Shown here: piece by piece, positions 1 to 64,000 of the stretch
Layout of the letters: each line of letters starts with the position of its first letter
Position numbering within the stretch: position 1 is the stretch's first letter
From: Bacteroidales bacterium
Lineage (GTDB): Bacteria > Bacteroidota > Bacteroidia > Bacteroidales > Muribaculaceae
Assembly (NCBI GenBank): GCA_014800685.1
Contig: JAAVFQ010000016.1
Location: 1 to 64,000, forward strand
DNA: 64,000 nt
Direction of reading: 5' to 3'
The notes under the pieces: generated by a model
Database searches by the model: none
Told to the model about the DNA's origin: nothing
What the model saw: the letters and a program-made list of their open reading frames with translations, nothing else
Made by a program: the position numbers and the translations under genes

Positions 1-305
1 GCTTCTCTTTCAATGACTATATGTTCTATGTCGGCTTGTCGGTAGCTTACCTTGCGGCCGATTTTCACGGGGATGAGATAGCCCTTGCGTTCCCAGTTCC
101 AGAGGGTAGTGTGGCATACGTTGAATTTTTCAAGCACCTCTTTCTTCGTCAGAAGCGCTTCATGGGATGCGCTGACCATTACGGGTAACAGCTGCTCCTT
201 TGCTTTTTCAATAAGAAGATGAGCGAATTCCTTGAGATCTTCGCTTTTGAGGGTGAGAGTGAGTCCGGTGACCCCACTCTCGATAAGGGATAAAATGCTT
301 TCCAT
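1..305 (-). CDS. Helix-turn-helix (excisionase/MerR-like) DNA-binding protein, C-terminus cut by window edge
   Basis: This frame is open from an ATG at 305 to the window edge, about 101 residues, and is missing from the ORF track because it has no stop here. The N-terminal 45 residues look helical. The stretch LTKKEVLEKFNVCHTTLWNW, followed by KGYLIPVKIGRKVSY, is the layout of the HTH_17/excisionase family common on Bacteroides mobile islands, where such proteins bind DNA as regulators or recombination directionality factors. The overlapping listed ORFs 179-571 and 208-546 have shadow-like composition and were not used. The position beyond an A+T-rich orphan gene and a tRNA 3' end fits an integrated island. 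The exact role is not known. Confidence 0.75.
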   Translation of the reverse strand, partial: MESILSLIESGVTGLTLTLKSEDLKEFAHLLIEKAKEQLLPVMVSASHEALLTKKEVLEKFNVCHTTLWNWERKGYLIPVKIGRKVSYRQADIEHIVIERE

Positions 306-1235
306 TTTTGGGGGGAATTCCGCCGGGGTGAACAATTAGGAGAAACCGTTGGTGGCGGAGTTTGGTCATCGGATCTCCTTGCGCCCGAAGGTCGCTTGTC
401 GGTATCATTTTCCGAAAAGGCATGGCATTGGCCGTACCGATAACCGTGGTTGTCGGATAGAATATGGCTCTTCGGAAAATAAAGTGGAAGGGTGGGAACA
501 TTTCCCATAGGGTTACCGGTGGCTCTATGGCTTTCCACGGCCTCAAGCATTGGTGCGGAACCGAAATTCACCGTTGCATCGACCTCCGGGACTTCCGCGG
601 TGAGTCCGGTTTGACGGTCGGTTAAGGGTGGCGACTATATCTGTTGCATTTGTTTCTACAGTCGAGCGCCCTCTAAAAAGAAAAGCTGACGACTGACAAC
701 CGATTGTGTTACTTTTCTTCTCAGGGCTTTTCATCTTTACGGAGAATTAATCTCATCGCTCTGATTTTATAACAGCCCGTATTCATGTAAAGTTTTGGAT
801 GTCTGACGATTGCCGAATAATGTCCGATAAATGTCCGTCATTAACGAACAGGTCTCAAAATTAATCATTGACAGACGGCAATATCATCAATCTATTATTG
901 CAACATAAAAAATTAAATATAAGTTTACAGGATTTCAGTGCGTTCCCCAAGACTCCATATAGATTCCTCAACATTCCCCAAGAAATTTTCTCTCAGTGAA
1001 CATTTCGGAATATCGGAATAGGGGTTTCACGTCAAAACTCATGCTTGTCACGAGTTTCGATGCAAAGTTATATCACACGTATCCTATTCTCCAAACGTTT
1101 ACCCCCAAGATAGAGCATTTGATTGTGCACATATAGCTTCTGATTGTAATGATAGACCAATTCAGACGGCCGCAAATAAGAAATCCCGACTCTCAACGCT
1201 CTTGCGTCAAGAATCGGGATTTTCTATTATGCACA
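306..1235. other. Gene-poor stretch of 930 bp
   Basis: I find no convincing protein gene here. Listed ORFs on the minus strand (543-734 and the upstream parts of 179-571 and 208-546) have low-complexity composition and no recognisable domain. The minus strand carries two promoter-like signals (around 856-863 and 1063-1095) pointing at the partial helix-turn-helix gene, so part of this may be a long 5' leader or an unrecognised RNA. Confidence 0.5.
1063..1095 (-). promoter_or_regulatory. Bacteroidetes-type promoter
   Basis: On the minus strand a TTTG box is followed after 21 bases by TAACTTTG, matching the Bacteroidetes -33/-7 consensus. It points left into the gene-poor stretch and the helix-turn-helix gene at 305. 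A transcript start would lie near 1056. Confidence 0.6.
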
Positions 1236-2438
1236 CTATACTTCTTTGAATTGGTTGATCTTTTGGAGGGCTTCTTGTATTGATTCAAGCAGTCGCTTTT
1301 TTCCAAACAGTTCATACCGAACTTTGTCTCGTTCTTTTAATAAGTCTGGGATTTGTTTAATCGCATCTCTAATCTCAGTTTTAGAGAAAGGTTTATTAAG
1401 TCTCTGATGGAGGAGTAATAAGTATCTTAACATCTCGATCTTTTTCGAGCTTAAATGCCAATTGTCTTTATAATAATGTCTCTTATGCAACCTGTCATAA
1501 ATGGAGAGTACCGGCTGGTTCGACAACTGAGCTATATGCTGTTCGAGATTCGTAATGTATTCTTTTAACCCCTTTTCTTTCTCAATGGCATGTATAGAAT
1601 ATCTGTCAAGTATGTCATGTAGAGTGCTAATGTATTCTTGAGGATTGATCTGATGGGGTAAGTTCTTTATATTGTCAACAAACTCTACAGCCCCTCCAAT
1701 CTTTCCTGCCTTTATCTCTTCTAACTCATCTCCTGAAACACATTCACTGGGGCCATTAGGCCTATGGAAATAATATGAAGATTGAGTGAGTAGTCTATTA
1801 AGACCATCCATCATCTGATTCAGATGGCTTCTCACCCATCTGAATACTTCGTTTTCCTGATTATCACATACTGCATTGTAGAATACGAGGGTGTCAGTCA
1901 TCAACTTTCTCCATTCAGAATATTCAAGACGATAGTTATAGGTATAATGAATTAGTTGCGAAAAATTGGCAAAGCGATATTTGATATAATCGCTGTATGG
2001 TGTAAGTTGAATGCCCTTATAAAAGAAACGAGTAATTAGTTCACTGCAACTACCATAACCAAAGTTAGAGTACACTTCAAAAGAAATATCATCATTATAA
2101 TTCCATGTAAAAGTTTTCCAACCACCTCGTCGATGGGAGATGGCCACTATATCATTTTCAGCCAAAACTCGATCTGACGATTGCTGAAAGGCCAACGCAA
2201 TACGTCTTAAAGAGCGAGTCATATTAAATGAGTAACGACTGCCAGGGGTGTTTAGTGATTCGTATGACAGGTCCGAAGCATATTGATCGCCAAGAGATGT
2301 AGAGTAATTAAAATGTTGCCTTAAATCATAATCAGATGGTTCACATTCTAACATAAGAGGGAATGTTACCAACTCCAGCTTTCCATTAGAGTTTCTTTTT
2401 ATTGCATAAATTATATCACCGGAGACAAATATACTCAT
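1236..2438 (-). CDS. Unknown 400-aa protein of the A+T-rich island
   Basis: I do not recognise this protein. It is long, lacks a signal peptide or obvious membrane segment, is rich in aromatic residues and Asn, and its C-terminal third is helical and charged (possible coiled coil around ALQKINQFKEV). Base composition is clearly more A+T-rich than the core genes and codons often end in A or T, so recent transfer is likely. It is a single gene between the gene-poor stretch and the tRNA-Phe terminator. A defence or mobile-element function would be a guess. The ATG at 2438 is the first in frame. Confidence 0.7.
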   Translation of the reverse strand: MSIFVSGDIIYAIKRNSNGKLELVTFPLMLECEPSDYDLRQHFNYSTSLGDQYASDLSYESLNTPGSRYSFNMTRSLRRIALAFQQSSDRVLAENDIVAISHRRGGWKTFTWNYNDDISFEVYSNFGYGSCSELITRFFYKGIQLTPYSDYIKYRFANFSQLIHYTYNYRLEYSEWRKLMTDTLVFYNAVCDNQENEVFRWVRSHLNQMMDGLNRLLTQSSYYFHRPNGPSECVSGDELEEIKAGKIGGAVEFVDNIKNLPHQINPQEYISTLHDILDRYSIHAIEKEKGLKEYITNLEQHIAQLSNQPVLSIYDRLHKRHYYKDNWHLSSKKIEMLRYLLLLHQRLNKPFSKTEIRDAIKQIPDLLKERDKVRYELFGKKRLLESIQEALQKINQFKEV

Positions 2439-2570
2439 CTGTGAAGTTGCTAATAAATGTTAAAGAATTCAGTTTCGATTTATTCAGGTCGGTTGAGTGC
2501 CGTTCAGTTGGGTTTAGAGGGTGGTGTTATAGGTAACTTTATAGGGAACTCGCTCGATTTGGGTTGAATG

Positions 2571-2613
2571 AAAAATCGCTAACAATCCGTAAATTAGATT
2601 ATTAGCGATTTTT
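2571..2613 (-). terminator. Hairpin terminator downstream of tRNA-Phe
   Basis: A 12-bp inverted repeat AAAAATCGCTAA / TTAGCGATTTTT encloses 19 bases. The A/T runs on both sides make it plausible in either direction. It lies just after the 3' end of tRNA-Phe and faces the island gene. Confidence 0.8.
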
Positions 2614-2617
2614 ACTG

Positions 2618-2690
2618 TGGTGCCACCAGGAATCGAACCGGGGACACAAGGATTTTCAGTCCTTTGCTCTACCAACTGAGCTATGGCACC
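2618..2690 (-). tRNA. tRNA-Phe (GAA)
   Basis: The 73-nt minus-strand sequence folds as a cloverleaf: acceptor GGTGCCA/TGGCACC with discriminator A, anticodon loop CTGAAAA with anticodon GAA, and T arm GGTTCGATTCC. CCA is not encoded. Its 3' end faces the A+T-rich island, the orientation used by tyrosine-recombinase islands that integrate into tRNA genes. No duplicated 3' fragment is visible inside the window. Confidence 0.97.
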
Positions 2691-2714
2691 TTGCTTTGGT
2701 TGCGTTTGCGAGTG

Positions 2715-2746
2715 CAAAGTTAATGCTTTTTTGAGCCGTACGCAAG
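2715..2746 (-). promoter_or_regulatory. Promoter of tRNA-Phe
   Basis: TAACTTTG on the minus strand, with CTTG (one mismatch to TTTG) 20 bases upstream, lies about 25 bases before the tRNA 5' end. Confidence 0.65.
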
Positions 2747-2873
2747 TTTTTTGGCATCTTTTTTTGTACTTTTTTTCTATTTTATTGTGTTCCAGACTTT
2801 TGTATCTTTTGTTTTTTGGGTAAACCGGTGGCAATAGTTCTTTGTTGATTTGATATAGGGGATGATTAGCGGG

Positions 2874-3210
2874 GTGTAGATAAGTTGTATATAAGTGCGG
2901 TTTTCTTTGTAGATAGGTTGTATAAATGCTGTGTATTCAAGTGCCGGGGAGTGTAGATTATTTTTTAGCGAATTAGTTATTGATATGCGGGTCGAGGTTA
3001 TTGTTGGTGTTTTCTACATTTTTTAGACTTACTTTCCGCAGGTTTTTATTAACTTTGCAGTCCGATAGGAGCATTGTGTAGATAATCTATGGATATGACT
3101 GGCTATCAGAGGGTATTTTTTTCTTTCGATTGTAGAGAATCTCTGTAAGTGGTGATTGGTGATTGCTGTTTTATGTGCCGTTACGTGTTTTATCTACTGT
3201 TTTCTACATC
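2874..3210 (+). promoter_or_regulatory. nadA leader with repeated TGTAGATA-type motifs
   Basis: This is most of the 580-bp gap before nadA. It contains a near-exact 17-base repeat (TGTAGATARGTTGTATA, at about 2875 and 2908), further TGTAGAT copies near 2952 and 3077, an 11-bp palindrome TAGATAATCTA at 3079-3089, a related TAGAGAATCTCT near 3132, and inverted TCTACA copies near 3013 and in 3190-3208. A -7 box TAACTTTG sits at 3050-3057. The cluster on an NAD biosynthesis gene suggests operators of an NAD-responsive regulator such as NrtR. That link is inference. Confidence 0.45.
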
Positions 3211-3272
3211 CTTTATTGCTCTTATTATTTTTTATTAAATTATTTAAATTTTAAATTTATATAATAAGGATT

Positions 3273-4220
3273 ATGGAAGTGGGCCGTAAAGATGATTTGG
3301 CTGCTTTGCGCGATGAGATACTCGCATTGAAGCGTGAGAGGAATGCTCTGATTATGGCGCATTATTATCAGCGTGATGAGATTCAGGAGATAGCGGATTA
3401 TATAGGTGATTCGCTGGCTTTGGCTCGCAAGGCTGCTGAGACGGATGCTGATGTGATAGTGATGTGCGGTGTGCATTTCATGGGCGAGACTGCTAAGATT
3501 TTGTGTCCGGAGAAGCTGGTGCTTATTCCTGATGCGGAGGCGGGGTGTTCGCTGGCTGACAGTTGTGATGCGGACGAGTTTGCTGCTTTTGTGGCTGAGC
3601 ATCCTGATCATACTGTGATTTCTTATGTGAATACTTCTGCGGCTGTGAAGGCTGTGACTGACATTGTGGTCACTTCGGGCAATGCTCGTAAGGTGATAGA
3701 GTCTCTTCCGGCGGATGAGAAGATTATCTTTGGTCCTGACCGTAATCTGGGTGAATATATAAATGCTGTGACGGGGCGTGATATGCTTTTGTGGCCTGGT
3801 GCTTGTCATGTGCATGATCGTTTTTCGATGGAGCGTATTCTGGAGATGAAGCGTGAGCATCCTGAGGCTCGTGTGCTTGTTCATCCTGAGTGTCGTCGTT
3901 CTCTTCAGCTTATAGCTGACAAGGTTGGTTCTACTGCGGCTTTGCTGGCTTATGCTCGTGAGTCGGATGCTCGTGAGTTTATAGTGGTCACTGAGAGTGG
4001 CATTCTTTTCGAGATGCAGAAGGCTTGTCCTGAGAAGGTGTTTATGCCGGCACCTCCTGATGAGCCCGGGTGTCAGTGCAATCATTGTGAGTATATGAAG
4101 ATGAATACTCTGGAGAAGGTGCGTGATGCTCTTCGTGACGGCAAGCCGAGTGTTGAGGTGGATGGTGAGATAGCGAAGAGGGCTTTGCGTCCTATCCGCC
4201 GTATGCTTGAGCTTTCTTAA
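3273..4220 (+). CDS. nadA: Quinolinate synthase NadA
   Basis: NadA condenses iminoaspartate with dihydroxyacetone phosphate to form quinolinate, the second step of de novo NAD synthesis, using a [4Fe-4S] cluster in the cytoplasm. The 315-aa length is normal for the short type. Cysteines are at the family positions: MCGVHFM (Cys65), HPEC (Cys207) and GCQCNHC (residues 267-272). The substrate motifs MAHYYQ and ISYVNTSA are also present. The start at 3273 follows an A+T-rich leader. The partner nadB lies 3 kb downstream, separated by three unrelated genes. Codons end mostly in T or G (GCT, CGT, CTT), unlike most of the window. Confidence 0.97.
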   Translation: MEVGRKDDLAALRDEILALKRERNALIMAHYYQRDEIQEIADYIGDSLALARKAAETDADVIVMCGVHFMGETAKILCPEKLVLIPDAEAGCSLADSCDADEFAAFVAEHPDHTVISYVNTSAAVKAVTDIVVTSGNARKVIESLPADEKIIFGPDRNLGEYINAVTGRDMLLWPGACHVHDRFSMERILEMKREHPEARVLVHPECRRSLQLIADKVGSTAALLAYARESDAREFIVVTESGILFEMQKACPEKVFMPAPPDEPGCQCNHCEYMKMNTLEKVRDALRDGKPSVEVDGEIAKRALRPIRRMLELS

Positions 4221-4260
4221 CTGGGCTTTATAAGGCGCAATATTCAATCTACTCTTGGCG

Positions 4261-4806
4261 ATGAGGGAGAAGAAGAGTATTCTGGAGCTTACTACTACTA
4301 CTTGTGAGGATTATCGGCGTCGCAGGAAGCGGCCTCTTATATTATTATGTGATAATGTTAGGTCGCTGCATAATGTGGGTTCTTTTTTCCGCACTTGTGA
4401 TGCTTTTCTTGTGGAGGAGATAGTGCTTTGCGGTATTACGGGCACTCCTCCACATGGTGAGATTTCCAAGACTGCTCTTGGGGCTGAGCGGAGTGTGGCG
4501 TGGCGCTATGCGGAGGATGCTTTGTCTGAGGCTGAGCGTCTGCGTGGAGCGGGCTATGAGCTTCTGGTGCTTGAGCAGGCTCATGATAGCATATCTCTGG
4601 GGGATTTCCGTGTGAGACCGGATGGCCGCTATGTGCTTGTGGTGGGAAATGAGGTGGATGGAGTCTCTCAGGGGATTGTGGATATTGCTGATAGTGTTCT
4701 TGAGATAAGGCAGCATGGCATCAAGCATTCTCTGAATGTGAGTGTTAGTGCGGGGATAGCTTTGTGGAGCCTGTCGGAGCAGTTGAGTGCAGATGCTGAT
4801 ATTTGA
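4261..4806 (+). CDS. SpoU/TrmH-family RNA 2'-O-methyltransferase
   Basis: This is a SAM-dependent ribose methyltransferase of tRNA or rRNA with a knotted fold. The three SPOUT motifs are visible: NVGSFFRTCDAF near residue 40, LVVGNEVDGVS near 125 and LNVSVSAGIALW near 158. At about 181 residues it is the compact TrmH-like type without a substrate-binding N-terminal domain. The track starts at a TTG (4255). The ATG at 4261 is a more ordinary start. It lies about 40 bases after nadA and 15 bases before the next gene on the same strand, so cotranscription is likely. The target nucleotide cannot be told. Confidence 0.9.
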   Translation: MREKKSILELTTTTCEDYRRRRKRPLILLCDNVRSLHNVGSFFRTCDAFLVEEIVLCGITGTPPHGEISKTALGAERSVAWRYAEDALSEAERLRGAGYELLVLEQAHDSISLGDFRVRPDGRYVLVVGNEVDGVSQGIVDIADSVLEIRQHGIKHSLNVSVSAGIALWSLSEQLSADADI

Positions 4807-4821
4807 TGTTAGGAGAGTGAT

Positions 4822-5700
4822 ATGAAGAGGAGCGTTTTTCTGATGGCTATAATGGTGTGCATTGCATTTTTTGTGCGTGCTGATTATTATTCCGCCTACA
4901 TAGATAAATATGCTCCTATGGCTATCAAGCAGATGGAGGAGTATGGGATTCCGGCCTCCATTACTTTGGCTCAGGGACTTCTGGAGTCAGCAGCCGGTCG
5001 GAGCAGTCTGGCTACCGAGGGTAACAATCATTTCGGCATCAAGTGTCATTCCGACTGGCAGGGGGAGACAATGCTGCGTGATGATGATGCTCCGGATGAG
5101 TGTTTCCGTGTGTATAAGAATGCTTCGGAGAGTTTCCGGGATCATTCTCTTTTTCTGCGTAGGAAGCGCTATGCATCGCTTTTTGAGCTTGACGTGCTTG
5201 ACTATGCCGGATGGGCGCGTGGTCTGCGCAAATGTGGTTATGCTACCGACCCTAATTATGCCGATCGTCTTATAACTATTATAGAGCGTTATGCGCTTTA
5301 TACGTATGACAGTAATAAGGGTGGGAAGGCTCATGATATAGCGGAATATATAATCTCGACGCTTGCGGGCACTCATCCTGTGCGCAAGACGCGCGGGCTT
5401 CATTATGTGATTGCGGCTCCGGGTGATACTTATGGTAAGATAGCGAAGGAGTTTAATCTCAAGAAGTCTGATATATTGAGATATAACGATGTGAAGAGTG
5501 ATGGTGAGGTAAAGGCGTGGCAGGAGGTTTATCTTCAGGAGAAGCGTGAAGAGGCTCCTGAGGGGGTTAGCATTGTCACTATAGGGGCGGATGAGAGTCT
5601 TCATTCGGTAGCTCAGCGCTTTGGAGTAAAGATGGATTTAATCAAGAGGCTTAATCCGAATGTGAAAGATGAGCCGGGCACTCGTCTTCATCTTCGCTGA
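4822..5700 (+). CDS. Secreted glucosaminidase (GH73) with two LysM domains
   Basis: This is a peptidoglycan hydrolase expected in the periplasm or outer surface. A signal peptide (MKRSVFLMAIMVCIAFFVRA) is followed by a glucosaminidase domain at about residues 25-160, with ITLAQGLLESAAGRS containing the probable catalytic Glu, NHFGIKCH and the CGYATDPNYAD signature. Two LysM modules follow, near residues 195-240 (HYVIAAPGDTYGKIAKEF) and 248-292. Such proteins cut between GlcNAc and MurNAc during wall remodelling. It ends just before the first AAGTAAGT element. Nothing links it to the phage genes. Confidence 0.92.
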   Translation: MKRSVFLMAIMVCIAFFVRADYYSAYIDKYAPMAIKQMEEYGIPASITLAQGLLESAAGRSSLATEGNNHFGIKCHSDWQGETMLRDDDAPDECFRVYKNASESFRDHSLFLRRKRYASLFELDVLDYAGWARGLRKCGYATDPNYADRLITIIERYALYTYDSNKGGKAHDIAEYIISTLAGTHPVRKTRGLHYVIAAPGDTYGKIAKEFNLKKSDILRYNDVKSDGEVKAWQEVYLQEKREEAPEGVSIVTIGADESLHSVAQRFGVKMDLIKRLNPNVKDEPGTRLHLR

Positions 5701-5737
5701 GCATCGTCTTCGATAAAGTAATAAGGTTCTTATTTTC

Positions 5738-5859
5738 TTAAGTAAGTATTCAAAATTAAATGATATAAGTGAGATGAAAATTACTGTAGTATAAAAACTC
5801 GTCAAGTTGGGTTAATGTAACGTTTTTTATATGTACATTAATTTTTCTCACTTACTTAA
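5738..5859. repeat. AAGTAAGT-ended intergenic element, copy 1 (122 bp)
   Basis: The ends are a perfect 10-bp inverted repeat, TTAAGTAAGT and ACTTACTTAA. The left end continues as AAGTAAGTATTCAAAATTAA, matching the reverse complement of the right ends of copies 2 and 4. The right end shares about 26 bases with copy 3. It lies between the GH73 gene and ychF and has no reading frame. Confidence 0.8.
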
Positions 5860-5870
5860 TATATAGATTT

Positions 5871-6974
5871 ATGGCACTTAAATGTGGAATAGTAGGACTG
5901 CCCAATGTGGGCAAATCCACTCTTTTTAATTGTCTGTCGAATGCAAAAGCGCAGTCGGCAAACTTTCCTTTCTGTACTATAGAGCCCAATGTGGGAGTTA
6001 TCTCAGTGCCTGACGACAGGCTGACGCGGCTTGTAGAGATGTGCAATCCGAGGTCTACGGTTCCTGCGACGGTAGAGATAGTAGACATCGCCGGTCTGGT
6101 GAAGGGCGCCTCGAAGGGTGAGGGTCTGGGCAATAAGTTTTTGGCCAATATCCGGGAATGTGATGCCATTCTTCACGTAGTGCGTTGCTTTGATGATGAC
6201 AATGTGACTCATGTGGACACGACGGTAGATCCCGTGCGCGATATGGAAATCATTAATTATGAGCTTCAGCTTAAAGATCTCGAGACGGTAGAGAATCGTC
6301 TGGCCAAGACCCTGAAAGCAGCTCAGACCGGTGGCGACAAGACGGCGAAGATGCAGGCGTCAGTGCTTCAGCAGTATAAGGAGGCGCTGGAGGCCGGCAA
6401 GCCTGCGCGCTCTGTGGAGTTTGAGACTAAGGATGAGCAGAAATTCGCGCGCGAGCTTTTTCTGCTGACCAATAAGCCTGTGATGTATGTCTGCAATGTG
6501 GATGATGATGCGGCCGTTGATGGCAATCATCATGTAGATGCAGTCAGGAAAGCCATAGAGGGCACCGGAGCCAATCTCTTGATAGTGGCGGCCAAGGCAG
6601 AGAGTGAGATAGCCGAGCTTGACACGTATGAAGAGCGTCAGGAGTTTCTGGAGTCGATCGGGCTGCAGGAATCCGGCGTTGCTCGCCTGATACGGGCAGC
6701 CTATTCACTGCTTGATTTGCAAACTTACTTCACGGCGGGTCCCGATGAGGTAAGGGCCTGGACCTTCATCCGTGGCACTAAGGCGCCTCAGGCTGCCGGC
6801 ATCATCCACACCGACTTTGAGAAAGGATTTATCCGCGCCGAGGTCATCAAGTATGATGACTTTGTTACTCTGGGCTCTGAGACAGCAGTCAAGGAGGCAG
6901 GCAAGATGGCTGTGGAGGGAAAAGAATATGTGGTGCAGGATGGCGATATCATGCATTTCCGCTTCAACGTCTGA
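5871..6974 (+). CDS. ychF: Redox-regulated ATPase/GTPase YchF
   Basis: YchF is a universally conserved Obg-family P-loop NTPase that binds the ribosome and prefers ATP. The 367-aa protein has G1 GLPNVGKST at the N-terminus, G3 [20 protein letters not shown], the nonstandard G4 CNVDDD and a C-terminal TGS domain (ending [10 protein letters not shown]). Length and start are normal. It is a single gene followed by a strong terminator. Confidence 0.97.
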
Positions 6975-6996
6975 GGCTTCGTCCAGACAAAATGAT

Positions 6997-7039
6997 AAAA
7001 AGAGGGCGTACCGAAAAATAAAAGGTGCGTCCTCTTTTT
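6997..7039 (+). terminator. Intrinsic terminator after ychF
   Basis: A long stem (AAAAAGAGGGCGTACC / GGTGCGTCCTCTTTTT, one G-U type pair) is followed by a U-rich tail. Confidence 0.9.
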
Positions 7040-7159
7040 ATTTTTATTATTTTTATGAGTTGATGACTCACTTATATCGTGGATTTTTCGTAATTTTGCC
7101 GTATAATGCGCCCGTATGCCTGATAAAAGGCTGACCAGGCACAAAAACCGGTTTTTCGT

Positions 7160-8734
7160 ATGAAACATATATATGACTATCTGGTCATCGGCGGAGGTAT
7201 CGCCGGAATGAGTTTTGCGCTGAAAGTGGCTCGCACCGGGGCTTCTGTAGCGCTTATCTGCAAGACTACACTTGACGAGGCTAACACGTATTATGCTCAG
7301 GGAGGTGTGGCCAGCGTCACTAATCTGGAAGTGGATAATTTCGATAAGCACATCGAAGACACTATGATAGCCGGCGACTGGCTCAGCGACCGGGAGGCAG
7401 TGACTAAGGTAGTCACCGAAGCGCCGGCTCAGATTCAGGAGCTGCTCTCATGGGGAGTGAATTTCGATCGTAAAGAGGACGGCACTTTCGACCTTCACCG
7501 TGAGGGCGGTCACTCCGAATTTCGCATTCTGCATCATGCCGACAATACGGGTGCTGAGATTCAGAGGGGGCTTGTTGAAGCCATCCGTTCAAATCCAAAC
7601 ATCGAAGTGTTTGAGCATCATTTTGCCGTAGAAATCATCACTCAGCATCATCTCGGCCGCATAGTGACCCGACGCACGCCCGACATCACTTGCTATGGAG
7701 CTTACGTTTTGGATGAGAAGAGCGGGCGTGTGGAGACTTTTCTCTCCAAGATAACACTTATGGCTACCGGCGGCGTGGGGGCAGTCTACACTACTACCAC
7801 CAATCCTCTGATAGCAACAGGCGACGGCATAGCCATGGTGTATAGAGCCAAGGGCACGGTGAAGGATATGGAGTTCATACAGTTTCATCCCACGGCGCTC
7901 TATCATCCCGGCGACCGTCCGAGTTTTCTTATCACAGAAGCTATGAGAGGATATGGCGCCGTGCTGAGAAATCTTGACGGAGAGGAGTTTATGCAGAAGT
8001 ATGACCCTCGCCTCTCGCTGGCTCCGCGCGATATAGTGGCCCGCGCCATAGACTCTGAAATGAAGCTTCATGGCACTGATCATGTCTATCTCGACGTGAC
8101 CGCCAAAGACCCTGAAGAGACCAAAAAACACTTCCCGAATATATATGAGAAATGCCTTTCGCTGGGTATCGACATCACAAAAGATATGATACCGGTGGCG
8201 CCGGCTGCCCATTACCTATGCGGAGGCATAGCCGTCAATCTTAATGGCGAGTCGAGCATCAATCGTCTCTATGCCGTGGGCGAATGCAGTTGCACGGGTC
8301 TGCATGGAGGCAATCGTCTGGCCAGCAATTCTCTCATAGAGGCAGTGGTTTATGCCGATGCGGCAGCGCGCCATGCTTCTGAGGTAATTTCGGGCTATGA
8401 GATAAGAAATGATGTGCCCGAATGGAACGATGAGGGCACGGCACATCCCGAAGAAATGGTGCTTATCACTCAGAGCGTGAAAGAGGTGAATCAGATTATG
8501 GGATATTACGTGGGGATAGTAAGAAGCGATCTGCGCCTCACCCGTGCATGGAATCGTCTGGACATTCTCTATGAAGAGACGGAGAAGCTTTTTAAAGTTT
8601 CCAAGCCCAGCCGGGAGCTCTGCGAGCTGCGAAACATCATCAACGTGGGCTATCTCATCATGCGGATGGCTCTTGAGCGCAAGGAGAGCCGAGGACTGCA
8701 TTACACGGTAGATTATCCTCATCCGGAGAACTAA
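7160..8734 (+). CDS. nadB: L-aspartate oxidase NadB
   Basis: NadB oxidises L-aspartate to iminoaspartate with FAD, the first step of de novo NAD synthesis feeding NadA. Visible features are the dinucleotide-binding GGGIAGMSFA at residues 10-20, HREGGHS near 113, the second FAD contact ATGGVGAVY near 203, the active-site region MEFIQFHPTALYHPGDR near 236, and the C-terminal helical domain. The 524-aa length is typical. A -7-like box TAATTTTG lies at 7091-7098. A weak 7-bp hairpin CTCTAAT/ATTAGAG at 8739-8764 follows the gene. Confidence 0.97.
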   Translation: MKHIYDYLVIGGGIAGMSFALKVARTGASVALICKTTLDEANTYYAQGGVASVTNLEVDNFDKHIEDTMIAGDWLSDREAVTKVVTEAPAQIQELLSWGVNFDRKEDGTFDLHREGGHSEFRILHHADNTGAEIQRGLVEAIRSNPNIEVFEHHFAVEIITQHHLGRIVTRRTPDITCYGAYVLDEKSGRVETFLSKITLMATGGVGAVYTTTTNPLIATGDGIAMVYRAKGTVKDMEFIQFHPTALYHPGDRPSFLITEAMRGYGAVLRNLDGEEFMQKYDPRLSLAPRDIVARAIDSEMKLHGTDHVYLDVTAKDPEETKKHFPNIYEKCLSLGIDITKDMIPVAPAAHYLCGGIAVNLNGESSINRLYAVGECSCTGLHGGNRLASNSLIEAVVYADAAARHASEVISGYEIRNDVPEWNDEGTAHPEEMVLITQSVKEVNQIMGYYVGIVRSDLRLTRAWNRLDILYEETEKLFKVSKPSRELCELRNIINVGYLIMRMALERKESRGLHYTVDYPHPEN

Positions 8735-8779
8735 AGTGCTCTAATGCCGTTATCTACATTAGAGATTAATTCTTAGTAT

Positions 8780-10444
8780 ATGATAAAGACAAGATACATT
8801 GTGCCCGCGGCGCTTGCGCTTGGCCTCACTGCACTGACGGCGGCTCCGCAAAAGTCGCATGATGCGGCCGTGACGCGCAATCTAAATACCTTCAATGCTC
8901 TGGTCAAAGAGTTGGAGCTTAACTATGTGGACTCCATACGCACCGATGAAGCCTTCGAGACGGCTATCGGTGCGATGCTCTCTACCGTAGACCCCTATAC
9001 CGAATATTATAATCCCGAAGAGCGTCGGCAGCTTGAGACTATGACCACCGGCGAATATGGCGGCATAGGCAGCTATATTCTGGAGCGTGACGGCCACACC
9101 TATATTTCCGAGCCTCATGAGGGGTCTCCCGCGGCTCAGGCCGGACTGAAGGCAGGTGACTGGATAGTGAGAGTGGACACTACCGACACGCGCAACATGA
9201 AATCTTCCGAAGTGACCAAGCTGCTGCGCGGAGTGCCGGGCAGCCGTCTGCAGGTGGAGGTGATTCGTCCCTATGATAAAGACTCGGTCCATGTAGTAGA
9301 CATAGAGCGCAGAAAGCTCGTCGTGCCCTCTGTGCCATATTATGGAGTGGTAGACGGCAATTTGGGATATGTGAAGCTCACATCCTATATAGACAAATCG
9401 CCTGAAGAGGTAAAGGAGGCTCTGGAAAGTTTCAAGAATAATCCGGCAATCAAGGGAGTAGTGCTTGATTTGCGTGGCAATGGCGGCGGACTTCTCGAAT
9501 CGGCCGTAGACATACTTGGCAATTTCCTGCCTAAAGGGACAGAAGTGCTTCGCACGCGCGGAAAGAATAAAAATTCAGAAAAGATATATAAAACGCGCCA
9601 CACCCCTATCATGCCCGATATGCCGCTTGTGGTTCTTATAGACGGCGGTTCGGCCTCAGCTTCTGAAATAACGGCGGGAGCTCTTCAAGATCTTGACCGC
9701 GCTGTTCTTATAGGGTCGCGGAGTTTCGGAAAGGGTCTGGTGCAGAGCACTCGTCCTTTGCCCTACGATGGTCTGCTCAAGGTGACGGTAGCAAAATATT
9801 ACATACCCTCCGGACGCCTGATTCAGGCCCTTGATTATTCCCACCGTAACCCGGACGGTAGCGTGGCGAGGACGCCTGATTCACTGACCAACGTTTATCA
9901 TACGCGATTGGGACGCGAAGTGAGAGACGGCGGAGGTCTGAAGCCGGATGTGGAGGTTGACTGGGGTAAACTCAACAGATTGGTGTATAACATCGTCACC
10001 GGACATAAGGATTTCGATTTTGCTACCCGCTTTGCTGCCGAGCATCCTGAAATAGCTGCTCCGGAAGACTTCGTAGTCACCGATGAGATGTATGAAGAGT
10101 TCAAGAAGAGCATAGACCCTGCGAGTCTTAAATATGACAAAGTGTGTGAGGAAATGCTCAAAGACCTTACGGAAGCCGCCGAGACAGAAGGATACATGAG
10201 CCCCGAAGTGAAGAATCATCTCGACACACTGAAGTCTATGCTGACTCATAATCTTGACCATGATCTCGACCATAATCGAGCTGAAATAAGCCGTTATATA
10301 GAAGACGAGATTCTCGGCAGATATTATTATCAGCGTGGTAAGGTGATAGGCTCCTTGAAGTCAGACCCCGGACTGGAGAAAGCCCGTGAGATACTCTCAG
10401 ACCCGGCTGCATATAAGAAAATTCTCTCAGGAGATAAGAAGTAA
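8780..10444 (+). CDS. S41-family carboxyl-terminal processing protease
   Basis: This is a periplasmic or membrane-anchored tail-specific serine protease. A signal peptide (ALALGLTALTAAPQ) leads into a helical N-domain, a PDZ domain at about residues 88-165 (GGIGSYI..GSPAAQAGLKAGDWIV) and the S41 catalytic domain at about 190-370. The nucleophile serine lies in GGSASASE and the lysine in SRSFGKGLVQ, the Ser/Lys dyad of the family. The C-terminal 180 residues are helical. The 554-aa length is normal for Bacteroidales members. It lies 11 bases before mfd on the same strand. Confidence 0.95.
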   Translation: MIKTRYIVPAALALGLTALTAAPQKSHDAAVTRNLNTFNALVKELELNYVDSIRTDEAFETAIGAMLSTVDPYTEYYNPEERRQLETMTTGEYGGIGSYILERDGHTYISEPHEGSPAAQAGLKAGDWIVRVDTTDTRNMKSSEVTKLLRGVPGSRLQVEVIRPYDKDSVHVVDIERRKLVVPSVPYYGVVDGNLGYVKLTSYIDKSPEEVKEALESFKNNPAIKGVVLDLRGNGGGLLESAVDILGNFLPKGTEVLRTRGKNKNSEKIYKTRHTPIMPDMPLVVLIDGGSASASEITAGALQDLDRAVLIGSRSFGKGLVQSTRPLPYDGLLKVTVAKYYIPSGRLIQALDYSHRNPDGSVARTPDSLTNVYHTRLGREVRDGGGLKPDVEVDWGKLNRLVYNIVTGHKDFDFATRFAAEHPEIAAPEDFVVTDEMYEEFKKSIDPASLKYDKVCEEMLKDLTEAAETEGYMSPEVKNHLDTLKSMLTHNLDHDLDHNRAEISRYIEDEILGRYYYQRGKVIGSLKSDPGLEKAREILSDPAAYKKILSGDKK

Positions 10445-10455
10445 CGATCGGAAAT

Positions 10456-13400
10456 ATGAAACTCTCGGAGGCCGATAAGCTCTTCGCCACTCCGGCCAGA
10501 GTGAGGAGTGTGCGCTCCTTCATCAATGGGGAGCATGGAGATCGTATGCTTATCACGGGGCTTGACGGCAGTGCTCCCGCCATGCTTTTCGCGGCGCTGC
10601 CTAATGGCAAATCGCCCTATATCCTTATAGCTGACGACGCTGATGCCGCCGGCTATCTCTATAATGATATTTGCCGGATAAACGGTGGAAGCCGTGTAGC
10701 CATCTTTCCCTCAGGCTATAAGCGTGACATACGCTTCGCTCAGCCCGATGCTCCCTCACAGATATTGCGCACTGAGACTCTTGACGCATATTCGGACGGC
10801 AAGCTGACATGGGTGGTCACTTATCCTGAGGCATTGGCCGAAAAAGTGCCCATGCCGGAGGCTCTTTCAGAGTCGACTATAACGCTCTCCTCCGGAATGA
10901 AGCAAGACATGGATGCTCTTGTGCACAGGCTGCGCGAAGAGGGATTCAAGAATGTGGACTATGTGTATGAACCCGGCCAGTTTGCCCGAAGAGGCTCCAT
11001 CCTTGACGTCTTCAGTTTCAATAATGAACTCCCCTATCGCATAGATTTCTTTGACGATGAGATAGACTCCATACGCACCTTTAGCGTGGAGACTCAGTTG
11101 AGTGAAGAGACACTCCCCGGGGTCAATATTCTTCCGGCGGCGGCGAGTCGTGCGCAGTCCGGCGTCTCTCTGCTTGACTTTATCGCTCCCGGCAGCACAC
11201 TGATCTGCCAGTCGGCGTCATGGCTTCTTTCGCGTCTGGAGAATATCTGCACCTCCGGTCTTTCGGATAATGCCGTGCTCAGCGGTGAAGGGGATATGGA
11301 GGCGATAGAGCAGCTTGTGGATTACGGTAGATTCAAGGATGCCTTTGAGAAATTCCGTCGTATAGAGTATGCGGCAACAGCCGATGCCGTTCCGGCCGCG
11401 CATTATGACACGCGAATGGATTTCGACTGCTCGCCTCAAGCTCTATTCCATAAAAATTTCCAGCTCATTGCCGAGACATTCACGCGCCTGCTTTCCGATG
11501 GCTACAAGCTGCTGATACTCTCCGATTCGCCTCATCAGGCTCAAAGACTCAGAGACATATTCAGCGAACGCGGCGACAATATAGACTTCACTCCCGTAGA
11601 GAATACCATCCACTGCGGCTTTGCAGATAATGAGAAGAAAATATGCTATTTCACCGACCATCAGATTTTCGACCGTTATCATAAGTACAGTCTGCGCAGC
11701 GATAGGGCCCGAAGCGGAAAAGTAGCTTTAAGCCTAAAGGAGCTCGGACAGATAGAGCCGGGCGACTATATAGTGCATTCAGATCATGGCATAGGGCGGT
11801 TTGGCGGCCTCGTACACACCGATATGAACGGCAAGCCTCAGGAGATGATAAAACTGATATATCAGAACGAAGATCAGATTTTTGTCTCCATTCACGCCCT
11901 GCACAAGCTCTCCAAATATCGTGGCAAAGAGGGAGTGATGCCCAAAATCAGCAAACTCGGATCCGGAGCATGGCTAAGGCTTAAGGAGAAGACCAAGAAG
12001 AGGGTCAAAGACATAGCGCGCGACCTTATACGACTCTATGCCGCTCGCCGCGAAGAGAAGGGATTTGCCTACTCGCCCGACTCTTATCTGCAGCACGAGC
12101 TGGAGGCATCCTTCATCTATGAAGACACCCCCGACCAGCTGAAAGCCACCGAAGCCATAAAGCAGGATATGGAGTCGGCCCGCCCTATGGACAGGCTCGT
12201 CTGCGGCGATGTTGGATTCGGAAAGACAGAACTGGCTGTCCGCGCTGCCTTCAAGGCCGCCTGCGACTCTAAACAGACTGCAGTGCTCGTGCCTACTACG
12301 GTGCTCGCCATGCAGCATTTCCGCACTTTTTCCGAACGACTGAAAGACCTCCCGGTAAGAGTGGAGTTCATTTCGCGTGCGAGAAAGCCGAAAGAGGTGA
12401 AGCAGATTTTAAAAGATCTGGAAGAGGGAAAGATAGATATTCTTATAGGCACGCATAAGATTATCGGAAAGAGTGTGAAGTTTCATGACCTCGGACTGCT
12501 TATCATTGACGAAGAGCAGAAATTCGGCGTCGCCGTCAAGGAGAAACTCAAGCAGATGAAGGTAAATGTAGACACCCTCACCATGTCGGCCACGCCCATA
12601 CCGCGCACACTGCAATTCTCGCTCATGGGGGCCCGCGACCTCTCTTCACTCAATACTCCGCCGGCCAATCGTCATCCGATAGTGACCACGGTGGCTCCTC
12701 TGCAGGATGACATCCTCGAAGAGGCCGTGAATTTTGAAATCTCACGTGGCGGTCAGGTCTTCGTCATCTCTAACCGTATAGAGAATCTTAACGTATTGCG
12801 GAGCCAGCTGCTCAGACTCATGCCTGATCTGCGCATCGTCACGGCTCATGGTCAGATGCCTCCCGAGCAGCTTGAGAAGGCCATTCTGGACTTCTCGGCC
12901 CATGATTATGACGTATTGCTCAGCACTACGATAGTAGAGAATGGCATAGACATGCCCAATGTCAATACCATTATAGTCAATAATGCCCAGAACTTCGGAC
13001 TCTCCGAACTTCATCAGCTACGAGGGAGAGTAGGACGCAGTTCGCGCAAGGCTTTCTGCTATCTTCTGGTGCCTCCCGGCAATCCGCTGACTCCCGTGGC
13101 GCGTAGGAGACTGCAGGCAATAGAGAGTTTTTCTGACCTCGGCTCAGGCATTCATATAGCAATGCAGGATCTTGACATCCGTGGTGCCGGAAATCTTCTC
13201 GGTGCCGAACAGTCAGGATTTATTGCCGACCTCGGCTTTGAGACTTATCAGAAGATTCTCAAAGAGTCAGTCCTTGAACTTAAAACGGAAGAGTTTGCCG
13301 AAGAGTTTGCCGAAGGCTCGCAGGGGCAGCCGGAAGATTTTGTCTCAGATTGCACCATAGAGAGCGATCTTGAACTCCGGATACCGGCTACCTACGTCCC

Positions 13401-13806
13401 TCAGGAATCGGAAAGAATATCTCTCTATCAGCGCCTCGACAATATGGAGCGCCCGGAGCAGACAGATGCATTCGCTCTCGAGCTCAAAGACAGATTTGGC
13501 GACATCCCGGCTTCCACTTCCGAACTCATAAAGGTAGTTCCGCTAAGGGTCGCTGCCCGTCAGCTCGGCATAGAGCGTCTCACTCTCAAGAATGGCCGCA
13601 TGGCCCTTTTCTTTGTCGGTGACGACAATAAAGCCTACTATCGCTCCAACGCTTTCGGACGAGTTCTCTCATATTTGCAGGCATTTCCCACCCGTTGTGC
13701 CCTGCGCGAAAATAATGGCAGACGCTCTATAAGAATTGATAACGTAGATTCTGTCTCGGAAGCCCTTGATATCCTCAACACCATAAAAACCCTTTCCCCA
13801 TCATGA
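10456..13806 (+). CDS. mfd: Transcription-repair coupling factor Mfd
   Basis: Mfd is a DNA translocase that removes stalled RNA polymerase and recruits the UvrABC excision machinery. The domains run in the usual order: UvrB-homology region (residues about 1-400), RNA-polymerase-interacting CarD-like domain (YIVHSDHGIGRFGGL.. near 437), RecG-like helicase with Walker A GDVGFGKTE and box LIIDEEQKFGV, helicase C with LRGRVGRS, and the C-terminal D7 regulatory domain. The 1116-aa length is normal. The stop overlaps the next start by 4 bases (ATGA), so the hydrolase is translationally coupled. Confidence 0.98.
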   Translation: MKLSEADKLFATPARVRSVRSFINGEHGDRMLITGLDGSAPAMLFAALPNGKSPYILIADDADAAGYLYNDICRINGGSRVAIFPSGYKRDIRFAQPDAPSQILRTETLDAYSDGKLTWVVTYPEALAEKVPMPEALSESTITLSSGMKQDMDALVHRLREEGFKNVDYVYEPGQFARRGSILDVFSFNNELPYRIDFFDDEIDSIRTFSVETQLSEETLPGVNILPAAASRAQSGVSLLDFIAPGSTLICQSASWLLSRLENICTSGLSDNAVLSGEGDMEAIEQLVDYGRFKDAFEKFRRIEYAATADAVPAAHYDTRMDFDCSPQALFHKNFQLIAETFTRLLSDGYKLLILSDSPHQAQRLRDIFSERGDNIDFTPVENTIHCGFADNEKKICYFTDHQIFDRYHKYSLRSDRARSGKVALSLKELGQIEPGDYIVHSDHGIGRFGGLVHTDMNGKPQEMIKLIYQNEDQIFVSIHALHKLSKYRGKEGVMPKISKLGSGAWLRLKEKTKKRVKDIARDLIRLYAARREEKGFAYSPDSYLQHELEASFIYEDTPDQLKATEAIKQDMESARPMDRLVCGDVGFGKTELAVRAAFKAACDSKQTAVLVPTTVLAMQHFRTFSERLKDLPVRVEFISRARKPKEVKQILKDLEEGKIDILIGTHKIIGKSVKFHDLGLLIIDEEQKFGVAVKEKLKQMKVNVDTLTMSATPIPRTLQFSLMGARDLSSLNTPPANRHPIVTTVAPLQDDILEEAVNFEISRGGQVFVISNRIENLNVLRSQLLRLMPDLRIVTAHGQMPPEQLEKAILDFSAHDYDVLLSTTIVENGIDMPNVNTIIVNNAQNFGLSELHQLRGRVGRSSRKAFCYLLVPPGNPLTPVARRRLQAIESFSDLGSGIHIAMQDLDIRGAGNLLGAEQSGFIADLGFETYQKILKESVLELKTEEFAEEFAEGSQGQPEDFVSDCTIESDLELRIPATYVPQESERISLYQRLDNMERPEQTDAFALELKDRFGDIPASTSELIKVVPLRVAARQLGIERLTLKNGRMALFFVGDDNKAYYRSNAFGRVLSYLQAFPTRCALRENNGRRSIRIDNVDSVSEALDILNTIKTLSPS

Positions 13807-14846
13807 GAAAACTATCTTTCTTGCTCTCTCTCTCATTAATGCTTATATTCCCCTTTATCCTCCCGGCACAAAATAGCGATGAGGGCACTCCTCTGCTCCC
13901 CGATTGCCGGGAAAAGGAGGTGACGATAGAGACTGCGCAAGGTGTTCTGACAGGCACCCTTACCCTCCCCCTGTCTGGAGAAAAAAACTTTCCGGCCATG
14001 CTTCTTATCAGCGGGTCGGGCGCTCAGGATCGCGATTGCACCATAGGGGGCTATAAGCCCTTCAAGGTGCTTGCCGGTGCGTTGGCTCAGAAAGGATACG
14101 CCTCTCTGCGTCTGGACGACAGAGGGGTAGGAGGATCGGCTGCTCCCAAAGGTTATTATGGCTATAAGGAATCCGTGGCTGACGCCGAGGCAGCTTTAAA
14201 ATGGCTGGAGACCTGTCCTGAAATCAATGCTCACAAAACGGGAGTATTGGGACATTCCATGGGAGGAGCGATAGCTTTCAGTCTCGCTGAGGAATTTCCT
14301 GACGAGGTCAGATGTGTAGTAGCTCTGGCAGCCCCCGCCGTCACCGGAAAAGAGATGATGATACGGCAAAATGAATTGATATCTAATGCCGTAGGTAAAA
14401 TGCTCTCTACGGAGATGCATGAGGCCTTTGAAGAAATCTTTTCCGCAGTGGAAAAGGGAGACGGCAGTCTCATCTCAGAGGCCGTGACGAAATATGGGCC
14501 TGGGGCCGGCATGGACCCTCAGACCTATCAGGCTCAGATACGCGTGCTTTCCTCTCCGGAATATGTAGAAATGGTGCAGCGGGATTATTCCGCTCCGCTG
14601 AAGAATGTGAAATGTCCGGTGCTTGCCCTTATCGGCGAGTGGGATGTGCAAGTGGATCCTAAGGCTAATCTCCTCAGCATAAAGCTCAATATACCTTCGG
14701 CTCAGGTGGCCACAGTTGCTACTACGAATCATCTTTTCCAGACGGCCACAGATTCGTTTTCCTCGCTCAACTATGGAGCTCCGGGAGCAAAGTTTTCGGT
14801 CGAAGCGCTTCGCATGATAGCCTCATTCCTTGAGTCAAATCTCTAA
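13803..14846 (+). CDS. Secreted alpha/beta hydrolase
   Basis: This is a serine hydrolase of the alpha/beta fold with an N-terminal signal peptide (LSLSLMLIFPFILPA), so it is exported. The oxyanion region LLISGSGAQDRD, the nucleophile elbow GHSMGG at about residues 150-155, a late Asp (ALIGEWDVQVDP) and His (TNHLF near 308) give a complete catalytic triad. The family includes dipeptidyl-type and esterase enzymes, and the substrate cannot be told. The start overlaps the end of mfd by 4 bases. Confidence 0.88.
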   Translation: MRKLSFLLSLSLMLIFPFILPAQNSDEGTPLLPDCREKEVTIETAQGVLTGTLTLPLSGEKNFPAMLLISGSGAQDRDCTIGGYKPFKVLAGALAQKGYASLRLDDRGVGGSAAPKGYYGYKESVADAEAALKWLETCPEINAHKTGVLGHSMGGAIAFSLAEEFPDEVRCVVALAAPAVTGKEMMIRQNELISNAVGKMLSTEMHEAFEEIFSAVEKGDGSLISEAVTKYGPGAGMDPQTYQAQIRVLSSPEYVEMVQRDYSAPLKNVKCPVLALIGEWDVQVDPKANLLSIKLNIPSAQVATVATTNHLFQTATDSFSSLNYGAPGAKFSVEALRMIASFLESNL

Positions 14847-14890
14847 AAGAGGGCTCTCTAAACATCAGTAACCTCTAATCCCCCTGAATT

Positions 14891-16183
14891 ATGAAAAAAC
14901 TGTCTTTATGGCATCTGTGTATGCTCACTGTCCTGCTGCTGACAGCCCCGGTGCTTTCCGCAGCAGATAGCTATAAATCGCTCAATGGCACCATGACTCC
15001 CATTTCGCTTCCGGATGCCCTTCATCCCTGGTGGCCTGACTCCCTCAGTCTTCGTTTTGTCAATCACGTAGGCCGCCACGGAGCACGTTTCCTCTCTTCA
15101 GAGTCCAAGGTGCTTAAACTTGAAAAGTTTCTTAAGGAGCAGAATGCCGCACGAAATCTCTCTGACAAAGGCGAGCAGGTCATGGCGATGCTCGACACAG
15201 TGCGTGCCCGCACGGCAGGACGCTGGGGGGCTCTCACGGAGTTAGGACGCCGTGAAGAGGAGACCATAGCCTCCCTCACCTTCTCCCTCTCGCCCGAACT
15301 CTTCCATAAAGGACACATAACATCTCTCTCATCCTACGTGCCTCGGGTGGTAGAGTCGCAATACTCCTTTTGTCTCGCCCTTGCCGACAGCTCCTCACAT
15401 CTGGAAATAGTGACTGCGGAGGGGAGAAATTTCGACATCCTTATGCGCCCCTTCGACTATTTCAAGCCCTACAAACAGTATAGGGCCGAGGGCGCATGGA
15501 AAGCCCCCTACAGTCGCTTTGAGGCTCAGATAGTGCCCGTAGGGCCCGCTCGCAGGCTACTCAAGGATGACCGTTCGCTCACAGACGCAGAATCTCAGAC
15601 TCTCGCTCTGGATATGTATGGAATCCTTCAGGGTATGGAGGCTGCCGGCATCCCTATTTCCCCCTCTGCATGGTTTTCCGTAGAGGAATATCGGGAGTGT
15701 GCCGTCATATCAAATCTGGCGCGCTTCTGCCGCAATTCCATAAACCCATATTCCACACTTGCCGGCTCCTCGGCTGCCCCTCTGCTGGAAAATCTCATTC
15801 TCACGATGCGTAAGGCTGCCGAGGCCCCTGAAAAGGAATATGACGTGGCAAGACTGCGATTCGGCCATGATGAGACCCTGATGCCCCTTATATCGCTGAT
15901 GGGGCTCACGCCGCTTGAATTGGAAAAAGATTCCCTCTCACCCATAAACGTGTGGGAACGCTGGAACACGGCAGAATATTTCCCCCTTGCAGCTAATCTC
16001 CAGCTCTTCCTGCTAAGGTCGCCGGGCGGAAAAATGTTTGTAGCCGCGATGCTCAACGAGCGTCCCGTAGCCCCTTGTGCTGCCGACAGCCTCATAGGCG
16101 GCCAGCTCATCGTATCGCTTGACGACTTCGAGAAATGCATGAAAACCCGCCTGGCTCTCTTCCCCGCAATTTCTCGCGAATAA
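14891..16183 (+). CDS. Secreted histidine-type phosphatase (clade 2, phytase/MINPP-like)
   Basis: This exported histidine phosphatase (signal peptide about residues 1-25) releases phosphate from phosphomonoesters, and inositol phosphates are the likely class of substrate. The active-site RHGAR is at about residues 61-65 and the proton-donor motif GHDETLMPL is near 325. The HDE form resembles acid phosphatases and phytases more than the HAE form of classical MINPP. The 430-aa length fits. It lies 44 bases after the hydrolase on the same strand and may share its transcript, and it is followed by a strong terminator. Confidence 0.88.
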   Translation: MKKLSLWHLCMLTVLLLTAPVLSAADSYKSLNGTMTPISLPDALHPWWPDSLSLRFVNHVGRHGARFLSSESKVLKLEKFLKEQNAARNLSDKGEQVMAMLDTVRARTAGRWGALTELGRREEETIASLTFSLSPELFHKGHITSLSSYVPRVVESQYSFCLALADSSSHLEIVTAEGRNFDILMRPFDYFKPYKQYRAEGAWKAPYSRFEAQIVPVGPARRLLKDDRSLTDAESQTLALDMYGILQGMEAAGIPISPSAWFSVEEYRECAVISNLARFCRNSINPYSTLAGSSAAPLLENLILTMRKAAEAPEKEYDVARLRFGHDETLMPLISLMGLTPLELEKDSLSPINVWERWNTAEYFPLAANLQLFLLRSPGGKMFVAAMLNERPVAPCAADSLIGGQLIVSLDDFEKCMKTRLALFPAISRE

Positions 16184-16209
16184 ACGAGGTTGGAATAATC
16201 GCAAAGCGA

Positions 16210-16254
16210 AAAGAGTCCCCAAAAAGTTTTTTTCTGACTTTTTGGGGACTCTTT
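16210..16254. terminator. Bidirectional terminator between convergent genes
   Basis: A long inverted repeat AAAGAGTCCCCAAAAAGT / ACTTTTTGGGGACTCTTT separates the phosphatase (plus) from the 144-aa gene (minus). Confidence 0.92.
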
Positions 16255-16309
16255 ATGATTGAGAGACTGCTTCTTTCAATCTCACATAAATCGTTTTACT
16301 TCCGTACTT

Positions 16310-16744
16310 TTACTCTTCATTCAGAGCTTCGAAATAGCAGTCGGCTATCGTCAGCCATTCCTCCAGCGAGCCCTGCTGTGTATATCCCTTCACCGTTTCC
16401 GGGTCACCCAGAGTGCGCACGGCTGAATCTTCACTCAGCGTGACTACGGTTGGTTTCACCTCTGTGTCCGGGTCATAGAGCTTATTGATATTCACCGGAG
16501 CACGATCTTCCTCTATCAGATAGAGCGAACCCTTATAGTTATAAAGACCCATTATGCGGGCCACTCTCACCTTCTTCTCATCATCACTGCGGTGGATAAT
16601 CTCCGGGATATAATGAAATCCTGCGGTGGCATTGTCCCAGATGATGGCTCCTATACCTTTCTGCTCCATATTGGCGAGAAGTTCTTTCTTAGCGCTCGCA
16701 AAGAGTTGGCTGACCTGTGCGGCGAGTTCCTGCGTCTTTTTCAT
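16310..16744 (-). CDS. Unknown conserved-looking 144-aa protein
   Basis: I do not recognise this protein. It has no signal peptide, begins with a helical stretch (KTQELAAQVSQLFASAKKEL), and continues as a mixed alpha/beta region with several acidic segments. Codon use matches the neighbours and a terminator-like hairpin separates it from rsmA, so it is probably a real host gene with its own promoter. Cytoplasmic location is expected. Confidence 0.75.
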   Translation of the reverse strand: MKKTQELAAQVSQLFASAKKELLANMEQKGIGAIIWDNATAGFHYIPEIIHRSDDEKKVRVARIMGLYNYKGSLYLIEEDRAPVNINKLYDPDTEVKPTVVTLSEDSAVRTLGDPETVKGYTQQGSLEEWLTIADCYFEALNEE

Positions 16745-16768
16745 AGTGTTGTCAGTTTATTAATAAAT

Positions 16769-16799
16769 AAGAGACAGACGAAATGGCGCCTGCCTCTTT
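16769..16799 (-). terminator. Terminator downstream of rsmA
   Basis: The imperfect stem AAGAGACAGACG / CGCCTGCCTCTT with a T-rich minus-strand tail lies between rsmA and the 144-aa gene. Confidence 0.6.
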
Positions 16800-16839
16800 T
16801 TATACATTTTAGTGGGCTGAAAAGTTCGATGCCACTGCG

Positions 16840-17637
16840 CTATCTTCCTTCTTCTATCATACGCGTGAGGCGGATGAACTCTTCCACGCCGAGACGTTCA
16901 GGCCTCTCTTTGAGTATTTCATCCTCCCAGAGCGGGCTGCCGGGAGGGATCACCGGGCCTAGAGAATTGCGCAGCGTCTTTCTCCGCTGACCGAATGCCG
17001 TCTTCACCACCTGCTTGAAGAGCTTCTCGTCCACTCCCAGTTCACGGCGTGAATTGCGCACAAGCCTGATTACACCGCTCTTCACTTTAGGAGGGGGCGA
17101 AAAGACATTCTCATCCACCGTGAAGAGATATTCGCAGTCATACCAGGCCTGAAGAAGCACTGAGAGTATGCCATAGGTCTTCGAGCCGGGTGGAGAGCAA
17201 AGCCGCTGAGCCACCTCGCGCTGAAGCATCCCGGCAGCTACCGGAATCAGCTCCTTATAGTCGAGCACCTTAAAGAATATCTGAGAAGAAATGTTATAGG
17301 GATAGTTGCCTATAAGGGCAAAAGGCTTTCCATCATAGATTTCGTTAAGGTCGAGGCGCAGAAAGTCAGCCTCTATCACTTCGAGACCGGGCATGGCAGA
17401 AGCCAGATAGCCCACGCTCTCTGAGTCAAGCTCCACTGCCTTCAGCTTGCGTCCGCTCTCAGCCAGAAAACGGGTGAGCACTCCCATTCCGGGGCCGATT
17501 TCAAGGATAGGAAGGTCGCCGTAGGGGGTGCCCTCCAGATTAGCCGACGAGATGGTGTCGGCTATTCTGTGCGCTATATTGAGGTCGGTGAGAAAATGCT
17601 GTCCGAGACTCTTCTTCGCTCTTACTTCTTTTGGCAT
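16840..17637 (-). CDS. rsmA: 16S rRNA dimethyladenosine transferase RsmA (KsgA)
   Basis: RsmA dimethylates two adjacent adenines (A1518 and A1519 in E. coli numbering) near the 3' end of 16S rRNA during small-subunit maturation. It begins with [10 protein letters not shown], followed by the SAM-binding [15 protein letters not shown] near residue 46 and the catalytic [12 protein letters not shown] near 114. The 265-aa length is normal. It lies about 20 bases after mscL on the minus strand, so the two are probably cotranscribed. Confidence 0.97.
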
Positions 17638-17657
17638 CTCCGCTTCACACTTTGAGA

Positions 17658-18092
17658 TTATTTTTTCTGATTCTGAAGGATGTCGCGTATCTCGGTCAGA
17701 AGCACTTCTTCCTTAGTGGGCTCCGGAGCTGCGGGAGCGGGTTCGGGTTCAGCCTCTTTCTTGCGCAGTTTCATAGCGAAACGCAGAGCCACGAAGATGC
17801 TGAATGCGATGATGAAGAAGTCCACGATATTCTGAATGAAGAGGCCGTAATTGATAGCCACTTCCTCTATGGCCGCCTGGTCTCCTACTGCCTCTTTGCC
17901 AGCCGTAATCACATATTTCAGGTTCTTATAGCCGGCCCCTCCCGTGGCAAGACTTATCACCGGCATAATGATGTCATTGACCAGTGAAGACACGATTTTG
18001 CCGAATGCTCCGCCGACGATTACGCCGACTGCCATATCAATTACGTTGCCCTTCAGGGCGAATTCTTTAAAGTCAGATAAAAATTTTCCCAT
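17658..18092 (-). CDS. mscL: Large-conductance mechanosensitive channel MscL
   Basis: MscL is an inner-membrane pentameric channel that releases solutes on hypo-osmotic shock. The conserved start [20 protein letters not shown] sets the ATG at 18092, 18 codons inside the listed ORF. TM1 ([20 protein letters not shown]) and TM2 ([20 protein letters not shown]) are separated by a periplasmic loop, and the C-terminal helix ends [15 protein letters not shown]. Length is about 144 aa, normal for the family. Confidence 0.96.
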
Positions 18093-18250
18093 CTCTGTAA
18101 TACTTTTAGGGGTTTGGATTGTTAGTTTTATAGTGGGTGGCTTCAAAGGCTTTCGCCTCCGGCCGTTAGTTTAACACCTGAATAGCAAAAAGTGTTTTAC
18201 ACCCGCCCTCAAAATATCTGTTTATCTGGCTTTTGAGTGAATTTTTCTGA

Positions 18251-19300
<1,050 letters not shown>

Positions 19301-19426
19301 TCATTGCCCGGATAGTTAAAATATTTGAAAAATCTCCCCCGGACCGGAGAAAATACCCTTTTTAGGTCAAAAATCATTTTGCCACTAAATATGGGCTCCT
19401 AACCCCGGTGGATGCATAAATAACTT

Positions 19427-19465
19427 GCGTGTTGTTCTGTTTGCAGGACAGCACGCTTCGTTTTT
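19427..19465 (+). terminator. Terminator in the gapA 3' region
   Basis: The stem GCGTG-(t)-TGTTCTG / CAGGACA-(g)-CACGC with a TTTG loop is followed by TTCGTTTTT. It isolates the following RNA gene from gapA. Confidence 0.85.
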
Positions 19466-19542
19466 AACTGAGCTATCTTTACAAACGTAAAATATGCAAG
19501 TGCTCGTAATTTCAAAATCTTACTGAAATTTTTTAATCAATA

Positions 19543-19574
19543 TTTGGATTTTTAAAAATTATGTTGTAACTTTG
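19543..19574 (+). promoter_or_regulatory. Consensus promoter of the structured RNA
   Basis: TTTG at 19543-19546, exactly 20 bases, then TAACTTTG at 19567-19574 match the Bacteroidetes consensus perfectly. The predicted start near 19581 falls at the base of the first hairpin of the RNA. Confidence 0.85.
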
Positions 19575-19580
19575 CACACA

Positions 19581-19872
19581 GATATGAGAACTAACGCCTC
19601 GTATCAGCTCGTAAGAGCATTAAATCAATTTGACTTTCAATTCCGGATAAATACGTGAGTACGTCATTCCGGATTGGGCTTCAATGCCCACTCATGGTAA
19701 ATGTTTGGTTGAATAATGGTACATCCATCTCTTTCCTGTTCTCCAAGGAAAGAGCAGTGTTGAAAAGAAAGCGAAAATATTTCTATCTTCCGCTTTGCTC
19801 TTGAAGAGCATCTTCTTTTCAGCAAAATTAAGCCGGTGATTTTTTCGAGAGAAAAAGACACCGGTTTGTTTT
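19581..19872 (+). ncRNA. Unidentified structured RNA, about 290 nt
   Basis: A perfect promoter and a perfect intrinsic terminator delimit this non-coding stretch. Hairpins in order: GATATGAG/CTCGTATC; GCTC-GTAA-GAGC; TCCGGA/TCCGGA with an inner ACGT/ACGT; TGGGC-TTCAAT-GCCCA; CTCTTTCC/GGAAAGAG; and a three-way-like region closed by GAAAAGA/TCTTTTC with inner AAGCG/CGCTT and GCTCT-TGA-AGAGC. It lacks the signature sequences I know for tmRNA, RNase P RNA or SRP RNA and is not the single long rod of 6S RNA. It ends about 90 bases before terL on the same strand. The function is unknown. Confidence 0.75.
19830..19871 (+). terminator. Intrinsic terminator of the structured RNA
   Basis: The stem AAGCCGGTG / CACCGGTTT encloses a further TTTTTC-GAGA-GAAAAA helix and is followed by GTTTTA. 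The ORF-track start of the next gene (19836) falls inside this hairpin, which argues against that start. Confidence 0.9.
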
Positions 19873-19949
19873 ATCCCCTCTCTTCACCCCTTTTTCCTAT
19901 TTACTCAAGTTTCGCAAGTTATACCTGCGAATGTAAAATTATTTATAAT

Positions 19950-19958
19950 CCTAATTCT
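19950..19958 (+). promoter_or_regulatory. CCTAATTCT box before terL
   Basis: This is an exact CCTAATYCT match 6 bases before the terL ATG. The same box precedes the other virion-type genes on the opposite strand. Confidence 0.5.
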
Positions 19959-19964
19959 AATAAG

Positions 19965-21407
19965 ATGACCGAAAATTTCAAAAATGACTTTCTCGGCTGG
20001 GCCGAGAAATGCGTCAGAATCACTGACAAACTTACCGGACAGACAGTCCCCTTCTGTCCTAATGCCCCACAGCGACGCGTTCTCGCCATAATGGAAGAGC
20101 AGCGCCACGCCGGCAAGCCCATTCGCATAATTCTCCTGAAGGCAAGGCAATGGGGTGGCTCCACGCTCGTCCAGGTTTATATGGCTTGGTTGCAGCTCGT
20201 ATGCCATAAAGGCTGGAACTCTGTGGTCTGTGCCCACGTCAAAGATGCCGCCGCAGGCATCAGAGGTATGTATTCCCGCCTCCTCAGGGAATATCCTGAA
20301 GCCCTTCGCACCGGAAAGGGGAAAGACTGGGTCCTGTCGCCATACGAAAAGAGCGCCTCGGTAGTAGAAATTGCGGCCCGCGACTGCAGAATCACGCTTG
20401 CCACTGCAGGCGCTCCTAATTCCGTAAGAGGCTCTAATTTCGCTATGGCTCATCTCTCGGAGGTAGCCTTCTGGGGAGATGGCGATAGCAACGCTGCCGA
20501 AGAGATAGTAAGGACTATATGCGGCTCTGTGCCCAGAGTGGCGGATTCTCTCATCGTAATGGAGTCTACGGCCAACGGGCGCGGTGGTTATTTCTATGAC
20601 GAATGGCAGAGAGCCGCCGCAGGAAAGAGCGACAAGACTCCCGTGTTCGTGCCTTGGCATGAAATAGAAATCTACAGGCGCGATGTGGCCGATGATGAGA
20701 GGCAAGACATCCTCGCCTCCCTTGACGACTATGAGAAGTCGCTCATTGAGGAGGGTGTGGCCCTCGAAAGCGTGGCTTGGTATCATGATAAGCGCAGGGA
20801 ATATCCCACTCATGAGGCCATGATGGCCGAATTTCCCTCCACAGCCGAAGAGGCATTTTCTGCGAGCGGACTCTTTGACGCCTTTTCCGAAGAGGAATTA
20901 CCCCTCATGACAGACACTCTGCCGGCACCCTCACGTCAATCTCACTACATCCTCTCGATAATAGTGAGCCCTGACATCGCTTCAAGAGCTATTTCCGCTC
21001 TGCGTCTGGATGGGGAGCGCCTCACTGCAATAGCAGAAATTGACTCCACCGGAACTTTCCCGGTGGTAGCTGCCAGATGTTTGCGATGGTGTCAGAAGTA
21101 TGATGCCTCTGTGATCATTGGTGTCGCCGAGGCTTCGCGTGGAGCAGCAGGCCACGCTAAATGGCTGATTGAAAAGCTTGAAGAGGAGGGCGTGGAAGTC
21201 TATCACAATGAGGAGGATGAGGCTCTCGTAGTCCTTGATGAGACGGAAGTGTGCATTCTCGTAGATAGGCACCGCGAACTTGTAGCCGACTCCCGCATCT
21301 TAGAAATGCAACCCGAAATGCCTGAGCAGTATAGAGCCTTCCGCACAGACTCTCCCGCAGCCTCTCCGGGAGTGTGTGCGAGGCTTCTTGCTTTAAAAAC
21401 GATGTAG
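19965..21407 (+). CDS. Phage-type terminase large subunit (TerL)
   Basis: TerL is the ATPase-nuclease motor that packages DNA into a capsid. From the ATG at 19965 (the listed upstream start lies inside a terminator) the protein has 480 residues. Walker A-like KARQWGGST is at 59-67, the Walker B position HLSEVAFW at 163-170 and coupling motif ESTANG at 200-205, and EFPSTAEEAFSASG ends the ATPase domain near 302. In the nuclease domain the usual G-x-D start reads IIVSPDIAS, so the first catalytic Asp is not in its canonical setting, while GVAEASRGAAGH keeps the acidic residue of motif II. No small terminase, integrase or lysis gene is adjacent. Flanks are an RNA gene and tRNA-Ser, and codon use is host-like. 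It probably acts with the capsid operon at 31-37 kb. Confidence 0.9.
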   Translation: MTENFKNDFLGWAEKCVRITDKLTGQTVPFCPNAPQRRVLAIMEEQRHAGKPIRIILLKARQWGGSTLVQVYMAWLQLVCHKGWNSVVCAHVKDAAAGIRGMYSRLLREYPEALRTGKGKDWVLSPYEKSASVVEIAARDCRITLATAGAPNSVRGSNFAMAHLSEVAFWGDGDSNAAEEIVRTICGSVPRVADSLIVMESTANGRGGYFYDEWQRAAAGKSDKTPVFVPWHEIEIYRRDVADDERQDILASLDDYEKSLIEEGVALESVAWYHDKRREYPTHEAMMAEFPSTAEEAFSASGLFDAFSEEELPLMTDTLPAPSRQSHYILSIIVSPDIASRAISALRLDGERLTAIAEIDSTGTFPVVAARCLRWCQKYDASVIIGVAEASRGAAGHAKWLIEKLEEEGVEVYHNEEDEALVVLDETEVCILVDRHRELVADSRILEMQPEMPEQYRAFRTDSPAASPGVCARLLALKTM

Positions 21408-21492
21408 CCCAAGCTATGTAGGGAGAGATTGCAGTCTGCCTCCCGGCTACCTTAGATCACCGGACCGTCAATCTATTCTATAAATATAAAAG

Positions 21493-21533
21493 AAGCGAGT
21501 GAGCCAAAATTTTGATTTTGACTCACTCGCTTT
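21493..21533. terminator. Terminator between terL and tRNA-Ser
   Basis: The inverted repeat AGCGAGTGAG / CTCACTCGCT encloses an AT-rich loop. T-rich flanks on the minus side (CGCTTCTTTTA) fit termination of tRNA-Ser, and it may also stop terL. Confidence 0.85.
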
Positions 21534-21534
21534 G

Positions 21535-21624
21535 TGGCGGAGAGGACGAGATTCGAACTCGTGGTAGGATTGCTCCTACGTCAGTTTAGCAAACTGGTGG
21601 TTTCAGCCACTCACCCACCTCTCC
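21535..21624 (-). tRNA. tRNA-Ser (GCT)
   Basis: This is a class II tRNA with acceptor GGAGAGG/CCTCTCC, discriminator G and encoded CCA. The anticodon loop in CAGTTTGCTAAACTG gives anticodon GCT. The long variable arm is ACGTAGGAGCAATCCTAC. Confidence 0.97.
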
Positions 21625-21660
21625 TTTGAGACGATATAAGCACTCCGTGCTTTGTGGCTG

Positions 21661-21692
21661 CAAAGTTAATACATTTTTTCTCGCTTTCCAAA
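21661..21692 (-). promoter_or_regulatory. Promoter of tRNA-Ser
   Basis: On the minus strand TTTG, 20 bases, then TAACTTTG form a perfect consensus about 37 bases before the tRNA. Confidence 0.85.
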
Positions 21693-21757
21693 TTTTTAGT
21701 CAATAAAATGCTCTTCTCAGAAAGAAAAAATGTATCTACCGGTAAATGGGCCTTATT

Positions 21758-22600
21758 TCATTCCCCGGATATGGAATTATCAATATGCTCTCGCAAGCGG
21801 CGTATATGAGCCTCCGTAGCCCCGCAGCAACCTCCCGCCACAGCTACTCGTGGCTCCCCAATGGCTTCACTCATCTGCATCGCAAACTCTTCCGGACTGT
21901 AACTGAATCTGCCCGGAGCTGAGGCTGCCGGATAGTAGAGCAGACGCGCTGAAGTAAGACTTATCAGTTGACGGAGCGGGGCACGCATCTTTTCCGGACC
22001 AAAGCCACAGTTAAGCCCGATAAGGTCTGCCCCATTCTCCTCTGCAATCTCTACAAACCGGTGAAGACTCTCACCGCTTGGCAGGTGGCTGTCAGGGGTA
22101 GCGGTGGCCGAAGCGAAAAGCTTAACATCGCCCGGCGTCTCCTCTATCGCCTTCCTAATCCCCCGGAGAGCTGCTGCAGCCTCTTTGCTATCATAGAGAG
22201 TCTCTATCTGGATAATGTCTGCCCCACTCTCTATCAATGCCTCTGCCTGCTCCCGGAAGGCCCCCTGCACGTCTTTAGCATTTGGAGGGGGCGCCCCTAT
22301 CAGTCCGCTGACAAATATGTGCCGCGCCGGTGCCGCCATCTCTATCGCCTCACGCGCTATGCTTACTGCTTTTGCGTTGAGATGATAGAGTGAAATGGCT
22401 GAAGAATGAGTGGCAAGCACTGCTCGGTTAGAATTAAAAGTATTGGTAGTAATAATATCCGCACCTGCTTCGATATATGCGCGATGCATGGCGAATACCT
22501 TTTCCGGCGCCTCGGTGTTGAGAAAATCGCACACTCCGAGCCCTTTGCTAAAAGGGGCAAGCATCGTGCCGACGGGCCCGGAAAGCAATAATTTTGACAC
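21758..22600 (-). CDS. Stand-alone homocysteine S-methyltransferase-domain protein
   Basis: This is a zinc-dependent methyl-transfer barrel equivalent to the N-terminal module of MetH or to BHMT/MmuM enzymes, expected to make methionine from homocysteine. The zinc-ligand positions are present as GLNCG (near residue 198) and GGCCG (near 257), and the strand DIITTNTFNSNR carries the substrate motif. The 280-aa length is a single domain. The methyl donor (S-methylmethionine, betaine or a corrinoid partner) cannot be told. It is followed on the same strand by no close gene, and the upstream lipoprotein gene ends 10 bases before it, so cotranscription is likely. Confidence 0.88.
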   Translation of the reverse strand: MSKLLLSGPVGTMLAPFSKGLGVCDFLNTEAPEKVFAMHRAYIEAGADIITTNTFNSNRAVLATHSSAISLYHLNAKAVSIAREAIEMAAPARHIFVSGLIGAPPPNAKDVQGAFREQAEALIESGADIIQIETLYDSKEAAAALRGIRKAIEETPGDVKLFASATATPDSHLPSGESLHRFVEIAEENGADLIGLNCGFGPEKMRAPLRQLISLTSARLLYYPAASAPGRFSYSPEEFAMQMSEAIGEPRVAVAGGCCGATEAHIRRLREHIDNSISGE

Positions 22601-22609
22601 GCCTTCTAT

Positions 22610-23098
22610 TTACTTTTTCGCGTTGACTATCCTGGGGTTCTTGAAGTCCTGACAGCCCTTACGCGCCTTAAGAGTTATGGTCACTGACTCACCGGGCATC
22701 ACATCCTTGCCCTCTGCCGTACGATTCTTGGTGGCCTCCACAAGCTCTCCATTCACAGTGTCTTCCACTATCTCATTGTAGGCCACAACGTAATCAGCAC
22801 CCTTCACTTCAGCGTTGCCGTTATTAGTGATTTTCAGGGTCCAGGTGCCGGTTTTGTAAGAGGCTTCGCCTGCCCAATTAAGGTTTTTCTTCTCTACTGT
22901 CAGAGTGAGAGCCTCCTCCGGATTTACATCTTCTGCTACCTCTTCAGCAGGTTTATTTGCCGCTGAGTCAACCATAGATACAGTATCGGTGGCCACGCTG
23001 TCCGCTACAGAATCGTTGGCACCGGTCTTCTCGCTTTTGCTGCAGGAAGCAGCGCTCAGCATAAGAGCTAAGGCCGAAACATAAATAACTCTCTTCAT
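22610..23098 (-). CDS. Small lipoprotein of unknown function
   Basis: From the ATG at 23098 (16 codons inside the listed ORF) there is a lipoprotein signal with lipobox LSAASC, then an acidic Ser/Asp/Val linker of about 50 residues and a beta-sandwich-like domain (TGTWTLKITNNGNAEVKGADYVV..GESVTITLKAR) resembling a FxLYD or CARDB-type fold. It is anchored in the outer or inner membrane. The function is unknown. It is probably cotranscribed with the downstream homocysteine methyltransferase-like gene. Confidence 0.78.
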   Translation of the reverse strand: MKRVIYVSALALMLSAASCSKSEKTGANDSVADSVATDTVSMVDSAANKPAEEVAEDVNPEEALTLTVEKKNLNWAGEASYKTGTWTLKITNNGNAEVKGADYVVAYNEIVEDTVNGELVEATKNRTAEGKDVMPGESVTITLKARKGCQDFKNPRIVNAKK

Positions 23099-23114
23099 AA
23101 TATTACTAAAATTA

Positions 23115-23152
23115 GAGGGTGTGTCAGAAACTATACATTTCGACACACCCTC
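23115..23152. terminator. GTGTGTC-type terminator
   Basis: The stem GAGGGTGTGTC / GACACACCCTC lies between tRNA-Glu copy 1 and the lipoprotein gene. It belongs to a set of similar GTGTGTC hairpins in this window. Confidence 0.8.
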
Positions 23153-23175
23153 ACATCAGAAATTTTTACTAAGTG

Positions 23176-23247
23176 TACCCCATAGCAGAGTCGAACTGCT
23201 CTTTAGAGAATGAAAATCTCTCGTCCTAACCGATAGACGAATGGGGC
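23176..23247 (-). tRNA. tRNA-Glu (TTC), copy 1
   Basis: The cloverleaf has acceptor GCCCCAT/ATGGGGT, anticodon loop TTTTCAT (anticodon TTC) and T arm AGTTCGACTCT. It is identical to the copy at 23619-23690, and rpsT lies between them. Confidence 0.97.
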
Positions 23248-23330
23248 GGCCATAATCCACACTGCTCAGGCAGGTGCAGATTTTATGTCTTTAGTCTCAA
23301 TGCCTCTCTACGGCATCGAGGTCTTATCTC

Positions 23331-23585
23331 TTACGCCAGCTTATTTATATGCTTAGCGAGACGGCTGCAGAGGTTAGACGCTTTGTTCTTTGAAATTACG
23401 TTCTTGCGTCCGAGGCGCTGAAGAAGGGCGCTTACCTTGTTGTATGCCTCAGTGGCTTCTCCCTTATTCTCCATTTTACGGATGCGACGCACTGCTGTTC
23501 TGGCTGTTTTGGCCCAGTAGCGGTTCTCGATACGTCTTTTCTCAGTCTGGCGTATTCTCTTTATAGATGATTTATGATTTGCCAT
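23331..23585 (-). CDS. rpsT: Small ribosomal subunit protein S20
   Basis: S20 binds the 5' domain of 16S rRNA. The 84-aa basic protein starts MANHKSSIKRIRQTEKRR and shows the helical Lys/Arg pattern with the C-terminal SNLCSRLAKHINKL. Length is typical. It lies between two identical tRNA-Glu genes on the same strand, probably one transcript from the promoter at 23729-23760. Confidence 0.97.
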   Translation of the reverse strand: MANHKSSIKRIRQTEKRRIENRYWAKTARTAVRRIRKMENKGEATEAYNKVSALLQRLGRKNVISKNKASNLCSRLAKHINKLA

Positions 23586-23618
23586 CTTGGTCTTTTTTTC
23601 TTTTCTTGTTTTTATTTG

Positions 23619-23690
23619 TACCCCATAGCAGAGTCGAACTGCTCTTTAGAGAATGAAAATCTCTCGTCCTAACCGATAGACGAATGGGGC
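23619..23690 (-). tRNA. tRNA-Glu (TTC), copy 2
   Basis: The sequence is identical to copy 1 across the whole tRNA. It is the first gene behind the promoter at 23729-23760 and lies 34 bases before the rpsT ATG. Confidence 0.97.
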
Positions 23691-23728
23691 GACCTATTCG
23701 CAACTGCGTCTCACGCATTTTGCGAGTG

Positions 23729-23760
23729 CAAAGTTAAGCACTTTTTTTGATGCTACCAAA
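23729..23760 (-). promoter_or_regulatory. Promoter of the tRNA-Glu/rpsT/tRNA-Glu unit
   Basis: On the minus strand TTTG, 20 bases, TAACTTTG give a perfect consensus with the expected start about 30 bases before the tRNA. Confidence 0.85.
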
Positions 23761-23818
23761 TTTTTTTCAAAAAAAATGCAGCCTTGACCCTCTATTTACC
23801 TTTTTTCGTCCCTTTTTT

Positions 23819-25504
23819 TCAGTATTTCAGGCTCGACCCCCCTAAAAATTCCCGTAAAAGTGACGTGGAGGGGATAGGGGATAGGGGTATCGGCTCAAAA
23901 TAGCTGAGCAGTCGGAGTAGCCGGTAGGCCTGTGTGTATTCCGGACTGTCATGTCTCACTTGACGCAGCAAGGGTTCGGCATACTCTTTCATCACTCCAA
24001 GCTCAAATATCAGCGATGAATTAAACATCGCGTCTGCATTCTCCTGATAAGGGAATATCCAGCGCTCCTCTCCGCGTCTGACGCTCGACCATCTCCGTAT
24101 TGTTTCGGCTGCGCTCGTGTGGCGATATTTATGGTCGCGCACTATGCGGCGTATCAGCCGGGTGTCGGTCGTCGATATCCAGTTGTGATCATCTATGCTT
24201 AGAGTGGTCAAGGCCGATACGTAGACCTTGAAGACCTCCTTGCGCGGTAGCCGGGAAGTCAGCTCCGGATTGAGGCCGTGGATTCCCTCTATCAGGAGCA
24301 CCTCATTATCCTCAAGCCAGAGGGGACGATGTTTCTCTATCCTCTGTCCCAGCTGGAAGCTGTAGGTGGGCAGATTGATCTCCTCTCCGGCAAGCAGACG
24401 GCTGAGATCGCTGTTCAGACGCTCAAGGTCGAGCGCATAGAGGCTTTCATAATCGTAGTCGCCCGAGGCGTCGCGCGGTGTGTGTTCCCGATCGATGAAA
24501 TAGTCGTCGAGCGATATCATCTTTGGCACGATAAGATTCGTCATCAGCTCTATGCCGAGTCGCTTGGTAGAAGTGGTCTTGCCCGAAGAGGATGGCCCGG
24601 CTATAAGCACTATTCTCGCTCCTCCCTCATCATGCCGCCGTTTGATTTCGCCGGCTATGTGTCCGAGAAGTCTGCCGTGAAGAGCCTCTGCCACATTCAC
24701 TATGTCGGACGTGCGCTGCTCTCTGGCTGCACGATTGAGCTCACCGACGTTGGAGACCCCGATGATTTCGTTAAACTTCAGATAGTCCGTAAACGCTCGA
24801 TACATCTTCTCCTGAGCTATTGGCTCGCTGGTACGTTCCGGATGTTCCGGATCGCGCCCCAATAGCAGAAATCCCTCCTTATATTTCTCAAGACGGAAAG
24901 GGCCGAGACACCCCGTGCCGGGAGCCAACGGTCCGTAAAAACTGTCGGCTGTCCCGTCAAGTGTGTAATAGGGGGTATAGAGCTGATGGAGAGTATCAAG
25001 TAGAAGAACTTTCCGGTCCAGATGTTGGCCGGCAAATATCTCCTTCGCTTCCTGAGTGGGGGCCTCATGGCGCTCGAAGGGCAGATCAAGCTCCGCATAG
25101 CGAGCCATGCGGCTGCTGAGACGTTTCAGCAGCTCGCCTGTCACCTCTATCATCTCATCTCCATGAAGCAGACGACAATAGAGTCCGCGGGAAATGCTGT
25201 GCTCTATGCGGAGTCTGACTCCCGGCGCTTCATCTGTGACGCTTTTATAGAGCAGCATACAGAGCGAGCGAACGCGCACCCTGTCGGCCTGCGGGCGCGT
25301 CGTGTCGAGAAATTCTACCATGCGGGGCGAGAATACTCTATAGGTCAGCCCCTCTGTCTTGTAATTCACATCGGCACATATCGGTGTGAACTCTTCCGGA
25401 AATTCCTCCTTGTAATGCCGGAATATCTCTGAGAGTGAGCTTCCGCCGCGTACGTCGATACTGCGACCGAGGTTCACGCAATATATATTTATATAATCGT
25501 TCAT
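23819..25504 (-). CDS. Uridine kinase-like nucleoside kinase with TGS/ThrRS-like N-terminus
   Basis: This is a P-loop nucleoside kinase of the phosphoribulokinase/uridine kinase superfamily. Residues 1-60 resemble a TGS/ubiquitin-like domain and about 60-200 resemble the ThrRS/AlaRS second additional domain, an arrangement known for this bacterial family. The kinase domain begins near 285 with IAGPSSSGKTTSTKRL, followed by ISLDDYFIDREHTPRD and LLIEGIHGLNPEL. The 561-aa length is normal. Nucleotide salvage is the likely role, and the preferred nucleoside is not settled by sequence. Confidence 0.88.
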   Translation of the reverse strand: MNDYINIYCVNLGRSIDVRGGSSLSEIFRHYKEEFPEEFTPICADVNYKTEGLTYRVFSPRMVEFLDTTRPQADRVRVRSLCMLLYKSVTDEAPGVRLRIEHSISRGLYCRLLHGDEMIEVTGELLKRLSSRMARYAELDLPFERHEAPTQEAKEIFAGQHLDRKVLLLDTLHQLYTPYYTLDGTADSFYGPLAPGTGCLGPFRLEKYKEGFLLLGRDPEHPERTSEPIAQEKMYRAFTDYLKFNEIIGVSNVGELNRAAREQRTSDIVNVAEALHGRLLGHIAGEIKRRHDEGGARIVLIAGPSSSGKTTSTKRLGIELMTNLIVPKMISLDDYFIDREHTPRDASGDYDYESLYALDLERLNSDLSRLLAGEEINLPTYSFQLGQRIEKHRPLWLEDNEVLLIEGIHGLNPELTSRLPRKEVFKVYVSALTTLSIDDHNWISTTDTRLIRRIVRDHKYRHTSAAETIRRWSSVRRGEERWIFPYQENADAMFNSSLIFELGVMKEYAEPLLRQVRHDSPEYTQAYRLLRLLSYFEPIPLSPIPSTSLLREFLGGSSLKY

Positions 25505-25571
25505 GAGCAGGGGTTTTATTTATCAAAACCATCCTAAAGGCAAAATAGTTCCATCAAACCCCTTCATTGTG

Positions 25572-25982
25572 TTAAACCCCGAGCATCCCCTCTACGATAC
25601 CCGCCAGTCGGTCAGATGCCATTTCTTCAAGGAGCTGCTCTGTGCCCGCAAATGACTCTCTGGAGAGCAATGCTGCCAGACGTAGTTCCAGGATTGCAGT
25701 GATGGCTGACGTGATGTCTGAGGCTCGGCGCTCGCTTATACTTTCCGGAAAGGTCACTGCCAGCTCCGTGCTCTCATCGTCAGGGATGCTCATGCCAATC
25801 CAAGCCTCAAGCGACATGGCTACCTCGCCGATTATGTCGCTCAAAAAGCCCCGGAGAAGTGAGAGGCGCGATGAGTCTACAGGCGGAAGAGGCCTGCCCT
25901 CCCCGCCCAGATAATGGCTCATTGATATCAGGCGCCCTCCGCAGTTGTCAAGAAGGGCATTAAGATCTATGCTTTTGTCCAT
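25572..25982 (-). CDS. Unknown 136-aa protein, possibly virion-related
   Basis: I do not recognise a named family. From the ATG at 25982 (16 codons inside the listed ORF) the protein is helical and acidic, without signal or membrane segment. The pattern of a short N-terminal helix, SMSHYLGG, then a long helix around SLLRGFLSDIIGEVAMSLEAWI resembles small proteins I associate with tail or capsid clusters of Bacteroides prophages, but that is memory-based inference. It lacks the CCTAATYCT box seen at the other virion-type genes. It is divergent from the C1 peptidase gene. Confidence 0.6.
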   Translation of the reverse strand: MDKSIDLNALLDNCGGRLISMSHYLGGEGRPLPPVDSSRLSLLRGFLSDIIGEVAMSLEAWIGMSIPDDESTELAVTFPESISERRASDITSAITAILELRLAALLSRESFAGTEQLLEEMASDRLAGIVEGMLGV

Positions 25983-25995
25983 AAATGTATTAAGA

Positions 25996-26027
25996 TTTGT
26001 ATGAATGAAAATTAATCTGTATCTTTG
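25996..26027 (+). promoter_or_regulatory. Promoter of the C1 peptidase gene
   Basis: TTTG at 25996-25999, 20 bases, TATCTTTG at 26020-26027. The predicted start is about 30 bases before the peptidase ATG. Confidence 0.85.
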
Positions 26028-26063
26028 CAATAAATTTAAAAAGAACCTACTTTAAATATTATC

Positions 26064-27302
26064 ATGAAACTTCAGAACCTCCTGATTGCCGGATGTGTAG
26101 CGCTGATGCCCGGAGTGGCCGGTGCTTTCACGCTTGCAGAAGCCGGCTTCGATGCGCCGGAAGCATCCAAGAACGACTCCACAGGATTCGTCTTCACCGA
26201 TATTAAGGTGATTCCTACCACTCCCGTAAAAGACCAGAACAAGTCGGGGACCTGCTGGTGCTTCGCCGCAACCTCCTATATTGAAGACGCCATCCTGCGT
26301 AACGGCGGTCCTGAAATGGACCTCTCTGAAATGTTCTGGGTAAGACACGCATATATAGAGAAAGCTAAGAAATATGTGCGCACTCAGGGCCATATCAATT
26401 TTGCTCAGGGCGGTGGCACCATGGACGTCATCGAAATGATAAAGGAGTTTGGAGCTATGCCCGAAGAGGCTTATACCGGACTTAACTATGGCGAGAAGAA
26501 GCACTCTCACTACGAGATGTATGACGCCCTCAAAGGATACCTGGACGGCATCATAAAGGGGAATAGGAAGCATATCTCCCCCTCTTGGATAAAAGGTTTC
26601 ACCGCTATCCTCGACAACTATCTCGGTGAAGTCCCCGAAAAATTCACTTATAAGGGCAAGACATATACCCCCAAGGAGTTTGCCAAGGCTTTCGGCATCG
26701 ACAAAATCGCCGATAACTCTATCAATGTTACCTCATATACCCACCACCCCTTCTTCACGCAGTTTGCCATAGAAATCGCCGACAACTGGACATGGGCCAA
26801 AAGCTACAACGTCCCTCTTGCCGACCTCAAGACCATTATCGACGACTGTCTGGAGAACGGTTACACCGTGGCTTGGGCTGCTGACGTCTCCGAAGGCGGT
26901 TTCAAATGGTATGAAGGATATGCCATCCTCCCCGCTGAGCAGACGGAAGCCAACATGAGCGAGTCTGAACTCTCTAAGTGGACTAAAATGAGCGACAAAG
27001 ACCGTGAGGCTGAACGCTTCAAAAAGAATGGTCCTCAGAAAGAAGTCGAGGTCACTCAGGAGCTTCGTCAGCAGGAATTTGACAGCTTTGACACTACAGA
27101 CGACCACGGAATGGTAATCGTGGGAATTGCTAAAGACCAGGAGGGCAACAGATTCTACAAGGTCAAAAACTCATGGGACACAAATCAGGTCTATGACGGA
27201 TTCTTCTATGTCTCCGAACCCTATCTCCTCTCCAAGACCATCTTCGTCACCATCGACAAGCAGGCTCTTCCAAAAGACCTCGCAAAGAAAATGTTCAAGT
27301 AA
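26064..27302 (+). CDS. Exported C1-family aminopeptidase (bleomycin hydrolase/PepC-like)
   Basis: This is a papain-fold cysteine peptidase of the PepC/bleomycin hydrolase type. A signal peptide (LLIAGCVALMPGVAGAF) predicts export, unlike cytosolic PepC. The catalytic Cys lies in NKSGTCWCFAATSY near residue 67, His in DDHGMVIVGI near 350 and Asn in YKVKNSWD near 372, giving the C-H-N triad. The 412-aa length is slightly shorter than typical PepC. It is a single gene behind a consensus promoter and is followed by a structured intergenic element. Confidence 0.92.
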   Translation: MKLQNLLIAGCVALMPGVAGAFTLAEAGFDAPEASKNDSTGFVFTDIKVIPTTPVKDQNKSGTCWCFAATSYIEDAILRNGGPEMDLSEMFWVRHAYIEKAKKYVRTQGHINFAQGGGTMDVIEMIKEFGAMPEEAYTGLNYGEKKHSHYEMYDALKGYLDGIIKGNRKHISPSWIKGFTAILDNYLGEVPEKFTYKGKTYTPKEFAKAFGIDKIADNSINVTSYTHHPFFTQFAIEIADNWTWAKSYNVPLADLKTIIDDCLENGYTVAWAADVSEGGFKWYEGYAILPAEQTEANMSESELSKWTKMSDKDREAERFKKNGPQKEVEVTQELRQQEFDSFDTTDDHGMVIVGIAKDQEGNRFYKVKNSWDTNQVYDGFFYVSEPYLLSKTIFVTIDKQALPKDLAKKMFK

Positions 27303-27357
27303 TAAACTTTTACACTGAGGTTAACTTTTACGCATAAGTGCCTCAAAGCGCGGAGGG

Positions 27358-27513
27358 GGTGTGTCAAAATGAAAATTTTGGCACATCCCCTTAGGTTTGT
27401 AAGAATAGGACAGATGCAAGGCGCTGAGGCTGAGGCTGAAGGGAGCATACACAGGTATGTGACCGAAGCCGAATGGCGTAAGCAACGCCGCAGATGGCCT
27501 ATTATGACACACC
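27358..27513. other. Highly structured intergenic element bounded by GGTGTGTCA/TGACACACC
   Basis: The outer inverted repeat GGTGTGTCA (27358-27366) and TGACACACC (27505-27513) encloses a local terminator-like hairpin (GGTGTGTCAAAAT with ATTTTGGCACATCC). Further inside are a CATAC-ACAG-GTATG hairpin, a GGCG-TAAGCAA-CGCC hairpin and an ATAGG/CCTAT closing pair. Listed ORFs here are shadows. It lies between the peptidase and the 84-aa gene. It could be a composite terminator or a mobile palindromic element. Confidence 0.6.
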
Positions 27514-27529
27514 GAGTCCACTTTTTGCG

Positions 27530-27784
27530 TCACTGCAGAGCCTCAAGCGTCGTCTCCAGCTGCCGGATATGAGCCTGAAGCCGCTCTATCTCTCCCCGGT
27601 AGTAGCGTGTGGAGTTTTCGAGATTCTCCTGCAGAGTGCGTATGGCCTCCTGCATTGCCGTCACCTCCCCGCCAAGTGCTGTGGAGGAAATCTGGCGCCT
27701 ACTTTGGCGCAATGTAAGAAGCGTCTGGAGGAGCTGCACTGCCACGCCACCCCCCAGAAGCCCGATGATAAGTTCTGTAAGCAT
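27530..27784 (-). CDS. Small membrane-anchored coiled-coil protein, phage-type
   Basis: The 84-aa protein has an N-terminal membrane helix (MLTELIIGLLGGGVAVQLLQ) followed by a basic turn and a long amphipathic coiled coil (residues about 40-84). Such small proteins occur beside lysis or tail genes in Bacteroides prophages, where they are annotated only as hypothetical. The comparison is from memory. The ATG is preceded by an exact CCTAATCCT box, as at terL and the tail gene, which is the main reason to group it with them. Holin or spanin-like roles are possible but unproven. Confidence 0.65.
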   Translation of the reverse strand: MLTELIIGLLGGGVAVQLLQTLLTLRQSRRQISSTALGGEVTAMQEAIRTLQENLENSTRYYRGEIERLQAHIRQLETTLEALQ

Positions 27785-27794
27785 AACTATTTTC

Positions 27795-27803
27795 AGGATT
27801 AGG
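27795..27803 (-). promoter_or_regulatory. CCTAATCCT box before the 84-aa gene
   Basis: An exact minus-strand match ends 10 bases before the ATG at 27784. Confidence 0.5.
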
Positions 27804-27813
27804 AAAATGAAAC

Positions 27814-27876
27814 GATAAGTAAGTATAAAAGATTTCTAAACTCATATTATCGTTTAATTTTGAATACTTACTTATC
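27814..27876. repeat. AAGTAAGT-ended intergenic element, copy 2 (63 bp)
   Basis: The perfect 13-bp inverted ends are GATAAGTAAGTAT and ATACTTACTTATC. The right half shares about 29 bases with copy 4, beginning ATTATCGTTTAATTTTGAAT. It lies upstream of the 84-aa gene. Confidence 0.8.
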
Positions 27877-27944
27877 TAAGAGCCCTATATAAGCCCCAAA
27901 AAGCTCTTATAAGGCCCTCTAAACTATAAAAAAGCTCTAAAAAG

Positions 27945-27978
27945 AGGAGGATGCATCGCCTCACGGCTGCATCCTCCT
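27945..27978 (-). terminator. Terminator of nfnAB
   Basis: The minus-strand stem AGGAGGATGCA / TGCATCCTCCT is followed by CTTTTTAG. Confidence 0.9.
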
Positions 27979-28004
27979 GACGTATTGGTTAAGTTTATAG
28001 TGGA

Positions 28005-29393
28005 TTAGAGCGATTTACAATACTCGTCAATGGCCTTGGCTGCCTTGCGGCCCGCTCCCATTGCGAGAATCACGGTTGCGGCGCCGGTCACGGCATCGCC
28101 ACCCGCGAAGACACCCTTACGGGATGTACGGCCATCCTCATCGGCTACGATGCAGCCACGTCGGTTGGTCTCCAGCCCTTCTGTCGTCGACTTGATAAGA
28201 GGGTTCGGGCTGGTGCCAAGAGCCATAATCACCACGTCAGCGTCAATCACATGTTCGCTGCCGGGCTTCTCAACGGGGCTGCGGCGTCCGCTCTCGTCAG
28301 GCTCGCCAAGCTCCATTTCTATGCACTCTATGCCATTCACCCAGCCCTTCTCATCGCCGAGAATGCGCGTAGGATTGTTGAGAAGATGGAAGATGATTCC
28401 CTCCTCTTTAGCATGATGCACTTCCTCCACACGCGCGGGAAGCTCCTTCTCACTGCGGCGATAGACAATGACCGCTTCTGCGCCAAGTCGCTTGGCTGTG
28501 CGCACGGCGTCCATCGCCACATTGCCGCCCCCGACTACCACTACCTTGTGGCCCGAATAGATGGGAGTGTCATACTCATCATCGTAGGCCTTCATAAGAT
28601 TGGCACGAGTGAGAAATTCGTTGGCTGAGAAGACGCCATTGAGATTCTCTCCTTCAATGCCCATGAATCTCGGAAGTCCTGCGCCTGAGCCTACGAAGAC
28701 AGCATCAAAGCCCTCTTTATCCAGAAGGTCATCCACGGTCATGGTTCGGCCCACGATGACGTCGGTCTCTATCTCCACGCCGAGATTTTTGACTGCCTCC
28801 ACCTCCTTGGCCACAATGCGCTCCTTCGGAAGTCGGAATTCCGGAATGCCATATACCAGCACCCCGCCCACCTTGTGAAGAGCCTCGAAGATTTTCACTT
28901 CATAGCCCAGCTTCGCAAGGTCAGATGCACAGGCCAGACCCGCAGGGCCCGACCCGATGATGGCCACACGCTTGCCGTTTTTCACTATCTCGGGGGTGGG
29001 AAGCTCATCGCGATGCTCTATGGCCCAGTCGCCCACATAGCGCTCAAGCTTGCCGATAGCCACAGGCTCTCCCTTGATGCCGAGCACGCAGCTCCCTTCG
29101 CACTGTGACTCCTGAGGACACACGCGGCCACAGACGCTTGGAAGCGTACTGTCGGCGCCGATGGCGGCTGCCGCTCTTTCCAGATCATCCTCAGCTACTG
29201 CCTTGATGAAGGCCGGAATATTGACGTGGACCGGGCAGGCATTCACGCAGCGGGGTTTGGGGCAAGTGAGGCAACGGCTCGCCTCCAGCTTTGCCTCCTC
29301 GGCATTGTAGCCGTAGCATACCTCCTCGAAATTTGTGGCGCGACGCGCCGGATCCTGTTCGCGTACTGCTACGCGAGGTATTCTGTTAGCCAT
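28005..29393 (-). CDS. nfnB: NfnB/GltD-like NADPH oxidoreductase subunit
   Basis: This is the large subunit of a heterodimer resembling NADH-dependent ferredoxin:NADP oxidoreductase (NfnAB) or sulfide dehydrogenase (SudAB), long annotated as glutamate synthase small chain. Start MANRIPRVAVREQDP at 29393 (27 codons inside the listed ORF) gives 462 residues. [4Fe-4S] ligands are in CLTCPKPRCVNACP near 37 and CGRVCPQESQC near 92. Two FAD/NADPH folds show GSGPAGLACA near 146 and GGGNVAMDAVRTAKRLG near 285, with the GltD-type AGDAVTGAATVILAMG at the C-terminus. No glutamate synthase large subunit is nearby, which favours Nfn or Sud. The start overlaps the end of the partner gene by 8 bases. Confidence 0.9.
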   Translation of the reverse strand: MANRIPRVAVREQDPARRATNFEEVCYGYNAEEAKLEASRCLTCPKPRCVNACPVHVNIPAFIKAVAEDDLERAAAAIGADSTLPSVCGRVCPQESQCEGSCVLGIKGEPVAIGKLERYVGDWAIEHRDELPTPEIVKNGKRVAIIGSGPAGLACASDLAKLGYEVKIFEALHKVGGVLVYGIPEFRLPKERIVAKEVEAVKNLGVEIETDVIVGRTMTVDDLLDKEGFDAVFVGSGAGLPRFMGIEGENLNGVFSANEFLTRANLMKAYDDEYDTPIYSGHKVVVVGGGNVAMDAVRTAKRLGAEAVIVYRRSEKELPARVEEVHHAKEEGIIFHLLNNPTRILGDEKGWVNGIECIEMELGEPDESGRRSPVEKPGSEHVIDADVVIMALGTSPNPLIKSTTEGLETNRRGCIVADEDGRTSRKGVFAGGDAVTGAATVILAMGAGRKAAKAIDEYCKSL

Positions 29394-30243
29394 TATGACA
29401 TTTGCATTTGTGGGTTTCGGGATTCGATTTCTTGTGGTCTCTATACATCGCCTGGCGACGCATTGCCTCGTCAAAGTCTACCTGATGGCCGTCAAATTCC
29501 GGTCCATCCACGCAGGTGAAGAGGGTCTTGCCGCCTACGCTCACACGGCAGGCTCCGCACATCCCCGTGCCGTCTACCATCAGGGCATTGAGAGAAACTA
29601 TTGTGGGGATGCCATATTCCTTGGTGGCCTGAGCGGCAAATTTCATCATTATCATCGGCCCGATGATGACGCAGCGGTCATACTCCTTGCCCTGATTGTC
29701 GATAAGGTCACGCACCAGTGCGGGCACCATGCCGTGGAAGCCTTCGGAGCCGTCATCGGTGCAGAGATAGACGTTGCCCACCTTGCGCATCTCATCCACG
29801 TATGTGAAGATGTCTTTGGTCTTGGCGCCGATGACTACGTCGGCCTCTACGCCATGCTCCTTGAGCCATTTCACCTGAGGATAGACGGGCGCAGTGCCCA
29901 CGCCTCCGGCTACGAAAAGGATGCGCTGTTTGCGCAGCTCCTCTTCCGGAAGCTCAAGCAGGTCGGAGGGGCGTCCCAGCGGGCCGGCAAAGTCTGCGAA
30001 GCTTTCGCCCTCTTCCATGTCTATGATTTTGCGTGAAGAGAGGCCGACGGCCTGAGTCACGATGGTTATGGTGCCCTTCTCGCGATCGTAGTCGCAGATG
30101 GTCAGCGGGATGCGTTCACCCATTTCGTCGGTGCGCACGATGACAAACTGGCCCGGTTCGGCCCCCTGGGCCACGCGGGGAGCGTCCACCACCATCTCTA
30201 CGATGTTGGGCGCCAGCGTGCGTTTGCTGATTATCTTATACAT
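29386..30243 (-). CDS. nfnA: NfnA/SudB-like ferredoxin-NAD(P) reductase subunit
   Basis: This is the small flavoprotein subunit of the NfnAB or SudAB pair, related to dihydroorotate dehydrogenase electron-transfer subunit PyrK. The FAD-binding domain shows IPLTICDYDREKGTI, the NAD-binding domain FVAGGVGTAPVYPQ near residue 110, and the C-terminal [2Fe-2S] region DGTGMCGACRVSVGGKTLFTC near 225. It adds a His/Cys-rich tail ending HKCKCHNG. The 285-aa length matches NfnA. If Nfn-type, the complex bifurcates electrons between NADPH, ferredoxin and NAD. It has a consensus promoter upstream. Confidence 0.9.
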   Translation of the reverse strand: MYKIISKRTLAPNIVEMVVDAPRVAQGAEPGQFVIVRTDEMGERIPLTICDYDREKGTITIVTQAVGLSSRKIIDMEEGESFADFAGPLGRPSDLLELPEEELRKQRILFVAGGVGTAPVYPQVKWLKEHGVEADVVIGAKTKDIFTYVDEMRKVGNVYLCTDDGSEGFHGMVPALVRDLIDNQGKEYDRCVIIGPMIMMKFAAQATKEYGIPTIVSLNALMVDGTGMCGACRVSVGGKTLFTCVDGPEFDGHQVDFDEAMRRQAMYRDHKKSNPETHKCKCHNG

Positions 30244-30297
30244 CAGTCTGTTATGATTAGAGTTAGGTTAGTTTTCAAGGCTCGGTACGGCTCAAAA

Positions 30298-30330
30298 AAA
30301 TTTGCGATGGAGCCTTACCACCGCAAATTT
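30298..30330 (-). terminator. Terminator of the 152-aa lipoprotein gene, overlapping the nfn promoter
   Basis: A perfect 9-bp inverted repeat AAATTTGCG / CGCAAATTT with a minus-strand T7 tail makes an intrinsic terminator. Its upstream arm also contains the TAAATTTG -7 box of the nfn promoter. Confidence 0.75.
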
Positions 30331-30355
30331 AATCCTTTTCTGTGTATCTGACAAA
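30324..30355 (-). promoter_or_regulatory. Promoter of nfnAB
   Basis: On the minus strand TTTG, exactly 20 bases, TAAATTTG. The predicted start falls within the terminator hairpin, so the hairpin might also act as an operator or leader structure. Confidence 0.75.
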
Positions 30356-30382
30356 TATTTCGTCGCTTTTCTCCCTCTTTTG

Positions 30383-30841
30383 TCAGGGAATGGTGTAGAC
30401 GCGCTGATATGCGTAGGTCACTATACGCCCGGAGCCTGTCTGCCAGCGGAAGTAAAGCACGTTGCCGCTAAACCAGTAGTCCATCGTCACCGGTGAGCTA
30501 TATTCATACTGGATATTGATCTGATAGCTGCTGTATCCCATGTAGGGAGCCTCACACCAGTAGCCTAAACGTTCGGAATAGAGGCGTCCATTATTCCAAT
30601 AGGTGTAATAGCCACGTCCATAGCCGTCAAATTCCATCCAGTTGGTGGAGTTATAGTCCACGGGCATCCCATCGGCAGATATCAGTTCCCATCTTCCGGT
30701 CAGGGTTGAGTCATAGAATGTATCATCCCACCCTATCGGAGGAGGGCCGGGAGTCCAGATGGTATCGCCGCAGGAGGTCATCAGCAGGGCCGGTAAGAAT
30801 AGCATCACCGTTACCAGCATTTTCTTCAGGAATCTTTTCAT
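30383..30841 (-). CDS. Lipocalin-like lipoprotein of unknown function
   Basis: The signal peptide with lipobox LLMTSC predicts a lipid-anchored envelope protein. After a Pro-rich linker, the sequence LTGRWELISADGMPVDYN starts a beta-rich domain with alternating aromatic residues, like the small lipocalin/META-type lipoproteins of Bacteroidales. No enzyme motif is visible. It sits between the virion operon and nfnAB on the same strand but has no CCTAATYCT box, so I treat it as a host gene. Confidence 0.78.
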   Translation of the reverse strand: MKRFLKKMLVTVMLFLPALLMTSCGDTIWTPGPPPIGWDDTFYDSTLTGRWELISADGMPVDYNSTNWMEFDGYGRGYYTYWNNGRLYSERLGYWCEAPYMGYSSYQINIQYEYSSPVTMDYWFSGNVLYFRWQTGSGRIVTYAYQRVYTIP

Positions 30842-30904
30842 AAGCTATGGATTGTGTAAGCAGGGGCATTTATGGCTCCCTATCTTCTTAAACTATGACG
30901 AGCC

Positions 30905-33439
30905 TCAAATTGTTCCCAGCAGATTCACTTTTCCCAGATGTCTCAGCGCCCCGCTTAGCGATACGCGCATGGTCACGGCGTCGTGGGGGGAGAGACTCGG
31001 GCTAACGCTCCGGAAGGGGAGCTCGGCCACGCCATGCACTACGTTGCCTATCGTGGCCTCCGAGAGTATGATGTCGCTGTCATTATTGTCGGCATCGTCG
31101 GCAGCATACATATCACGGGCGCTGACCACGAGGCGAACTCTCCCCTCCCGACCTGCCGACAGTTCGGCTCTCACCATGCAATACCCCTGACCGCTCTGAT
31201 GCAGAGGGTTTGTGCGCCACACGCAGTCACAACGTTTGCCCGATGCCCCTTCGGGGAAGTAAAGATGATAGGAGGCCCCTTTCTGTCCGCATATCAGAGG
31301 ATAGCGCCCGCGATAGAGGATGTCTTCTATGACGGCTGAGCGCATGGAGCCCGCTATGGAGTTTTCGCCTGCCTGCCAGATGTCAAGTGCCAGAGACTTG
31401 CCGGTGCGCTCTTTCGGGAGAAGCCAGAGCTCCATAGAGGATTCAAGCCATAGCAGACGGTCATATTCCGTGACTCCTGTCATCAGAGTGCGCGTGCGGG
31501 CGTCTGAGAATTGCACGAGCTGGCCATCGGCAAGGGCATAGACTGACCGCTGTCCGAATGTGACGGCTTCGGCATCATGCACTTTCAGGGCTGAGATGGC
31601 GCGCAGATTCTTATAGTAGCCTCTGAAGTCATGCATGAGCGCAGAGACACCGTTGTCTGTGAAGCAATAGACTATGCTGCGCGTGTGGGAGCCACTGACG
31701 TCGGGCTGTGCAGCGATGACGCTTATCACTCCTCCCAGAGAGTCGGAGGAGTCGGCGATGGCCAAGGGGTTGGCCCTGACGCTCGTCACTATCCGCTCCG
31801 GCTTCCACTCCTTTATTTCCGTTTCGCCGCGCGGATGGCTCTCTCCGGCCACTGCGAGGGTGTCGAGGGGTATGGGGTGGCCGTAGGGAGATGCATAGAA
31901 GGCTGAGTTTTCTGTGGTCGATTTGGTGAGAGGAAGTGTGAGGGTGTAAGGGATTCCGGAGCGTGTGAAGGTGATGATAATCTGCTCAGCCCGGCTGTCG
32001 GGATAGCTGAGCAAGGGAGCCAAATCCATGCTTGGGAGCAAGAGGTCGCGCGTGAGGGTGCGGAGACGTCCGTCCAGCCTGATAGTGACGCTGACTGTGG
32101 CCTGGAGGCTTCCGGCGCGTGCATTCTGAGCGGCATCGGGCACTGGGATGTCCGGGAGTGGTTGGGAGATATTGCCGAGGTGAAGAAAGCCGCCGTGCGT
32201 GGCGATGACGGAGGCGAATCCGGGCATTAGGGAGGTCACCTCTGTGGAGTCATTTCGGGTGCGCAGGCGTCTGCGTGGGATTCGGATGGCCTCCGAATCA
32301 TCGGAGGGTGTGATGAGAGCGGCGCGAAAGGTCTCGGCTTCGGCAAGCTGACTAACCAAGGAGGCCTCATCATTACGCTCCAGACGCACGGCGAGTGTAT
32401 CCCCGTCGGAGGTCTGGCGATAGAAGGCTTCGACCCCCTCGTCGGCCACCGGCTCGAATGGTTCGCTCACACGCACTTCGATATGGCGGATAAGGCTCCC
32501 CCATTTGGCGAAAAAGTCGCTCTCTTCGCTCTTCATGCCTACCCGGATAGAGAATGTAGGCAGCGAAAGGGTGGCAGTTCCCGTTTCGGTGAATCCCTCC
32601 TTAGTTCGCTCAAGAAAGAATGTGGCATCGGCGTTATCAGAGGAGACGGCCGGAGGAAGAATAATCTGCGGGGCCGAGAGATGCACAAGGCTTCCGTCCC
32701 ATAGTCTCACCCCTATTCTCACGGCTATGGGAGAGGTCCAGAGGCCGGCGGAGCGAGCAGTAGCAGAGGCTCTCTTATATGCATTGCGCACGGATTCTCC
32801 AAGGAGCGCCGTGAGACGCTTGCTCACGCCGGGACGGAAGTCACTGACTGCCGGAGATATTTCCACAGAGCTGCAGGTGGCCTTGACGGAGGGCTGGTCC
32901 ACACGCTCTACGCTCAGGCGGGGAAAGGCCGGTAGTGGCCCCAGATAACAGTATTGCCCGGTCTGTCGATCGAAGCGCAGATATTCGAGCGAATCGTCTT
33001 CCATGCGCATGACGGTAAAGGCGCCTACACGCTGAGTCTCCACTACTTGCTTGGAGAGGGTGGCTATAGTGATGTTTTTTTCAACGACAGATTGAGTGGA
33101 GCTTATAGCGTATGAGTGAATAAGTCTTCCGGAGCTACTTTGGGTCAGGACATTTACAAAACGGTCGCGCTCTTCAGCACCTACCGGACGATATGGCGAG
33201 CCGGAGAGTATGAGAGGCTGAGATACCGGAATGAGACGTTCGTTATAGAATCTCATATTCTCAACGTAGGCCACGAGGCCGAGCGATTCGGGCACGGGCG
33301 AGCCAGTGGCGGGAGTTCGCAGTGAGACCGAGGGCTGACGGGTCTTTATCCCCATGAGAGTGGGCTGTATTTCTATAAGATTGCGGTGAGGAGTAGCTGA
33401 GGAGTCCCTCCCCTTCTGACAGTTGGATTTTAAGGACAT
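30905..33439 (-). CDS. Large tail-like virion protein (tail nozzle/tubular candidate)
   Basis: This 844-aa protein is almost entirely predicted beta structure, has no signal peptide, and is the last gene of the portal-capsid operon. The C-terminal half carries blade-like repeats (SIVYCFTDNGVSALMHD, SVYALADGQLVQFSD, YDRLLWLESSMELWLLP) that suggest a beta-propeller, as in the T7 gp12 type of podoviral tail nozzle. That assignment is inference. The start at 33439 is supported by the CCTAATCCT box directly touching the ATG. It begins 27 bases after the portal stop. The frame is intact across 2.5 kb, so it is under selection or recent. Confidence 0.7.
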   Translation of the reverse strand: MSLKSNCQKGRDSSATPHRNLIEIQPTLMGIKTRQPSVSLRTPATGSPVPESLGLVAYVENMRFYNERLIPVSQPLILSGSPYRPVGAEERDRFVNVLTQSSSGRLIHSYAISSTQSVVEKNITIATLSKQVVETQRVGAFTVMRMEDDSLEYLRFDRQTGQYCYLGPLPAFPRLSVERVDQPSVKATCSSVEISPAVSDFRPGVSKRLTALLGESVRNAYKRASATARSAGLWTSPIAVRIGVRLWDGSLVHLSAPQIILPPAVSSDNADATFFLERTKEGFTETGTATLSLPTFSIRVGMKSEESDFFAKWGSLIRHIEVRVSEPFEPVADEGVEAFYRQTSDGDTLAVRLERNDEASLVSQLAEAETFRAALITPSDDSEAIRIPRRRLRTRNDSTEVTSLMPGFASVIATHGGFLHLGNISQPLPDIPVPDAAQNARAGSLQATVSVTIRLDGRLRTLTRDLLLPSMDLAPLLSYPDSRAEQIIITFTRSGIPYTLTLPLTKSTTENSAFYASPYGHPIPLDTLAVAGESHPRGETEIKEWKPERIVTSVRANPLAIADSSDSLGGVISVIAAQPDVSGSHTRSIVYCFTDNGVSALMHDFRGYYKNLRAISALKVHDAEAVTFGQRSVYALADGQLVQFSDARTRTLMTGVTEYDRLLWLESSMELWLLPKERTGKSLALDIWQAGENSIAGSMRSAVIEDILYRGRYPLICGQKGASYHLYFPEGASGKRCDCVWRTNPLHQSGQGYCMVRAELSAGREGRVRLVVSARDMYAADDADNNDSDIILSEATIGNVVHGVAELPFRSVSPSLSPHDAVTMRVSLSGALRHLGKVNLLGTI

Positions 33440-33448
33440 AGGATTAGG
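33440..33448 (-). promoter_or_regulatory. CCTAATCCT box before the tail-like gene
   Basis: An exact minus-strand match immediately adjacent to the ATG. Confidence 0.5.
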
Positions 33449-33466
33449 TTGGATGAGTTTATGGGT

Positions 33467-34852
33467 TTATAGGTTTTCATGGTCGGCCAGAAGTGCATTG
33501 CGGCGCGTGAGAAAATCTTCAAAGCTGCTAAGGAGGTCGAAAATGCTCACAGAGGCCTGTTCGAGTTCTCTATTCATCATCTCGGCTCCTTTGGCAGTAG
33601 AGGCGCTTCCGCGGCTTGAGGCGTTTGTGCCGGATATTTCATTGAAGAGTCTCATCTGGGTGTCAAGGAGCTGACCTGCTCCGGCGAGTGTTCCCCCCTG
33701 ATTGAGCTGATAGGGCATCACATTCTTGGATGTGCGGCGGAAGGGGAGGATTCCGCCCGGCTCTGCCCAAATCCGCCTTACATCCTCCCAGGTCATGCCT
33801 CGTGGGAGCTGGTCAGTGGGAAAGAGCACTACCCCTTTGGCCGAGGCGCGGAGCACTGAGTCGAGCAGCATCACGAGATTATTGACAGATTTCTGCTGGT
33901 CTATGACGTCTTCTACCAGGGAATGTACCTCTCCGTCCACCATAGGATAGAGTGAGAGAACGAAGGGGTGGGATCCGGCGGTCATTACGGCGAGCAGCGA
34001 GCCATCCGCAAGCAGCCAGCTACCTTTCCATCGCGGCACGTAGTCAAGGCGAAGAACAGGAGCCTCATCGCCGGCATTCTTTCTGCGGCGGCAGAGGCGT
34101 AGGAATCTGTTTTCGGCCTTTTCGCTCCAGTCCTCTTCGGTGTAGGATGCTGTTTTGGGGTCGTGAATACGCATGATGGTCACATATTCCTTTTTCCACA
34201 CTTCCACCACGCGAAGAGTGCCCGACGTGTCGGTCTGCATGAAGTCGATTTCCGCAGCGCAGCATGGTGTGGGAGCCGTGGCGAGAGGAGAGGCCGGCTG
34301 CGTAGAGATGGCGGCCAGGCGGGAGGCAAGGTTGCGGAAGCCGGATTTGCTCTCCGGGGCGAAGCGTCGCATAATCTCTGAGGGCTCCATATCGTGAAGC
34401 ATTCCGATAAGGTTGCAGTCGGAGGCATCGGGGGCTGAGAAGCGACCGAATATCAGGCGTGCGGGCGAGACGTTGATGTAGTCTGAGGAGTCTGCGGAGT
34501 CTGAGATTCGCTGCGCCGCGCATCCTGAGATAAGAAACTCTTCAAAGGAGCGGGCATCGCGGTTGTCGTCGCCCCCGGAAGAGGCACGGTCAAATCTCCA
34601 TCGCCCTACAATGCTTTTCACGAGCTGGCGGATGAGATTGTTGCATATCGGCACCCTTCCGGCATCGAGCCATGCGCTCTCTTCGGAGATGATACGTCCG
34701 TCGGAGAGGCGATGCACGTCGCCCCATTGTCTGCCGAATGTGAAATCACGACATCTGCGCCGTTTTCTTCTGAATTCGGCAAGGGCGGTCCATGCGTTGC
34801 GTGCCTCTTCGAGCAGCCGGCGTCCGGGATTGTTTTCAGTTGAGTTATTCAT
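33467..34852 (-). CDS. Phage-type portal protein
   Basis: This is the probable portal, the dodecameric ring at the capsid vertex through which TerL drives DNA. The 461-aa protein shows the portal-like core: an N-terminal region with RRCRDFTFGRQWGDVHRLSDG, a central beta section (EVWKKEYVTIMRIHDP), the helical VEDVIDQQKSVNNLVMLLDS, and the C-terminal region LLDTQMRLFNEISGTNASSRG followed by MMNRELEQASVSIFDLLSSF. It is short compared with many P22-like portals. It is in the expected order between capsid/adaptor and tail genes. CTAATCC touches the ATG. Confidence 0.85.
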   Translation of the reverse strand: MNNSTENNPGRRLLEEARNAWTALAEFRRKRRRCRDFTFGRQWGDVHRLSDGRIISEESAWLDAGRVPICNNLIRQLVKSIVGRWRFDRASSGGDDNRDARSFEEFLISGCAAQRISDSADSSDYINVSPARLIFGRFSAPDASDCNLIGMLHDMEPSEIMRRFAPESKSGFRNLASRLAAISTQPASPLATAPTPCCAAEIDFMQTDTSGTLRVVEVWKKEYVTIMRIHDPKTASYTEEDWSEKAENRFLRLCRRRKNAGDEAPVLRLDYVPRWKGSWLLADGSLLAVMTAGSHPFVLSLYPMVDGEVHSLVEDVIDQQKSVNNLVMLLDSVLRASAKGVVLFPTDQLPRGMTWEDVRRIWAEPGGILPFRRTSKNVMPYQLNQGGTLAGAGQLLDTQMRLFNEISGTNASSRGSASTAKGAEMMNRELEQASVSIFDLLSSFEDFLTRRNALLADHENL

Positions 34853-34861
34853 GGATTAGTG
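34853..34861 (-). promoter_or_regulatory. Imperfect CCTAATYCT box before the portal gene
   Basis: CACTAATCC on the minus strand, 7 of 9 matches, adjacent to the ATG. Confidence 0.35.
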
Positions 34862-34870
34862 AGGTGTGTG

Positions 34871-35464
34871 TTAAGGACTAAATGGAGAGGAGCTTTCCAG
34901 AAGTGCGGGATCGAAGATGAAAGAGCCGTCGGCGGGTCTTACCACAGCGGAGAGTTCGGAGACTGAGGGAGTGGCCGTCTGTCCGGGAGTGGCGCGGAAC
35001 GCAGAGGTATAGTAGGAAGTGAGCTGAGGTTCTCTCTCCAGCCCATGAGCTTCAAGCTCTCCATCGGGACGGAGATAGGCTTTCGGCGCAAAAGGAGTGG
35101 ATGCGAAGGCTCTTATCTCTTCGCGGGCTGAGATGGAGTCGGTCAGAGGGGGAAATTCGCAGACCGTGTGACGCCAGTCGGCCATCTTGAGAGTCAGAGG
35201 GCGCACACAGCGCTCCGGCAGTGAAAGGCGTGCGGCGTTTCGGGTTATATATCTTGCTGTCACCTCCTCACTGATTTCCTCTCGCGGGAGGAAGCAGGGA
35301 GGGGCCTCGGCAAGCTGCCGGGAATACCAGGCTTCGGCCTCGGCGAGAGCAGTCTCGCTCAGCGAGGTGAAGTCCTGTATCCCCGACAGTCCCGGGGAGG
35401 GCGTGAATCCCTTTCTGCTCAGCCACATCGACACCATCTGTTCGGGAGTGTATCTTTGCAGCAT
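34871..35464 (-). CDS. Head-tail adaptor-like unknown protein of the virion operon
   Basis: The 197-aa protein lies between the capsid and portal genes (gaps of 25 and 18 bases). It begins with MLQRYTPEQMVSMWLSRKGF and is helical in its first half (DFTSLSETALAEAEAWYSRQL). The position and size fit a connector or adaptor, but no family is recognised. An exact CCTAATTCT box lies 13 bases before the ATG. Confidence 0.65.
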   Translation of the reverse strand: MLQRYTPEQMVSMWLSRKGFTPSPGLSGIQDFTSLSETALAEAEAWYSRQLAEAPPCFLPREEISEEVTARYITRNAARLSLPERCVRPLTLKMADWRHTVCEFPPLTDSISAREEIRAFASTPFAPKAYLRPDGELEAHGLEREPQLTSYYTSAFRATPGQTATPSVSELSAVVRPADGSFIFDPALLESSSPFSP

Positions 35465-35477
35465 GATTTAAATCATC

Positions 35478-35486
35478 AGAATTAGG
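35478..35486 (-). promoter_or_regulatory. CCTAATTCT box before the adaptor-like gene
   Basis: An exact minus-strand match 13 bases before the ATG at 35464, identical to the box at terL. Confidence 0.5.
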
Positions 35487-35489
35487 GTT

Positions 35490-36692
35490 TTATCCTATGA
35501 CTCTCGTGTGAGCCTCCGGGTAGCGTAGGGTAAGACAGCTGGCTTCGGTGAGCACCATAGCCTCAGTGTTGCGCTGTCCGCTGCCGCGCAGGTCGAGGGT
35601 TTCGGCGTGGAAGGGGATGAAAATGTGTTTCTGGATATATTCGGGGTCTATGATAATGCCGTTAGAGGGCATTCCCATAGCGTCGAAGATGTCGCTGAAG
35701 ACCACATAAAGTCGCCCGAACTTTGATATAATCTCGGAGAAATCTATGCCCCACATAGTGACCTGATCGCGTGCTGTAATCACTCTTTGTGCGTCTATCT
35801 TGTTGAGGGCGGTGATGAGTTCGCTGCCGGCGAGAAGAATCTTTCGGCGCGACCCGCTGTTTTCGGTGAATGCCTCTCTGAGAAGGTCTACGAGGGCATT
35901 GCCATCGAGTTTGGCCACATTCACGCGCATCTCTTTTCCGGCCTGCTCCCAGATGCCCTGGGTAAGCATGACCTGCTCCCCTTTGAGAGGGTCATAGATT
36001 TTCATTTTATGACCGAAAAGAAACTGCTTCTCCATGCCGAGGCGCATATCATAGATGGCCGCCTCCTGCTGGTCGGTGAAATTCCAGCCTATCTCCTTAT
36101 GGCTCATGCGCATGATGACCGACTGCTCTATCTGCATTTTGAAGATCTGGCAGAAATTGGTGTTTTTCTTCGGCAGGACGGCAAACTGCGGAGTCTGCAC
36201 ATCAAGCTGGGTGGCGGCGCGTCCCATTCGGATAATCTGGGTGCCCACTTGAGGGAGTGAGGCCCCTGAGGCGTCGGAGAAGATGGTGAGGCCATCATCG
36301 GTCTTGGCGCCCACGTATCCCGTGTGGCGGGTGCCGTCATCATCTATCCATGTAAACGTCTCCGACACTTCGAGGATAGAGGGGTCTGACACCTTCAGGG
36401 TGGCCTGCGTGATGCCATCTTCTGTGGAGAGAGTCTTCGCCGAGACGGCGGAAGTGGTGTCTTCGCGGGTGTCTACCGAATAGTAGTCTACCTCCATAGC
36501 GTCGACATTGCGGACGTGACCGAGGCGTGAAATCTGATCGAGGGGGGTGGCCATAGGGCGGATTTTGACTATTTCGCTGTCTATGGCATGCTGCATGAGT
36601 CCGGGAGCACCCTTTTCGGCAAGCTCGGTGGTGAGGACTGCATTGGTAACGTGTGTGCCGCCGGCCTGTCCGGCTACAAAGTTCTTTTCCAT
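35490..36692 (-). CDS. Major capsid protein, HK97-fold SU10-like
   Basis: This is the main shell protein of a tailed-phage capsid. The 400-aa sequence matches the SU10/DUF5309-type capsids: N-terminal MATPLDQISRLGHVRNVDA, the central QIFKMQIEQSVIMRMSHKEIG and DMRLGMEKQFLFGHKMKIYD, the A-domain SRRKILLAGSELITALNKID, and the C-terminal LDLRGSGQRNTEAMVLTEAS. No protease gene accompanies it. The upstream scaffold-like gene ends 117 bases before. Full length and intact, it argues for a functional shell. Confidence 0.88.
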   Translation of the reverse strand: MEKNFVAGQAGGTHVTNAVLTTELAEKGAPGLMQHAIDSEIVKIRPMATPLDQISRLGHVRNVDAMEVDYYSVDTREDTTSAVSAKTLSTEDGITQATLKVSDPSILEVSETFTWIDDDGTRHTGYVGAKTDDGLTIFSDASGASLPQVGTQIIRMGRAATQLDVQTPQFAVLPKKNTNFCQIFKMQIEQSVIMRMSHKEIGWNFTDQQEAAIYDMRLGMEKQFLFGHKMKIYDPLKGEQVMLTQGIWEQAGKEMRVNVAKLDGNALVDLLREAFTENSGSRRKILLAGSELITALNKIDAQRVITARDQVTMWGIDFSEIISKFGRLYVVFSDIFDAMGMPSNGIIIDPEYIQKHIFIPFHAETLDLRGSGQRNTEAMVLTEASCLTLRYPEAHTRVIG

Positions 36693-36748
36693 CTGAAATA
36701 AGTTAATAAGTGGATACCCCTTTGATAGAGTGTATTTGAAAGAATAAG

Positions 36749-36757
36749 GGGATTAGG
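36749..36757 (-). promoter_or_regulatory. CCTAATCCC box upstream of the capsid gene
   Basis: 8 of 9 matches, about 56 bases before the capsid ATG, in the gap after the scaffold-like gene. Confidence 0.4.
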
Positions 36758-36809
36758 TTTGAAAATATTTGAAAATTGAAAAATTGCTGTGCTTGCTCTC
36801 GTGTGGATA

Positions 36810-37250
36810 TTATTCCCACACAGAGCGTCTGTGTGCTATCAGTGGCTTTTCTGCCGAGGGTGAGTGGGGAAATCCTCTCAGTCCTTCCCAGCGCTCTGCG
36901 ATGGCCTCATTGCGACCGCGCAGATAAGCCTCTTCGGGCGTTTCCGAGCGAGTGGGAGCCAACTCCTCTCCGGGGGTGGGAGCGGCAGGTTGTGTTTTCG
37001 CTGTGAGGGCGTGCATTTCGTTTCGGATTACGGCTGTGAATTCTTCGGTGATGATGGCGCGTAAGGAGGATAAAAATTTGTCGGTAAGCTGAGAAGTATC
37101 ATCGCTTTTATTCTCGGAAGAGGCTGGTTTTTCGATGGGTTCTGTCTGATTGGCATCGGGAGTCGGGCTGGAATTTTCAGCTTGCGGAGCTTCGGTCAGC
37201 TCCCTTTTCTGCTCGTTGTCGGAGGCAGATTCCGGTCTGGGATTTTTCAT
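36810..37250 (-). CDS. Scaffold-like acidic protein of the virion operon
   Basis: The 146-aa protein has a disordered acidic N-terminal half rich in Glu, Pro, Ser and Asn, then a predicted helix (LTDKFLSSLRAIITEEFTAVIRNEM) and a basic C-terminus (YLRGRNEAIAERWEGL..AHRRSVWE). This layout and its position just before the capsid gene resemble phage scaffolding proteins, where a basic tail binds the shell. The assignment is inference. It is the first gene of the operon. Confidence 0.6.
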   Translation of the reverse strand: MKNPRPESASDNEQKRELTEAPQAENSSPTPDANQTEPIEKPASSENKSDDTSQLTDKFLSSLRAIITEEFTAVIRNEMHALTAKTQPAAPTPGEELAPTRSETPEEAYLRGRNEAIAERWEGLRGFPHSPSAEKPLIAHRRSVWE

Positions 37251-37266
37251 TTGTGTGGAAAATTTT

Positions 37267-37275
37267 AGGATTAGT
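37267..37275 (-). promoter_or_regulatory. CCTAATYCT-like box before the scaffold-like gene
   Basis: ACTAATCCT, 8 of 9 matches, 16 bases before the ATG. Confidence 0.4.
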
Positions 37276-37364
37276 TTAATTTGCCTGCGTTTCGCAAGCT
37301 CGATTTAGAGTGAGGATGAGGGGACTGTGAGGCCTGCAGGACACCGGCATGAGAATGGATGGTT

Positions 37365-37373
37365 AGGATTAGG
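37365..37373 (-). promoter_or_regulatory. CCTAATCCT box in the virion operon leader
   Basis: An exact match in the 5' leader, about 30 bases after the predicted transcript start and 115 bases before the scaffold-like ATG. The 400-bp gap 37251-37649 otherwise holds only the operon promoter and A+T-rich sequence. Confidence 0.45.
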
Positions 37374-37409
37374 AGGGAATGGCCGGTGCATTCCGTTTTT
37401 TTGACAATG

Positions 37410-37441
37410 CAAAGTTACTGCTAAAATCTAAAAATAGCAAA
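37410..37441 (-). promoter_or_regulatory. Consensus host promoter of the virion operon
   Basis: On the minus strand TTTG, exactly 20 bases, TAACTTTG. This is a perfect vegetative promoter, with a predicted start near 37403 and a leader of about 150 bases. Confidence 0.85.
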
Positions 37442-37649
37442 TAATATTTTCAAAAAATATCAAATAAAATTATATTTCATTTGCAATCAGCGGAGAGTCA
37501 GGGGCTTGCAGGAGGGAAAAAATTTGCGGTCCGGTGCATTTTTCGGAACAAATGAGCCATTTCTGAGGTTATGGAGATAGAATAAGTGTGTAAAAAAGCA
37601 CCCCGATACGCATTGGGAAAGACGTAAAAATCATAAGTAGGAGCAGAGC

Positions 37650-38147
37650 ATGAAAGAGATAAAGATAGAGACCATAATAAAGGAATGCGGATATGAAGAA
37701 CTTGAGGCGCAGGATAAGGCACTTGTAGATGCTGCCCGAAAAGCCACAGAGCGCTCACTCGCCACCTATTCCGGATTTCATGTAGGGGCGGCCATATTGA
37801 TGGATAACGGCGAGATAATCACCGGAGCCAATCAGGAGAACGCCGCCTATCCCTCCGGAACTTGCGCTGAGCGCACAGCCTGCTATTATGCATCGGCCCG
37901 CTATCCCGGCGTCCCGATGAAGAAGATAGCCATCGCTGCCTGGACCCGTCTGCATCAGCCGGAGGGGGCTCCACATCAGGATTGTTTTCAGGCCGAACCC
38001 ATTTCTCCCTGCGGAGCCTGCCGCCAGGCTTTGCTCGAATATGAAGCTATGTATGGCCCCATTGAGGTGATACTCTATGGCAAAGACCGCATTTTCATTC
38101 TCCCCTCCGTGGCTTCCCTCCTGCCGCTTACCTTCACCTCATTCTGA
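37650..38147 (+). CDS. cdd: Cytidine deaminase
   Basis: This enzyme deaminates cytidine or deoxycytidine to uridine in pyrimidine salvage. The zinc site is complete: TCAERTA near residue 74 (Cys and catalytic Glu) and PCGACRQ near 119, with the substrate motif GANQENAAYPSG before it. The 165-aa length is slightly long for the homotetrameric class. It is divergent from the virion operon and followed by a terminator hairpin. Confidence 0.95.
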   Translation: MKEIKIETIIKECGYEELEAQDKALVDAARKATERSLATYSGFHVGAAILMDNGEIITGANQENAAYPSGTCAERTACYYASARYPGVPMKKIAIAAWTRLHQPEGAPHQDCFQAEPISPCGACRQALLEYEAMYGPIEVILYGKDRIFILPSVASLLPLTFTSF

Positions 38148-38173
38148 GAAATTTCCAAGATATTATCTTACCA

Positions 38174-38213
38174 CGATGGCGCCTGACGATGAACTTATTG
38201 TCGGGCGTCATCG
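38174..38213 (+). terminator. Hairpin after cdd
   Basis: The long stem CGATGGCGCCTGACGAT / ATTGTCGGGCGTCATCG with small mismatches is followed by TTTAATT. Confidence 0.8.
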
Positions 38214-38266
38214 TTTAATTCATAGGAAACCTTACGTAAAAGATTTATAGAATTATTAATAGAATT

Positions 38267-38632
38267 ATGGAAAACACAAACAGACTCTATATCGTCTCAT
38301 TCGGCGATTCATCCAAGTATCGTTACATCTATTCCGCTGGAGCATCAGATGCATACTCAAGTGAAGGCAACCCCCTTGCTTCTGTGGAGAAAGAGCTTCA
38401 CGATTATCTGGAAAATCTCTTTCCCGGACGCACATTCGCCTATCTTGTCTCTCCGCGCATGACTGAGGTCAGCTGGGAGCACCGTGACAAATATGCTGAC
38501 TATCCCATGCTCGACAGCAAAGCGATAGAGGAGATCAAGCAGGTGCTTGCCCGCGAGGTGAGAGAGCGTGCGGATCTCAACGAGCTCAATGATAATGCCC
38601 CATTCTCTCAGATAGCGTCCGCTAATTTCTGA
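38267..38632 (+). CDS. Unknown 121-aa protein upstream of the C39-like/VKOR gene
   Basis: I do not recognise this protein. It is soluble and acidic, without a signal peptide. It starts with a beta-rich stretch (NRLYIVSFGDSSKYRYIYS) and ends in a charged helix (SKAIEEIKQVLAREVRERADLNEL) and the tail FSQIASANF. It lies 43 bases before the C39-like/VKOR gene on the same strand, so the two probably form an operon. Confidence 0.7.
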   Translation: MENTNRLYIVSFGDSSKYRYIYSAGASDAYSSEGNPLASVEKELHDYLENLFPGRTFAYLVSPRMTEVSWEHRDKYADYPMLDSKAIEEIKQVLAREVRERADLNELNDNAPFSQIASANF

Positions 38633-38675
38633 GACTACCGGCATAGCAGACAAAATTGGGTAAAAGAAGAAGACT

Positions 38676-39659
38676 ATGAAAGGTACGATATTCACACGCA
38701 TGCTTTCAGAACTCGGCGTGCGCCACACACCCGATTATAGTGACGAGCGTTTTGAGACGATGCCCTTCAAGACACTCTTCGGCCTTAAGAAACTCTGTGA
38801 GGAGTATAAAATCCCTACGCAAGCATTGCGCCTCTCCGCCCCGTCCGATATGTCGCAGCTTGACGCCCCCTTTATGGCGCACACCTCCAGCGGAATGGTG
38901 ATAGTTCGCGACTTCGGAGCGGAGAGAGTGGTCTACGACACTCAGGGAGTGGAAGAGAGCATTGGCCGGGAAGCCTTCGAAAAAGCCTCGGACGGCGTGG
39001 TGTTCCTGATGTTTCCGCAGTCAGACTCCATAGAGCCCGACTATGGCCGCCACTTCTTCTCACTCCTTATAGACCGGGGGAAGCGAGTGGTAATGTGGGT
39101 GCTTTTGATTCTCATCTGCGCCTGGCTCATTGCAAGGGGAGGACTCTGGAGATCGCCCTGGGCGCTTGCCGTGATTCTCCTTGATGTGGCCGGAATCTTC
39201 TTCTCCACTCTCCTGGTGCAGAAGGGTATGAAAATCCATAACCCCACTGCCGATAAAGTGTGTGGCGTCATCGAGCAGGGTGGCTGCGACACTGTGCTCG
39301 AGACCAAGGCCAGCTCCTTTTTCGGCATCTTCAACTGGTCGGAAGTCGGACTCACGTATTTCGGCGTTTCGCTGGCCACTCTGCTGATATTTCCGCAACA
39401 TGCTCCCTGGCTCGCGGCGCTCAATCTCTGTTGCCTTCCCTTCTCCCTCTGGAGCGTTTGGTATCAGAAATTCCGTGCTAAAGCCTGGTGCACAATGTGC
39501 CTTTCGGTGCAGGCGATCCTTTGGCTCTCCTTCGGCTGCTACTGGGCAGGAGGGTTTGTGCAGAACATCTTCCCTCTCCCTCTCCCCTTCTTCGTGCTTA
39601 TAGGAGTCTATGCCACCGTTCTGCTCCTCATGAACCGCATACTCGCCTTCTTCAAGTAA
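38676..39659 (+). CDS. Membrane protein with C39-like N-domain and VKOR domain
   Basis: Residues 1-125 resemble a peptidase C39-type papain-like domain (LGVRHTPDY.., LDAPFMAHTSSGMVIVRD) but the catalytic Cys is not evident, so it is probably a peptide-binding remnant. The C-terminal half is a VKOR-type thiol oxidoreductase with about five membrane segments, the loop cysteines in CGVIEQGGCDTV and the active CxxC in AWCTMC. No C-terminal thioredoxin domain is present, unlike many relatives. VKOR enzymes reoxidise thioredoxin-like partners for disulfide formation. The TAA stop lies inside the AAGTAAGT element that follows. The 51-aa gene downstream may be its substrate or partner. Confidence 0.85.
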   Translation: MKGTIFTRMLSELGVRHTPDYSDERFETMPFKTLFGLKKLCEEYKIPTQALRLSAPSDMSQLDAPFMAHTSSGMVIVRDFGAERVVYDTQGVEESIGREAFEKASDGVVFLMFPQSDSIEPDYGRHFFSLLIDRGKRVVMWVLLILICAWLIARGGLWRSPWALAVILLDVAGIFFSTLLVQKGMKIHNPTADKVCGVIEQGGCDTVLETKASSFFGIFNWSEVGLTYFGVSLATLLIFPQHAPWLAALNLCCLPFSLWSVWYQKFRAKAWCTMCLSVQAILWLSFGCYWAGGFVQNIFPLPLPFFVLIGVYATVLLLMNRILAFFK

Positions 39660-39684
39660 GTACATTAATTTTTCTCACTTACTT
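39654..39684. repeat. AAGTAAGT-ended intergenic element, copy 3 (31 bp)
   Basis: The inverted ends AAGTAAGT and ACTTACTT lie around a short AT-rich core. It shares about 26 bases with the right end of copy 1. It overlaps the last codon and stop of the VKOR gene. Confidence 0.75.
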
Positions 39685-39704
39685 AAAAAAATTCAGAATT
39701 TATT

Positions 39705-39860
39705 ATGAAAAGCATAAAACGACCGGATATAAAAGGAGCGGTAGAGCTTAAACCTCTTGAACTCAATGCCATCCACTTCTCCGACAAGCATACGCGGCTC
39801 ACTCCCGAAACGCTTGCGGCTCACCCTGCTTGCATGTCGGCGAAAAAGTCGGCCGACTGA
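39705..39860 (+). CDS. Unlisted 51-aa peptide, possible secreted-peptide precursor
   Basis: This ORF is below the track cutoff. It starts MKSIKRPDIKGAVELKPLEL and continues NAIHFSDKHTRLTPETLAAH to a single Cys and a Lys-rich end, then TGA at 39858-39860. It has no signal peptide. The layout (basic start, helix-like middle, conserved-looking HFSDKHT..LTPE) resembles short Bacteroidales leader-type peptides found near C39 or VKOR proteins. That is recognition from memory, not a search. Position 45 bases after the VKOR gene supports a link. Confidence 0.6.
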   Translation: MKSIKRPDIKGAVELKPLELNAIHFSDKHTRLTPETLAAHPACMSAKKSAD

Positions 39861-39917
39861 CGAACCATCGGCCCCCACTATCCGTTTTCACACAAAGACA
39901 CTTGTAATAAGCAATCC

Positions 39918-41126
39918 ATGAAACCAAAAATGATAATAGCCTGCGCAGCGCTCTCTCTGGCCGCGCCCATCTTTACCGCATGTTCGGATGACAAAAACGA
40001 CGCCCCCGCACTTTCCGCTGAAAAGGTATATAGCGGAAAGTCTCTTGATCTGGAATATTCCGGAGAGGAGATGGATGGAAAGTCGGTAAAAGTGACGCGC
40101 AACGGCGAGACTGCCACGCTCACCCTCTACTCCACTCTCGACCTGGCGGCCGTGCCGGGCGCGGGTATTATCAATTCCGTGCAGGGCCCCGGAGTGATAC
40201 CCGGCGAGCCGAATGCCATGCTTCAGGTGAATCTTGTAGCCTCAGGGGGCAAATACACCTTCTCCGGCACTCAGGAGGGCACCTATTGCTCTTATTCCTA
40301 TTCCGGCCGGCTGGATGACTCCTCCCTCTCTCTCGATATAGACAATGTGGTGCTGAAAGACAAGACACTCGCCGACACCGAATGGACTCCGCAGCCCTAC
40401 ATTCCCTCCACTCAGGGTCTCGGGGCGCCTCTGTCATCGCCACTTTCACTGACTTGGACAAGCTCGGAAGCCATAGATTTGGGCAACGGCATGGAGCTTG
40501 ACACCCAGCAAGTGGCTGATATGCTGGCTAACGTCCCTCTTATCTACGACAAGGCCACCGGAGAGAATGCCTCTTTGGCTCAGCTGATAGCCAGATATGT
40601 AAAGAGCATATCCTTCGGAGCTGACGGGAATGTCTCGGCCATTTATAATACTGTGGAGGGAGGCAATCGTCTCGACACCGAGACCACACCGGTGAATACG
40701 CTCCAATATGTGCTTCCCGGGTCCAATCGTCTTCTTCTCTTCGTGGACTTCCGCTCCATAATCACAGACATTCTCGATGAGACCCGCGCCCAGGTCTCCA
40801 CCTCTACACTTCTCTCCACGATAGAGAGTCTGCTCAACGTGGTTCAGCCTCAGCTCTCTCAGGGCTTCCCCTTCGCCTATTCCTCCGATGGCTCCAAGAT
40901 GACCCTCTCGCTCCCGCAGGAGGTGGCCACCCCGGCTGTCAAGCAGATAATCAGCTCACTGCTCAGCGATAAAGAGGTAGCGCAGGCGCTGCTGCAGAAA
41001 ATAGCTGACAATCCCGCAGCCGCCGAGTATCTTCCCGTAATTCAGAATGTCATAGCATCATTGCCAAAAGTGGTGGAAGCCACCGGCAGTATCACCCTTA
41101 CTCTGAATCTCGTCCGCGTGCAGTGA
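39918..41126 (+). CDS. DUF4925-like lipoprotein
   Basis: The lipobox IFTACS predicts a lipid-anchored envelope protein of 402 aa. The start of the mature part (VYSGKSLDLEYSGEEMDGKSVKVTRNGETATLTLYS) matches my recollection of the Bacteroidales DUF4925 family, with a two-domain beta-rich N-half and a helical C-half (ALLQKIADNPAAAEYLPVIQNVIASL). The function is unknown in the family. It is a single gene followed by a terminator. Confidence 0.78.
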   Translation: MKPKMIIACAALSLAAPIFTACSDDKNDAPALSAEKVYSGKSLDLEYSGEEMDGKSVKVTRNGETATLTLYSTLDLAAVPGAGIINSVQGPGVIPGEPNAMLQVNLVASGGKYTFSGTQEGTYCSYSYSGRLDDSSLSLDIDNVVLKDKTLADTEWTPQPYIPSTQGLGAPLSSPLSLTWTSSEAIDLGNGMELDTQQVADMLANVPLIYDKATGENASLAQLIARYVKSISFGADGNVSAIYNTVEGGNRLDTETTPVNTLQYVLPGSNRLLLFVDFRSIITDILDETRAQVSTSTLLSTIESLLNVVQPQLSQGFPFAYSSDGSKMTLSLPQEVATPAVKQIISSLLSDKEVAQALLQKIADNPAAAEYLPVIQNVIASLPKVVEATGSITLTLNLVRVQ

Positions 41127-41165
41127 GTCGGGGGCTCAATCCCGTAAGTGTAAAGATAAGAATAG

Positions 41166-41212
41166 AAAAAGGGTCCTTTTTGAATTATTATTCAAAAAAA
41201 GGGCTTTTTTTT
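41166..41212 (+). terminator. Terminator after the DUF4925-like gene
   Basis: The stem CCTTTTTGAAT / ATTCAAAAAAAGG is nested in AAAAAG/CTTTTTTT and ends in a T7 run. Confidence 0.75.
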
Positions 41213-41262
41213 ACTGACATATACGTTTTTTCACTTTATTTTATTATCTTTGCGGAAGAATT

Positions 41263-42507
41263 ATGGAAAGAAAGGATTTTGAAATAATGGCCCCGGTGGG
41301 GTCGTTTGAATCCCTCTCCGCAGCCCTTAGAGCGGGCACCGATGCCATCTATTTCGGCATAGAGGGACTGAACATGCGTGCGCGCTCATCGGCCAACTTC
41401 ACGGCCGACGATATGGAGCGCATAGCGGCGCTGTGCAATCGCGTCGGCGTCAAAACCTATCTGACGGTAAATACAGTAATCTACGGTGAAGACCTCGCGC
41501 TCATGCGTCAAATCATAGACCGCGCGAAGAGTGCCGGAATATCCGCCATCATAGCCTCCGACATGGCCGCTATCCTCTATGCCGTAAGCATAGGAGTAGA
41601 GGTGCATATTTCCACGCAAGTCAATATCAGCAACGTGGAGGCGCTGAAGTTTTATGCTCAGTTTGCCGACGTCATGGTTCTTGCCCGCGAGCTCAATATG
41701 GAGCAGGTGAAAGCAATTCATGAGGCCATAGTGCGTGAAGACATCCGTGGGCCGCGCGGCGAGCTCGTCCGGCTGGAGATGTTCTGCCACGGCGCGCTCT
41801 GCATGGCCGTCAGCGGCAAATGCTACCTCTCGCTCCACGAGATGAACTCAAGCGCCAATCGAGGCTCCTGCGCACAGATATGCCGCCGGGCATATACGGT
41901 AACTGACCGTGAGACCGGCGAGAGCCTGGATATAGAGAACAAATATATCATGTCGCCAAAAGACCTCAAGACCATTCATTTCCTGAATAAAATGGTAGAT
42001 GCCGGTGTCAGAGTCTTCAAGATAGAGGGACGCGCCCGCGGTCCGGAATATGTGGCTGAGACGGTAGCTTGCTATTCTGAGGCGCTCAAGGCCATCTGTG
42101 ACGGCTCCTATTCGGAAGAGCTCATCAGAGGCTGGGACGAACGGCTTGAGAAGATTTTCAACCGTGGCTTCTGGAATGGATATTACATGGGGCAGCGACT
42201 GGGAGAATGGAGTGCGAACTATGGCTCCTCGGCCACCCGCACAAAGGCCTACATTGCACGCATACGCAGATATTTCCCCAAACTCGGGGTGGGCGAATTC
42301 CGCATGGAGAGCGGAGTGCTACGCCCCGGAGACGAAGTGATAATCACGGGGCCCACTACCGGAGCCCTCACCTTCCGGGCCGAGGAGTTACGCCTCGAAC
42401 GCGACCCGGTGCCTGAGGTGAAGAAAGGTCAGATTTTCTCCATGCCCGTGCCGGCGAAAGTCCGCCCCTCCGATCGCCTCTATCTCTGGGAAAAGAAGGA
42501 TAACTGA
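41263..42507 (+). CDS. U32-family protein (YegQ/TrhP-like)
   Basis: This is a U32 family protein. The family was named as peptidases, but characterised bacterial members (TrhP, RlhA) hydroxylate RNA using prephenate. Typical features are the barrel start MAPVGSFESLSAALRAGTDAIYFG, the signature FCHGALCMAVSGKCYLS near residue 180 with further cysteines NRGSCAQICRRAY, the strand VFKIEGRARGPEYVAETV, and a C-terminal beta domain. The 414-aa length fits TrhP-like enzymes. A TATCTTTG box at 41245-41252 suggests a very short leader. Confidence 0.88.
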   Translation: MERKDFEIMAPVGSFESLSAALRAGTDAIYFGIEGLNMRARSSANFTADDMERIAALCNRVGVKTYLTVNTVIYGEDLALMRQIIDRAKSAGISAIIASDMAAILYAVSIGVEVHISTQVNISNVEALKFYAQFADVMVLARELNMEQVKAIHEAIVREDIRGPRGELVRLEMFCHGALCMAVSGKCYLSLHEMNSSANRGSCAQICRRAYTVTDRETGESLDIENKYIMSPKDLKTIHFLNKMVDAGVRVFKIEGRARGPEYVAETVACYSEALKAICDGSYSEELIRGWDERLEKIFNRGFWNGYYMGQRLGEWSANYGSSATRTKAYIARIRRYFPKLGVGEFRMESGVLRPGDEVIITGPTTGALTFRAEELRLERDPVPEVKKGQIFSMPVPAKVRPSDRLYLWEKKDN

Positions 42508-42516
42508 CTTTTCACC

Positions 42517-42576
42517 TAAGTAAGTATTGAAAATTAATTTATACTATATTATCGTTTAATTTTGAATACTTACTTA
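42517..42576. repeat. AAGTAAGT-ended intergenic element, copy 4 (60 bp)
   Basis: The inverted ends TAAGTAAGTATT and AATACTTACTTA lie 10 bases after the U32 stop codon. The right half is shared with copy 2. Confidence 0.8.
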
Positions 42577-42611
42577 AAATCATTTAATCATCACCTAAAA
42601 TCATTTAAATT

Positions 42612-44051
42612 ATGAAACATCTTTTACTCCCCGCCTTAGGCCTGCTGATGACAGCCGCTTCGGCCGCGGCTGCCACTCCCTGGACGGCAGTTCAGGATAT
42701 TGCCGACTTCACCACCGATGCCCGCTATGCGATAGGCTATTCCAACCCCAAGGGCGTCTGGAAAGCCAATGGCGACGTGATGAGCTACAATTTAGCTCCT
42801 CAGGATCGTGGCTTCTATGCTATCTCCGACTGCGATATGACCGCGACCGCTCTCAACACAGTTCCCGCTGAGGCAGCCATCGTGCGCCTTGAGGAGGCCG
42901 GAAATGGTCTTTTCAATATCTATCTCACCAATGGCCCCAAGACCGGATATCTCGTGCCCCTCGACGGCAAAAACGGCATAACCGTTTCAGAGACACCCGT
43001 CCCGGTGAAAATCACGCTCGGCAAAGGGCCGGCCGATGATTCGCTCAAAGAGCCGCTCTTTACCACCTCGGTTCGCTATCAGACCGCAAGCGATGATGAC
43101 CGCAGCGATTTCTCCTGGGTCAACACCGCTGTGAACTACGAAATGACTCACGTGTTCTGGGTATGCATGCAGGCTGAGAGCGGCGGTCAGCTCTTCTTCT
43201 ACAAAGAAGATCCCACCGCGGCCCCCACTCAGACCTATAAAGCCACTCCCGAGGCCGGCGCTTACGATGAATATCCCGCAGTGACGCTGACTTTCGACGG
43301 CGTATCGTCTATCAAGATAGCGGAAGGGGCTAAGGCTACCCTCACGCTCGGTGGCTACACATTTGACTTCAGCCTCTCAGCTGAGGGTAATGCTCTCACA
43401 CTCACCCCTCAGGAGGCTATCACCGCCTATTCCGGAGCCTTCACGCCCTTTATCCTTGAGCTCCCCGAGGGTGCTGTCACTCTCGTCTATGGAGAGAATG
43501 AATATCCCAATGAGGCCATTACGATAAACTCCTATAGCGTCAATCCTCCCACATTCAGTCAGCTTGACATCGTGGATGCTCCCGAAGTCTACACTTCCGT
43601 CAGCGAGCTTAGCTCACTGGAATTCGCCTACACCGATCCCTATACACTCGATGCTGTGAATACCCGCAATCCTCTGACCATCACCGGCCAGAACTTCGGC
43701 GCTTACGGCACGCTCAATGTCACCGGCACCGAGGAGAAATCTTTCACCGCTACCGTGCAGTGGACCACTCCGGAGGAAGAGATAGTCAGCGACCTTTACG
43801 TCGTCACCATACCTGCCGAGGCCATCGTAGTCTCCAATGGCTATGGCTATATCTTCCGCAACGATGAGAACATCAACTTCGAGCTTACGCTTGACCTCTC
43901 TGCATCTGTAGATTCATTTGAGGCGGACAGCACAGTGACCGTCTTCAGCGCTACCGGCATCTGCCTGATGCGCAATGCCGCTCCGGAAGCACTTGAGACT
44001 CTCCCCGCCGGCCTATACATCGTCAACGGCAGGAAGCTCATCCGCAAATAA
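42612..44051 (+). CDS. Secreted beta-rich protein with sorting-like C-terminal tail
   Basis: The signal peptide (LLPALGLLMTAASAAAA) is followed by about 440 residues of predicted beta structure with no recognised domain. The tail contains ATGICLMRN and ends in GLYIVNGRKLIRK, a form common at the C-termini of secreted Bacteroidales proteins and resembling a type IX secretion sorting signal. The outer surface or medium is therefore expected. The sequence TSVSELSSLEFAYTDPY.. suggests an Ig-like module near residues 320-430. It lies 36 bases after repeat copy 4. Confidence 0.72.
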   Translation: MKHLLLPALGLLMTAASAAAATPWTAVQDIADFTTDARYAIGYSNPKGVWKANGDVMSYNLAPQDRGFYAISDCDMTATALNTVPAEAAIVRLEEAGNGLFNIYLTNGPKTGYLVPLDGKNGITVSETPVPVKITLGKGPADDSLKEPLFTTSVRYQTASDDDRSDFSWVNTAVNYEMTHVFWVCMQAESGGQLFFYKEDPTAAPTQTYKATPEAGAYDEYPAVTLTFDGVSSIKIAEGAKATLTLGGYTFDFSLSAEGNALTLTPQEAITAYSGAFTPFILELPEGAVTLVYGENEYPNEAITINSYSVNPPTFSQLDIVDAPEVYTSVSELSSLEFAYTDPYTLDAVNTRNPLTITGQNFGAYGTLNVTGTEEKSFTATVQWTTPEEEIVSDLYVVTIPAEAIVVSNGYGYIFRNDENINFELTLDLSASVDSFEADSTVTVFSATGICLMRNAAPEALETLPAGLYIVNGRKLIRK

Positions 44052-44095
44052 CTGATTCGCTAATAGCAGCGCACTACTCCAATTATAATAACGAG

Positions 44096-44130
44096 AGGGT
44101 GTATCGGAATTTCGTATTCCGGTGCACCCT
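44096..44130 (+). terminator. GTGTGTC-type terminator upstream of recA
   Basis: The stem AGGGTGTATCGGAAT / GTATTCCGGTGCACCCT (wobble pairs) has a 3-base loop. The rest of the 324-bp gap holds the recA promoter region. Confidence 0.85.
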
Positions 44131-44256
44131 TAATTATAGAGCATAGCAGGCCTGGGAGCATCAACCCTGCAAGAAACTGGCACTCTGCGACGCTCCGTTA
44201 TGTTTTTTTAAGTAAGATTTAGACCTTATATATTAGGAAAACGGCATATTAAGTAT

Positions 44257-44264
44257 TAACTTTG
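44257..44264 (+). promoter_or_regulatory. -7 box of the recA promoter
   Basis: TAACTTTG matches the consensus -7. The -33 element is not a good match. The leader of about 105 bases contains GTGTC and GACAC arms (near 44302 and 44350) that could pair. No SOS operator could be recognised. Confidence 0.5.
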
Positions 44265-44375
44265 CAATGCAAAAACAAAACATTCACGCATAATTAGAGC
44301 GTGTCTTGATTCCAACCGATTTTAAGAATAACAGCAATCAGTTAAATCCCGACACACTCCCAAAAGGAAAACATC

Positions 44376-45509
44376 ATGGCAAAGAAAAAAGTAGCAACCC
44401 GCGCCGCCGCAGACTCCACACGCGAGCAGAAACAGAAAGCCCTTGACGTGGCACTGGCTAATCTTGAGAAAGATTTCGGAGCCGGCACCGTCATCCGTCT
44501 CGGCGATGAAGCCGTAAAGGATATAGAAGCTATCTCCACCGGCTCCATTGGTCTTGACAACGCCCTCGGAGTAGGAGGTCTTCCCCGCGGCAGGGTCACA
44601 GAGATATTCGGTCCGGAGTCATCCGGTAAGACCACGCTGGCTATCCACGTGATAGCAGAAGCCCAGAAGCAGGGAGGCGTCTGCGCTATAATCGATGCCG
44701 AGCACGCCTTCGACAGATTTTATGCCCAGCAGCTGGGCGTTGACACCAATAACCTCTGGATAGCTCAGCCGGAGAGTGGCGAGCAGGCTCTCGACATCGC
44801 CGAGCAGCTTATCAACTCAGGGGCAATCGATGTGCTTGTAGTTGACTCCGTGGCCGCGCTGACCCCGAAAGCGGAGATAGACGGCGAGATGGGAGACAAG
44901 AATGTAGGCCTTCACGCACGCCTCATGTCGCAGGCGCTCCGCAAGCTCACCGGCACAATTTCCCGCACCCGCACATGCTGCATATTCATCAATCAGCTTA
45001 GAGAGAAAATCGGAGTGATGTTTGGCAATCCGGAGACAACGACGGGTGGCAACGCGCTGAAATTTTACGCCTCAGTGCGCATAGACATCCGCCCCTCGTC
45101 GGTAATTAAAGATGGGGAAAAGGTGATAGGCCGTCTCACGAAGTGCAAGGTGGTGAAGAATAAGGTGGCTCCCCCCTTTGCAAAGTGCGAGTTTGACATC
45201 ATGTTTGGCGAGGGCATCTCGCAGGCCGGAGAGATAGTGGACATGGGCACAGAGACGGGCATCCTCAAGAAGTCAGGCGCCTGGTTCTCATACGATGGCT
45301 CGAAATTAGGTCAGGGGCGCGACGCCGTGAAGCGGGTGATAGCCGAGAATCCCGATTTGGCCGAGGAGCTGAAGACGAAGATATTCGCACGTCTTCAGGA
45401 GATAAAGGCAGAGAAGGCGGGTGAGAAATTCAGTCCCTACGCGCCCCCTGCAGAGGAGGTAGTGGATGCCGATGAAGAAGTGGCCGAGCTGAACGACTTT
45501 GATGTCTGA
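44376..45509 (+). CDS. recA: Recombinase RecA
   Basis: RecA forms the DNA strand-exchange filament of homologous recombination. Walker [15 protein letters not shown] near residue 70, Walker [22 protein letters not shown], and the loop [20 protein letters not shown] are intact. The 377-aa length includes an N-terminal basic stretch and the acidic C-terminal tail ([16 protein letters not shown]). It is convergent with der across a shared terminator. Confidence 0.98.
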
Positions 45510-45547
45510 GCAGCCCCTGAGGCCCCTTTAAAGGCAATATAGTATTA

Positions 45548-45580
45548 AAAACGCCGGCGGAAACATCTCCGTCGGCGTTT
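45548..45580. terminator. Bidirectional terminator between recA and der
   Basis: The stem AAACGCCGGCGGA / TCCGTCGGCGTTT has A and T flanks. Confidence 0.9.
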
Positions 45581-45623
45581 AGATTTCTATAATTTAGTCC
45601 CCGACCTACGGGGGCTTGCCGTC

Positions 45624-46943
45624 TTAAGATTTGTCGCGCATGAAGATGGCGATGGGAGAGCCGTGGAAGTCCCACTTGGCCCGGATCTTGTTTTCAAGGA
45701 ATCGACGATAAGGCTCCTTGACCCACTGGGGCAGATTGCAGAAGAAGACGAATGTGGGGATAACGGCATCCTTCAGCATGGTGACATACTTAATCTTCAC
45801 GAATTTACCCTTATTGGAGGGAGGAGGGGTCTCGGCCACTACCTCCAGCATATAGCTATTGAGCTGCGAGGTGGGGATGATGCGTTTGCGATTTTCGAAG
45901 ACATGGGTGGCAGTCTCCAGAACCTTGTGAATGCGCTGCTTGGTGAGCGCTGAGGTAAAGATGATAGGGAAATCGGTGAAAGGCGCAAGTTTGTTTCTGA
46001 TGGCAGTCTCGAATCGTTTCTGCGCCTCGAGAGAGCGGTCTTCCACGAGGTCCCATTTATTGACACAAACCACAAGCCCCTTTCGGTTTCGCTGTATCAG
46101 GCCGAAGATATTTGCATCCTGGCCCTCAATGCCGCGGGTGGCGTCGATCATCAGAATGCAGACATCAGAGGCCTCTATGGCGCGAATGGAGCGAATCACG
46201 GAGTAATACTCGATGTCTTCATTGACCTTCTGCTTCTTTCTTATTCCGGCGGTGTCTACGAGGTAGAAGTCAAAGCCGAACTTATTGTAACGGTGATAGA
46301 TAGAGTCGCGGGTGGTGCCTGCGATGTCAGTGACGATGTGGCGTTCCTCGCCGATGAAGGCATTGATAAGGGAAGACTTACCGGCATTCGGACGTCCTAC
46401 GATGGCTATCTTGGCGATGTCATCCTCCGGCTTGTCGTCCTCTCTGGGTTCAGGCATATCGGCGATTATCTCATCAAGGAGTTCGCCGGTGCCGGAGCCA
46501 TTGGCTGAAGAGACTTCAAAGGGAGTGCCGAGGCCGAGGCTGTAAAATTCCGGGACGTTATATCTGGCATCGCCCACATCCTCCTTATTAGCCACCAGAA
46601 TCACGGGCTTTTTGCTTCTACGGAGGATAGCCGCCACATGGTCGTCAAGGTCAGTGATGCCATTAGAGGCGTCAACTACAAAAAGGATGACATCCGCCTC
46701 CTCGATGGCTATCTCCACCTGCTTATTGATTTCCTCCTCAAAGATGTCTTCGGAGTTGACTACCCATCCGCCGGTGTCGACGATGGAGAACTCCTGTCCG
46801 CACCAGTCCACTGTGCCATACTGGCGGTCGCGGGTGGTGCCTGCCGTGTCGTCCACGATGGCACGGCGAGTCTGCGTCAAACGGTTGAACAACGTGGATT
46901 TCCCTACGTTGGGCCGCCCTACTATTGCTACTAATCTGCTCAT
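45624..46943 (-). CDS. der: Ribosome-assembly GTPase Der (EngA)
   Basis: Der is a double-GTPase needed for 50S subunit assembly. Two G domains are visible, [12 protein letters not shown] with DTAGTTRD at the N-terminus and [12 protein letters not shown] near residue 182 with [12 protein letters not shown], plus NKWD and the C-terminal KH-like domain. The 439-aa length is normal. It lies downstream of era on the same strand with a terminator between them. Confidence 0.97.
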
Positions 46944-46968
46944 AAATAGTTCCTATTCCTAATAATGT

Positions 46969-47002
46969 AAAGACGGGCTCTCTCCGGGGAAAGAGCCGTC
47001 TT
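46969..47002 (-). terminator. Terminator between era and der
   Basis: The stem AAGACGGCTCT / AGAGCCCGTCTT on the minus strand ends in TTTACATT. Confidence 0.8.
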
Positions 47003-47021
47003 GCGTTTGGTTTCTGATTAA

Positions 47022-48086
47022 TTATTCGACGTATCCGAAAGCACGGAGTTTGTTCTCGCGGTTGCGCCAATCTTTTTCCACCTTGACGAAGAGTTCGAGA
47101 TATACTCTCTTGCCAAAGAATTTTTCGATGTCCTGACGAGCCTGTATGCCCACTTTCTTAATCTTCTCGCCACCCTTGCCGATGATGATGCCTTTCTGGG
47201 TGTCGCGCTCCACGTAGATGACAGCCATGATGTGGATAGCCTCATCTTTTTCGTCAAACTTCTCCACGATGACTTCCGCGCTGTAAGGAATCTCACGCTC
47301 GTAATTGAGAAGAAGTTTCTCGCGGATTATTTCAGTGACGAAGAAGCGTGCGGGCTTGTCGGTGAGGGCATCCTTGCCGAAGAAAGGTGGAGAGGGGGGC
47401 AGGAGTTCCACGATGCGGGCCTTGAGGTTATCCACATTGAAATGCTCCTTGGCGCTTGTGGGGAAGATCTCGGCATTCGGGAGACGCTTCTTCCATTCAT
47501 CGATGAGGCGGTTAAGCTCATCGTTACCTTTCAGCAAGTCCACTTTATTGATTACCAGCAGCACGGGGGCCTTCTCCTTGGCCACTCTGGCGAGGAAGTC
47601 AGCGTTTTTCTCAGGGTCTTCCACCACGTCGGTGACGTAGAGAAGGACGTCAGCATCGGTCAGTGCGCCCTCGGAGAATTCCAGCATCGACTCCTGCAGC
47701 TTATAAGCGGGCTTCAGCACTCCGGGAGTGTCTGAATAGACTATCTGATAGTCCGGGGTGTTGACGATGCCCATGATACGATGGCGGGTGGTCTGGGCCT
47801 TTGAGGTAATAATAGAAATGCGCTCGCCGACCAGATCATTCATCAGTGTGGATTTGCCCACGTTAGGGTTTCCGACGATGTTTACAAAGCCTGCTTTGTG
47901 TCCGGGCTTGACAGCCGGAGCGTCAGCTTTCTCATCATCTGAGTCTTCGGCCTTGTCAGCTATCTCTTCAGCCTTGGCCATAGCCTCCTCCCCTTCGCGA
48001 AGAGCCTTCATCTCACGTTTCAGTTCTGCGCCTTTGGGTTCGGCATCGTCAAATACTTCATCTATTGAATAATTTTCGTTTTTCAT
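47022..48086 (-). CDS. era: GTPase Era with acidic N-terminal extension
   Basis: Era is a GTPase that binds 16S rRNA during 30S maturation. The Era core starts at [21 protein letters not shown], with DTPGVLKP, NKVDLL and the C-terminal KH domain (GIIIGKGGEKIKKVGIQAR). The first 62 residues are an extra, strongly acidic, probably disordered segment (REGEEAMAKAEEIADKAEDS) not found in standard 290-300-aa Era. Start codon choice matters: no Met lies next to the core, so the extension is probably real. Confidence 0.95.
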   Translation of the reverse strand: MKNENYSIDEVFDDAEPKGAELKREMKALREGEEAMAKAEEIADKAEDSDDEKADAPAVKPGHKAGFVNIVGNPNVGKSTLMNDLVGERISIITSKAQTTRHRIMGIVNTPDYQIVYSDTPGVLKPAYKLQESMLEFSEGALTDADVLLYVTDVVEDPEKNADFLARVAKEKAPVLLVINKVDLLKGNDELNRLIDEWKKRLPNAEIFPTSAKEHFNVDNLKARIVELLPPSPPFFGKDALTDKPARFFVTEIIREKLLLNYEREIPYSAEVIVEKFDEKDEAIHIMAVIYVERDTQKGIIIGKGGEKIKKVGIQARQDIEKFFGKRVYLELFVKVEKDWRNRENKLRAFGYVE

Positions 48087-48177
48087 AATTTTGTTCTATT
48101 AGTTAATTATTGCCATCCGGCTTTCGTAAATATAAACGCAGAGCGGCTCCGGATAGTTCTGCCGAGGAGAAAAAGAA

Positions 48178-48211
48178 GAGCGCCCTGCGTAAAATCCGGT
48201 TCAGGGCGCTC
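48178..48211 (-). terminator. Terminator of rubrerythrin
   Basis: The stem GAGCGCCCTG / CAGGGCGCTC lies 30 bases after the stop. Confidence 0.88.
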
Positions 48212-48241
48212 CAAATATTTTAATAATCCGTTCTGATATTA

Positions 48242-48826
48242 TCAGAAGAGCTCACCAAGAGCCTCATAGTGCTGGTAGGGGTGCTTGCAAGCGGGACATA
48301 CTTCGGGAGGAGTGGTGCCTTCAAAGATGTAACCGCATACGAGACACTGCCATTTTATGGGCTTTTCGCGTTTCCATACGGTGCCCTTCTCTACCTGGTC
48401 GGCCAGTTCGAGGAAGCGACGGCGATGATGCTCTTCAATGGATGCGATAGCGCGGAACTGTTCGGCTATTTCGGGGAATCCCTCTTCATCGGCCACGTCG
48501 GCAGCTTTCTTGTAGAGGTCTACGCCCTCTGTCTCCTCCTCAGAGGCTGCGGTGCGCAGGTTGTTGAGCGTAGAGCCGAGTATACCGTTATCTATTGTAG
48601 TAGCTGGGGCTACTGCGCTCTCTTCAAGATATTTGAGGAAGATTTTAGCGTGATGAAGTTCATTGTCGGCAGTTTCATTGAAGATGTTTGAGATCTGATA
48701 ATACTGCTCTTTATTAGCCTGCTGAGCGTAGAAAGTATAGCGCGTGTAGGCTGTTGACTCGGCTACGTATGCGTTAGCGAGATTGATTTCAGTCTTTGTG
48801 CCTTTGATGCTCTTTGTTGTTGCCAT
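48242..48826 (-). CDS. rbr: Rubrerythrin
   Basis: Rubrerythrin is an iron peroxidase protecting anaerobes from hydrogen peroxide. The N-terminal ferritin-like diiron domain shows ESTAYTRYTFYAQQANKEQY and NETADNELHHAKIF and EEHHRRRFLEL. The C-terminal rubredoxin domain has CLVCGYIF and CPACKHPYQHYEAL. The 194-aa length is normal. It stands alone behind its own upstream region and terminator. Confidence 0.96.
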   Translation of the reverse strand: MATTKSIKGTKTEINLANAYVAESTAYTRYTFYAQQANKEQYYQISNIFNETADNELHHAKIFLKYLEESAVAPATTIDNGILGSTLNNLRTAASEEETEGVDLYKKAADVADEEGFPEIAEQFRAIASIEEHHRRRFLELADQVEKGTVWKREKPIKWQCLVCGYIFEGTTPPEVCPACKHPYQHYEALGELF

Positions 48827-49000
48827 GTTTTAGTGTGTTTTTATAGTGATATGTGAATTTCTGTAATTAAAACATCGGCGCGCGACATAATGTTTACCAC
48901 TCTTCTATTTTTGTGGGTGATGCCTAAATTCAAACCGACACTAAGCGAATATTGAAAATTATTCTTAACTTTGCTGCAAATTGAGGCATTATAGGAAAGA

Positions 49001-49735
49001 ATGATAGAGACTCTACACGGTCTTGTGCTCGAAAGAGTGCGCCATAACGACAAGTCAGACATCGTCTCGCTCTACACGCGCGAGCGCGGCAGGGTGCCCT
49101 TTGTGGTTCAGGGAGGCCAGAGCCGGGGGGCCAGAATGCGCCGGGCCATGCTCATGCCCCTCTCCGTAGTTGAGGTGACCATGCGCAGCCGTCCTTCGCA
49201 GGAATTGCAACGCTTTTCCTCGCTGAGCGTTGCCCGCCAGTTTCCCTCTATCTATGGCGACCCGGTAAAGAGTGCTGTGGCCATCTTTCTGAGGGAGTTT
49301 CTGAGCCGTCTGCTCAGGGAATATCCTGCCGATGATATGCTGTGGGAGTACATAGTGCGCTCACTGGCTGTGCTTGATGCGTCGGAGGGACATTCTACGG
49401 CTAATTTCCATATAATTTTCCTTGCTAATCTCACCGGCCCGCTCGGCATCAGACCCGATATAGAGCGCAGTCGGTCCGGTCTGCCCCCCTATTTTGATTT
49501 GCGGGCGGCGGCTTTCTGTCTTCACGCCCCTCTTCACCATGATGTCCTGCGGGGTGAAGAGGCTCGTATCGTGCATTTGCTGAGCCGCCTTGACTTTCGC
49601 AACGGAGGGCGGCTTCGCCTCAACCGCATGGCCAGACAGCGGCTTCTCGAAGGGCTTCTGCGCTTTTACTCATTGCATTTTTCCGGCCTTGACTCCATGC
49701 GTTCGCCTGAAATTCTTCAGTCGCTCTTCGACTGA
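49001..49735 (+). CDS. recO: DNA repair protein RecO
   Basis: RecO helps load RecA onto single-stranded DNA in the RecFOR pathway. The N-terminal OB-fold begins IETLHGLVLERVRHNDKSDIVSLYT, and the helical C-domain has FLREFLSRLLREYPADDMLW. The 244-aa length and pattern match Bacteroidales RecO. A zinc-ribbon is not obvious. A TAACTTTG box at 48966-48973 provides a short leader. Divergent from rubrerythrin. Confidence 0.9.
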   Translation: MIETLHGLVLERVRHNDKSDIVSLYTRERGRVPFVVQGGQSRGARMRRAMLMPLSVVEVTMRSRPSQELQRFSSLSVARQFPSIYGDPVKSAVAIFLREFLSRLLREYPADDMLWEYIVRSLAVLDASEGHSTANFHIIFLANLTGPLGIRPDIERSRSGLPPYFDLRAAAFCLHAPLHHDVLRGEEARIVHLLSRLDFRNGGRLRLNRMARQRLLEGLLRFYSLHFSGLDSMRSPEILQSLFD

Positions 49736-49747
49736 AAGCGTAGAGAA

Positions 49748-49775
49748 AGCCCCGGCTCGTTAGACAAGCCGGGGC
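49748..49775 (+). terminator. Terminator between recO and the OmpA gene
   Basis: The stem AGCCCCGGCT / AAGCCGGGGC. It serves either convergent gene. Confidence 0.85.
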
Positions 49776-49805
49776 GTAAATGTCAGTTAAGAAAACTCAA
49801 GGGGC

Positions 49806-50663
49806 TTATTTGCTTCCCTCGGGAGCCTGATCTATAAGGTCGAGGAACTGGTCGAGCTTCGGAGTGATGATAATCTCCGTGCGGCGGTTGCGTGCTTTTC
49901 CGGCCTCGGTGTCATTGTCAGTGAGAGGATTAAACTCACCGCGTCCTCCGGCGGTAAGGCGATTGGGGTTGATGCCGAATTTGTCCTGCAGCACCTGTAC
50001 GATTGATGATGCGCGGAGGGCCGAGAGGTCCCAGTTGTTGCGGATATTCGTTTTCTTGATGGGCACATTGTCGGTATTGCCCTCTACGAGCACTTCATAG
50101 TCATCGTAGTCCTTGAGAATCTTAGCAATCTTGCTGAGAGTGGCCATTGCCGCGTCGCTCACCTCATAGCTTCCCGACTTGAAGAGCATATTGTCGGCCA
50201 GCGAGATGTAGACAACACCCTTGAGCACCTTGATGTCAACATCCTTGAGCTCGGAAGTGGAGAGCGAGCGTGTGAGATTGTTGGTGAGCACCATATTGAG
50301 CGAGTCAGATTTTGACTTTGCCTCGACGAGATGCTTGATATAGGCGTTGGAGGCGTTTATCTCGTCAACGAGTTTTGCGATGTTGACGGAGCCCTGAGAG
50401 CTTGATTTGAGTGACTCGTCAAGAGATGCTTTCAGAGAGGCCATGCCACGTTTGAGCTCGTCATTGTTGGCATTTGCCTGCTGGAGGAGATATTTGAGCG
50501 ATTTTGACTCCGCGTTGCATTCAGTGAGTCCGTCGCGTGTGGTCTGATACTCAGCCTGGAGGGCTTTGTAGTCTTCCTGTAGTTTTACGTATTGCTTCTT
50601 GCTGGCGCAGCCGGTGAAAATAAGGGCTGCTGCGGCTACGTAGAGAAATGATTTGATTTTCAT
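49806..50663 (-). CDS. OmpA-family lipoprotein with coiled coil
   Basis: This is an envelope protein linking outer membrane and peptidoglycan. The lipobox IFTGCAS is followed by a coiled coil (residues about 22-125) and a C-terminal OmpA-like domain with VLVEGNTDNVPIKKTNIRNNWDLSALRA and NRLTAGGRGEFNPLTDNDTEAGKARNRRTEI, including the Asp and Arg that bind diaminopimelate. The 285-aa length fits the family found across Bacteroidales. Confidence 0.92.
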   Translation of the reverse strand: MKIKSFLYVAAAALIFTGCASKKQYVKLQEDYKALQAEYQTTRDGLTECNAESKSLKYLLQQANANNDELKRGMASLKASLDESLKSSSQGSVNIAKLVDEINASNAYIKHLVEAKSKSDSLNMVLTNNLTRSLSTSELKDVDIKVLKGVVYISLADNMLFKSGSYEVSDAAMATLSKIAKILKDYDDYEVLVEGNTDNVPIKKTNIRNNWDLSALRASSIVQVLQDKFGINPNRLTAGGRGEFNPLTDNDTEAGKARNRRTEIIITPKLDQFLDLIDQAPEGSK

Positions 50664-50716
50664 AGGCCGGGTAATATGTAAGTTTAAAAGTAGGTCCTAA
50701 GTATCGTATACCTTAC

Positions 50717-51988
50717 TTAACGCTTAACAGGCGTCTTTTGTCGGAAGATAGCCTCAAAAACTTTATCTGAGGCTCCGAGCTTGCTTTTAATGTAAGCACC
50801 GGCCGCCTCTCCGCAGCCCTTTCTGTCAGAGTCATTATCCATCAGGCGGGAGGCGTGACGCTCAAACTCTTCGCGGGAAGCGACGGAGCAGGCGCCCCCT
50901 GCGGCTATCATCTCTTCGGCTTCGATAAAGCGGTGATAATTAGGGCCGAACGTCACGGGAATACCATAGACTGCGGCCTCATTGATGTTATGGATGCCCA
51001 CTCCGAAGCCTCCGCCGATGTGGGCGATATCGGCGAAGCGGTAGATAGAAGAGAGCAGTCCGAAGCAGTCTACAATCACGAAGCGGGCGTGAGTGCAGGC
51101 TTCAGGATTTTTTGTGAGCTCAGAGTATAGCACGCAGTCCTTGCCGAGACGGGAGCGGAGGGATTCGAGCCTGTCGCCGTCAAACTCATGGGGCGCAATG
51201 ACGGCAGCCATATCAGGGCGAGAAAGCAGCCAAGGGATATAGACATCCTCATCGGGCTCCCAGGAGGAGCCGGCCACTAATATTTTCTTCCCTTCGCTAT
51301 GCAGCCTGCGGGTCAGCTCCTCCAGTTCGGGCAGGTCCCGGCGCTGACGCATAATGTCGGTGACGCGGTCGAAGCGCGTATCTCCGGCCACATCCACGTC
51401 GGTCACCCCGATAGAGGCGAGCAGGCGGCGGCTCTTTTCATCCTGCACGAAGATGCGGGAGAAGAGGTGGAGCCAGCGGCGATAGGTCTTGCCGTAAGGG
51501 CGGAAAAAGGCCTGTCCGGGCCGGAAAGCGGCCGAGATGAGATAGGTGGGCACAGACTGCTTAGAGAGGGCTCTGAGATAGTTGCGCCATATCTCATACT
51601 TGACGAAGATGGCCTGACGTGGCGATACCTTCTTCACAAACCATTCGGCCATTTCCGGGGTGTCGAAAGGGAGATAGCAGACCATGTCGGCCCCGTCGTA
51701 GTTTTTTCTCACCTCATATCCAGAGGGGGAGAAGAAAGTGAGAAGAATCTTCATTTCCGGGAGAAAACGGCGTATCCGCTCTATGACGGGACGCCCCTGC
51801 TCGAACTCGCCGAGCGAGGCGGCATGAATCCATACCCAGTCGCCGGAGAAGTCGCAATGGCGCAGGCGAGCGATGCTCTCCTTGTGGCCGGCGATAAGAG
51901 CGGATGCCTTACGGTTGTGCAGAGCGGCGGCGCGCACTCCGAGAGAGTAGGCGCCTATGCCGAGGCGATATGCCAGAGATTCAAGCAT
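50717..51988 (-). CDS. waaA: 3-deoxy-D-manno-octulosonic acid transferase WaaA
   Basis: WaaA adds Kdo to lipid IVA in lipopolysaccharide synthesis at the inner membrane. The N-terminal region WVWIHAASLGEFEQGRPVIE, the central LVAGSSWEPDEDVYIPWL and the C-terminal HIGGGFGVGIHNINEAAVYG mark the GT30 fold. The 423-aa length is normal. It begins 15 bases after the gltX stop, so the two are probably cotranscribed. Confidence 0.95.
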   Translation of the reverse strand: MLESLAYRLGIGAYSLGVRAAALHNRKASALIAGHKESIARLRHCDFSGDWVWIHAASLGEFEQGRPVIERIRRFLPEMKILLTFFSPSGYEVRKNYDGADMVCYLPFDTPEMAEWFVKKVSPRQAIFVKYEIWRNYLRALSKQSVPTYLISAAFRPGQAFFRPYGKTYRRWLHLFSRIFVQDEKSRRLLASIGVTDVDVAGDTRFDRVTDIMRQRRDLPELEELTRRLHSEGKKILVAGSSWEPDEDVYIPWLLSRPDMAAVIAPHEFDGDRLESLRSRLGKDCVLYSELTKNPEACTHARFVIVDCFGLLSSIYRFADIAHIGGGFGVGIHNINEAAVYGIPVTFGPNYHRFIEAEEMIAAGGACSVASREEFERHASRLMDNDSDRKGCGEAAGAYIKSKLGASDKVFEAIFRQKTPVKR

Positions 51989-52003
51989 GGCGAGTCAGGG
52001 GAA

Positions 52004-53521
52004 TCACTTACCGATAGTGTCAATAGCGCGTCGCAGGCGGGCTATTACCTCCTCTTTGGGCATAAGCTCGGTGACGTCGAAGAGATGCGGACCGCGGCAG
52101 GCTCCGACGATGGCGAGGCGGAAGGCATTCATGACGTTGCCGAGATGATATCCCTTGTCAGCTATCCAGCCGAGCACGATTTTTTCAGCATTGGCCGAGG
52201 ACATGTCTTCGATACCTTCGAGGACTTCGATAAGTTCCTCCATGATGCGGGGGGTATCTTCGTTCCATCGTTTGCGTACATCCTTCTCAGCGTAGGTTTC
52301 AGGGGCCTTGAAGAAGAAGTCGGCCTGCTGGTCGAGGTCTTTGACGAAATCAATGCGACCCTTCACCATTCCCACGGCGCGGGCTATGTATTCATCCGAG
52401 AAGCCGTTGATTCCTTTTTCCGCGAGCAGCGGTTTATAGAGCTCAGCGAGCTGAGTGTCGGGCATTCGCATGAGGTATTCATGATTGAACCAAGCGGCCT
52501 TCTTATAGTCAAACTTGGCGCCAGACTTCGAGCAGTGTTCGAAGGAGAATTTATCCTGAAGCTCCTTCATAGTCATAAGTTCGGTGTCATCGCCGGGATT
52601 CCAGCCGAGGAGAGCGAGGAAATTGACTACAGCCTCAGGGAGGTATCCCTGTTCGCGGTATCCGGCCGAAACGTTGCCCGAAGCGGGGTCATGCCATTCG
52701 AGGGGGAAGACGGGGAATCCGAGTTTGTCGCCGTCGCGTTTAGAGAGTTTGCCGTTTCCGACGGGCTTCAGCAGCAGCGGGAGGTGCACAAATTCCGGCA
52801 TGGTGTCGGTCCAGCCGAAGGCCTCATAGAGTAGCACATGGAGAGGAGCGGAGGGGAGCCACTCTTCGCCGCGGATTACGTGGGTAATTCCCATGAGATG
52901 GTCATCGACGATGTTGGCGAGATGATATGTGGGGAGATTGTCGGCGCTCTTGAAGAGAACTTTGTCGTCAAGGACATTACTGTTGATGACCACTTCGCCA
53001 CGGATGCGGTCGTTGACCTTAACTTCGCGTCCGGGTTCGATGAGGAATCTCACTACATACTGTGCGCCGTCATCAATGAGGCGTTTCACCTCATCGGCGG
53101 GCATAGTGAGTGAATTTCGCATACGTCCGCGGGTGGAGGCGTCATACTGGAAATTAGGAGTGGCTTCGCGTGCGGCCGCGAGCTCTTCGGGGGTGTCAAA
53201 AGCGATATAAGCCTTACCGGATTCAAGCAGACGGTCTACGTACTGACGATAGATATGACGGCGCTCGCTCTGGCGATAAGGGCCATTGTCGCCACCCTCG
53301 CGCACCCCCTCGTCAAAGCGGATGCCAAGCCAGCCGAGGGCCTCGTTGATGTAATCCTCGGCTCCGGGCACGAATCGGTTGGAGTCGGTGTCTTCAATGC
53401 GCAGAATCATCTTGCCTCCGCGGCTTTTAGCGAAGAGATAATTGAACAGGGCAGTGCGGACACCGCCGATATGGAGAGGCCCGGTGGGTGACGGGGCGAA
53501 TCTAACTCTTACTTCCTGCAT
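52004..53521 (-). CDS. gltX: Glutamyl-tRNA synthetase
   Basis: This synthetase charges tRNA-Glu. The HIGH motif appears as [17 protein letters not shown] near residue 16 and the KMSKS loop as KLSKRDGD near 257. The 505-aa length is normal. The 5' leader contains repeat copy 5, and a TATCTTTG box lies upstream of it at 53645-53652 on the minus strand. Confidence 0.97.
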
Positions 53522-53527
53522 TTCTAT

Positions 53528-53636
53528 TTAAGTAAGTAATTTCTAAAAATTAAACGAGCTATATGCACGTTGATTTTCCTCACTTGCAAAAAGCGAGAAA
53601 AATCAATCAGTGAATAAGTAAGTATTCAAAATTATT
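53528..53636. repeat. AAGTAAGT element, copy 5 (rearranged), in the gltX leader
   Basis: TTAAGTAAGTA at the left and AAGTAAGTATTCAAAATTA at the right are direct here, with a strong internal hairpin TTGATTTTCCTC / GAGAAAAATCAA around CTTGCAAAAAG. It differs from the inverted-end copies and may be two fused copies. Confidence 0.65.
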
Positions 53637-53768
53637 ATAATTTGCAAAGATAGCAAATCTTTTCCACATCTTCCCATCTTAGCGGACAAAATCATGCGAT
53701 GAGAGGGAAAACTCTTCTGTCAGCGAACACAATGTCCGCGCGGTCAGAGCCGACCGGGCGCAGACATT

Positions 53769-55769
53769 CTATTTTCGCTCCTTGATGAGGCCTGTGCGAT
53801 AGGCATAGAGGAGCTGCATGAGTTCGTCTATCTGGCCCTGGAGCTCGCGTCCTATATCAGTGTCGCGCACGCGCATGCGTTGAGTGTTCATCTCCACAAT
53901 CTGTGTGCTTCCGAGGATGTCAGTGCCATTGTGGACGGCATCCTCGGCCGTTGTGAAGGGGACGTGCTGCACGAGTTCGAGGCCACGGCTGTGGAAGACG
54001 AGAGTATATCCTGCTATTCCGGTGGTCTTATGATAGGCTTTTGAGAATCCGCCGTCGATGACCATGAGCCGGCCGTCGGCCTTTACGGGGCTTTCTCCTT
54101 TACCCACTTTTACGGGCACGTGTCCGTTTATGATATGCCGGTGTTCGCCCTTCACATCGAAGGCATCGAGGATATAGTCGCAGATTTTAGGGTCTTCTCG
54201 GAGGCGATAGTAGTGCCCCTTCTTTTCGGCCTGCACATCCTTGTCGGTGAGGAAATATCGCTCGAAGGTAGCCATCTTGGCCTTGTCGAAGAGTGGTGAT
54301 TCCGGTCCGCACCATAGATACCAGTAGTAATCCACGGCATATTCGCGGTCTTCCGCGGGCGTATCGGTATTGAAAGCCGAGCGCATCATAGAGCCGACGT
54401 GGTGGAGAAGTTCCTTCCCTTTAAAGTTTCGTCCGCGGATGCAGACCTCGCGCAGCGAGCCATCCTCATTGAGCGGCATAGAGGCGTGAAACATCAGGTT
54501 TGAGTTCCATACCGTATACATGCATCCGTGAGAGAAGAAGATGGAGATGTGGCGTTTGAGCTTGTCGCTGACGAGGAATGAATGTACGAGTTTCTCTACG
54601 AGTTCGGCTTCGGAGTCAGTGAGGCGGTAAGGGTCCGCGGGGTCTACCGTGGGGAAGTTGGAGTCGAGCATCTGATAGTCCACGCCGTCAATTCGCACGG
54701 TGCCCTTAGCGGTGTCCATGAGATGAAGGAGGTTGCGGTCTTCCATTCCCCATTCGGGATGTTTGGCTATCAGGGCAGCTTCGAGTTTGAACTGAATGAC
54801 GGAGATAGCCTTGTGCATCTGAGCCGTGAGACGACGGTTTTTAATGCCGCTCTCGGTCTCGTCTTTAGGGATTTTGGGTTCGAAGATTTTGCAGGGGTCA
54901 TCTCCGTAGACGTCCATGGCGAAGGCTGCGAGCGGGACGAGGTTTATGCCATAACCATCTTCAAGAGTGGCCATATTGTCATAGCGGAGCGACATTCTGA
55001 GCACGTTGGCTATGCAGCATACGTTGCCAGCGGCGGCGCCCATCCAGACGGCGTCGTGATTTCCCCACTGGATGTCATAGTCACGATAGTTAAGGAGCGT
55101 GTCGAGGATGAGGTGAGCGCCCGGTCCGCGGTCATAAATATCGCCGAGGATGTGGAGGCGGTCGATGGAGAGTCGCTGGATGACGTTGCAGATAGCCACA
55201 ATAAACTCCGGCGCCTGTCCTGTGGTGATGATAGTCTCCACGATACGGGAGTAATAAAGCTCCTTATTCATTCCGGAGGGGGCTTCATGCAGAAGCTCCT
55301 CAATGATGTAGGCAAACTCCTTGGGGAGGGCCTTTCTCACCTTGGAGCGGGTATATTTTGAAGAGACTCTCTGTAGGATTCTCACCAGCTGATGGAGCGT
55401 GATATGGTAGAAATTATCCATATCCTTCTCGCTGTTACGGATGTGCTGGAGCTTGTTGGCGGGATAATAGATTAGAGAGCAGAGCTGTCTGATAGCATCC
55501 TCGCGCATAGAAGTGCCGAAGAGTTCGGTGACTACACGGCGGATGTTGCCGGAAGCATTTCTGAGAATGTGGGAAAATGCTTCATGCTCGCCGTGGATGT
55601 CGGCTACGAAATGCTCGGTGCCCTTCGGGAGATTGAGGATAGCCTCAAGGTTTATAATCTCGGTAGCGGCAGCCGAGGTGTTCCCGAATGTCTGCGAGAG
55701 GAGTTCAAGCAGACGGAGATTGCTCTCCACCACTGCGGCGTCGGGGATTCGTTTAGTAGGAGTGCTCAT
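53769..55769 (-). CDS. fbp: Fructose-1,6-bisphosphatase class III
   Basis: This enzyme hydrolyses fructose-1,6-bisphosphate in gluconeogenesis. It is the long class III type (666 aa) with a calcineurin-like core: FVADIHGEHEAFSHIL near residue 56, LHILGDIYDRGPGAHLILD near 205, WGNHDAVWMGA near 235 and NGHVPVKVGKGESP near 555. The length is normal for the family. It is a single gene on the minus strand. Confidence 0.96.
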   Translation of the reverse strand: MSTPTKRIPDAAVVESNLRLLELLSQTFGNTSAAATEIINLEAILNLPKGTEHFVADIHGEHEAFSHILRNASGNIRRVVTELFGTSMREDAIRQLCSLIYYPANKLQHIRNSEKDMDNFYHITLHQLVRILQRVSSKYTRSKVRKALPKEFAYIIEELLHEAPSGMNKELYYSRIVETIITTGQAPEFIVAICNVIQRLSIDRLHILGDIYDRGPGAHLILDTLLNYRDYDIQWGNHDAVWMGAAAGNVCCIANVLRMSLRYDNMATLEDGYGINLVPLAAFAMDVYGDDPCKIFEPKIPKDETESGIKNRRLTAQMHKAISVIQFKLEAALIAKHPEWGMEDRNLLHLMDTAKGTVRIDGVDYQMLDSNFPTVDPADPYRLTDSEAELVEKLVHSFLVSDKLKRHISIFFSHGCMYTVWNSNLMFHASMPLNEDGSLREVCIRGRNFKGKELLHHVGSMMRSAFNTDTPAEDREYAVDYYWYLWCGPESPLFDKAKMATFERYFLTDKDVQAEKKGHYYRLREDPKICDYILDAFDVKGEHRHIINGHVPVKVGKGESPVKADGRLMVIDGGFSKAYHKTTGIAGYTLVFHSRGLELVQHVPFTTAEDAVHNGTDILGSTQIVEMNTQRMRVRDTDIGRELQGQIDELMQLLYAYRTGLIKERK

Positions 55770-55905
55770 GATTAGCGGAGTTTTTCGGTATTAATCTGCG
55801 GTCAAGCCGTCCCGGATGAATCCGGTCGGCACCGCAAAGGTAAGCAATTATTTGGAAATAGCCTAACAAACGGCAGATTTTTGAGCATTTGGAGACCAAC
55901 GTAGA

Positions 55906-55942
55906 GAGGGTGTGTCGCAGATAGCTATAACGACACACCCTC
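55906..55942. terminator. GTGTGTC-type terminator between fbp and the 543-aa gene
   Basis: The stem GAGGGTGTGTCG / CGACACACCCTC has the same sequence class as the hairpins at 23115 and 60161. Confidence 0.85.
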
Positions 55943-55970
55943 CTTCTATGATTGCGGGGCGATAGAGCGA

Positions 55971-57602
55971 TTATTTGCGGATAAGCACCTTAGCGGCTTT
56001 GCCGTCGCTGATGCGGATGAAAATGCCGCTTTCCGGCTCGGCCACGCGGAGGCCCTGAAGGTTGAAATAGAGTGTTTCGCCCTCGGAGGTCTCAAGGCTA
56101 TCCACGCCCAGAGGATTGCCCTCTTCGATTCTCTTGAGAGTCATGAAGGCCGGGGCGCCGCCGTCGGCAGTGAAGTATACGTGAATGTAATAGTCGCCGG
56201 GAGCGAGAGCAGATTTGTAGTCGCCTGGAGCGAGAGCGATTTTTACGCGATTCTCGGGGGCGAGGTCGGGGGATATTTCATCGTCGATGGAGTCATCATT
56301 GCTCGGAGTGGCCCAGCGGTGGCTGTTGACCTGAGACCAGTCGGAAGATTTGAGAGTGGTGATGGCGATTTCGCCTGAGGAACTGCCGTCGGCTGCCACC
56401 ACTTCGATTCTTCCGGCATAGTCTGCCCAGCCCTGATCGGTGTTGGGCTGCTTGGTGAGCTCAGTGCCGGCATTGGGATCCCATACGGCGCCGGCAATAG
56501 TGCCGATGACGTAGACGTGATCGGGGCCGGTGATGTCTACTACGGGAGCATCCGGGTCAGCGATTTTTGTAAATTCCACCTTATTGTCCTTGAGGTTGAC
56601 CATGATGTCATATTTGGAGCCATCGGTATTGTCGATGAGGAAAGAGGCTCCATTGTTGGGATAAAGATCCATGAGGGCACCGGCCACAGGGGCGCGGCCG
56701 TCGGAATAGGGGCCGTAGCGGTTGCCGTTGATTAGGTTCCAGTCAGTGGATCCCTCCACGGGGGTGAAGAAGAAGTGGCCTTTGAGCTCATAGTCGCTGA
56801 GGGTGTAGATGCCGGGAGCCTGAGTGGTCATCGCAGTGTTGAAAGTCCAGTTGTCGGTTCCTCCGTTTGTGGCCAGATAGAGATTTGCGGGATAAGCCGG
56901 CTCTCCCGTTACGGTGAGAACTCCGGTGTCGGCATTCTTGTCGAGCACGAAAGAGAAATCGTATGTGCCGGCGGGGAGAGTGAAGCAGTCGCCCTCCATA
57001 GAGGCTGTATATGACTGTCCGAGAGTGAGGGCCACATCGGAATTTGTGCCTGTAGCATAGATATTGTTGCCGGCGCGCATCTTGATTCTGGAGACGGCTG
57101 CAGTGAGGGTGTAGGTTCCAGTCCAGTCGTTGGAGCTCCCGGCCCTCAGTGTGAGCGGATGAGTGTCTATAGTGGTGGAATAGCCTGAGCCGAAATCGCC
57201 CACGAGGTAGACAGTGTCATATTCATTTTCAGACCATGTGCCATCGATGGTGAGAGTGCCGGTATTGTCGTTCCAAGTGAGTTTGGCATCATCGCAAGTT
57301 CCGTTGATGGCAAGGTTGCCTGCACTCCCATCGCTATCAAGCTTGTAGTCTCCATTTTTGGTGACGGGGTCTCCGGTAAGTCCCCACCAGGTCTGCGAGC
57401 CGCCATCTACAACGAGAATTTTTATCTGTCCCATGAGGGGATAGCCCTCGTCGAGAACGTAGACTCCGGGAGTGTCTCCCTCCTCAAACTGAAACTGAGC
57501 ATTTGCAGCCCAACCATATTCAGAGCCGACAAGATAGACGTCGGCGGCATTTGCTGCAAGCATCATGACAGATGCCATCAGCAGTAGATAGAGTTTTTTC
57601 AT
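55971..57602 (-). CDS. Secreted modular protein with VYLVG-type domains and sorting-like tail
   Basis: The signal peptide (LLLMASVMMLAANA) is followed by several 110-130-residue beta modules beginning VYLVGSEYGW, VYLVGDFGSGY, LYLATNGGTDNW and VYVIGTIAGAVW, a spacing reminiscent of SusE/SusF starch-binding modules. The C-terminus LYFNLQGLRVAEPESGIFIR ends KVLIRK, a sorting-like tail. Residues 80-230 are clearly paralogous to the divergent neighbour at 57817 (shared ENEYDTVYLVGDFG). The sequence KSALAPGDY repeats as a short local duplication (around nucleotides 56195-56235). Carbohydrate binding is likely but unproven. Confidence 0.78.
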   Translation of the reverse strand: MKKLYLLLMASVMMLAANAADVYLVGSEYGWAANAQFQFEEGDTPGVYVLDEGYPLMGQIKILVVDGGSQTWWGLTGDPVTKNGDYKLDSDGSAGNLAINGTCDDAKLTWNDNTGTLTIDGTWSENEYDTVYLVGDFGSGYSTTIDTHPLTLRAGSSNDWTGTYTLTAAVSRIKMRAGNNIYATGTNSDVALTLGQSYTASMEGDCFTLPAGTYDFSFVLDKNADTGVLTVTGEPAYPANLYLATNGGTDNWTFNTAMTTQAPGIYTLSDYELKGHFFFTPVEGSTDWNLINGNRYGPYSDGRAPVAGALMDLYPNNGASFLIDNTDGSKYDIMVNLKDNKVEFTKIADPDAPVVDITGPDHVYVIGTIAGAVWDPNAGTELTKQPNTDQGWADYAGRIEVVAADGSSSGEIAITTLKSSDWSQVNSHRWATPSNDDSIDDEISPDLAPENRVKIALAPGDYKSALAPGDYYIHVYFTADGGAPAFMTLKRIEEGNPLGVDSLETSEGETLYFNLQGLRVAEPESGIFIRISDGKAAKVLIRK

Positions 57603-57670
57603 ATTAAGTACGTAAGGAAATAATCTTAATTGCTTCCGTGAAAACAGAGGGAAGGTAGGTTAACAGGTCT

Positions 57671-57702
57671 CAAAATTAGTAAAAAATCAGGATATGCGCA
57701 AA
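57671..57702 (-). promoter_or_regulatory. Promoter of the 543-aa secreted protein gene
   Basis: On the minus strand TTTG, exactly 20 bases, TAATTTTG. For the divergent gene a TACCTTTG -7 box lies at 57784-57791 on the plus strand without a clear -33. Confidence 0.75.
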
Positions 57703-57816
57703 CAATTCCCTAATTTTCTATCGAAATTGATATCTGATAGAAATTCTTCAAGGAAAAATATCTAATAATTTAATAGATTTCACTACCTTTGTGGCTGACA
57801 AATTAATTACAAAAAC

Positions 57817-60141
57817 ATGAAGAAAATCTATCTGTTGCTGACGGCGCTCCTCCTGACGCTTTCGGCAAATGCTGCCGACTGGTATCTTGTCGGCGCGAAC
57901 TACGGGTGGGATAATAATCCGCTCTATCAGTTTTCTCCCTCGGCCACTGATGCCGATGTCCTGACTCTGGGCCCCATAGATCTCAGCGGAGAGATTAAGA
58001 TAAAGGAGGCCACAACGTGGGATACGTCATTCGGCACCAATGGCTCCAAGCTCGTGGCTGATGTCGCGTATCAGGCCGTGAAGAATGCCAACAACATTAT
58101 GGTAGACGGCATTATCAAGGATGCTGTGGTGACCATCAATGTCAGAGATTATACCATAACGGCGACCGGCGAGCGCTCAGAAAATGAATATGACACTGTC
58201 TACCTCGTGGGCGATTTCGGCGAGGGATGGTCAGAGACCGTGCCTAATGCATACCCTCTCGCCCTCACCCCCGGGTCAGAAACTCTCTGGACCGGAACAT
58301 TCACACTTTCTGCCGGGACCAACTATTTCAAGATGAAGGCCGGACAGATAGTCTATTCCACCGGTGGCAATGATGTCAATGTAGAGCTTGACAAGCCTGT
58401 CAATGCCTATCAGAACGGCAACGCATTCGTGCTCCCTGCCGGCGTCTATACCTTCAATTTTGATTTGGCGCGTAATGCCGAATCCGGCGTTCTTACAGTC
58501 ACCGGCCAGGCCGCTCCACCCACACCCCCTGCCCCCTTGACCTCGCTCTTCGTGCTCGGAAATGTGAACGGTAATGTCTGGAATCCCACGATGGGCGTGG
58601 CCATGACGCTCACAGACGAGGGCGTCTTTAAGGTTGAGAATATCGTGGTCAGCGCTGCCGATGATGATAATAACGGCTACTTCTCCTTCTGCACCGAGCT
58701 GATGGAGTCTTACACAGAGGGCGCCTGGGAAGTAGGCAGACGATTTGGCGCCGAAGCCGACAATACGTCCGTCTCTCTTACCGAGACAAATGCTCTGCTG
58801 GAGGGTGATTATTCCTTCATGATACCCGCAGGCACATATACTCTCACCGTTGATCTTAACTCCATGACTCTCACTGCCGAGGGGAAGGCCGACGAAGTGA
58901 AGCTCCCCGAAACTCTCTACATCCTCGGCAATGTCAACGGATACGTGTGGAATCCGACCACCGGCGTCCCGATGCTCTCTCAGGGGAATGGCGTCTTCAA
59001 AGCCACTAAGGTGGAAGTGGGAGCCGCCGATGATGATAATAACGGCTACTTCTCTTTCTGCACCGAGCTTATGGACTCATACACCGAGGGCGCCTGGGAA
59101 GTTGGCAAGCGCTTCGGCGCTCCCGAGGCTGACACTCCGGCCTCTATTACGGAAGTAAATGACATAATTGCCGGTGACTTCGCATTCTCATTGGCAGCCG
59201 GCTTCTATGACTTCACGGTCGACCTCGGCGAAAAGACTCTCGTCATAACCGTAAATGACGAGCCTGAGACTCTCCCCGAAACCCTCTACATCCTCGGCAA
59301 TATCAACGGAGGCTCCTTCTCCCCTACATCCGGCACTAAGCTCGAAGAGAGCTTCGAGGGTGTATTCACTCTTGATAATGTCAGGATAACTGCCGCCGAA
59401 GGTGCCGATTACGGCTACTTCTCCTTCTGCACCGAGCTCATGGAGTCTTACACGGAGGGCGCCTGGGAAGTGGGCAAACGCTTCGGCGCCCTCACTCCGG
59501 ATGCCGATCCCGCTCTCGGCGATGCCACCCCCTTGGCCGCAAGCGACTTCTCATTCCGTCTCCTCCCCGGAGTATATAATATCGGCGTTGACCTCAACAC
59601 AATGTCGATGTCTGTAGCTTGCATCAGCGTTGACTATCCCGCTACAGTCTATCTTCTCGGCAATATCAATGCGCAGGGCTGGAATCCCACAAATGGCAAA
59701 GAAATGACATCAGAGGGGAATGGCCTTTACACGCTCAAGGGGTTTGAATTCCTTCCCGCAGAAGAGGGCTCCGAGATGGCCTACTTTGCCTTCTGCACTC
59801 GCCTGATGAGCGAATATGAAGGGGAGGGAGCCTGGGAAGTAGGCATACGCTATGGAGCCTCAGAGCCGGATATGCTCATCATGGATGAACTTCCCGTAGA
59901 GGTTGTGGCCGGCGAAAATTCTTTCTGTACGGCTGCCGGAATCAAGGTGGATATCACGCTCAATCTGGCAGACTCCACCTTAGTGGTGAAGCCCGTGAAC
60001 GACGCTGTCTCTATTATTGAAGAGGGCAATGGCGAGGCTGTCTACATCAACCTTCATGGCATCCGCGTCAGTGAGCCTGCCGAGGGACTCTACATCCGTC
60101 TCTGCGGCGATAAGGCCGAAAAGGTCTTCATAAGAAGATAA
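57817..60141 (+). CDS. Secreted protein with four tandem LGNxNG modules and sorting-like tail
   Basis: The signal peptide (LTALLLTLSANA) is followed by an N-terminal module pair homologous to the divergent 543-aa protein, then four repeats of about 120 residues. Each starts with an L-G-N-x-N motif (LFVLGNVNGNVWNP, LYILGNVNGYVWNP, LYILGNINGG, VYLLGNINAQGWNP). Each repeat holds a near-identical block, YFSFCTELMESYTEGAWEVG followed by xRFGA. The tail YINLHGIRVSEPAEGLYIR ends KVFIRR, a sorting-like signal. The repeated block is unusually conserved, including one Cys per repeat. Glycan binding on the cell surface is a reasonable guess only. Confidence 0.8.
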   Translation: MKKIYLLLTALLLTLSANAADWYLVGANYGWDNNPLYQFSPSATDADVLTLGPIDLSGEIKIKEATTWDTSFGTNGSKLVADVAYQAVKNANNIMVDGIIKDAVVTINVRDYTITATGERSENEYDTVYLVGDFGEGWSETVPNAYPLALTPGSETLWTGTFTLSAGTNYFKMKAGQIVYSTGGNDVNVELDKPVNAYQNGNAFVLPAGVYTFNFDLARNAESGVLTVTGQAAPPTPPAPLTSLFVLGNVNGNVWNPTMGVAMTLTDEGVFKVENIVVSAADDDNNGYFSFCTELMESYTEGAWEVGRRFGAEADNTSVSLTETNALLEGDYSFMIPAGTYTLTVDLNSMTLTAEGKADEVKLPETLYILGNVNGYVWNPTTGVPMLSQGNGVFKATKVEVGAADDDNNGYFSFCTELMDSYTEGAWEVGKRFGAPEADTPASITEVNDIIAGDFAFSLAAGFYDFTVDLGEKTLVITVNDEPETLPETLYILGNINGGSFSPTSGTKLEESFEGVFTLDNVRITAAEGADYGYFSFCTELMESYTEGAWEVGKRFGALTPDADPALGDATPLAASDFSFRLLPGVYNIGVDLNTMSMSVACISVDYPATVYLLGNINAQGWNPTNGKEMTSEGNGLYTLKGFEFLPAEEGSEMAYFAFCTRLMSEYEGEGAWEVGIRYGASEPDMLIMDELPVEVVAGENSFCTAAGIKVDITLNLADSTLVVKPVNDAVSIIEEGNGEAVYINLHGIRVSEPAEGLYIRLCGDKAEKVFIRR
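58540..60000 (+). repeat. Four tandem coding repeats, period about 368 bp
   Basis: The block starting GGCTACTTCTCCTTCTGCAC recurs near 58676, 59044 and 59412, with a diverged fourth copy near 59780. The first three are close to identical at DNA level over about 60 bases, so the array is a recombination hotspot or recent expansion. Confidence 0.85.
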
Positions 60142-60160
60142 TCTGCGGCTTACCGGCAAA

Positions 60161-60204
60161 AGAAGCGGTGTGTCAGGTTTTGTTACCGACACACCGCTTC
60201 TTCT
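60161..60204. terminator. GTGTGTC-type terminator between convergent genes
   Basis: The stem AGAAGCGGTGTGTC / GACACACCGCTTCT is followed by TCTTTC. Confidence 0.9.
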
Positions 60205-60224
60205 TTCTACGGATTATTTCAAGA

Positions 60225-62828
60225 TTATTTCAAAAGCCGCTCCAGCGTGTCGGCCAGATTCTCACCGAGGTGTATGCCATACCCCTCGCGCAAATAGACT
60301 ACGCGATTAAACGTATCAGCAATTATGAATATAGGCATGGAGGTTTCCGGCAGCCCGAACTCCTCGCAGAGTTCGGTGCGGATGCTTCCACCATCCACGC
60401 CCGCTATAACAGTAGAGGGGAGTGAGGCATAGTCGGCCGGGCGGAAATGCGCGGCGCTCTGCTCATTGTCAAAAATAAGCAGAATGGGAGTGCCGAGAGC
60501 TTCGAGACGCTCTTTGGCCACGCCGAGGTCGTTAAGAGCGTGCGCCGACGGCTCATGCCCCGGAGCGATGAGGCCAAGAATGAAATAGCCGCGTCCCGTC
60601 ATGCTCACGATGGAGGCTTTCTCCTTCTGACCGAGGGGTAGGAAAAGGTTTTCAGAGTCAAAGAGTCCCTTGACGGCTATGGCCGACGTGTCGCTGCGCA
60701 GACTCAGTTCAGGGCTCTTTTCGTTCTCTCCGAGACCGAAAAATGTGGTGCGTGCCAGCACGCTACCGTCAGCCAATCTCTGCCCCGTCACCAGCATATA
60801 GGCTCCCTCGTTGAGCATCTCGCCGCAGGCATTAATTGCCGAGACGGGGATGAAGTCGTCAAATTCCAGAAGAGAGCTCCCCTCAGTGGCGAGTGAGGAG
60901 ATAGTGAAATTAGTATAATAAGCCGGTTCGCGCCCGGCGGCCGAAGCATAGTCCAGATGCAGAGGATATTTGCGCGCGGGAGTTGATTTTTCAGGCCGGG
61001 CGTGGAAGGCGACATCCTGCCATTCCCCCGTGGAGTCGGCAAACTGCGTGCGTCCGCTCACTCCCTCTATGCGGGCAGGAATGCCGAGACTCCGGCAGAT
61101 TGCCGTGAAAAGGAGCGAGAGTGAGGCTTCATCAGCCGTATGATATTTCCATGCGCTCACAGGCGAAAGGGGTAGGTGCTGAGGGTTATAGAGGGTGTCG
61201 GGGAGAGTGCGGGAGGCGAGCGCCGCAGCGAGGGCATGGGGGTCACTCCGATAATGGTCGGCATCGCTTTTGGAGATAGCATCGCGGAAGAATCTCTTGT
61301 AGGGAGTGAGATGTTCAAGAGCGATGCGCGGCGAAAGCACAAATTGGTCATAGAGAGGGCCCGACGCATACTCCGGAGTGCAGAGATGGTCATTGAGCAC
61401 TTCGGCGGTAACGTCATGGAGATCTTTGGCCGAAAGGGTGGCGAGAAGCCTGACCGCTTTCCCACGTAAGGAGTCCGGGGTGGAGGCGATAAAGCTCTCT
61501 ATTACCTGATGATTGCCTCTTGACTCAATGATAAGAGGGGCGGCTACAGTGTCGTTGAGGCCGAGACGGGCGCACAGAGACTTAGCCTCCTCAGCGGTGG
61601 GAAATCCGGCTTCGTATGCATGGCGGAGACTATCTTCGCGAGCCTTTCTGAGGTTATTGACGGCAATGGCTTCGGCCGAGGCGGAGGGGAGAGATTTTGA
61701 GGGGGGAGGGGGAGTAATGTCGAAATCCAGACTACCGCGAAAATCTGTGGTTTTGTCAAGGATGAGCGTGGGGACAGTGTCAGAAGAGCTTAGAGCCATC
61801 CCAAACCTTTTCCCGTCGGAGGCACGCATGAGCAGAGTTCCCTCGCCGGCTGTCAGCGATGCGTGCCCTCTACTGTCGGTGAGACGCGTGACGAGAGGGT
61901 AAAATTCCGCATAGTTATAGATGCAGAACTGCACGTGCGCCCCCTCTATGGGGTTTCCTTCAGTGTCAGTCACGATAACCTCTTTGGGAGAGACCGGGGC
62001 GTAGTTGGCGGTGACATTGATTGTCGTGGACAGAGGCGAGCGGGAGATAACCTCTTCCGGGCCGTCATAATCCCCTATGGCCGTAGTGGTCATCAGCAAT
62101 CCGCGGGAAGCCGGCTCGTTAAACCAGGCCATGTCGAGGTCAGGTTCAGGCTCGCAGGCACCCAGAAAATGCCATTTGCCGTCGGCCCATGCCTCCACCC
62201 ATGCGTGATTGTCATCGGTGTGTGCCCATCGGGGAGTATATACCTGTCTGGCCGGGATGCCGACGGCGCGCAGTGCCGCTACCGTGAATGTAGACTCCTC
62301 GCCGCATCGCCCCAAAGCATTGCGCATGGTAGCCTCCGGAGCAGACGTGCGTCCGTCGGATGGCTGATAAGATACGTGTTCATGACACCAGTGATTCACT
62401 TCCAGGATGGCATCTTTCATCGGAAGCTTGCTCACGCGCTCTTTCAGCAATTCGTAGAATAGCGGACGGCTGAGGTCAGTGTGTTCATTATTGACTCTTA
62501 CGGGGAGAACAAAGTGGCGCCATTCCCTTTCCGGGACGCTCTCTCCCCAGGGCATCTCGCGACGTGCGCGGAGTGAGGCGCGAATATTGGCCAGATGATA
62601 GGAGCTATCATAGTCAAGGATGTCCGGAGTGGGGAGATAGGCATAAAGAAATTCAAGCGCCTTGCGCTCGTCGGCAGAGAGTGAAGTGAGCAGCGAGTCA
62701 GGAATAACGGCGCCGGGCTGAACGGCTCCACGCGACTCGGCCGCCGCGGTGAAAGGAGTAGGAGACGCAGAGGAGGCGCAGAGGAAAAATGAGAGAAGTG
62801 ATGAAGTGAAAATCATAGTAGGAATCAT
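60225..62828 (-). CDS. Secreted transglutaminase-like protein with thioredoxin-like C-terminus
   Basis: This exported protein has 867 residues. The first transglutaminase-like core (residues about 140-235) has Cys in GRCGEESTF, His in DNHAWVEAW and a following Asp region ACEPEPDLD. A carboxypeptidase-regulatory or Ig-like module (VIVTDTEGNPIEGAHVQF) comes next, a second, probably inactive transglutaminase-like segment (SLLFTAICRSLGIPARIEGVSG) lies near 590, and the last 110 residues look like a thioredoxin fold (LLIFDNEQSAAHF..MPIFIIADTFNRVVY) without CxxC. Bacteroidales relatives are annotated only as transglutaminase-domain proteins. It overlaps cutC by 4 bases (ATGA), so it is translationally coupled. 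Confidence 0.82.
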   Translation of the reverse strand: MIPTMIFTSSLLSFFLCASSASPTPFTAAAESRGAVQPGAVIPDSLLTSLSADERKALEFLYAYLPTPDILDYDSSYHLANIRASLRARREMPWGESVPEREWRHFVLPVRVNNEHTDLSRPLFYELLKERVSKLPMKDAILEVNHWCHEHVSYQPSDGRTSAPEATMRNALGRCGEESTFTVAALRAVGIPARQVYTPRWAHTDDNHAWVEAWADGKWHFLGACEPEPDLDMAWFNEPASRGLLMTTTAIGDYDGPEEVISRSPLSTTINVTANYAPVSPKEVIVTDTEGNPIEGAHVQFCIYNYAEFYPLVTRLTDSRGHASLTAGEGTLLMRASDGKRFGMALSSSDTVPTLILDKTTDFRGSLDFDITPPPPSKSLPSASAEAIAVNNLRKAREDSLRHAYEAGFPTAEEAKSLCARLGLNDTVAAPLIIESRGNHQVIESFIASTPDSLRGKAVRLLATLSAKDLHDVTAEVLNDHLCTPEYASGPLYDQFVLSPRIALEHLTPYKRFFRDAISKSDADHYRSDPHALAAALASRTLPDTLYNPQHLPLSPVSAWKYHTADEASLSLLFTAICRSLGIPARIEGVSGRTQFADSTGEWQDVAFHARPEKSTPARKYPLHLDYASAAGREPAYYTNFTISSLATEGSSLLEFDDFIPVSAINACGEMLNEGAYMLVTGQRLADGSVLARTTFFGLGENEKSPELSLRSDTSAIAVKGLFDSENLFLPLGQKEKASIVSMTGRGYFILGLIAPGHEPSAHALNDLGVAKERLEALGTPILLIFDNEQSAAHFRPADYASLPSTVIAGVDGGSIRTELCEEFGLPETSMPIFIIADTFNRVVYLREGYGIHLGENLADTLERLLK

Positions 62829-63553
62829 GAGTCAATAGCATGGCGGATGGCTCTTACCACTGCGGCATCGGTGGCCATTCTTGAGCCATCGGGGTCGGCG
62901 CTTCCCATCGAGGCGGCGGAACGGGTATTCCCGTAAGTCGCGGCGCGTGGCGCTCGGGCGGAAGCATGAAATTCCTCCGCTCCGGAAAGACGTTTAATCC
63001 CGGCGGCCGTTTTAGGGGACACCCCCGCGCCGGCCATGATAATGATTCGGCCGTCAGCCTTTTCCCGCAGCCTGCTTATCATCTCGGCGCCCTCGAGAGC
63101 ATCCTTTTCACATCCGGAGGTAAGCACGCGGCGAAATCCGAGTGAGATAATATCCTCAAGAGCGCGGAAAGGGTCGGCGACTACGTCAAAAGCGCGGTGA
63201 AATGTTGAGTCGAGTTCCGGAGCGGCTGCCAGCAGCCTGCTGCATAGAGCCTTATCTACCTCCCCTTCGGCAGTCAGGGCTCCGATGACAATGCCGTGAG
63301 CCCCCGCCGCTGCCGCTTCCTTTATGTCACTCTCCATCAAAGCCGCTTCCGGCTCCGTATAAACGAAGTCGCCGGCGCGGGGCCTTATCAGCACATTGGT
63401 GGCAATGCGTGAGGATGAGAAGCGGATAGCGGCTATCGAAGGGGTCAGTCCCCCTTCGGCAAGTCCGCTGCATAGTTCTATTCTGTCGGCTCCTCCCGCA
63501 ATGGCTTCAAGAACTCCTTCGGGGTCGCCGGTGCAAATTTCAAGTAGTGGCAT
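62825..63553 (-). CDS. cutC: CutC-family protein
   Basis: This TIM-barrel protein was first linked to copper tolerance, and its biochemical role is unsettled. The N-terminal LEICTGDPEGVLEAIAGGADRIELC and the strands VLIRPRAGDFVYT, GIVIGALTAEGEVD, STFHRAFDVVADPFRALEDI and RVLTSGCEKDALEG are characteristic. The 242-aa length is normal. It begins 8 bases after the ROK kinase stop and overlaps the transglutaminase-like gene, so it belongs to a three-gene minus-strand unit. Confidence 0.94.
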   Translation of the reverse strand: MPLLEICTGDPEGVLEAIAGGADRIELCSGLAEGGLTPSIAAIRFSSSRIATNVLIRPRAGDFVYTEPEAALMESDIKEAAAAGAHGIVIGALTAEGEVDKALCSRLLAAAPELDSTFHRAFDVVADPFRALEDIISLGFRRVLTSGCEKDALEGAEMISRLREKADGRIIIMAGAGVSPKTAAGIKRLSGAEEFHASARAPRAATYGNTRSAASMGSADPDGSRMATDAAVVRAIRHAIDS

Positions 63554-63561
63554 GGGTGTAA

Positions 63562-64000
63562 TTATATAGAGAAACCGGAAGGAGAGGATGCCACGGCGGC
63601 CGCTCCGAGAATGGCGGCATCTGCTTCCGGGAGCGTGGAGGGTAGAAAACGGACCTCGTTCTCACGATATATCCATAGAAGGTTCTTCTCATACTCGCGG
63701 CGCATAGCCCCCTCGAAGTGATGGAAACTGCGAGCCACGCCTCCGAAGAAAATGACAGCCTGCGGGGAGCAGAAAGCGGCAAACTCCGCGCAAGCCCTTC
63801 CCAGCACTTTCCCGGTCTCGGCAAAGGCACGGAGGGCAATAGGGTCGCCATTGTCGGCAGCTTTCCCCACGTCGCCTGCCGTCATCTGTGTCAGCCTTCT
63901 GAGAGACGACTCTTCGGCCGAGAGGGCAAGCATAGAAGCGGCCGTGCAGACCACTCCCCTCGCCGATGCGTAAGTCTCCAGACATCCCATCCTCCCGCAG
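63562..64000 (-). CDS. ROK-family sugar kinase, N-terminus beyond window
   Basis: The frame is open to the window edge, and only the C-terminal half (about 146 residues) is seen. It begins with CGRMGCLETYASARG, the cysteine-rich zinc motif of ROK kinases. VIFFGGVARSF and the C-terminal LPEADAAILGAAAVA are also family features. ROK enzymes phosphorylate glucose, N-acetylglucosamine or related sugars, and which one cannot be told from this half. The internal ATG at 63990 in the track is not the true start. Confidence 0.9.
   Translation of the reverse strand, partial: CGRMGCLETYASARGVVCTAASMLALSAEESSLRRLTQMTAGDVGKAADNGDPIALRAFAETGKVLGRACAEFAAFCSPQAVIFFGGVARSFHHFEGAMRREYEKNLLWIYRENEVRFLPSTLPEADAAILGAAAVASSPSGFSI

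Follow-up and report, generated by a model that had tools for sequence, protein, structure and literature searches.

A genus-restricted family of structured small RNAs built around an invariant core in gut Muribaculaceae

The DNA analysed here (the window) is a 64,000-nucleotide stretch of a Bacteroidales contig assigned to the Muribaculaceae, a family of major mouse-gut bacteria. On its forward strand, a Bacteroidota-type promoter of the form TTTG-N20-TAACTTTG occupies positions 19543-19574; it had been called perfect in a previous sequence-only reading of the locus, and the match is indeed exact, with a spacer of 20 nucleotides. It is followed on the same strand by a predicted 5' hairpin (GATATGAG...CTCGTATC, 19581-19605), and transcription of this copy would start at about 19580-19582. 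At the other end, the terminator that the same reading had placed at the close of the gene was confirmed as an intrinsic terminator at 19830-19872 (forward strand), composed of the stem AAGCCGGTGATTTTTTC-GAGA-GAAAAAGACACCGGTTT and a GTTTT tract (U-rich in the RNA), the loop of which belongs to a GNGA class that recurs in the homologues described below. The predicted transcript spans about 19581-19872, that is, about 290 nucleotides. This segment is a gene of its own, bounded by promoter and terminator, and it is non-coding. The next open reading frame (19965-21407, forward strand) encodes a terminase-like protein that matches a PHROG terminase profile (E 1e-15) and has no Pfam match; this gene stands alone, with gapA on one side and a tRNA-Ser gene on the other. 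Further along, the reverse strand carries a pair of tRNA-Glu (TTC) genes (23175-23247 and 23618-23690) that score equally in Rfam, and a small open reading frame located between them (23331-23585) resembles ribosomal protein S20.

The predicted transcript is strongly structured. The z-score of its fold is -6.5 including the terminator and -5.4 without it, and none of 200 shuffles reached the stability of the native fold. In agreement with the hairpins previously listed for the locus, at least six local hairpins are predicted, including a GNRA-tetraloop hairpin (GCUC-GUAA-GAGC, 19607-19618). This is followed by hairpin P1 (19643-19672), in which a CCGGA/UCCGG outer stem and an internal loop carry an inner UAC-GUGA-GUA element with a GNGA loop, by hairpin A (GGGC-UUCAAU-GCCC, 19676-19689), by hairpin B (CUCUUUCC-loop-GGAAAGAG, 19729-19754) and by a long 3' stem-loop domain (19758-19824), all on the forward strand. 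The locus had also been judged unlike tmRNA, RNase P, SRP and 6S RNA by signature, a judgement borne out by covariance models: all Rfam models stay below their gathering scores in the region, matches at relaxed thresholds are at chance level, and ten homologous loci likewise lack an Rfam match.

Between hairpins A and B, immediately next to both, lies the element that defines the family and that the first reading had overlooked, a 20-nucleotide core (GTTTGGTTGAATAATGGTAC, or GUUUGGUUGAAUAAUGGUAC in the RNA) at 19703-19722 of the forward strand, for which a role as recognition element is proposed. When the whole segment was searched against related genomes, a run of 22-25 bases at 19701-19724 was found identical or nearly so in a dozen congeneric genomes, where it sits at unrelated chromosomal places. 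A degenerate pattern of the core (GTTTGGTTRAATAWTGGTAM) was then used for the searches. Among 84,980 species genomes it gave 36 matches, 33 of them in Muribaculaceae or Bacteroidales metagenome-assembled genomes and the other three at about chance expectation. Within the genus of the window the core was present in 39 of 111 genomes allowing at most one mismatch, as compared to 0 of 111 for a reversed-pattern control; one of the 39 matches (L167) looks like chance, and the homologues number 38-39. The core is normally found once per genome, including the genome of the window, the exception being the redundant contigs of assembly G776, and about two thirds of the genomes of the genus are devoid of the RNA. 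In the 39 aligned copies, the core is near-invariant over about 19 positions and conservation ends sharply at either edge; part of this invariance is produced by the pattern-based search itself, which does not account for the sharp edges or for the excess over the control across many genomes. Positions 13 (A/U) and 19 (C/A) are variable, and the core contains two UGGU blocks and an invariant heptamer, UUUGGUU. A hairpin formed by the core itself was discarded, as the variation at positions 13 and 19 would break pairs without compensation.

Outside the genus, matches to the core pattern were no more frequent than expected by chance. A sequence profile of the family (R1) gave at least 30 bits for true members, all of them in the same genus, and no more than 21.5 bits for the next best matches. 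The latter were considered as possible divergent members in other genera and taken as chance, with no family features in the 10 of 12 loci that were read. The gapA-adjacent regions of most core-less genomes also contain no comparable RNA among those listed.

Around the core, the family displays a recurrent order of elements: promoter, GNGA-loop hairpin, hairpin, core, hairpin and GNGA-loop terminator. A full promoter is present within 300 nucleotides upstream in 23 of 38 copies, as compared to 3% of control segments, and most copies end in strong terminators when tested against shuffles. By strict criteria, terminators with a GNGA loop were detected in 24 of 38 homologues, versus 1.3% of shuffles and 1.7% of segments from the window's own genome, in which only 5% of all strong terminators carry such a loop. 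In 17 of 34 homologues, as opposed to 2.5% of shuffles, another GNGA-loop hairpin precedes the core on its 5' side; the A+U-rich copy of the window fell below the filter applied in this count. Across 34 copies, the hairpins that flank the core are stronger than dinucleotide shuffles on both its 5' side (p = 0.0015) and its 3' side (p = 4e-8), and the copies as a whole fold more stably than the control segments next to them (mean z-score -2.32 versus -0.23, p = 3e-11). Nevertheless, the sequences of the flanking stems are unrelated from copy to copy, and the hairpins of the family are not alignable by sequence. The scaffold is therefore fast-changing and kept only as a shape, whereas the core is kept as a sequence. 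That the core is conserved in sequence and not in structure would also be expected of a site acting at the DNA level, for instance for a DNA-binding protein, with the transcript being secondary. This explanation is very improbable, given that the core lies on the same strand between promoter and GNGA terminator, within a recurrent hairpin architecture.

The genomic setting of the copies is varied. Besides that of the window, copies adjacent to gapA are found at L006, L036, L038, L054, L082, L083 and G021, about 10 of the 33-34 copies immediately precede metX-like genes, and the remaining ones are located elsewhere, for example by rubrerythrin, the downstream gene being often convergent. The metX group, in which the RNA terminator precedes the gene, might be taken to indicate that the RNA is a cis-acting leader or attenuator of the downstream gene, in the manner of a riboswitch. 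This is improbable: metX follows only a minority of the copies, many copies have a convergent gene after them, and a promoter-like box usually separates the RNA terminator from metX, although in L005, L028, L042 and L061 this box is so near the terminator that the two would overlap in the upstream half of the box. Moreover, no riboswitch of Rfam matches the RNA of the window or the ten homologous loci, which include two metX copies (L032 and L012). The differing placements of the RNA and the mostly intervening metX promoter exclude a leader as its general role, and the varied setting, together with the frequent convergence of the next gene, fits with an action in trans. The recurrence of gapA and metX as neighbours allows a guess that metabolism is what is regulated. 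In two loci (L009 and L068), the RNA terminator is immediately followed by short repeats in tandem that resemble ACTCCGATAGCC and GGAATTATCGGA.

The proximity of the terminase-like gene had led to the proposal that the RNA takes part in packaging or in the regulation of particle genes. A terminase-like gene does adjoin the RNA in the window and at L036 and L083, and one is located nearby at L068. However, the terminase-like gene stands by itself and was found in 32 of the 37 genomes of the genus that were sampled, irrespective of the RNA, the two are often on different contigs, and in most genomes the RNA is elsewhere. In addition, neither a search for the core in 2.9 million viral contigs nor one for the RNA in 50,697 phage records gave a match. 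A packaging or particle-gene RNA tied to the adjacent terminase is consequently extremely unlikely, and the adjacency in the window probably reflects a shared gapA neighbourhood and not a functional link. Of that proposal, what stands is an independent structured non-coding RNA, as supported by promoters, terminators, fold and homologues. As for the terminase-like gene itself, two further families of the order also have it as a single gene in the chromosome, and it has possibly been domesticated.

Taken together, these data indicate that the window harbours a putative regulatory RNA, about 290 nucleotides long and predicted to be transcribed independently, that belongs to a new small RNA family of one Muribaculaceae genus. 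The existence of a previously uncatalogued, genus-restricted family is well supported, whereas its mechanism is inferred. As the core is conserved as sequence and the scaffold only as shape, the most economical reading, with a probability of roughly 60%, is that of a trans-acting RNA in which the core serves as recognition element. A portion of the core would most likely pair with one or more RNA targets, and the hairpins may serve to expose or stabilise the core or to offer it to an RNA-binding protein.

The search for such targets gave null results. In a target prediction on 966 ORF starts from 1.2 Mb (about half) of the 2.1 Mb genome of the window, the core behaved as shuffled cores did; 8- and 9-mers complementary to the core were not enriched at ORF starts of the same 1.2 Mb, and near-complements of the core in 16 genomes included none that recurred. 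A tracrRNA-like function was rejected, since a search of 16 genomes for sequences complementary to the core, with as many as three mismatches allowed, revealed no CRISPR repeat array. In the genome of the window, the commonest terminator-like loop is AACCAAA, which complements the core heptamer. It is carried by an end hairpin (GAGGCTGTCTAAC-AACCAAA-GTTAGGCAGTCTC) that is present in multiple copies and coincides with many contig breaks of this genome (e.g., L186, L187 and L205), and which probably belongs to the end of an insertion sequence. This hairpin was dismissed as a target because it occurs in 7 of 39 carriers of the RNA and 13 of 72 non-carriers, the figures for the exact AACCAAA loop being 2 of 39 and 4 of 72, respectively. 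The idea that the core is a specially open region was likewise dropped, as it is predicted to be no more open than the remainder of the RNA or shuffled cores (unpairedness 0.42, 0.40 and 0.42).

Because the target searches were null and the core is not unusually open, a protein partner has to be regarded as a serious rival to base pairing. According to this possibility, the core, in which the UGGU block occurs twice, and the GNGA hairpins would form a ribonucleoprotein or titrate a candidate RNA-binding protein (e.g., of the RRM type) without pairing to any mRNA. The preservation of GNGA loops at two places is consistent with such a role, as is the second GTTTGGTT half-motif found upstream in L035, L037 and L078, where it is accompanied by a GNGA hairpin of its own. 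In Bacteroides, moreover, the protein RbpB has been reported to bind single-stranded regions of small RNAs (PMC11697453). On the other hand, an invariant run of 19 nucleotides exceeds the usual length of a protein site, and a purely protein-binding RNA is possible but rather doubtful.

Among known systems, the trans-acting reading finds its closest design in the FopS/GibS small RNAs, with which the family shares a Bacteroidales host, a sigma-ABfr-type promoter, a conserved recognition stretch, a diverging remainder and an intrinsic terminator (PMC11697453). The FopS RNAs of Bacteroides thetaiotaomicron, which have been deposited in Rfam, are about 65-70 nucleotides long, exist in 14 copies per genome and repress susC mRNAs by means of a seed at their 5' end (PMC11697453). 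By contrast, the family described here is single-copy per genome and not a set of paralogues, and the window RNA, with its length of about 290 nucleotides and at least six hairpins, has an internal core instead of a 5' seed directly before the terminator. With regard to the complementarity to susC-like start regions that characterises FopS, the core performed no better than shuffled cores in the 1.2 of 2.1 Mb covered. Assignment to the FopS/GibS family therefore fails on copy number, length and core position, with no susC signal in the portion covered. SAM-II and other riboswitches of met genes resemble the family in that some copies lie upstream of metX, but differ in that the RNA has its own promoter and terminator, has no Rfam match and in most copies does not precede metX. 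The likeness to 6S RNA, tmRNA, RNase P RNA and SRP RNA is limited to being independently transcribed structured RNAs, transcription being here predicted, whereas this family is patchy within one genus, lacks an Rfam match and has no signature in common with them.

In the literature searched, no description of small RNAs in Muribaculaceae was found. The family supplies a defined RNA with a fixed, putative recognition core that is open to experimental testing, and it provides a clear-cut example of a core that stays unchanged while its scaffold turns over to an extreme degree. One putative recognition word of 19-20 nucleotides has been frozen, and the rest has been rewritten between species except for the shape and the GNGA loops. 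Tentatively, such an RNA might be part of an uncharacterised Muribaculaceae ribonucleoprotein and not an ordinary antisense small RNA. In one subgroup (the L035, L037 and L078 copies mentioned above), the additional half-core (GTTTGGTTA) is located 65-100 nucleotides upstream of the core with its GNGA hairpin before it, an arrangement that suggests a duplication of the recognition unit.
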